Source: a virus. From it: 21,103 nt of DNA. The notes under the pieces were generated by a model. It searched no databases. It worked only from the letters and a program-made list of their open reading frames with translations, and had not been told where the DNA came from. The stretch spans positions 1-21,103 of the IMG/VR virus record IMGVR_UViG_3300044846_000918; one strand, written 5' to 3'. Within the stretch, counting starts at the first letter, position 1. Each line of letters begins with the position of its first letter. Below are positions 1 through 21,103 of the stretch, in pieces. Position numbers and translations under genes: made by a program.

Positions 1-1
1 T

Positions 2-604
2 AACACAGATGTATTAGCTATTGGTGCAAATGTAGGACCTGTTCAAAGAGGTGACTCATACCTAACATATGGTATGACACTTGGAGATTTCAAAAATGAT
101 GTTATCAATGGTAACATGGTTTATGAGCAAGGTACTTTTTCTCCACTTGCATTTACTACAGATCCTATGCCTTACTATGGTACAGGACAAGTTAATTTTC
201 CAGGTCAACCTAAAAATCTAATTTATAGATTAGTAGGATTTATACAGGCACCAGGATTTGCAAGTTCTTATAGTATCAAAATTGGAGAATTAGCTACAAT
301 ATCGCCAGCTACTCCCTCACTTGAAATTGTTGTTATAAGTAATGGCTCTACAGTTCAAGAAGATGGTATTACAGGTATTGGAAGAGCGGTTAGTATAATG
401 GGTCCTGGAGCAATTGTAAGAAATTTTGCAACAAGTGCATCTGCAATTCTTACAACAGCTTATATTAGAGCAGACAATTCTGTTGATCCACTTGTTCAAG
501 AAGTATTTGTTGAACTAGCTGGACCTGTAAACTTTAGTTGTAATGTTACATTAGATCTTCTTGTAGCTGTTCCTGAAGGATATGAATTTACTTGGACTAG
601 ATAA
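2..604 (+). CDS. Appendage/tail-fibre-like protein, 5'-truncated by window edge
   Basis: The reading frame is open from base 2 without a stop, so the first internal ATG (base 74) is probably not the true start and the gene begins outside the window. The visible 200 residues are rich in short beta-prone stretches, Gly, Thr, Ser and Val, with no Cys-rich, nuclease or membrane motif. It ends in an aromatic EGYEFTWTR tail. This composition, and its place just upstream of four more beta-rich fibre-type genes, suggest a virion appendage or fibre component. I do not recognise a specific family and infer the role from context. It lies 11 bases upstream of the next gene and is probably co-transcribed with it. 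Confidence 0.6.
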   Translation, partial: NTDVLAIGANVGPVQRGDSYLTYGMTLGDFKNDVINGNMVYEQGTFSPLAFTTDPMPYYGTGQVNFPGQPKNLIYRLVGFIQAPGFASSYSIKIGELATISPATPSLEIVVISNGSTVQEDGITGIGRAVSIMGPGAIVRNFATSASAILTTAYIRADNSVDPLVQEVFVELAGPVNFSCNVTLDLLVAVPEGYEFTWTR

Positions 605-615
605 TATAACGCGTC

Positions 616-1296
616 ATGGATATTCTAAATTTTATTTCTTGGATTAAAGGTAGAAGAAGATTTACATCAGTAGATCCTACTGAAACTTTATTACCTGTCG
701 GTATAAGAGATACAAGAAGAGATGACAAATATTTAACTGGCGCTATTTCAGTTCAGGAACTAATAAATCTTGTACCTCCATCTGGCAATTTTGGACTATA
801 TGCTCAGACTGGTAATAGTATTCCAATAACTAATACTACAGTAGAAAGCACTTTAATAAACGGTGGGGTGGGAACATTATCCGTTCCCGCTAATGCTTTT
901 CAAATAGGAGATAGTTTTAGAGCAGTGTTTGGAGGAATTTTAAATGCTGCTAATAATCAAACTATTAGAGTTAAAGTAAAAGCAGGAAGTGTTATTTTAT
1001 TAGATAGCGGTATTCAACCAATTACTAATATTACAAATGATGTATTTAGTTTAAACATAGACTTTACTATTAGACAACTTGGGACTGCTGGTGTAGCATC
1101 TATAGTAGCTTTAGGAGCATTTCATTACACAAAGACTTCAAATGCTACAGTGCAAGGTTTTGCATTCAATACAGTAAACAGTACAACTTTCAATACTACA
1201 ATTAATAATACTTTAGATGTTACGGTACAGTGGGGTAGTGCTAATGCTGGTAACTCTATATATTCGGATATATTTATATTAAACAAAACATACTAA
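616..1296 (+). CDS. Beta-rich tail appendage/fibre-like protein
   Basis: 226 residues. The N-terminal part (about 1-60) has a charged anchor-like segment with RDTRRDDKYLTGAISVQELI, a pattern I associate with the attachment end of small fibre-like proteins in Bacteroidetes phages. The remainder (about 75-226) is a Thr/Asn/Val-rich beta region with repeated NNTxxxTVQWGSA-type strands, ending IYSDIFILNKTY. No enzyme motif is visible. The likely role is a small receptor-binding or appendage subunit with an N-terminal virion anchor and a C-terminal jelly-roll-like head. That is inference from composition and from its place in a run of fibre genes. The next gene starts two bases after the stop. Confidence 0.6.
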   Translation: MDILNFISWIKGRRRFTSVDPTETLLPVGIRDTRRDDKYLTGAISVQELINLVPPSGNFGLYAQTGNSIPITNTTVESTLINGGVGTLSVPANAFQIGDSFRAVFGGILNAANNQTIRVKVKAGSVILLDSGIQPITNITNDVFSLNIDFTIRQLGTAGVASIVALGAFHYTKTSNATVQGFAFNTVNSTTFNTTINNTLDVTVQWGSANAGNSIYSDIFILNKTY

Positions 1297-1298
1297 TC

Positions 1299-1652
1299 AT
1301 GTCAATAGGTAATTTAAAAGACTACGGTAATAAAGGAAATAATTTTCCTTGGCAATATAAAATGCTTAAGGGATTGGATGCTCTTCTTGCTGCATTTTCA
1401 GGTAGTGGGTCATTTATTGCACCACAATCTAAAGTAACTACTGTAGTAAGAGTAACAAATGCTGGAGCTGTTGCAGTTGGTGCGGCAAGTATTTCAATTG
1501 CTAATGTTGGATTGGCTAATGGTACAGTAAAGGGTGTAACAATTAAGCCCGGAGAAACTGTTACATTTAGTGCCGGAGCAATTAACAATACCTTAGATGC
1601 AATAGACTATGTTGCAACCGGAACAGAATTTCTAATCATTACAGTAGTATAG
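1299..1652 (+). CDS. Small conserved phage protein of the fibre cluster
   Basis: 117 residues. Residues 1-33 form a polar, amphipathic head with GNxKDYGNKGNNFPWQYK followed by MLKGLDALLAAFSGSG. I recognise this head from small proteins next to fibre genes in Bacteroidetes phages, where it has no assigned function. Residues 45-117 are a Val/Ala/Gly-rich beta sandwich with a KPGETVTFSAG turn, resembling a small Ig-like or fibre-tip domain. The design (constant N-terminal attachment, beta C-terminal domain) suits a virion decoration or fibre-associated subunit, but function is unknown. It is separated by two bases from the gene before and one base from the gene after, so it is surely in the same operon. 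Confidence 0.6.
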   Translation: MSIGNLKDYGNKGNNFPWQYKMLKGLDALLAAFSGSGSFIAPQSKVTTVVRVTNAGAVAVGAASISIANVGLANGTVKGVTIKPGETVTFSAGAINNTLDAIDYVATGTEFLIITVV

Positions 1653-1653
1653 T

Positions 1654-3642
1654 ATGTCTACAGAAATAGGGTTTGTAGATTCCTTGGGAGAAAGCAATGA
1701 GACCCAGGCCTCATTTAACTACCCTAAAAAACTCTACTATGACGGAGCCAAAAGAACTAATGATGCTGCAGGGGTAAATAAAGAAAACCAGATCTGCACA
1801 TATAACACCCTATATGATCTAAATACTGAAAGACTCTTAAGAAGAGCAAGTCTTTTAGTTACTCCAACTTTTTATAAAGAGGGAACACTTTTTTCTGTAA
1901 AACCTACAGGAAGTACCAATGGTAACTTTACTGTTACTAGAGCAACTACTGCCACTCGTGTCAACGCTGCGGGCTTGGTTGAGTTAGTGCCTTATAATTT
2001 GTTGCAGCAAAGTGAAGTTTTTAGTAATGCTATTTGGCTCAAAGGTGCTTCAACCATACTTCCAAATATTACAACTGCACCAAACGGCACGTTAACTGCT
2101 GATAAAATATATCCAACTTCTTCAGGTAACGCAAGGGCAGTTCAGCAAGTTTTAAGCGGAGTTGTATTAAATAATCATACTACAAGTATTTATGCAAAAC
2201 ACGATGGAGGCACAATAAATATTTTAACCTTGACACGCGGAATGTCACCTGATGTTTCATTTAATATTTTAACAGGTCAAGTTGTAGGAACAATACCTAC
2301 AGGTATGTCTGCTTCTATTCAATCAGTTGGAAATGGTTGGTTTCGATGCATTGTACAATATAATTCTGCAAATACAGATAATAGAGTATATTGGTTGTTA
2401 AGTAACTCTGCAAATAGCTTTACAGTAACAGCTAATGGAACAGATGGCATATTCCTATGGGGCGCTCAACTTGTCGAAGGCACTTCTGCCCTTGACTACC
2501 AAATGACGGAAACACGGCTTAACATCCCTCGCCTTGACTACTCACTTGGAAGCTGCCCTAACATCTTGCTTGAGCCGCAGAGGACTAACCTTGCGTTGAG
2601 GAGTGAGGAGTTTGAGAATGTTATTGTTTGGACAAGCTCAATAGGTGGTACGGGAGTTCTTCCAACAAGGACTGCAAATTCTGTTATTTCACCTAGCGGA
2701 GTTCAAAACGCAGATACTATTGTTTTTAATAGAGGTGCGGGAAATACAATCAATGACCAATGTGTTATAAGTCAACCTATCACTATACCAACAACGGGAA
2801 CTTATTATTTTTCCGTTTGGATGAAAGCAACAACGAGTGGAGATGTAGGCAAACAAGTATTATTAAGATGTGGAAATTCGGGAACTTTAACGCCTTTTAC
2901 ACTTACTGCTAATTGGACAAGATTTGAAACAACTGCTTCAGTCACTTTAGGTTTAAGTAGTTTTCAAATAGGAAACAGAGGAACAATAACAACGGGAAAT
3001 TCAGTTAGCGTTGACCTATGGGGCGCACAACTCGAAGCGGGCGCTTACGCAACATCTTATATACCAACAGTTGCTGCAAGTGTTACAAGGAATGCTGACG
3101 TAATCAGTAGAGGCAACATCTTCACCAATGGGCTGATTACTGCAAGCGGGGGTACTTGGTTTGTGGATTTGAGAAATAACCTTTCAAGAGTAAGAGATAA
3201 CGGAAGCAATGGCTTATTTTTAAGTTCAACATCAACAGGAAGTGGAGGCGATACGCTCGGTTTTCAAAGCACGGGTGGCGCTGTTAGAATGTCTGTATTT
3301 AGACGAATCAGCGGAACATTTGCAAGCCTATTTACACTCACTACTGACAACGCAAAAGTAGCCATCAAATGGAACGGAACAACGGCAGACGTATTTGTTA
3401 ACGGGGTTAAGGTTGTTACTGCAACTTCATTTACTGCAACTAATTTAGATTTCTTATCGGGTTTAGCTGCTGACGTACCAAAGAACATCAACTCAATGGC
3501 GCTATTCCCAACTCCGCTTACTGACGGGGAGATGTCCATGCTCACTTCGGGAGTCTACACACCTGCACTTGCATACGCTCAGTTAGGTCTCACATCAGAG
3601 TCACCTGCCTGCTTAGATTCATCTGTAAACGCTTTATTATAA
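1654..3642 (+). CDS. Modular phage fibre protein with tandem carbohydrate-binding-like modules
   Basis: 662 residues, probably a receptor-binding fibre or spike. Residues 1-90 are a unique N-terminal attachment region. Residues 92-114 carry FTVTRATTATRxNAAGLVEL, a boundary motif common in phage adhesins. Two carbohydrate-binding-like beta modules follow. Module 1 (about 115-270) ends LWGAQLVEGTSALDYQ. A hinge (about 287-320) contains LLEPQRTNL and RSEEF. Module 2 (about 320-480) ends LWGAQLEAGAYATSYIPT. Residues 481-640 form a LamG-like C-terminal domain with a FVNGVKV strand and an ALFPTPLTDGEMSML end. The next gene is a paralogue with the same architecture. Base composition jumps at the conserved hinge (about 53% GC at 2461-2580 against about 27% at 2341-2400). 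No cleavage or lyase motif is seen; binding is inferred. Confidence 0.75.
   Translation: MSTEIGFVDSLGESNETQASFNYPKKLYYDGAKRTNDAAGVNKENQICTYNTLYDLNTERLLRRASLLVTPTFYKEGTLFSVKPTGSTNGNFTVTRATTATRVNAAGLVELVPYNLLQQSEVFSNAIWLKGASTILPNITTAPNGTLTADKIYPTSSGNARAVQQVLSGVVLNNHTTSIYAKHDGGTINILTLTRGMSPDVSFNILTGQVVGTIPTGMSASIQSVGNGWFRCIVQYNSANTDNRVYWLLSNSANSFTVTANGTDGIFLWGAQLVEGTSALDYQMTETRLNIPRLDYSLGSCPNILLEPQRTNLALRSEEFENVIVWTSSIGGTGVLPTRTANSVISPSGVQNADTIVFNRGAGNTINDQCVISQPITIPTTGTYYFSVWMKATTSGDVGKQVLLRCGNSGTLTPFTLTANWTRFETTASVTLGLSSFQIGNRGTITTGNSVSVDLWGAQLEAGAYATSYIPTVAASVTRNADVISRGNIFTNGLITASGGTWFVDLRNNLSRVRDNGSNGLFLSSTSTGSGGDTLGFQSTGGAVRMSVFRRISGTFASLFTLTTDNAKVAIKWNGTTADVFVNGVKVVTATSFTATNLDFLSGLAADVPKNINSMALFPTPLTDGEMSMLTSGVYTPALAYAQLGLTSESPACLDSSVNALL
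2461..2623 (+). repeat. Inter-module hinge, copy 1 (paired with 4282-4440)
   Basis: This stretch encodes the conserved WGAQLVEG...LLEPQRTNL...RSEEF linker between the two carbohydrate-binding-like modules. It is repeated at protein level in the next gene. The longest DNA identity I see by eye is the 15-base block cagaggactaacctt. Its GC content (about 53% over 2461-2580, counted by hand) is far above the flanking module interior. Confidence 0.6.
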
Positions 3643-3643
3643 T

Positions 3644-5317
3644 ATGGCAACACCAACATTCATACTACCATCAGCACCTACCTACACTGAGGGTTTTGTA
3701 AACGGACTGAACGTCTATCCTAACCCTACGAACTTTGTAGCTAACCAAGTGCCGTTCACAAGAGCCACTACAGCCACAAGAACAAATGCAGCAGGACTGA
3801 TTGAGCTTACGCCTTATAATTTGATAACTTGGTCGGAGCAATTGGATAACATAGCTTGGAGTAAAACTAATACTAATGTATTACCAAACCTGACAAACTC
3901 ACCCTTTGGAGTTTTAAATGCAGATTTAGTAATACCAACTACTACTAATGGAGAGCATAATACTAATCCACCTAATGCACCTTTAGCACCTATTACTAAT
4001 GCAGAAACTGCAAGTATATATGCAAAAGCCTCAGGTTACAATTTTATAGGCATCAGAATAAATGTTAATTCTAGTTGGGTAGTTTCTTTTTTCGACTTAA
4101 TCAATGGTGTAGTTATCTCTACTGGGGCAGGTATGACTGCTTCAATTCAATCTGTTGGTGAAGGTTGGTACAGATGTATCGTGTCTTATTCACTAAGGAC
4201 TGCTAATGGGATACAACTAATTCCTAGTAATAATGGAGTTTCAATAACCTTTGCTGGTGATGGGAATTCAGGAGTTTTCATGTGGGGAGCCCAACTTGTA
4301 GAAGGAACAGACGCTCTACCATACCAACTAACAGAGACACGCCTCAACAGGCCAAGAGTAGACTTCTCACTAGGCGGTTGCCCTAATCTATTGTTAGAGC
4401 CACAGAGGACTAACCTTTTGGTGAGAAGCGAGGAGTTTAATAATGCCTCGTGGTTTTCTTCATCAGGAGGAGTAAGTGTATTGGCTAATCAAGCAATAGC
4501 TCCAAATGGTCAAAATCAAATGGATTTAATTACTTTCACGGGAAATACACAAAATCTAATACAAAGCGTAATTGTATTAAATGCAACGCAGTATACCTTT
4601 TCAATATGGTTGGCAACTACATCAGGAACGCAAACAGTGCAAATTGGAGGCATTGACATAAATGTTTGGAATACTGTAACAGTTACAACAACACCAACAA
4701 GGTTTACAATAACATCTACAACAACGTCAACTACAAGATTTCCTGGAATAAGAAGTACTGGAGCTTCTTCTATTTTGGCTTGGGGCGCACAAATGGAACT
4801 CGGAGCCTATCCAACTACATACGTACCAACTCAAGCAGCAACTGTTACACGCAACTTAGATGTCGCTCAGCTAACAGGTGCTCAAACATTAATTGGTCAA
4901 ACTGAAGGTACATTGTATTGGGAAGGTACGCTTACTGCGGGTCAAGCAGATGATATATTTTATTTAAATACAAGCGTTACAAATAGTGTTTTCCTTTATA
5001 GGGCTACTGGAGTCAGCAATACAATTTTGTTCCGTATTTATTATGGTGGTTCTTTTATTACTATAGGTAACGCAACAGCATATACGGGTTTAGTTAAAAT
5101 TGCAGCAGCTTATAAAAGTGGAGATAGTGTTTTATACATTAACGGGGTACAAACAGGTACAAGCGCCACCGCCTTTGCATTTACGGGTGCTCTTAACGAT
5201 GTAGTTTTAAACAACTCGGCTTATGGATTTGGCAATGCAGCTAAAAGAATTAAGTCAGCTGCTATATATAACACTCGATTAACTAATGCGGAATTAGCAA
5301 CATTAACAACACCATAA
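3644..5317 (+). CDS. Modular phage fibre protein, paralogue of the preceding gene
   Basis: 557 residues with the same plan as the gene immediately upstream but a much shorter N-terminus. The boundary motif PFTRATTATRTNAAGLIEL is at residues 37-55. Module 1 (about 58-215) ends MWGAQLVEGTDALPYQ. The hinge with LLEPQRTNLL and RSEEF is at about 236-266. Module 2 (about 267-405) ends WGAQMELGAYPTTYVPT. A LamG-like C-terminal domain (about 410-555) contains VLYINGVQTG and IYNTRLTNAELATL. The conserved hinges match the neighbour closely, while module interiors differ strongly. The likely role is a second receptor-binding fibre with different specificity, or a subunit that assembles on the first. It begins one base after the upstream stop and is followed after two bases by a small trailing gene. 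Confidence 0.75.
   Translation: MATPTFILPSAPTYTEGFVNGLNVYPNPTNFVANQVPFTRATTATRTNAAGLIELTPYNLITWSEQLDNIAWSKTNTNVLPNLTNSPFGVLNADLVIPTTTNGEHNTNPPNAPLAPITNAETASIYAKASGYNFIGIRINVNSSWVVSFFDLINGVVISTGAGMTASIQSVGEGWYRCIVSYSLRTANGIQLIPSNNGVSITFAGDGNSGVFMWGAQLVEGTDALPYQLTETRLNRPRVDFSLGGCPNLLLEPQRTNLLVRSEEFNNASWFSSSGGVSVLANQAIAPNGQNQMDLITFTGNTQNLIQSVIVLNATQYTFSIWLATTSGTQTVQIGGIDINVWNTVTVTTTPTRFTITSTTTSTTRFPGIRSTGASSILAWGAQMELGAYPTTYVPTQAATVTRNLDVAQLTGAQTLIGQTEGTLYWEGTLTAGQADDIFYLNTSVTNSVFLYRATGVSNTILFRIYYGGSFITIGNATAYTGLVKIAAAYKSGDSVLYINGVQTGTSATAFAFTGALNDVVLNNSAYGFGNAAKRIKSAAIYNTRLTNAELATLTTP
4282..4440 (+). repeat. Inter-module hinge, copy 2 (paired with 2461-2623)
   Basis: This is the second copy of the fibre hinge, encoding WGAQLVEGTDAL...LLEPQRTNLL...RSEEF. 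Many codons differ from copy 1 but the protein sequence is largely kept. About 50% GC at 4321-4380 against about 35% in sampled module interiors (3961-4020 and 4561-4620). Confidence 0.55.
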
Positions 5318-5319
5318 CC

Positions 5320-5634
5320 ATGAACATTTTCAAATTATCCTATCAAGACAAAGACCAAGCAGTAGCTGACTTGGTTGCAAAGAACATTTTAGTACCTCAA
5401 GAGGAAGGTTACTCATACGGAGAAGGAGTGCAGGCCGTTGTTGAGCTAGGCATCATCTGCTTAGACCCAACTGCTGAGCCACCTGTATATGCTGAAGGAT
5501 ATCACTATGATGTAATGTCAACAGAGACATATGACTTTGGAGCTAATTTAGTAGAACCTGCAAATCCTAAACATGCTTTTGCCGGATACCCTATTACTGC
5601 AGAATATATTCCTACAGAAGAGGAACTTATCTAA
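5320..5634 (+). CDS. Small acidic protein trailing the fibre genes
   Basis: 104 residues, acidic, soluble, without signal or membrane segment. The N-terminus reads MNIFKLSYQDKDQAVADLVAK, followed by a Gly/Tyr segment (YSYGEGVQAVVELG). The C-terminus is Pro/Glu-rich and ends in IPTEEELI. Short genes like this directly behind Bacteroidetes phage fibre genes are common and unassigned. A fibre-assembly chaperone or small virion subunit are both possible, and the sequence does not decide between them. It starts two bases after the fibre stop and is followed by a 21-base gap before the lysis genes. Confidence 0.55.
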   Translation: MNIFKLSYQDKDQAVADLVAKNILVPQEEGYSYGEGVQAVVELGIICLDPTAEPPVYAEGYHYDVMSTETYDFGANLVEPANPKHAFAGYPITAEYIPTEEELI

Positions 5635-5655
5635 ATTTTTAGTAAATTATACTAT

Positions 5656-6150
5656 ATGCTTAATAAGTCTAACATATCTCTATTTCTACAAGTTGCTTTG
5701 GCTACTATGTGTATATTCTTACTCATGCGCAGTCCTAAGCAAGTATATCCTGTAAGTACACAGAAAACTATTGAGACTAGAATTCAAGGTAAGGAAACTG
5801 TAATTAAACAGCAAGGTAAAGCAATAGATAATAGCAAAGTTATTATTGATGAACTCAACCATGGACTTTTTGATCTACAAGCAGAGTTAGAAAAAGTTAA
5901 AAACTCCAGAGATACTTTTAAAATTACACAGATCCAGGATACAATGATCCATGTACTCTACCGTAGAGATAAAGAGAAAGATGCTATCATAGCTGCCCAG
6001 GATACTATTATAGTAGCACAGAGATACATTATAAACTCCCAGGATACTATTATCACATCACAAGCTTTTGACATCAAGAAACTAAAGAGACAAAGAAACA
6101 TCTCTTTTATACTAAATGGAATACTAACTACAGGATTAATTATAAAATGA
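5656..6150 (+). CDS. Membrane-anchored coiled-coil protein, inner-spanin-like
   Basis: 164 residues. An N-terminal hydrophobic segment (about 8-24, FLQVALATMCIFLLM) is followed by a long charged helical region (about 38-147), and a second hydrophobic stretch closes the protein (about 149-163). QDT(M/I)I motifs begin at residues 94, 115 and 129. Their spacings of 21 and 14 fit a heptad-phased coiled coil. The DNA of the last two motifs shares an identical 16-base block (5996-6011 and 6038-6053). An N-terminal membrane anchor plus periplasmic coiled coil is the layout of inner-membrane spanins (Rz-like), but the C-terminal hydrophobic end is unusual for them. It overlaps the next gene by four bases (ATGA), suggesting translational coupling. 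Confidence 0.6.
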   Translation: MLNKSNISLFLQVALATMCIFLLMRSPKQVYPVSTQKTIETRIQGKETVIKQQGKAIDNSKVIIDELNHGLFDLQAELEKVKNSRDTFKITQIQDTMIHVLYRRDKEKDAIIAAQDTIIVAQRYIINSQDTIITSQAFDIKKLKRQRNISFILNGILTTGLIIK

Positions 6151-6410
6151 TGGAAATTTCACAACTTATCCAATGGGGACTGATTGCAGTTACAGGTGTT
6201 CTCGGATACTTTCTAAGAATGATACACACAGATGTAAGAAACAATACAGAAAGTCTAGGAAAACTAAAAGGAAAAATTGAACTTGTAGAACAAGAATCTA
6301 GATTAAAATATCAGGCCATTCAGGAACAGACTCAACTTGAGATTAAAAACTTGGCTAAGAGTGTTGCTGAATTATCTGATGCAGTTAAACAACTAATATT
6401 ACAAAGATAA
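6147..6410 (+). CDS. Single-TM coiled-coil protein of lysis cassette (haemolysin XhlA/holin-like topology)
   Basis: 87 residues. A hydrophobic segment near the N-terminus (about 8-24, IQWGLIAVTGVLGYFLR) is followed by an extended charged amphipathic helix (about 28-85) likely to form a coiled coil. This topology resembles XhlA-type and other small phage lysis accessory proteins, but I see no signature that fixes the family. Two consecutive ATG codons (6147 and 6150) are possible starts. The first overlaps the upstream stop as ATGA, consistent with coupling. The stop overlaps the next start by one base (TAATG). The role in membrane disruption is inferred from position among holin, spanin-like and endolysin genes. 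Confidence 0.55.
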   Translation: MMEISQLIQWGLIAVTGVLGYFLRMIHTDVRNNTESLGKLKGKIELVEQESRLKYQAIQEQTQLEIKNLAKSVAELSDAVKQLILQR

Positions 6411-6610
6411 TGGATACAACAGCAGTAGAAACAACAACACCAGACTTTGGTGTATTTGCACAATTGGGAGACTACGGTCCCCTAGGATTGGCAGTATTAG
6501 CCCTTGGCTATGTAGCTTGGTTATTTATCAAGAGATACCTTGATGAGAACAAGAAGATGAAAGAAGAGCTTACAGAAAAGAAAGTTGTAAAAAGAAAAAC
6601 TAGAAAGTAA
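6410..6610 (+). CDS. Small holin-like membrane protein (tandem paralogue 1)
   Basis: 66 residues. A polar N-terminal tail (1-20) is followed by one hydrophobic segment (about 22-42, YGPLGLAVLALGYVAWLFIK) with small-residue Gly/Ala spacing suited to helix packing. The C-terminal tail is highly charged and basic, ending VVKRKTRK. A single TM helix with a basic cytosolic tail is typical of small holins or antiholins. The next gene carries a nearly matching TM segment: 14 of 23 residues are identical when aligned by eye. It is joined by one-base TAATG overlaps on both sides, so expression is tightly coupled. Confidence 0.6.
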   Translation: MDTTAVETTTPDFGVFAQLGDYGPLGLAVLALGYVAWLFIKRYLDENKKMKEELTEKKVVKRKTRK

Positions 6611-6855
6611 TGTCATTTGGTCCCTTTGAAGTATTAACACAGTATGGAGTACTAGGCTTTGCTGTCTTAGCACTGGGTTATTTATGCTGGATGTTTTTAA
6701 ACAAACTTCTCAAGAGTGAAGAAGAGTTAAAAATAAAAGTAGAAGAACTAGAAGGTGATTATAGAGATGAGCTAGAAAAAAAACTAGAAGAAAGCACTGA
6801 AAGCTCAAAGAGTTTAAAAGAAACTATACTATTGCTTTTTAGTAAGAAGAAATGA
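6610..6855 (+). CDS. Small holin-like membrane protein with coiled-coil tail (tandem paralogue 2)
   Basis: 81 residues. The TM segment (about 12-32, YGVLGFAVLALGYLCWMFLN) aligns directly with that of the upstream gene, while the C-terminal tail differs. Residues 35-75 are an acidic Glu/Lys-rich helix likely to be a coiled coil, ending FSKKK. The pair looks like a tandem duplication followed by divergence of the cytosolic tail, reminiscent of holin/antiholin pairs. That pairing is inference. It starts within the TAATG of the preceding gene and overlaps the following gene by four bases (ATGA). Confidence 0.6.
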   Translation: MSFGPFEVLTQYGVLGFAVLALGYLCWMFLNKLLKSEEELKIKVEELEGDYRDELEKKLEESTESSKSLKETILLLFSKKK

Positions 6856-7232
6856 GAACTAGATTATTTCTGATAGCGGGTGGTTTTATTCTACTTGTAA
6901 TATTACAGATATTCTCAAGTGGTCATGAACATGTAGTTGTTGTAGATGATAATGTTCAATTAACTGGAAAGAACAAACAACTTACTACAGCAAATACTAA
7001 GTTAACTAAAAGTGTAGGTAAGTTAAAAGCTGCAAATAAAGAACTAGTAGAGGATAAAGCAAATCTAGAAGAAATGGTCTCTGAAGTTATTGGAGACTTA
7101 GATAGTACAAGATCTGTAGTAAAAGACATAAAAAAAGAATTAGCAAATGAAAAAGATATTGTTCGCAAGCAGTCTACTGGTAAGCAGTTTGAGTTCCAGC
7201 CAATCACGTTACCCACTTCAGACGGTAATTGA
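6852..7232 (+). CDS. Inner-membrane spanin-like protein (i-spanin candidate)
   Basis: 126 residues. An N-terminal anchor (about 4-22, RLFLIAGGFILLVILQIF) is followed by a periplasmic region (about 35-113) of Lys/Glu/Leu-rich heptads (KNKQLTTANTKLTKSVGKL and onward), a clear coiled coil. The extreme C-terminus is Pro-containing (PITLPTSDGN). This is the classic Rz-like i-spanin plan, and the length is within the usual i-spanin range. Its last 86 bases also encode, in another frame, the signal peptide and first residues of the next gene, an embedded arrangement like Rz/Rz1. The first four bases overlap the upstream stop (ATGA). Motif-level similarity to known spanins was not tested. Confidence 0.65.
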   Translation: MRTRLFLIAGGFILLVILQIFSSGHEHVVVVDDNVQLTGKNKQLTTANTKLTKSVGKLKAANKELVEDKANLEEMVSEVIGDLDSTRSVVKDIKKELANEKDIVRKQSTGKQFEFQPITLPTSDGN

Positions 7233-7698
7233 AGGTGACTCAGTAGTTATTCTTACCAAGGGTCAAGCTGATACTATCAATGATATCTTTGAAAGCCAAA
7301 AGAAAAAAATTGCTGACTCTAAGGTTGAACTAAGAACTAAAGACTCTATTATAAGATATAAAGATTCTATGCTCAGATACAATTCAGGGTATTATTCAGC
7401 ATATAAAATGCTAAGAGAAGAATACACAGATATGTTGATTCTTAATGAGCATACAGAAGAATGGATAGTAGCTAGAGCAAAAGAAGGAGCATGGTTATAT
7501 TATTCATATGACAGCAACTGGATTGAAGCAGTAGACCTATCAGTATATGTAGTAAGAAAGAATGATCAAACCGGGGACATATTCTTCTATAGAGCAGAAA
7601 CATGTCCTCCAGAAGATAAAAAGAAAAATGACTATCCTAGAAGAGGATGGGAAAAAGAGGTAATATTACCCAACAGACCAAAAATAAATAAGTTATGA
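7147..7698 (+). CDS. Secreted spanin-partner-like protein overlapping i-spanin candidate
   Basis: 183 residues. It starts inside the preceding gene in the +1 frame, overlapping it by 86 bases. The first 19-20 residues (MKKILFASSLLVSSLSSSQS) form a signal peptide of Bacteroidetes type, with likely cleavage near SSS|Q. No Cys follows the hydrophobic core, so this is not an obvious lipoprotein as a canonical o-spanin would be. The mature protein opens with IEGDSVVILTKGQADTIN, then has a charged coiled coil (about 48-95, KVELRTKDSIIRYKDSMLR) and a globular Trp/Tyr-rich C-terminal half (about 105-183). No later in-frame ATG lies near the end of the upstream gene, which supports this overlapping start. 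The role as periplasmic or outer-membrane spanin partner is inferred. It overlaps the next gene by four bases. Confidence 0.65.
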   Translation: MKKILFASSLLVSSLSSSQSRYPLQTVIEGDSVVILTKGQADTINDIFESQKKKIADSKVELRTKDSIIRYKDSMLRYNSGYYSAYKMLREEYTDMLILNEHTEEWIVARAKEGAWLYYSYDSNWIEAVDLSVYVVRKNDQTGDIFFYRAETCPPEDKKKNDYPRRGWEKEVILPNRPKINKL

Positions 7699-7970
7699 AA
7701 AAGTTTTTTAGAGAGTTAATCTCAGACGATAATAACATTAATGAGCAAGCCTTTGTAGGGGTTGTATCATTTTTTGCAATGGTATTTGTATTACTTACAG
7801 ATGTAATTACAGGAATCATTGGCAATGAACTAATCATTAAAGAATTTATCTTTGATGGTTTTATGCTCCTTACCTTAGGTGCATTTGGTATCACAACTGC
7901 TGGACGCATTATGAGCTTAAAGAACAAAGCAAAGAAACAAGAAGAGACTTCAGAAGAAGTAGTAGATTAA
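7695..7970 (+). CDS. Two-TM holin-like protein
   Basis: 91 residues with two hydrophobic segments, about 20-42 (FVGVVSFFAMVFVLLTDVITGIIG) and about 52-70 (FIFDGFMLLTLGAFGITTAG). They are separated by a short acidic loop. The N-terminal tail is charged (MKKFFRELISDDNNINEQ) and the C-terminal tail is charged and acidic (LKNKAKKQEETSEEVVD). Two TM helices with charged tails, directly upstream of an endolysin, fit a class II-type holin. I recall the ELISDDN...FVG...VTGIIG pattern from small membrane proteins next to endolysins in Bacteroidetes phages. It is translationally coupled to the upstream gene (ATGA). The endolysin starts 18 bases downstream. Confidence 0.7.
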   Translation: MKKFFRELISDDNNINEQAFVGVVSFFAMVFVLLTDVITGIIGNELIIKEFIFDGFMLLTLGAFGITTAGRIMSLKNKAKKQEETSEEVVD

Positions 7971-7988
7971 TCATATAAAATAAACAAA

Positions 7989-8450
7989 ATGCAACTAAGT
8001 AAAAATTTATCACTAGCAGAAGTAATGAGATCAGAAACTGCTAAAAGAAAAGGGGTAAGCAACATGCCTACAGAGGCACATATTGAGAACTTCAAATTAT
8101 TAGCTGAGAAGGTGTTTCAACCAATCCGTGAACACTTTGCTGTTCCAATTCATATTAGTTCAGGATACCGCTCCGCAGCCCTTAATAAAGCTATTGGTGG
8201 ATCAGCTACATCACAACATTGTTCTGGTGAGGCAATTGATATTGACATGGATGGCACATCAGTAACTAATGCTGCAATCTTTAACTACATTAAAGATAAC
8301 TTAGAATTTGACCAACTTATCTGGGAGTTTGGAACAGACGCTAATCCTGATTGGGTACACGTATCTTATGAATCTACAGGTAAGCAACGTAAGCAGATTC
8401 TTAAGGCTGTTAAAAAAGGCGGAGCTACCTCTTATGTTCCATACAAATAA
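7989..8450 (+). CDS. Endolysin, peptidase M15 family (D-Ala-D-Ala carboxypeptidase-like)
   Basis: 153 residues, a single-domain zinc peptidase that cleaves peptidoglycan peptide stems at the end of infection. The M15 signatures are complete: SSGYRSAALNKAIGG (about 57-71), SQHCSGEAIDIDMDG (75-89) with expected zinc ligands His77 and Asp84, and a C-terminal IWEF...DWVHVSYE (111-128) with catalytic Glu113 and third ligand His124. There is no signal peptide, so export through the adjacent holin is expected. The length is normal for compact M15A phage endolysins without a wall-binding domain, which suits a Gram-negative host. It stands at the end of the lysis cassette. Confidence 0.9.
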   Translation: MQLSKNLSLAEVMRSETAKRKGVSNMPTEAHIENFKLLAEKVFQPIREHFAVPIHISSGYRSAALNKAIGGSATSQHCSGEAIDIDMDGTSVTNAAIFNYIKDNLEFDQLIWEFGTDANPDWVHVSYESTGKQRKQILKAVKKGGATSYVPYK

Positions 8451-8456
8451 TGACGT

Positions 8457-8615
8457 ATGAAAGTTAGAAATGGTTGGAATAGTTATTCTAAACAATGGGA
8501 TAAACTAGCAATTAAAGTTAGATTCTCTTTTATTGATATCTTATCTATTGAGGTAGATGTATCTAGAGACTTCTACTTACTTACAATATTAAACTTCACA
8601 ATTAAAAATAGGTAA
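8457..8615 (+). CDS. 52-residue small phage protein
   Basis: A short frame begins with ATG at 8457, six bases after the endolysin stop, and ends with TAA at 8613-8615, two bases before the next ATG. The product starts MKVRNGWNSYSKQWDKLAIK and continues as alternating hydrophobic/polar residues (VRFSFIDILSIEVDVS) suggestive of beta strands. It has no Cys and no signal peptide. The tight fit between neighbours and the TAATCATG junction support a real gene. I have the impression of similar small proteins in Bacteroidetes phage genomes but cannot assign a function. Confidence 0.6.
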   Translation: MKVRNGWNSYSKQWDKLAIKVRFSFIDILSIEVDVSRDFYLLTILNFTIKNR

Positions 8616-8617
8616 TC

Positions 8618-8938
8618 ATGATACATAGTAAAAATCAAATGATCCGTTCTATGAAAAGCTATGAAGTAGGTGGTGCTTCAGATGATTCTTGTATGGAAGA
8701 ATATATTGCTGCTGATGGTAAAAAGAGAAGAAGAAAAAAAAGTGGTTGCGGTAAAGTAACCAAATATGGCAAACGTAGTATTCCTGAGGGAGTTAAAAAA
8801 GTAGCAAAAGGTATAGGAACTGCAGCATTAGGTGTAGGAGCTTATGTTAAAAGAGAAGCTATCAAAGCTTTTGCAAAAGATAAATTAGGTATACAAAAGA
8901 AAGGTGGGATTGTAAAAAGAACTACCAAGAAAAAGTAA
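8618..8938 (+). CDS. Small very basic protein, possible virion or nucleic-acid-binding component
   Basis: 106 residues with a strong positive charge. Residues 1-25 contain SMKSYEVGGASDDSCMEEY. Residues 34-55 form a Lys/Arg cluster with GKKRRRKKSGCGK and two Cys in the N-terminal half. Residues 58-80 are a Gly/Ala-rich amphipathic or weakly hydrophobic helix (AKGIGTAALGVGAYVKREA), and the tail is KRTTKKK. It could be a packaged DNA-binding or ejected virion protein, since such basic Gly/Ala-rich peptides are frequent among minor virion proteins. No recognised domain proves this. It is the last gene of its transcription unit, followed 18 bases later by an intrinsic terminator. Confidence 0.6.
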   Translation: MIHSKNQMIRSMKSYEVGGASDDSCMEEYIAADGKKRRRKKSGCGKVTKYGKRSIPEGVKKVAKGIGTAALGVGAYVKREAIKAFAKDKLGIQKKGGIVKRTTKKK

Positions 8939-8956
8939 TCATACTTAAACTACTAT

Positions 8957-8988
8957 AATCCAGGTACTTTCTGTACCTGGATTTTTTA
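8957..8988 (+). terminator. Intrinsic terminator after the lysis/basic-protein genes
   Basis: A perfect 11-bp stem aatccaggtac (8957-8967) pairs with gtacctggatt (8973-8983) around a TTTCT loop. The descending arm ends in a run of six T (8982-8987). It lies 18 bases after the stop of the basic-protein gene and about 30 bases before a promoter motif, so it separates two transcription units. Confidence 0.9.
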
Positions 8989-9018
8989 TTTAAACAATAT
9001 ACATTTAAACTTATTTTG

Positions 9019-9026
9019 TATATTTG
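9019..9026 (+). promoter_or_regulatory. Bacteroidetes-type promoter -7 box (TATATTTG)
   Basis: TATATTTG matches the TAnnTTTG -7 consensus known for the primary sigma factor of Bacteroidetes. It ends 24 bases before the ATG at 9051, which leaves room for a short A/T-rich leader. No convincing TTG at -33 is present upstream. Its location directly after a terminator supports a start of transcription for the nuclease-terminase-portal unit. Confidence 0.6.
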
Positions 9027-9050
9027 TTGTAAACCAATTATTTAAATATC

Positions 9051-9332
9051 ATGGAAAACCAACAAGAAAGAGAAATGACAGCTGATGAATTAGCTGCTCA
9101 AAAAGAACAAATGCTTCAGTTTTATACTGAATCTCTACCTTACTTAGAAGCGCAACTTAAGTATGAGCAAACTCTATTAGCAATTGATGAAGCTAGATTT
9201 AAAAGAACTAATATTCAAATGCAGTATGCGATGATGATGCAAGCACAGCAAGAAGCTGAACAAGAAAGTGAAGAAGAAGCATCACAAGAAACAACTCAAG
9301 CACAACCAAAAAGAAAATTGAAGAAAGAATAA
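9051..9332 (+). CDS. Small acidic coiled-coil protein
   Basis: 93 residues, mostly helical. A Glu/Gln/Ala-rich N-terminus (QEREMTADELAAQKEQ) is followed by a likely coiled coil around AQLKYEQTLLAIDEARFKRTN (about 34-55), a Met/Gln patch (MQYAMMMQAQQEAEQ) and an acidic then basic tail (PKRKLKKE). It is the first gene after the terminator and promoter, in an A/T-rich leader without a Shine-Dalgarno sequence. I see no enzyme or TM motif. Small genes with this composition occur upstream of the terminase block in crAss-like phages without assigned function, so a packaging or assembly cofactor is only a guess. The next gene starts one base downstream. Confidence 0.55.
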   Translation: MENQQEREMTADELAAQKEQMLQFYTESLPYLEAQLKYEQTLLAIDEARFKRTNIQMQYAMMMQAQQEAEQESEEEASQETTQAQPKRKLKKE

Positions 9333-9333
9333 A

Positions 9334-9702
9334 ATGGCTTTAGTAAATCAAGTTCAGAAAAGGGTAAAAATGCCCAAGTGGAATGTGGTAAAATTTCAGA
9401 TTCTTACCCACTGCTATATTAATAATATTACTGTTAGTGACTCTGATCTTAACTGCTTGACTTTACTTAGTTTTAATCAACCTATTGAATTAACTCATTT
9501 TTGTTATGATGCCTCTGCTGAAGAGGAATGGATTTTTAAATCTCCTCAGACTGTAAGAAACTCAATCAATAAAGCTGAAAAAATTGGATTAGTTGTTAAA
9601 AGTAAAAAGATGATTTCTTTAAATCCAGATTTAAAAATTCAAAGTGAAGGTACTATACTACTGGATTATAAATTTTTAAGTGATGGTTCCCAAGAAAGCT
9701 AA
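9334..9702 (+). CDS. Conserved phage protein, possible winged-helix fold
   Basis: 122 residues. The pattern WNVVKFQILTHCYINNITVSD (helix pair), then FKSPQTVRNSINKAEKIGLV (about 68-87) followed by KSKKMISLNPDLKIQSEGTILLDYKFL, looks like a helix-turn-helix recognition segment followed by beta strands. This is the shape of a winged-helix DNA-binding protein. The SPQTVRN motif and the GTILLDYKFL strand recall small proteins upstream of IHF-like genes in Bacteroidetes phages. DNA binding is inferred from this shape only; an alternative is a structural scaffold protein. Its 3' end overlaps the next gene by 20 bases in a different frame. Confidence 0.5.
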   Translation: MALVNQVQKRVKMPKWNVVKFQILTHCYINNITVSDSDLNCLTLLSFNQPIELTHFCYDASAEEEWIFKSPQTVRNSINKAEKIGLVVKSKKMISLNPDLKIQSEGTILLDYKFLSDGSQES

Positions 9703-10087
9703 AGAGTTATATAAACAATTAGCAGAAGAAAATAATCTATCTGAAACAATGATCCAAAACATTGTTGAATTTTATTACTCTACTGTAAAATCCAATATGG
9801 TAAATTTAATGCACCCAAGACTAGACATATTAGGATTGGGTCATTTTATTGTAAAAACCACTACTGTAGATAAGGGTATTGTTAAAACAGAAAGGCAAAT
9901 TGCAGCACAAGATGAGAGTACCTTTAAAGGATATCATTATAAAAAAGTTCTTGAAGAAAAGTTAGTCAACTTAAAAAGAATAGAACAAAGACTACTTGAA
10001 AATAAAGAGCTAAAAAGAAAATTTAAAGAAAAGAAAAATGAAGGCAGCGCTAAAAGCAATATGGGAGAACAAGAAAGCAATTCTTGA
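9683..10087 (+). CDS. HU/IHF-like DNA-binding protein
   Basis: 134 residues from the ATG at 9683; a GTG at 9680 directly before it is a less likely start. Two N-terminal helices (about 5-40) are followed by HPRLDILGLGHFIVKTTTVDKG (about 44-65), the strand-turn-strand of HU/IHF folds where a GLG(T/H)F motif is typical. An arm-like segment (GIVKTERQIAAQDESTFKGYHY) and a long basic helical tail rich in Lys/Glu (about 90-134) come next. An IHF-like protein is a known feature of crAss-like phages near the packaging genes. The likely role is DNA bending or condensation. The C-terminal extension beyond the fold is longer than in bacterial HU/IHF (about 90-100 aa). The last 50 bases overlap the next gene. 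Confidence 0.65.
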   Translation: MVPKKAKELYKQLAEENNLSETMIQNIVEFYYSTVKSNMVNLMHPRLDILGLGHFIVKTTTVDKGIVKTERQIAAQDESTFKGYHYKKVLEEKLVNLKRIEQRLLENKELKRKFKEKKNEGSAKSNMGEQESNS

Positions 10088-10331
10088 AGGCATTAAGAAC
10101 TCAGTAGTAAGAGATGAGTTTGTAGAAGATGTTGCAAGAATGAGATATGATGTCTGTGATGAATGTCCAAGCAAGGGTAAAAAGTGCGCAGTAAAAGGTA
10201 CAGGACCTTGTTGTAATGAATGCGGATGTTCATTAGCTTTTAAGACTAGATCTCTTTCATCAGAATGTCCTCTTGGTAAATGGCAAGCAATTGCTACAGA
10301 AGAAGAAGAAGATAAATTAGAACAATTATGA
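10038..10331 (+). CDS. Cys-rich, probable zinc-binding protein
   Basis: 97 residues with eight Cys: 40, 43, 50, 58, 59, 62, 64 and 77. They are arranged as CDEC...C...CCNECGC...C with KTRSLSSECPLGKW at the end of the cluster. Such CxxC pairs form a zinc-ribbon-like or double-knuckle unit. The N-terminal 35 residues are a charged helix (AIWENKKAILEGIKNSVV), and the C-terminus is acidic. The pattern is familiar from small phage proteins next to packaging genes but has no known function. The start at 10038 lies 50 bases inside the IHF-like gene. An alternative in-frame ATG at 10140 would keep the whole Cys cluster and remove the overlap. The stop overlaps the nuclease start (ATGA). Confidence 0.6.
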   Translation: MKAALKAIWENKKAILEGIKNSVVRDEFVEDVARMRYDVCDECPSKGKKCAVKGTGPCCNECGCSLAFKTRSLSSECPLGKWQAIATEEEEDKLEQL

Positions 10332-11164
10332 GCATAGTATTTAATGCAGATGATCATAGCTACAAAAGTGTAGATCCTAATGATGAAATTAAGTGGGTTA
10401 GTGTGACTACCCTATTGTCTAGTCTTAAGAAACCTTTTGATGCTAAGAAAGTAGCGGAAAGAGTAAGTAAGAATAAGAAGTCTAAGTGGTATGGTATTGA
10501 TCCTAAAACCATTGTTCAGATATGGGATAATGAAGCTAACAGAGCTACAACTCTTGGTACATTCTACCATAACCAAAGAGAAACTGACTTATGTTCTTTA
10601 GCATCTATTGAAAGAGAAGGTGTGAACGTTCCTGTTTTTAAACCCTTTGAACAACCAAATGGTTTAAAGATTGCTCCTTCACAAAAGCTTGATCCAGGCG
10701 TGTATCCAGAACATATGGTCTATCTTAAGTCAGCAGGCTTATGTGGCCAATCAGATTTAGTTGAAGTAGTCAATGGTAGAGTTAATATCATTGACTACAA
10801 GACTAATAAGGAGATTAAAACAGAATCATTTAAGAACTGGGAAGGAATGTCTGAAAAGATGTTACCACCAGTAGATCATTTAGATGACTGTAACTTTAAT
10901 CATTATGCTTTACAGTTAAGTGTATATATGTATATTATCTTAAAGCATAATCCTAAACTTCAACCAGGAAAAATATTTATTCATCATATTACATTTGAAA
11001 CAGCTGGTGAAGATCAATACGGATATCCTATTGCTAAATTAGATGATAATGGAGAACCAATAGTATTAGAAGTAATACCAATGCAGGTTCCTTATCTTTA
11101 TGATGAGGTTATCTCTGTTATTAATTATCTCAAGGATAATCCTTACATTATTAAAAAGAAATAA
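10328..11164 (+). CDS. PD-(D/E)XK family nuclease (RecB/Cas4-like)
   Basis: 278 residues. The conserved elements of a PD-(D/E)XK exonuclease-type core appear in order: GTFYH with His81 (77-81), PEHMVYL with Glu128 (127-133), GLCGQSDLVEV with Asp143 (137-147), NIIDYKTNK with catalytic Asp156 and Lys158 (153-161), and the QLSVYMYIL helix with Gln196 and Tyr200 that typifies RecB-like and Cas4-like members. No Cys cluster for an Fe-S centre is visible, unlike Cas4. Its position three genes upstream of the terminase suggests trimming or processing of replicated DNA, or host DNA degradation. The start overlaps the upstream stop by four bases. The length is typical for stand-alone phage members. 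Confidence 0.8.
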   Translation: MSIVFNADDHSYKSVDPNDEIKWVSVTTLLSSLKKPFDAKKVAERVSKNKKSKWYGIDPKTIVQIWDNEANRATTLGTFYHNQRETDLCSLASIEREGVNVPVFKPFEQPNGLKIAPSQKLDPGVYPEHMVYLKSAGLCGQSDLVEVVNGRVNIIDYKTNKEIKTESFKNWEGMSEKMLPPVDHLDDCNFNHYALQLSVYMYIILKHNPKLQPGKIFIHHITFETAGEDQYGYPIAKLDDNGEPIVLEVIPMQVPYLYDEVISVINYLKDNPYIIKKK

Positions 11165-11165
11165 T

Positions 11166-11681
11166 ATGATTGTAAGATTGTTTGATGTTCAGAATGGTAA
11201 AGTAATTCCTACAGAACATTGCTATACACTAAAGGCGCTTAAAGATGTAATGGATAACTATCCGGATGATTATCTTAAAATATATCTTTACTTATTTTAT
11301 ATGACATGTCCTAATCCAGATATGAATCCTTTCTTTCATACTCCAGAAGTAGACAAAGAACATATTATCTTAAAAGAAATACAAGCAGAGTTTTCTACAG
11401 AAGATGATGATATACATACTGCTTTACTATTCTGCCAAAGAATGTATGAAACGCCTACATCTAGAGCATATAAAGGAATGGCATCTATGTTAGATAGATT
11501 AGCCAGATATATGGAGACTACACAGATTACTGCAGGTAGAGATGGAAACATTAATTCACTAGTAGCTGCAGCTAAGAACTTTGATCAGATTAGAGCATCA
11601 TTTAAAGGGGTCTACAAAGATCTTCAGGATGAACAATCAAGCAAAGTAAGAGGTGGAATTGGAATGGCATATGACCAATAA
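11166..11681 (+). CDS. Conserved protein directly upstream of TerL, candidate small terminase subunit
   Basis: 171 residues from the ATG at 11166, which follows the nuclease stop by one base. An in-frame ATG at 11100 would overlap the nuclease by 65 bases and is less likely. The N-terminal half is mixed alpha/beta (MIVRLFDVQNGKVIP..., YLKIYLYLFYMTCP). The C-terminal half is helical, with a conserved-looking run RAYKGMASMLDRLARYM, GRDGNINSL, FDQIRASFKGVYKDL and a tail KVRGGIGMAYDQ. Its position two bases before TerL and its size suit a small terminase subunit, which in many phages is too divergent to recognise. This remains a positional inference; no helix-turn-helix is evident by eye. Confidence 0.6.
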   Translation: MIVRLFDVQNGKVIPTEHCYTLKALKDVMDNYPDDYLKIYLYLFYMTCPNPDMNPFFHTPEVDKEHIILKEIQAEFSTEDDDIHTALLFCQRMYETPTSRAYKGMASMLDRLARYMETTQITAGRDGNINSLVAAAKNFDQIRASFKGVYKDLQDEQSSKVRGGIGMAYDQ

Positions 11682-11683
11682 CT

Positions 11684-13891
11684 ATGAGTGAAATTTATCA
11701 AGACATACCAACCTATGACAATGGAACATGGACAACAACTAGTTTTGACTCCAGACAGGACTTCAGCAACTTCATATTGGGAGTTTTCAAAGAACCTGGT
11801 AAGTACGGCTTCAACGACACTACTAATCAGGTATTTATTTCTGAGTCAAGAAAGTTTAGAGATAACGGAGTATATTGCACAGCCCCCTTCAAGTCTAAGG
11901 ACTTTATAAATTATTGGGATGACCAAAAGACAAAATGCCGTAAAGGTGTAATTGTAAAGGATAAAGACAACACATGGTTTCTTGCAAGAGAATACTATAT
12001 GTGGTTAAACTTTCTCCCAATCTTTAACAAAGAGATCCAGAAGTTTGGTTTTGCTGATATCAGGGATGCACAGTATCATATGGCATTATATGAGTTTCTT
12101 GCAGAACTAAACTACAAACATGTAGCTATTCTAAAGAAACGTCAGATTGCATCTTCTTATTATCATATGGGTAAGCTCATTAACCAGCAATGGTTTGAAG
12201 CTGGGGTTACTCTAAAAATAGGCGCCAGTCTCAAGGATTATATCAATGAGAAAGGATCTTGGAAGTTCTTACAGGAATATGCAGCCTTCTTAAATGAGCA
12301 TACAGCATGGTATAGACCTATGTCTCCAGACAAGGTAATGATGTGGCAACAGAAGATTGAGGTAAGAAAAGGAGATAGAAAAACTGAAGTTGGTCTCAAG
12401 GGTACTATACAAGGTATGTCATTTGAGAAAGATCCAACAAATGGTGTAGGGGGTCCGGTAAAATACTTCTTTCATGAGGAAGCTGGTATTGCTCCTAAGA
12501 TGGATCAGACATATGAGTACATGCGCCCAGCCATGCGCTCAGGTATGGTTACTACAGGTATGTTCATTGCAGCAGGATCTGTGGGTGACTTGTCTCAATG
12601 TGAGCCATTAAGAAAGATGATTACTAAGCCTCATGATAATGATATCTATGAGGTAGAAACAGATCTTATAGATAATAAAGGAACTGTAGGTACCTCAGGT
12701 TTGTTTATTCCTGAACAATGGTCAATGCCACCTTATGTAGATGAGTATGGTAATTCACTTGTAGAAGAAGCATTAAAAGCTTTAGATGATCAGTTTGCAA
12801 CCTGGAAAAAAGAACTTGATCCAGAAACATACCAGTTAAGGATTTCTCAGCACCCTAGAAACATTCAGGAAGCTTTTGCACATAGATCAGTATCTAAGTT
12901 TCCAACTCACTTAGTTGCAGCACAGCAAAGAAGAATAGAAGAGAAAGAATATCCTTATGAATTCTTAGATATTTATACAGATGAAAACGGTAAAGCTGTT
13001 GTTAAATCAACAGATAAACAACCTATTAAAGAGTTTCCTGTAAGTAAGAAAACAGAGGATAAAACTGGAGTATTAGTTGTATGGGAAAGACCTATTAAGG
13101 ATCCAACATTTGGACAGTACTATGCTTCTATTGACCCCGTGTCAGAAGGTAAAACAACAACATCAGAATCACTCTGTTCTATTTATATTATGAAAGCTCC
13201 TGTAGAAGTTACTAAAGTAACAGCAGGAGAAACAGAAACATATATAGAACCAGATAAGATTGTAGCTGCTTGGTGTGGTAGGTTTGATGATATTAATAAA
13301 ACTCACCAGAGACTAGAGTTAATCATAGAATGGTATAATGCTTGGACAGTAATTGAGAATAACATCTCATTATTTATCCAGTATATGATATCAAGAAAGA
13401 AACAAAGGTATCTAGTACCTAAGAGTCAGATCTTGTTTTTAAAAGACTTAGGTGCAAATGCTAACGTATTCCAGGAGTATGGATGGAAAAACACCGGTAC
13501 ATTATTTAAGGCTCACTTATTAAGTTATGCTATTGAATACTGTAAAGAAGAATTAGATGTAGAAACCAAAACAGATGGTACCATTGTAAGAACTAAATAT
13601 GGCATAGAACGTATTCCGGATCCCATGTTACTTAAAGAAATGCAAGAGTATGCAGATGGAGTCAACGTGGATAGACTTGTATCCTTTGCAGCAATGGTTG
13701 CATTTATGAGAATTCAGCAAGCTAATAGAGGTTATTCTAAGAGAGTTATCATGGACGACGCTTCCAAAAACTTGCAAAAGTCAGATAATTTGTTTAAATT
13801 AAATAGGACCCCTTTCCGCCATGTTGGAAGTGGGTCTAGAGTTATTAACGGCCAAGTTTTTAAAAGATCAGCTTTTAGAAACCTTAAATAA
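11684..13891 (+). CDS. terL: Terminase large subunit
   Basis: 735 residues: an ATPase motor followed by an RNase H-like nuclease, which packages DNA through the portal and cuts the concatemer. The Walker A region (about 148-165, ILKKRQIASSYYHMGKL) is degenerate but in the right place, followed by the Walker B strand VKYFFHEEAG (259-268) with catalytic Glu265/266. A motif III-like TTGMFIAAGSVGD (290-302) comes next. The nuclease domain shows YYASIDPVSEG with Asp484, VIENN with Glu558, and NVDRLVSFAA with Asp663, matching the usual three acidic metal ligands. The unconventional Walker A and the length agree with crAss-like TerL. It is followed after five bases by the portal gene. Confidence 0.88.
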   Translation: MSEIYQDIPTYDNGTWTTTSFDSRQDFSNFILGVFKEPGKYGFNDTTNQVFISESRKFRDNGVYCTAPFKSKDFINYWDDQKTKCRKGVIVKDKDNTWFLAREYYMWLNFLPIFNKEIQKFGFADIRDAQYHMALYEFLAELNYKHVAILKKRQIASSYYHMGKLINQQWFEAGVTLKIGASLKDYINEKGSWKFLQEYAAFLNEHTAWYRPMSPDKVMMWQQKIEVRKGDRKTEVGLKGTIQGMSFEKDPTNGVGGPVKYFFHEEAGIAPKMDQTYEYMRPAMRSGMVTTGMFIAAGSVGDLSQCEPLRKMITKPHDNDIYEVETDLIDNKGTVGTSGLFIPEQWSMPPYVDEYGNSLVEEALKALDDQFATWKKELDPETYQLRISQHPRNIQEAFAHRSVSKFPTHLVAAQQRRIEEKEYPYEFLDIYTDENGKAVVKSTDKQPIKEFPVSKKTEDKTGVLVVWERPIKDPTFGQYYASIDPVSEGKTTTSESLCSIYIMKAPVEVTKVTAGETETYIEPDKIVAAWCGRFDDINKTHQRLELIIEWYNAWTVIENNISLFIQYMISRKKQRYLVPKSQILFLKDLGANANVFQEYGWKNTGTLFKAHLLSYAIEYCKEELDVETKTDGTIVRTKYGIERIPDPMLLKEMQEYADGVNVDRLVSFAAMVAFMRIQQANRGYSKRVIMDDASKNLQKSDNLFKLNRTPFRHVGSGSRVINGQVFKRSAFRNLK

Positions 13892-13896
13892 ACAAT

Positions 13897-16641
13897 ATGA
13901 AGGTATATAATGCTTTACAACTTAAAAGCGGAGCTAAAGTTGAGCAAAATAGGATAGGAAGTATTACTCAACCATTACAATTCATTTCATCTAAAGAAAA
14001 AGATGCTGAATGGGCAGCTTGGAATTTAGACTGGATTGAATGGCAGGGTTTAAAACAGATCCGTAGAAATGCTCGCAGACTTATGAAAAACTATAAGCTT
14101 GCTAAAGGTATTATTGATAGAACTGATTACATTGTTGAAGAAGATAATGAGCATAGAGACATCATAGAAACTTTAACTAAAGAAGATGTTTCTGCCTTAG
14201 AACTAAAATTTTATCCTATTATTCCAAATGTAGTTAATGTTCTTGTAGCTGAATTTGCTAAGAGATCTACTAAACTTACATACCGTGCCGTTGATGAATT
14301 CTCATATAATGAGATGCTTGAGCAAAAAAGAAAGATGGTAGAAGAAGTTCTTATTTCTGAAGCTCAAGTAAAATTAAGTGCCGCTCTTTTAGAGCAAGGT
14401 GCAGATTTTGAATCTCCTGAAGTTCAACAACAAATGTCCCCAGAAAATCTTAGAACTCTACCTGAGATTGAACAGTTCTTTAAAAAGGACTATAGATCTA
14501 TGGTTGAAGAGTGGGCAACACATCAACATAAAGTAGATGTGGAAAGATTTAAGATGGATGAGTTAGAAGAAAGAGGATTCAGAGATTCACTTATTACAGA
14601 TAGAGAGTTCTGGCATTTCCGCATGATGGAAGATGACTATGAAGTAGAACTCTGGAACCCTGTAATTTCTTTTTACCATAAGTCTCCAGACTCAAGATAC
14701 ATATCTCAATCTCAATGGGTAGGTAAGACAGATATGATGACTGCTGCTGATGTAATTGACAGATATGGTTACATTATGGATGAAGAGCAGTTAGCAGCTC
14801 TTGAAGCAATTTATCCTATCAGATCTGCAGGATATACAACTGGTGGTTATCAAAATGATGGTACATTCTATGATGGTACTAAATCTCATGATTGGAATAC
14901 TAACATGCCATCACTTGCATACAGACAATATACCACAGCAATGGCAGGATCTGTATATGATGGAGGAGATATTATCAATCACATTCTATCAGAAGGAGAA
15001 GATTACTATGACCAAGGTGTTGCATACTTACTAAGAGTAACAACTGTATATTGGAAGTCTCAAAGAAAAGTAGGGCATCTTACTAAGATTACAGAAGAAG
15101 GTCAAGTTATCAATGAGATTATTACAGAAGACTATAAGGTAACAGAGAAACCTATATATGATACAAGACTCTTTAAAAATAAAACTAAAGATAATCTTAT
15201 ACTAGGTGAGCATATTGATTGGATCTGGATTAATGAAGTATGGGGTGGTGTAAAAATTGGACCAAACATTCCTTCATTCTGGGGTATGAATAACCCTGGT
15301 GGATTTACACCAATCTATATTGGTATAGATAGAAACCATGTAGGGCCACTTAAGTTCCAATTCAAAGGTGATAGCACACTTTATGGCTGTAAACTTCCTG
15401 TAGAAGGTGCAGTATTCTCAGATAGAAACACTAAGTCTACAGCACTTATTGATCTAATGAAGCCATATCAGATTGGATACAATATTGTAAACAACCAGAT
15501 TGCAGATATCTTAATAGATGAACTTGGTACTGTTATCTTATTAGATCAAAACTCATTACCAAGACATTCACTTGGAGAAGACTGGGGTAAAGGTAACTAT
15601 GCTAAAGCATACGTTGCAATGAAGAATTTCCAGATCTTACCTTTAGATACGTCTATTACAAATACTGAGAATGCATTAAACTTCCAGCATTTCCAGAAAC
15701 TTGATCTAGAACAAACAAATAGACTTATGTCTAGGATTCAATTAGCTAATTACTTTAAGCAACAAGCTTATGAAGTAATTGGTGTGAATCCACAAAGAAT
15801 GGGTCAACAGATAGCACAACAAACAGCTACTGGAGTAGAACAAGCTGTAGCAGCTTCATATGCACAGACAGAGATATACTTTATCCAGCACTGTGATTAT
15901 CTAATGCCTAGGGTACACCAAATGCGTACAGACTTAGCTCAGTACTATCATTCTACTAAACCATCATTAAGACTTACTTATATGACATCTGCGGATGAAA
16001 AAGTAAACTTCCAGATTAATGGTACAGACTTATTGATGAGAGACCTTAATATCTTTGCTAGTACTACTGCAAACCATAGAGCTATTCTTGAACAGCTTAA
16101 ATCTATGGCAATGCAGAATAATACTACCGGAGCTTCTATCTATGATCTTGGTAAAGTTGTTCAGTCAGACTCTATTGCAGAACTTAATAAAGTTCTTAAA
16201 ACATCTGAAGAGAAACAACAACAGATGAAACAACAAGAGATGCAACAAGCTCAGCAAATGCAAGAACAACAAATTCAGTCTCAACAAGAAATTGAAAGAC
16301 TTAAGATTGATTCTCAAGCTGCAGAGAAAGAGAAAGATAGACAAAAAGATATTCTTATTGCTGAGATTAGAGCATCCGGATATGGTGCTATGCAAGATAT
16401 GAACCAAAACATGCAGTCTGACTTTGCTGATCAAATGGATCAAATAAGACAGTCTGAACAGTATGGTGAGCAAATGTCTTTACAGAGAGAAAAGCAAGCA
16501 AATGAAAACTTAAGAGAGAATCAAAAGCTACAAATTGAACGTGAAAAGTTAAATGCTCAAAGAGAAATAGCAGACAAACAACTTCAAGTTGCAAGAGAAA
16601 ACAAGAATAGATTTGATAAATCTTCAGATAAGAAGAAGTAG
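13897..16641 (+). CDS. Portal protein (large, crAss-like)
   Basis: 914 residues, well above a typical 450-600 aa portal and in line with the large portals of crAss-like phages. It follows TerL and precedes scaffold-like and capsid genes, the expected place. The N-terminal region has a charged helical wing (WAAWNLDWIEWQGLKQIRRN, LMKNYKLAKGIIDR) and PIIPNVVNVLVAEFAKR. The middle contains Tyr/Trp-rich beta segments and the QANYFKQQAYEVIGVNPQRMG-type helix of portal stems (about 625-650). Residues 768-914 are a Gln/Glu/Lys-rich helix (for example QQQMKQQEMQQAQQMQEQQ), predicted as a long coiled coil that could form a barrel inside the head. Assignment rests on position, size and this layout. Confidence 0.82.
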   Translation: MKVYNALQLKSGAKVEQNRIGSITQPLQFISSKEKDAEWAAWNLDWIEWQGLKQIRRNARRLMKNYKLAKGIIDRTDYIVEEDNEHRDIIETLTKEDVSALELKFYPIIPNVVNVLVAEFAKRSTKLTYRAVDEFSYNEMLEQKRKMVEEVLISEAQVKLSAALLEQGADFESPEVQQQMSPENLRTLPEIEQFFKKDYRSMVEEWATHQHKVDVERFKMDELEERGFRDSLITDREFWHFRMMEDDYEVELWNPVISFYHKSPDSRYISQSQWVGKTDMMTAADVIDRYGYIMDEEQLAALEAIYPIRSAGYTTGGYQNDGTFYDGTKSHDWNTNMPSLAYRQYTTAMAGSVYDGGDIINHILSEGEDYYDQGVAYLLRVTTVYWKSQRKVGHLTKITEEGQVINEIITEDYKVTEKPIYDTRLFKNKTKDNLILGEHIDWIWINEVWGGVKIGPNIPSFWGMNNPGGFTPIYIGIDRNHVGPLKFQFKGDSTLYGCKLPVEGAVFSDRNTKSTALIDLMKPYQIGYNIVNNQIADILIDELGTVILLDQNSLPRHSLGEDWGKGNYAKAYVAMKNFQILPLDTSITNTENALNFQHFQKLDLEQTNRLMSRIQLANYFKQQAYEVIGVNPQRMGQQIAQQTATGVEQAVAASYAQTEIYFIQHCDYLMPRVHQMRTDLAQYYHSTKPSLRLTYMTSADEKVNFQINGTDLLMRDLNIFASTTANHRAILEQLKSMAMQNNTTGASIYDLGKVVQSDSIAELNKVLKTSEEKQQQMKQQEMQQAQQMQEQQIQSQQEIERLKIDSQAAEKEKDRQKDILIAEIRASGYGAMQDMNQNMQSDFADQMDQIRQSEQYGEQMSLQREKQANENLRENQKLQIEREKLNAQREIADKQLQVARENKNRFDKSSDKKK

Positions 16642-16730
16642 TTTAGCCATATAGTGCAAAAAATTTTTTCTAAAGCTTTAAATATTTCAAGTTTAATTTG
16701 TATATTAAATTATAAACAAAACCAACAAAG
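16642..16730 (+). promoter_or_regulatory. Candidate promoter region before scaffold/capsid genes
   Basis: This 89-base gap is almost entirely A/T. It holds A6T6 (16658-16669) followed one base later by the palindrome taaagcttta (16671-16680), then TTAATTTG (16693-16700), one mismatch from the TAnnTTTG -7 box and about 30 bases before the ATG. The gap closes with the leader aaaaccaacaaag. No hairpin terminator for the portal gene is seen. A dedicated promoter raising scaffold and capsid transcription is plausible but unproven. Confidence 0.4.
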
Positions 16731-18005
16731 ATGTCAGAACCAACAAAAAACCCTGAAGAAGATCAGGTACTAGACACTACAACGGTAGGTCAGGTAGATG
16801 TAAACATTGATGAGTTATTTGGGATGCCTGGTGCAGAAAGTGTAATGCTTCCTTCAGATAGTACCCAAGATGATAACAAACAGTCAGTCTTTTCTAAACC
16901 AAAAGATGTAGACACTACGTTCCTTGACAAAGGTGCTTCTAAGTCTGATGACTCAGGTAGTACAAATGATGCAGTAAGTTCCGCAGAGGTAGATGATGCC
17001 ATTGCTCAACTTGATGATATGATTAGTCAAGAAGAGGAAACTGGCAATAAGGGAAGACCAAAAGTAGATAAGTCAGGTCTTTCTGAGTTAGCTCTTAAAA
17101 TGATTGAAGAAGGTACACTTATTCCTTTTGATGATGATAAACCATTAGAAGAATATACTACTAAAGACTTCCGTGAATTATTTGAAGCTAACTTCCAAGA
17201 AAGAGAAAATAAAGTAAGACAAGATACTCCAAGAGAGTTCTTTCAGTCTCTTCCAGAAGAACTTCAGTATGCTGCTAAATATGTAGCTGACGGTGGTCAA
17301 GATCTTAAAGGTCTATTTAGAACTCTTGCTCAAATTGAAGAGATTAGAGAATTAGATCCTACAGATGAGTATGACCAAGCAGAAATTGCAAGACAATATT
17401 TGTATGCTAAAAGATTTGGTACAGCTGAAGAAATTGAAGCAGAAGTTAGTGACTGGGCTGATATGGGTAAACTAGAAGCAAAAGCTCAACAGTTTAAACC
17501 ACAGTTAGATAGAATGCAAGAAGAGGTTATGGCTAGAAAGTTAGCAGAACAAGAAGCTCTGAAACAACAACAGCAAGAACAAGCCAAAGCTTACCAAGAT
17601 AATGTATATAACACATTAACAGTTGGGGATCTTGGTGGTATCAAACTTGATAAGAAAGTTCAAAGTATGTTGTATGCAGGTTTAGTTCAACCTAACTACC
17701 CATCTATCTCAGGAAAGCAAACTAATATGCTTGGACACTTACTTGAAAAGTATCAGTTTGTAGAACCTAGACATGATCTTATTGCAGAAGCTCTTTGGCT
17801 CCTTGCGGATCCAGAGGGATACAAAGCAAGAGTAAAAGATATAGGAAGCAAAAAAGCTGTAGAAGATACAGTAAGAAAATTAAAGACTGAAGAATCTAGA
17901 AAGATTGCTTCATCAAGTGTACAAGATGAAGTAGATCAAAGAAGACCTTCTAAAGGAACACAAAGAACCCTCTCTAGACCAAACAATTTGTTCAAGAGAT
18001 TTTAA
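16731..18005 (+). CDS. Probable capsid scaffolding protein
   Basis: 424 residues between portal and major capsid protein, the usual place of a scaffold. The N-terminal 105 residues are acidic, low-complexity and likely disordered (DSTQDDNKQ, DDSGSTNDAVSSAEVDD, EEET). Residues 115-240 form a helical segment with Pro/Phe motifs (REFFQSLPEELQYAAKYV). Residues 245-290 are a Gln/Glu/Lys-rich coiled coil (KLAEQEALKQQQQEQAKAY). The C-terminus is basic and ends RTLSRPNNLFKRF, like the capsid-binding tails of scaffolds. No protease motif is recognised, though cleavage by an unseen maturation protease cannot be excluded. It starts in an A-rich leader and lies 30 bases before the capsid gene. Confidence 0.65.
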   Translation: MSEPTKNPEEDQVLDTTTVGQVDVNIDELFGMPGAESVMLPSDSTQDDNKQSVFSKPKDVDTTFLDKGASKSDDSGSTNDAVSSAEVDDAIAQLDDMISQEEETGNKGRPKVDKSGLSELALKMIEEGTLIPFDDDKPLEEYTTKDFRELFEANFQERENKVRQDTPREFFQSLPEELQYAAKYVADGGQDLKGLFRTLAQIEEIRELDPTDEYDQAEIARQYLYAKRFGTAEEIEAEVSDWADMGKLEAKAQQFKPQLDRMQEEVMARKLAEQEALKQQQQEQAKAYQDNVYNTLTVGDLGGIKLDKKVQSMLYAGLVQPNYPSISGKQTNMLGHLLEKYQFVEPRHDLIAEALWLLADPEGYKARVKDIGSKKAVEDTVRKLKTEESRKIASSSVQDEVDQRRPSKGTQRTLSRPNNLFKRF

Positions 18006-18035
18006 CAAGTAACAATTTAAATTAAATAAATACAA

Positions 18036-19652
18036 ATGGCAACTCCAGTTTTAAACAATGGTATATTCCTTAGGGATACCGCTTACAACGCAAGTTCCCA
18101 TGTGGATTCTTACCACTTGGTGAATATGCTGAAAGATGCTGAGCCTATGGACTTAGGCCCAGTTGATCTATGGGCTATGGCTCAAAAGGTAGAAATGCCT
18201 CTTTATCAAATGTCTTCATTTGGTGGCAAAAATGTTATCAGTGTTGATAATGCACGTGGGGAATACAGATGGCAGACTCCTGTCTCTATTGATCTTCCTT
18301 ACATTGTAGAAGACATGGAACCTACTAATGAGTACAAAGGTATTGAAGGTACTACTTTCCGTATCAAACTTAACAAAAGAGAATTTGGTCATGGTGATAT
18401 CATTACTTATGACAAATACAACGGTGTTGAGATGTACATTACTGCAGAAGATATCCTCCCTATTGGTGATGGCTTTATCTATACTGTACAGTTGGTGAAC
18501 AATGACAACTACAAATACTTAGATAATAAGTACTTGGCTAATGGTACTAAAGTATTCCGTAAAGGTTCTGCACGTGGTGAGTATGGTGAAAGATTCTCTG
18601 ACATCACTACTAACACTGGTTTCCGTGAATTCTATAACTACGTAGGTGGTGCTGAAGCTCACGTTCACTACTCTATCTCTAGCCGTGCTGACTTGATGAT
18701 CAAAGGTGGTATGAATGCAGATGGTACAGTTCCTGTAACTGAGATCTGGAGAACATTTGACAAGAACATTGATCCATCTATTGCTTCTTTGGAAGACATG
18801 GTGAAGGTAATGGGTAAAGATAAAGTTAAGAAAGCATTTGACAATGGTGACTTGTCACGTACATTCTTGACTAATATGGAAGCTGCTCACTTGAGCAAAA
18901 TTGCAACTGACATTGAAACATACCTCATGTGGGGTCATGGTGGTAGAGTACGTCAGGATGGTCCAGATGATGTTAGATTGTCTGTGGGTCTTTGGAAGCA
19001 GTTGGATAACTCATTCAAAAGAGTATACAACAAAAATAACTTCACACTTGACTTGTTCCGTTCTGAGATCTACAACTTCTTCAATGGTAAAGTTGAATTC
19101 CAAGGTCCAGATCCAAAACGTAGCCTAGTTGTACAAACTGGTATGGGTGGTATGCGTATGGTTAATGAGGCTATCAAACAAGAGGCTATCTCTTCTGGTC
19201 TTCTTATCCAAGCTGCTGACATCGGTGCAATCACTGGTAAAGGTATGGACTTGAACTTTGGTTTTGCTTACACTTCTTATGTTATCCCATTCTTGGCTAA
19301 CGTTAAGTTTGTGTTGAACCCAGCATTTGACAATGTTCATACAAATGATATTGAGAACCCAATCATTGATGGTTTCCCATTATCTTCTTACTCATTCATT
19401 ATCTTTGATATCACTGACAATACTAATGACAACATCTTCTTGTTGAAATTGTCTTGGGATAATCAATTGAAATGGTGGTATCAAAATGGTACTATGGATT
19501 ACATGGGACGTAGCCAAGGCTTCCAGTCTTCAGGTCAATTCAATGGTTACCGTGTGATGATGTCTCAAACAATGCCAGCTATCTGGGTTAAAGACCCTAC
19601 TAAAGTGTTGAAAATTGTTATGAGAAACCCAATCACTGGTGGATCATTCTAA
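18036..19652 (+). CDS. Major capsid protein, crAss-like
   Basis: 538 residues. The N-terminus contains SYHLVNMLKDAEPMDLGPVDLWAMAQKVEMPLYQM (about 25-59), a stretch I recognise from the crAss-like HK97-fold capsid protein. An E-loop/P-domain-like beta region (about 65-185) and a long A-domain (about 210-520) follow. The C-terminus ends MRNPITGGSF. It lies directly behind the scaffold-like gene and ahead of a strong terminator. Codon choice differs from its neighbours: Arg is often CGT and Leu often TTG, rather than the AGA and TTA/CTT preferred around it, as expected for the most highly expressed virion gene. Placement, length and motif make this the most secure structural assignment after the endolysin. 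Confidence 0.87.
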   Translation: MATPVLNNGIFLRDTAYNASSHVDSYHLVNMLKDAEPMDLGPVDLWAMAQKVEMPLYQMSSFGGKNVISVDNARGEYRWQTPVSIDLPYIVEDMEPTNEYKGIEGTTFRIKLNKREFGHGDIITYDKYNGVEMYITAEDILPIGDGFIYTVQLVNNDNYKYLDNKYLANGTKVFRKGSARGEYGERFSDITTNTGFREFYNYVGGAEAHVHYSISSRADLMIKGGMNADGTVPVTEIWRTFDKNIDPSIASLEDMVKVMGKDKVKKAFDNGDLSRTFLTNMEAAHLSKIATDIETYLMWGHGGRVRQDGPDDVRLSVGLWKQLDNSFKRVYNKNNFTLDLFRSEIYNFFNGKVEFQGPDPKRSLVVQTGMGGMRMVNEAIKQEAISSGLLIQAADIGAITGKGMDLNFGFAYTSYVIPFLANVKFVLNPAFDNVHTNDIENPIIDGFPLSSYSFIIFDITDNTNDNIFLLKLSWDNQLKWWYQNGTMDYMGRSQGFQSSGQFNGYRVMMSQTMPAIWVKDPTKVLKIVMRNPITGGSF

Positions 19653-19663
19653 TCATAGATGCG

Positions 19664-19693
19664 AAAAGGGAGGGGGCAACTCCTCCCTTTTTT
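19664..19693 (+). terminator. Intrinsic terminator after the major capsid gene
   Basis: A 10-bp stem aaaagggagg (19664-19673) pairs with cctccctttt (19682-19691) around the loop gggcaact. The T run 19688-19693 follows or forms the end of the stem. It begins 12 bases after the capsid stop. It probably limits transcription into the next gene and so helps make capsid transcripts more abundant than downstream ones. Confidence 0.88.
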
Positions 19694-19732
19694 ATTTAAC
19701 TTTAACCAACAAAAAAACAAAACCAACAAAAC
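19694..19732 (+). promoter_or_regulatory. A-rich leader with repeated accaacaaa motif
   Basis: The leader reads ttaaccaacaaaaaaac then aaaaccaacaaaac right up to the ATG. The same aaaaccaacaaa motif precedes the scaffold-like gene at 16717-16730. It has no Shine-Dalgarno sequence and no clear TAnnTTTG box. It is likely a translation-enhancing A-rich leader of the kind common in Bacteroidetes, served by read-through of the upstream terminator. Confidence 0.4.
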
Positions 19733-20749
19733 ATGGAAAATTTCACAATGGTAGAAACCGGACGTGGTACAGCAAAACAAAGTACTATTGCAGTACGTCC
19801 GTTCTTTGACAATGCAGTCTCTAATATGGGATTGGAAAATTATGGCTTATCTCTTTATGATGGAGTTAAGCACTTTGAACAACTTGCTTGTCTTGAGCAA
19901 AATGGAGTTATTAGATATCTTACTGGTCTAAATGAATTTGCACCAGAAATTAAACTCTTACTACCTGAAGATAGAGAAGCAAGAATAAGAGAAATTAGAA
20001 CTGCTATTGCAGAGCTTGAAAGAGAGCTTGCAGCTAATGTTCTAGATATTGAGGATCCACAGTTTTGGAACCAAGTTAAATTACTCAAGCCTGACAATAA
20101 AGATTTTTGGAATAGAATCCATATTGCTTGTGGTAATGAACCTACATTCCTAGATCCTAATGACCCATATGATAGAATTAAACTCTATGCTATTGAAGCT
20201 GGTGGGTTTTCTATTGTAGCAAAAAGTTTTGATGATGCAAGATCAAGAGCTGTTCCTCCTAAGTTTTACTTAGACAAAAAAGAACAAACAGTTATTGCAA
20301 GAACTGAATACAAGAAAATGCGTAACAAAGCACTTTCTGAACTTCAGAAATTATTTGACAAGAACAGTACTAAACTATTCTACGTAGCTAAAGTAGTAGA
20401 CGGCAACAGTACACAATATAGAAAGTCAACACCTAATGATGTTATGTATGAGAATATGGACTTGTACATTAACGGTGAGGGAGTTGAAGCCAACAAAGAA
20501 AGAGCTGCTAAGTCTTTCCTTGAAGCTGTAGGAATGGATATGGAAACACTAAAAATTAAATCAATTGTACGTGATTCCGTATTTTTTAAGTATATTATTA
20601 ATAAGGCTGATGGTTATATCTATCATGTTAAAACTGGTGCAATGCTAGGAAGAAATGTGTCAGATGTAATAGAGTACTTGAAGAACCCACTTAATGAGGA
20701 TGTTCTAACAGATCTTAACAAAGCCTGTGAAAAGTTTTGGAACTCTTAA
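19733..20749 (+). CDS. Conserved virion-block protein downstream of the capsid gene
   Basis: 338 residues, soluble, no signal peptide. An N-terminal globular stretch (GLENYGLSLYDGVKHFEQLA, about 34-53) is followed by a helical acidic segment (about 79-100, DREARIREIRTAIAELEREL), an aromatic middle (FWNQVKLLKPDNKDFWNRIH) and a Lys-rich helix (about 190-216, EYKKMRNKALSELQKLFDKN). The C-terminus is alpha/beta (KYIINKADGYIYHVKTGAML). A gene of this size behind the capsid protein is a regular feature of crAss-like structural blocks. A head auxiliary or head-tail connector role is therefore likely by context, but no specific domain is recognised. It sits between the capsid terminator and another basic gene 12 bases further on. 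Confidence 0.6.
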   Translation: MENFTMVETGRGTAKQSTIAVRPFFDNAVSNMGLENYGLSLYDGVKHFEQLACLEQNGVIRYLTGLNEFAPEIKLLLPEDREARIREIRTAIAELERELAANVLDIEDPQFWNQVKLLKPDNKDFWNRIHIACGNEPTFLDPNDPYDRIKLYAIEAGGFSIVAKSFDDARSRAVPPKFYLDKKEQTVIARTEYKKMRNKALSELQKLFDKNSTKLFYVAKVVDGNSTQYRKSTPNDVMYENMDLYINGEGVEANKERAAKSFLEAVGMDMETLKIKSIVRDSVFFKYIINKADGYIYHVKTGAMLGRNVSDVIEYLKNPLNEDVLTDLNKACEKFWNS

Positions 20750-20761
20750 AATTAAAATAAA

Positions 20762-21103
20762 ATGAAAACAAATAATGATCCAGTAAAACCTAAAAAAGGT
20801 AAAGTTCAAACTACTAAATCAGTAACAGTTAGTAACAAACCTAAAAAAAAGGGACCCGTTGCAAAAATGGGTGAATTAGAAACTCGTTTTAGAGCAACAA
20901 TGCAGAAAGCAGGAGAAGCTCTTTTTGGTATGGATAAATCAATGAGAACTCCACAAATGCAACGTATCCTTAATAAGGATGCTGCTATTTATAATAAAAA
21001 AGCAAAAGCAGATAAGGTTCAAGATGTTAGAGATAAATTTTCACAAGCTAAAAATAAATTAAAACTAGAAAAACTTCAGAAAGAAGGTTACAATAAAACT
21101 GGT
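20762..21103 (+). CDS. Basic protein of virion block, 3'-truncated by window edge
   Basis: The frame from ATG 20762 stays open for 114 codons to the last base of the window, so the stop is missing. The first 30 residues are Lys/Pro/Thr-rich and likely disordered (PVKPKKGKVQ, NKPKKKGP). A helical region follows with ELETRFRATMQKAGEALFGMDK and MQRILNKDAAIYNKKAKAD, then a charged coiled-coil-like helix. It starts 12 bases after the previous stop in an A-rich context, so it is probably co-transcribed with it. Basic tail plus helix suggests a DNA-contacting or minor virion protein, but I cannot name it. Confidence 0.6.
   Translation, partial: MKTNNDPVKPKKGKVQTTKSVTVSNKPKKKGPVAKMGELETRFRATMQKAGEALFGMDKSMRTPQMQRILNKDAAIYNKKAKADKVQDVRDKFSQAKNKLKLEKLQKEGYNKTG

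Follow-up and report, generated by a model that had tools for sequence, protein, structure and literature searches.

The type of head spike fibre found in the gene transfer agent of Rhodobacter (RcGTA) is located on the capsid, where it stands upon a pentameric base protein. In RcGTA this fibre, Rcc01080, binds capsule (PMC10218006). Recent whole-domain exchange has been reported in phage tail fibres and receptor-binding proteins (PMC10684548), including those of cryoconite phages (PMC7468147), and the process itself is known already from T-even tail fibres as well as from such surveys of receptor-binding proteins. The two adjacent fibre genes considered here, termed A and B, most probably encode position-specific adhesin subunits, in which a constant frame holds exchangeable cassettes that are swapped between phages.

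The window, which is the whole stretch of viral DNA analysed (21,103 nucleotides, positions 1 to 21,103 of IMG/VR record IMGVR_UViG_3300044846_000918), belongs to a crAss-like phage, since its major capsid protein (18036–19652) matches the Crassvirus major capsid family (Pfam PF23898 Crass_capsid, 110.5 bits against a cut-off of 27); TerL and portal are matched in PHROGs only. Genes A and B lie on the plus strand, one base apart, with the limits originally annotated (Table 1). Two genes upstream of them, at 616–1296 (226 aa) and 1299–1652 (117 aa), are 69–82% identical in sister phages, and relatives of the 616–1296 product occur at 38–55% identity on other contigs with such fibre genes; these are possibly adaptor or fibre proteins. 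The small gene behind the fibres is a possible candidate for a fibre partner or assembly factor. Elsewhere in the window, the gene at 10328–11164 encodes a PD-(D/E)XK exonuclease (phrog_298, PF12705) and adjoins a 193-aa gene (11100–11681) conserved in the sisters; it may be speculated that the exonuclease takes part in recombination, perhaps paired with the product of this neighbour.

Table 1. Parts of fibre genes A and B and the gene that follows them (positions in the window).
Feature	Positions	Strand	Remarks
Fibre gene A	1654..3642	+	662 aa; ORF confirmed
A N-terminal part	1654..1935	+	Type I docking segment (ASLLVTP..YKEGTLFSV), preceded by an extension of 60 aa in which the model predicts two helices
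A frame block 1	1936..2016	+	TRATTATRVNAAGL to PYNLLQQSE
A cassette 1 (domain 1 interior)	2017..2457	+	28–35% aa identity to relatives with a near-identical hinge
A hinge (domain 1 end, low-confidence linker, domain 2 start)	2458..2613	+	76–89% same codons with L004, L009, L034, L069, L083
A cassette 2 (domain 2 interior)	2614..3018	+	Sequence comparison with relatives
A frame block 3	3019..3102	+	WGAQLEAGAY to TRNADV
A cassette 3 (LamG position) and C-terminus	3103..3642	+	A–B comparison, model of A
Fibre gene B	3644..5317	+	557 aa; ORF confirmed
B N-terminal part	3644..3757	+	Type III docking segment (MATPTFILPSAP); protein identical to L006 second fibre gene, DNA 99%
B frame block 1	3758..3838	+	TRATTATRTNAAGL to PYNLITWSE
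B cassette 1 (domain 1 interior)	3839..4282	+	Predicted fold like Pa193 gp46, Z 23.9
B hinge	4283..4438	+	86% DNA identity and 45/50 same codons with L006 second gene; pLDDT <50 at residues 232–254
B cassette 2 (domain 2 interior)	4439..4780	+	Predicted fold CBM4/16/22/61-like, Z ~14
B frame block 3	4781..4864	+	WGAQMELGAY to TRNLDV
B cassette 3, LamG/CBM40-like	4865..5317	+	75–78% DNA identity to L148/L004, in whose genes the module interiors diverge from B
Small gene behind fibres, phrog_36706	5320..5634	+	104 aa; also in at least 88 related loci

The initial annotation held that A and B share a single order of modules and hinges, and this order is indeed present in both proteins. The boundary motif TRATTATRxNAAGL (residues 95–108 of A and 39–52 of B) is followed by WGAQLVEG (269–276 and 214–221), LLEPQRTNL (305–313, as ILLEPQRTNL, and 250–258) and WGAQxExGAY (456–465 and 380–389), and BLASTP aligns the two proteins from the boundary to the C-terminus with 37% identity (E 1e-81). 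The hinges, described as nearly the same in protein, are identical at 46/65 residues, with 20/27 in the boundary and 20/31 in the end, as against 52/134 and 44/110 in the interiors of modules 1 and 2 and 39/129 in the LamG region; the N-termini differ, and the contrast between hinges and diverged interiors and N-termini thus stands. The VPT ending ascribed to both proteins is seen in B (YVPT), while A ends in YIPT. Where residues are identical, the codon is also the same at 22/45 positions in the hinge and at 25/49 and 21/42 in the interiors. Because codon agreement in the hinges does not exceed that in the interiors, the hinges have been kept as protein without recent exchange of DNA between A and B, and a recent exchange between the two genes is ruled out by the saturation of hinge synonymous sites. 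Among the matches listed, the closest relatives of A, and those of B, are found in other phages rather than in the neighbouring gene. Third-position GC in the frame blocks is higher than in a within-gene shuffle of synonymous codons (p 0.0002 for A and 0.006 for B). Over 84 genes, after correction for amino acids, the interiors are poorer in third-position GC than the frame blocks, for which no explanation was found.

Both proteins belong to the NCBIfam family NF048003 (GTA_spike_fiber), which matches two stretches in A (E 3.8e-52) and two in B (E 3.1e-55), with scores for the two proteins of 177.5 and 187.5 bits against the NCBI curated cut-off of 36 bits, and both match Rcc01080, the RcGTA head spike fibre whose structure has been solved. 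As each protein holds two such domains, the hinge is seen to run from the C-terminal end of domain 1 (WGAQLVEG) across a linker into the beginning of domain 2 (LLEPQRTNL). Within each protein the two domains are distantly related copies, and between A and B the first aligns with the first and the second with the second. Pfam gives no match above cut-off in either protein, and the CcmE matches of A, which fall below it, were judged spurious. The AlphaFold2 model of B, for which 59 sequences from the window and the loci were aligned, predicts three beta-sandwich domains (residues ~56–230, 256–390 and 420–557), with very low confidence at residues 1–55, 232–254 and 395–412. The model of A has the same plan plus two N-terminal helices, and its confidence is low at residues 96–113, within 285–310 and at 467–493. 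Since low confidence falls at frame stretches, the parts with the least predicted structure are largely those most constant in sequence, although low confidence may also reflect contacts invisible to a monomer model. The fold of domain 1 is like that of baseplate proteins of the Pseudomonas phages Pa193 (Z 23.9) and E217 (Z 20.1), and that of domain 2 is like carbohydrate-binding modules of families 4/16/22/61 (Z ~14). The LamG-like domain of the initial annotation is upheld for B, where there is a Pfam match below threshold and domain 3 is predicted to be of the CBM40/pentraxin class (Z ~15). From these predicted folds, the cassettes would bind sugars.

Many related loci contain two or three fibre genes in tandem. 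The first genes mostly begin with an ASLIVTPNxYKEG segment, and second or later genes often carry either NWAxKxDSLLGY (type II) or PTPTFILPSAP (type III, as in B). Among the matches listed, all 19 of the 19 type II or III genes follow another fibre gene, 18 of them directly and that of L137 with a fibre ~0.55 kb upstream, in a classification that was drawn up after viewing the sequences and that leaves a few second genes with neither type. The N-termini, initially described simply as diverged, appear to form position-specific classes rather than to be products of random divergence, and as judged from sequence they look like position tags. By analogy with the branched tailspike complex of Ackermannviridae, this suggests that type II and III N-termini dock at distinct sites, and the proposal of two binding specificities or a branched adhesin is plausible.

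When IMG/VR was scanned with the alignment of A and B, at least 533 related stretches emerged, from which 80 loci were kept, and blocks were compared pairwise over 84 aligned full-length genes drawn from the matches listed; further loci, added through a 17-base hinge sequence, brought the family to 153 distinct genes. These contain, among the matches listed, 218 mosaic pairs, and as the relatives are metagenome contigs, chimeric assembly at conserved frames could mimic a swap; against this, the pairs quoted here are drawn from separate samples, and there are many frames with a difference of 10–15%. Swaps are found in every slot, in pairs that share one module at 97–100% protein identity with the others unrelated. 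Module 1 is common to L032 and L067 (100% aa, 99% same codon), whose module 2 is only 14% identical; L038 and L078 have module 2 in common (98%) but neither module 1 nor LamG; L050 and L077 share the LamG cassette (97%) and neither module; and L010 and L075, also of the 97–100% protein class, share module 2 together with LamG, the remainder being unrelated. Breakpoints, taken as the internal ends of shared segments, lie in frame blocks in 108/153 cases although these blocks make up 27% of the length (p 1e-28), and in 20/22 cases for segments of at least 95% identity, with HSP ends serving as a rough proxy for crossovers. Conserved joints thus flank exchangeable adhesin segments and breakpoints fall at the joints, as is characteristic of recombination-diversified adhesins. 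No correlation between module identities was seen across genes, an observation that is weak alone as most interior pairs are saturated. Among 84,980 bacterial and archaeal species genomes two relatives only were found, which does not point to prophages as a reservoir.

Swaps between hinges in metagenome relatives, proposed at the outset as a check, extend to close relatives of A and B themselves. The second fibre gene of L006 matches B in frame DNA at 99% (N-terminus), 89% (boundary) and 86% (hinge), with the same codons at 33/34, 24/27 and 45/50 positions, and the module interiors are 46% and 43% identical in DNA, with same codons at 15/42 and 13/32, which is background and means that synonymous sites are saturated. 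Uniform divergence along the full length is thereby excluded for B. The LamG cassette of B is in turn near those of L004 and L148. The hinge of A is 85–96% identical in amino acids to those of L004, L009, L034, L069 and L083, whose interiors are 16–35% identical to those of A, and no DNA similarity was detectable in the flanks of these genes.

Most of the window backbone recurs in four sister phages (L117, L108, L136 and L119), mostly at 85–94% DNA identity, and at the locus they possess only one fibre gene apiece, B being absent. The gene of L117 (326 aa) and that of L119 (486 aa) are almost the same in module 2 and LamG and differ in module 1, and their hinge DNA is clearly different to the left of GAGCCGCAGAGGACTAA and near-identical to the right of it. 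Moreover, the spacer from boundary to hinge is exactly 7 aa in 18 genes and 126–256 aa in 88, with none between, among the matches listed. Module 1 is therefore an optional insert, wholly present or wholly absent, even between sister phages. In the lysis region, the gene at 7147–7698 is 62% identical in L117, as against mostly 87–100% for the other genes.

It might be argued that there is no exchange at all, and that selection driven by the host makes the modules evolve rapidly where they stand, the hinges being under constraint. The interiors are exposed, putative binding domains and the hinges are conserved in all relatives among the matches listed, as this would predict, but rapid change of this sort would not bring the synonymous sites of one stretch to saturation and spare those of its neighbours; hence the modules of B and L006 have been replaced, their adjoining frame codons being 89–97% unchanged. 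Near-identical modules in otherwise different genes and the all-or-none behaviour of module 1 speak the same way, so that in the case of B and of the mosaic pairs divergence without exchange is refuted, and as a general account it is extremely unlikely. The initial annotation favoured duplication with module shuffling. A recent tandem duplication in this phage, followed by swapping between A and B, is what their adjacency and common architecture would suggest. Exchange between conserved hinges is borne out by the relatives, but a recent duplicate pair swapping mutually is very improbable, given the saturated A–B hinge synonymous sites, the four sisters without B, the match of B in frame and N-terminus to the second gene of L006 (86–99% DNA) and the recurrence of second-position N-terminal classes in many phages. 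An ancient duplication somewhere in the fibre family is not in doubt, because A and B are homologous.

The frame DNA could itself be selected as a recombination site, making it an evolved device for cassette exchange. Codon bias in frame columns across the family is extreme (GTG at 52/74 against 7.4 expected), in most of the 84 genes the frame blocks have elevated third-position GC after correction for amino acids, and the L117/L119 crossover adjoins GAGCCGCAGAGGACTAA. The apparent nucleotide-level selection on this hinge motif, strong at first, is nevertheless gone among distantly related frames, where 1304 pairs show no excess of shared codons in the EPQRTN core (-0.04). The bias thus reflects recent common ancestry of related frames, and homologous recombination of the ordinary kind, acting on conserved coding sequence, suffices; selection of the frame DNA is accordingly given very little weight. 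Site-specific or retroelement mechanisms, such as an invertase shufflon or a diversity-generating retroelement, also produce variable domains beside constant sequence, but the exchange here involves entire domains, unrelated in sequence, that pass between phages at several joints, and no reverse transcriptase or recombinase was seen among the window proteins scanned, which represent part of the open reading frames of a partial contig; such a mechanism has next to no likelihood.

The favoured explanation is thus a constant frame with cassettes exchanged between phages. The frame would be composed of the N-terminal docking segment, the boundary block, the hinge, the third block and the C-terminal end, and would carry three interchangeable beta-sandwich domains, predicted to be of the carbohydrate-binding type. 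Phages meeting in one cell would undergo homologous recombination in conserved frame DNA, which would replace a whole cassette, or add or drop module 1, with the reading frame left intact. Binding specificity would be altered in this way and docking to the virion kept, and, as judged from sequence, the swaps probably change which bacteria the virus grips. B would descend from a second-position fibre lineage common to other phages and not from a recent copy of A. A further reading, unlikely though worth considering, is that crAss-like and other phages draw on a gene pool in which a standardised adhesin frame is maintained, its first slot optional and its docking ends specific to position, and that this frame works as an evolved system of cassette exchange from which a branched adhesin with two or three arms is built.

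It is difficult to infer from sequence which hosts uncultured crAss-like phages can infect. In the fibres described here, the frame indicates phage lineage and adhesin position, and the independently moving cassettes are a likely readout of host sugars, so that binding modules can be catalogued apart from phage ancestry. The arrangement is also unusual in that constant sequence lies largely in predicted flexible linkers and it is the folded domains that vary.

No published description of this frame and cassette arrangement was found in the open-access literature. Rcc01080 of RcGTA (GhsB) is alike in that it belongs to the sequence family of the A and B modules (NF048003); it is a protein of 325 aa, whereas A and B have two family domains plus LamG, often in several genes in a row. 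Domain 1 is alike in fold to E217 gp45 and Pa193 gp46 of Pseudomonas phages (8env, 9b45; Z 20–24), with sequence similarity as well, but these proteins are deposited as baseplate triplex or wedge components. The tailspike complex of Ackermannviridae (PMC11414711) also consists of several adhesin genes in which N-terminal segments set the place and receptor-binding parts exchange; its members differ in being tailspikes with XD/TD/anchor domains, and for A and B the branching is only inferred. The distal tail fibre locus of T-even phages, in the account of Tetart et al. (1998) as cited in PMC7468147, reflects the same kind of process; relative to that account, there are here three cassette slots, one of them optional, in a chain of beta-sandwiches predicted to be of the carbohydrate-binding type. 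Finally, PMC10684548 and PMC7468147 are surveys, whereas the fibres described here form one family with defined joints and slots, and it is the clean frame-and-cassette layout of this family, with its optional slot and putative position-specific docking ends, that is new.
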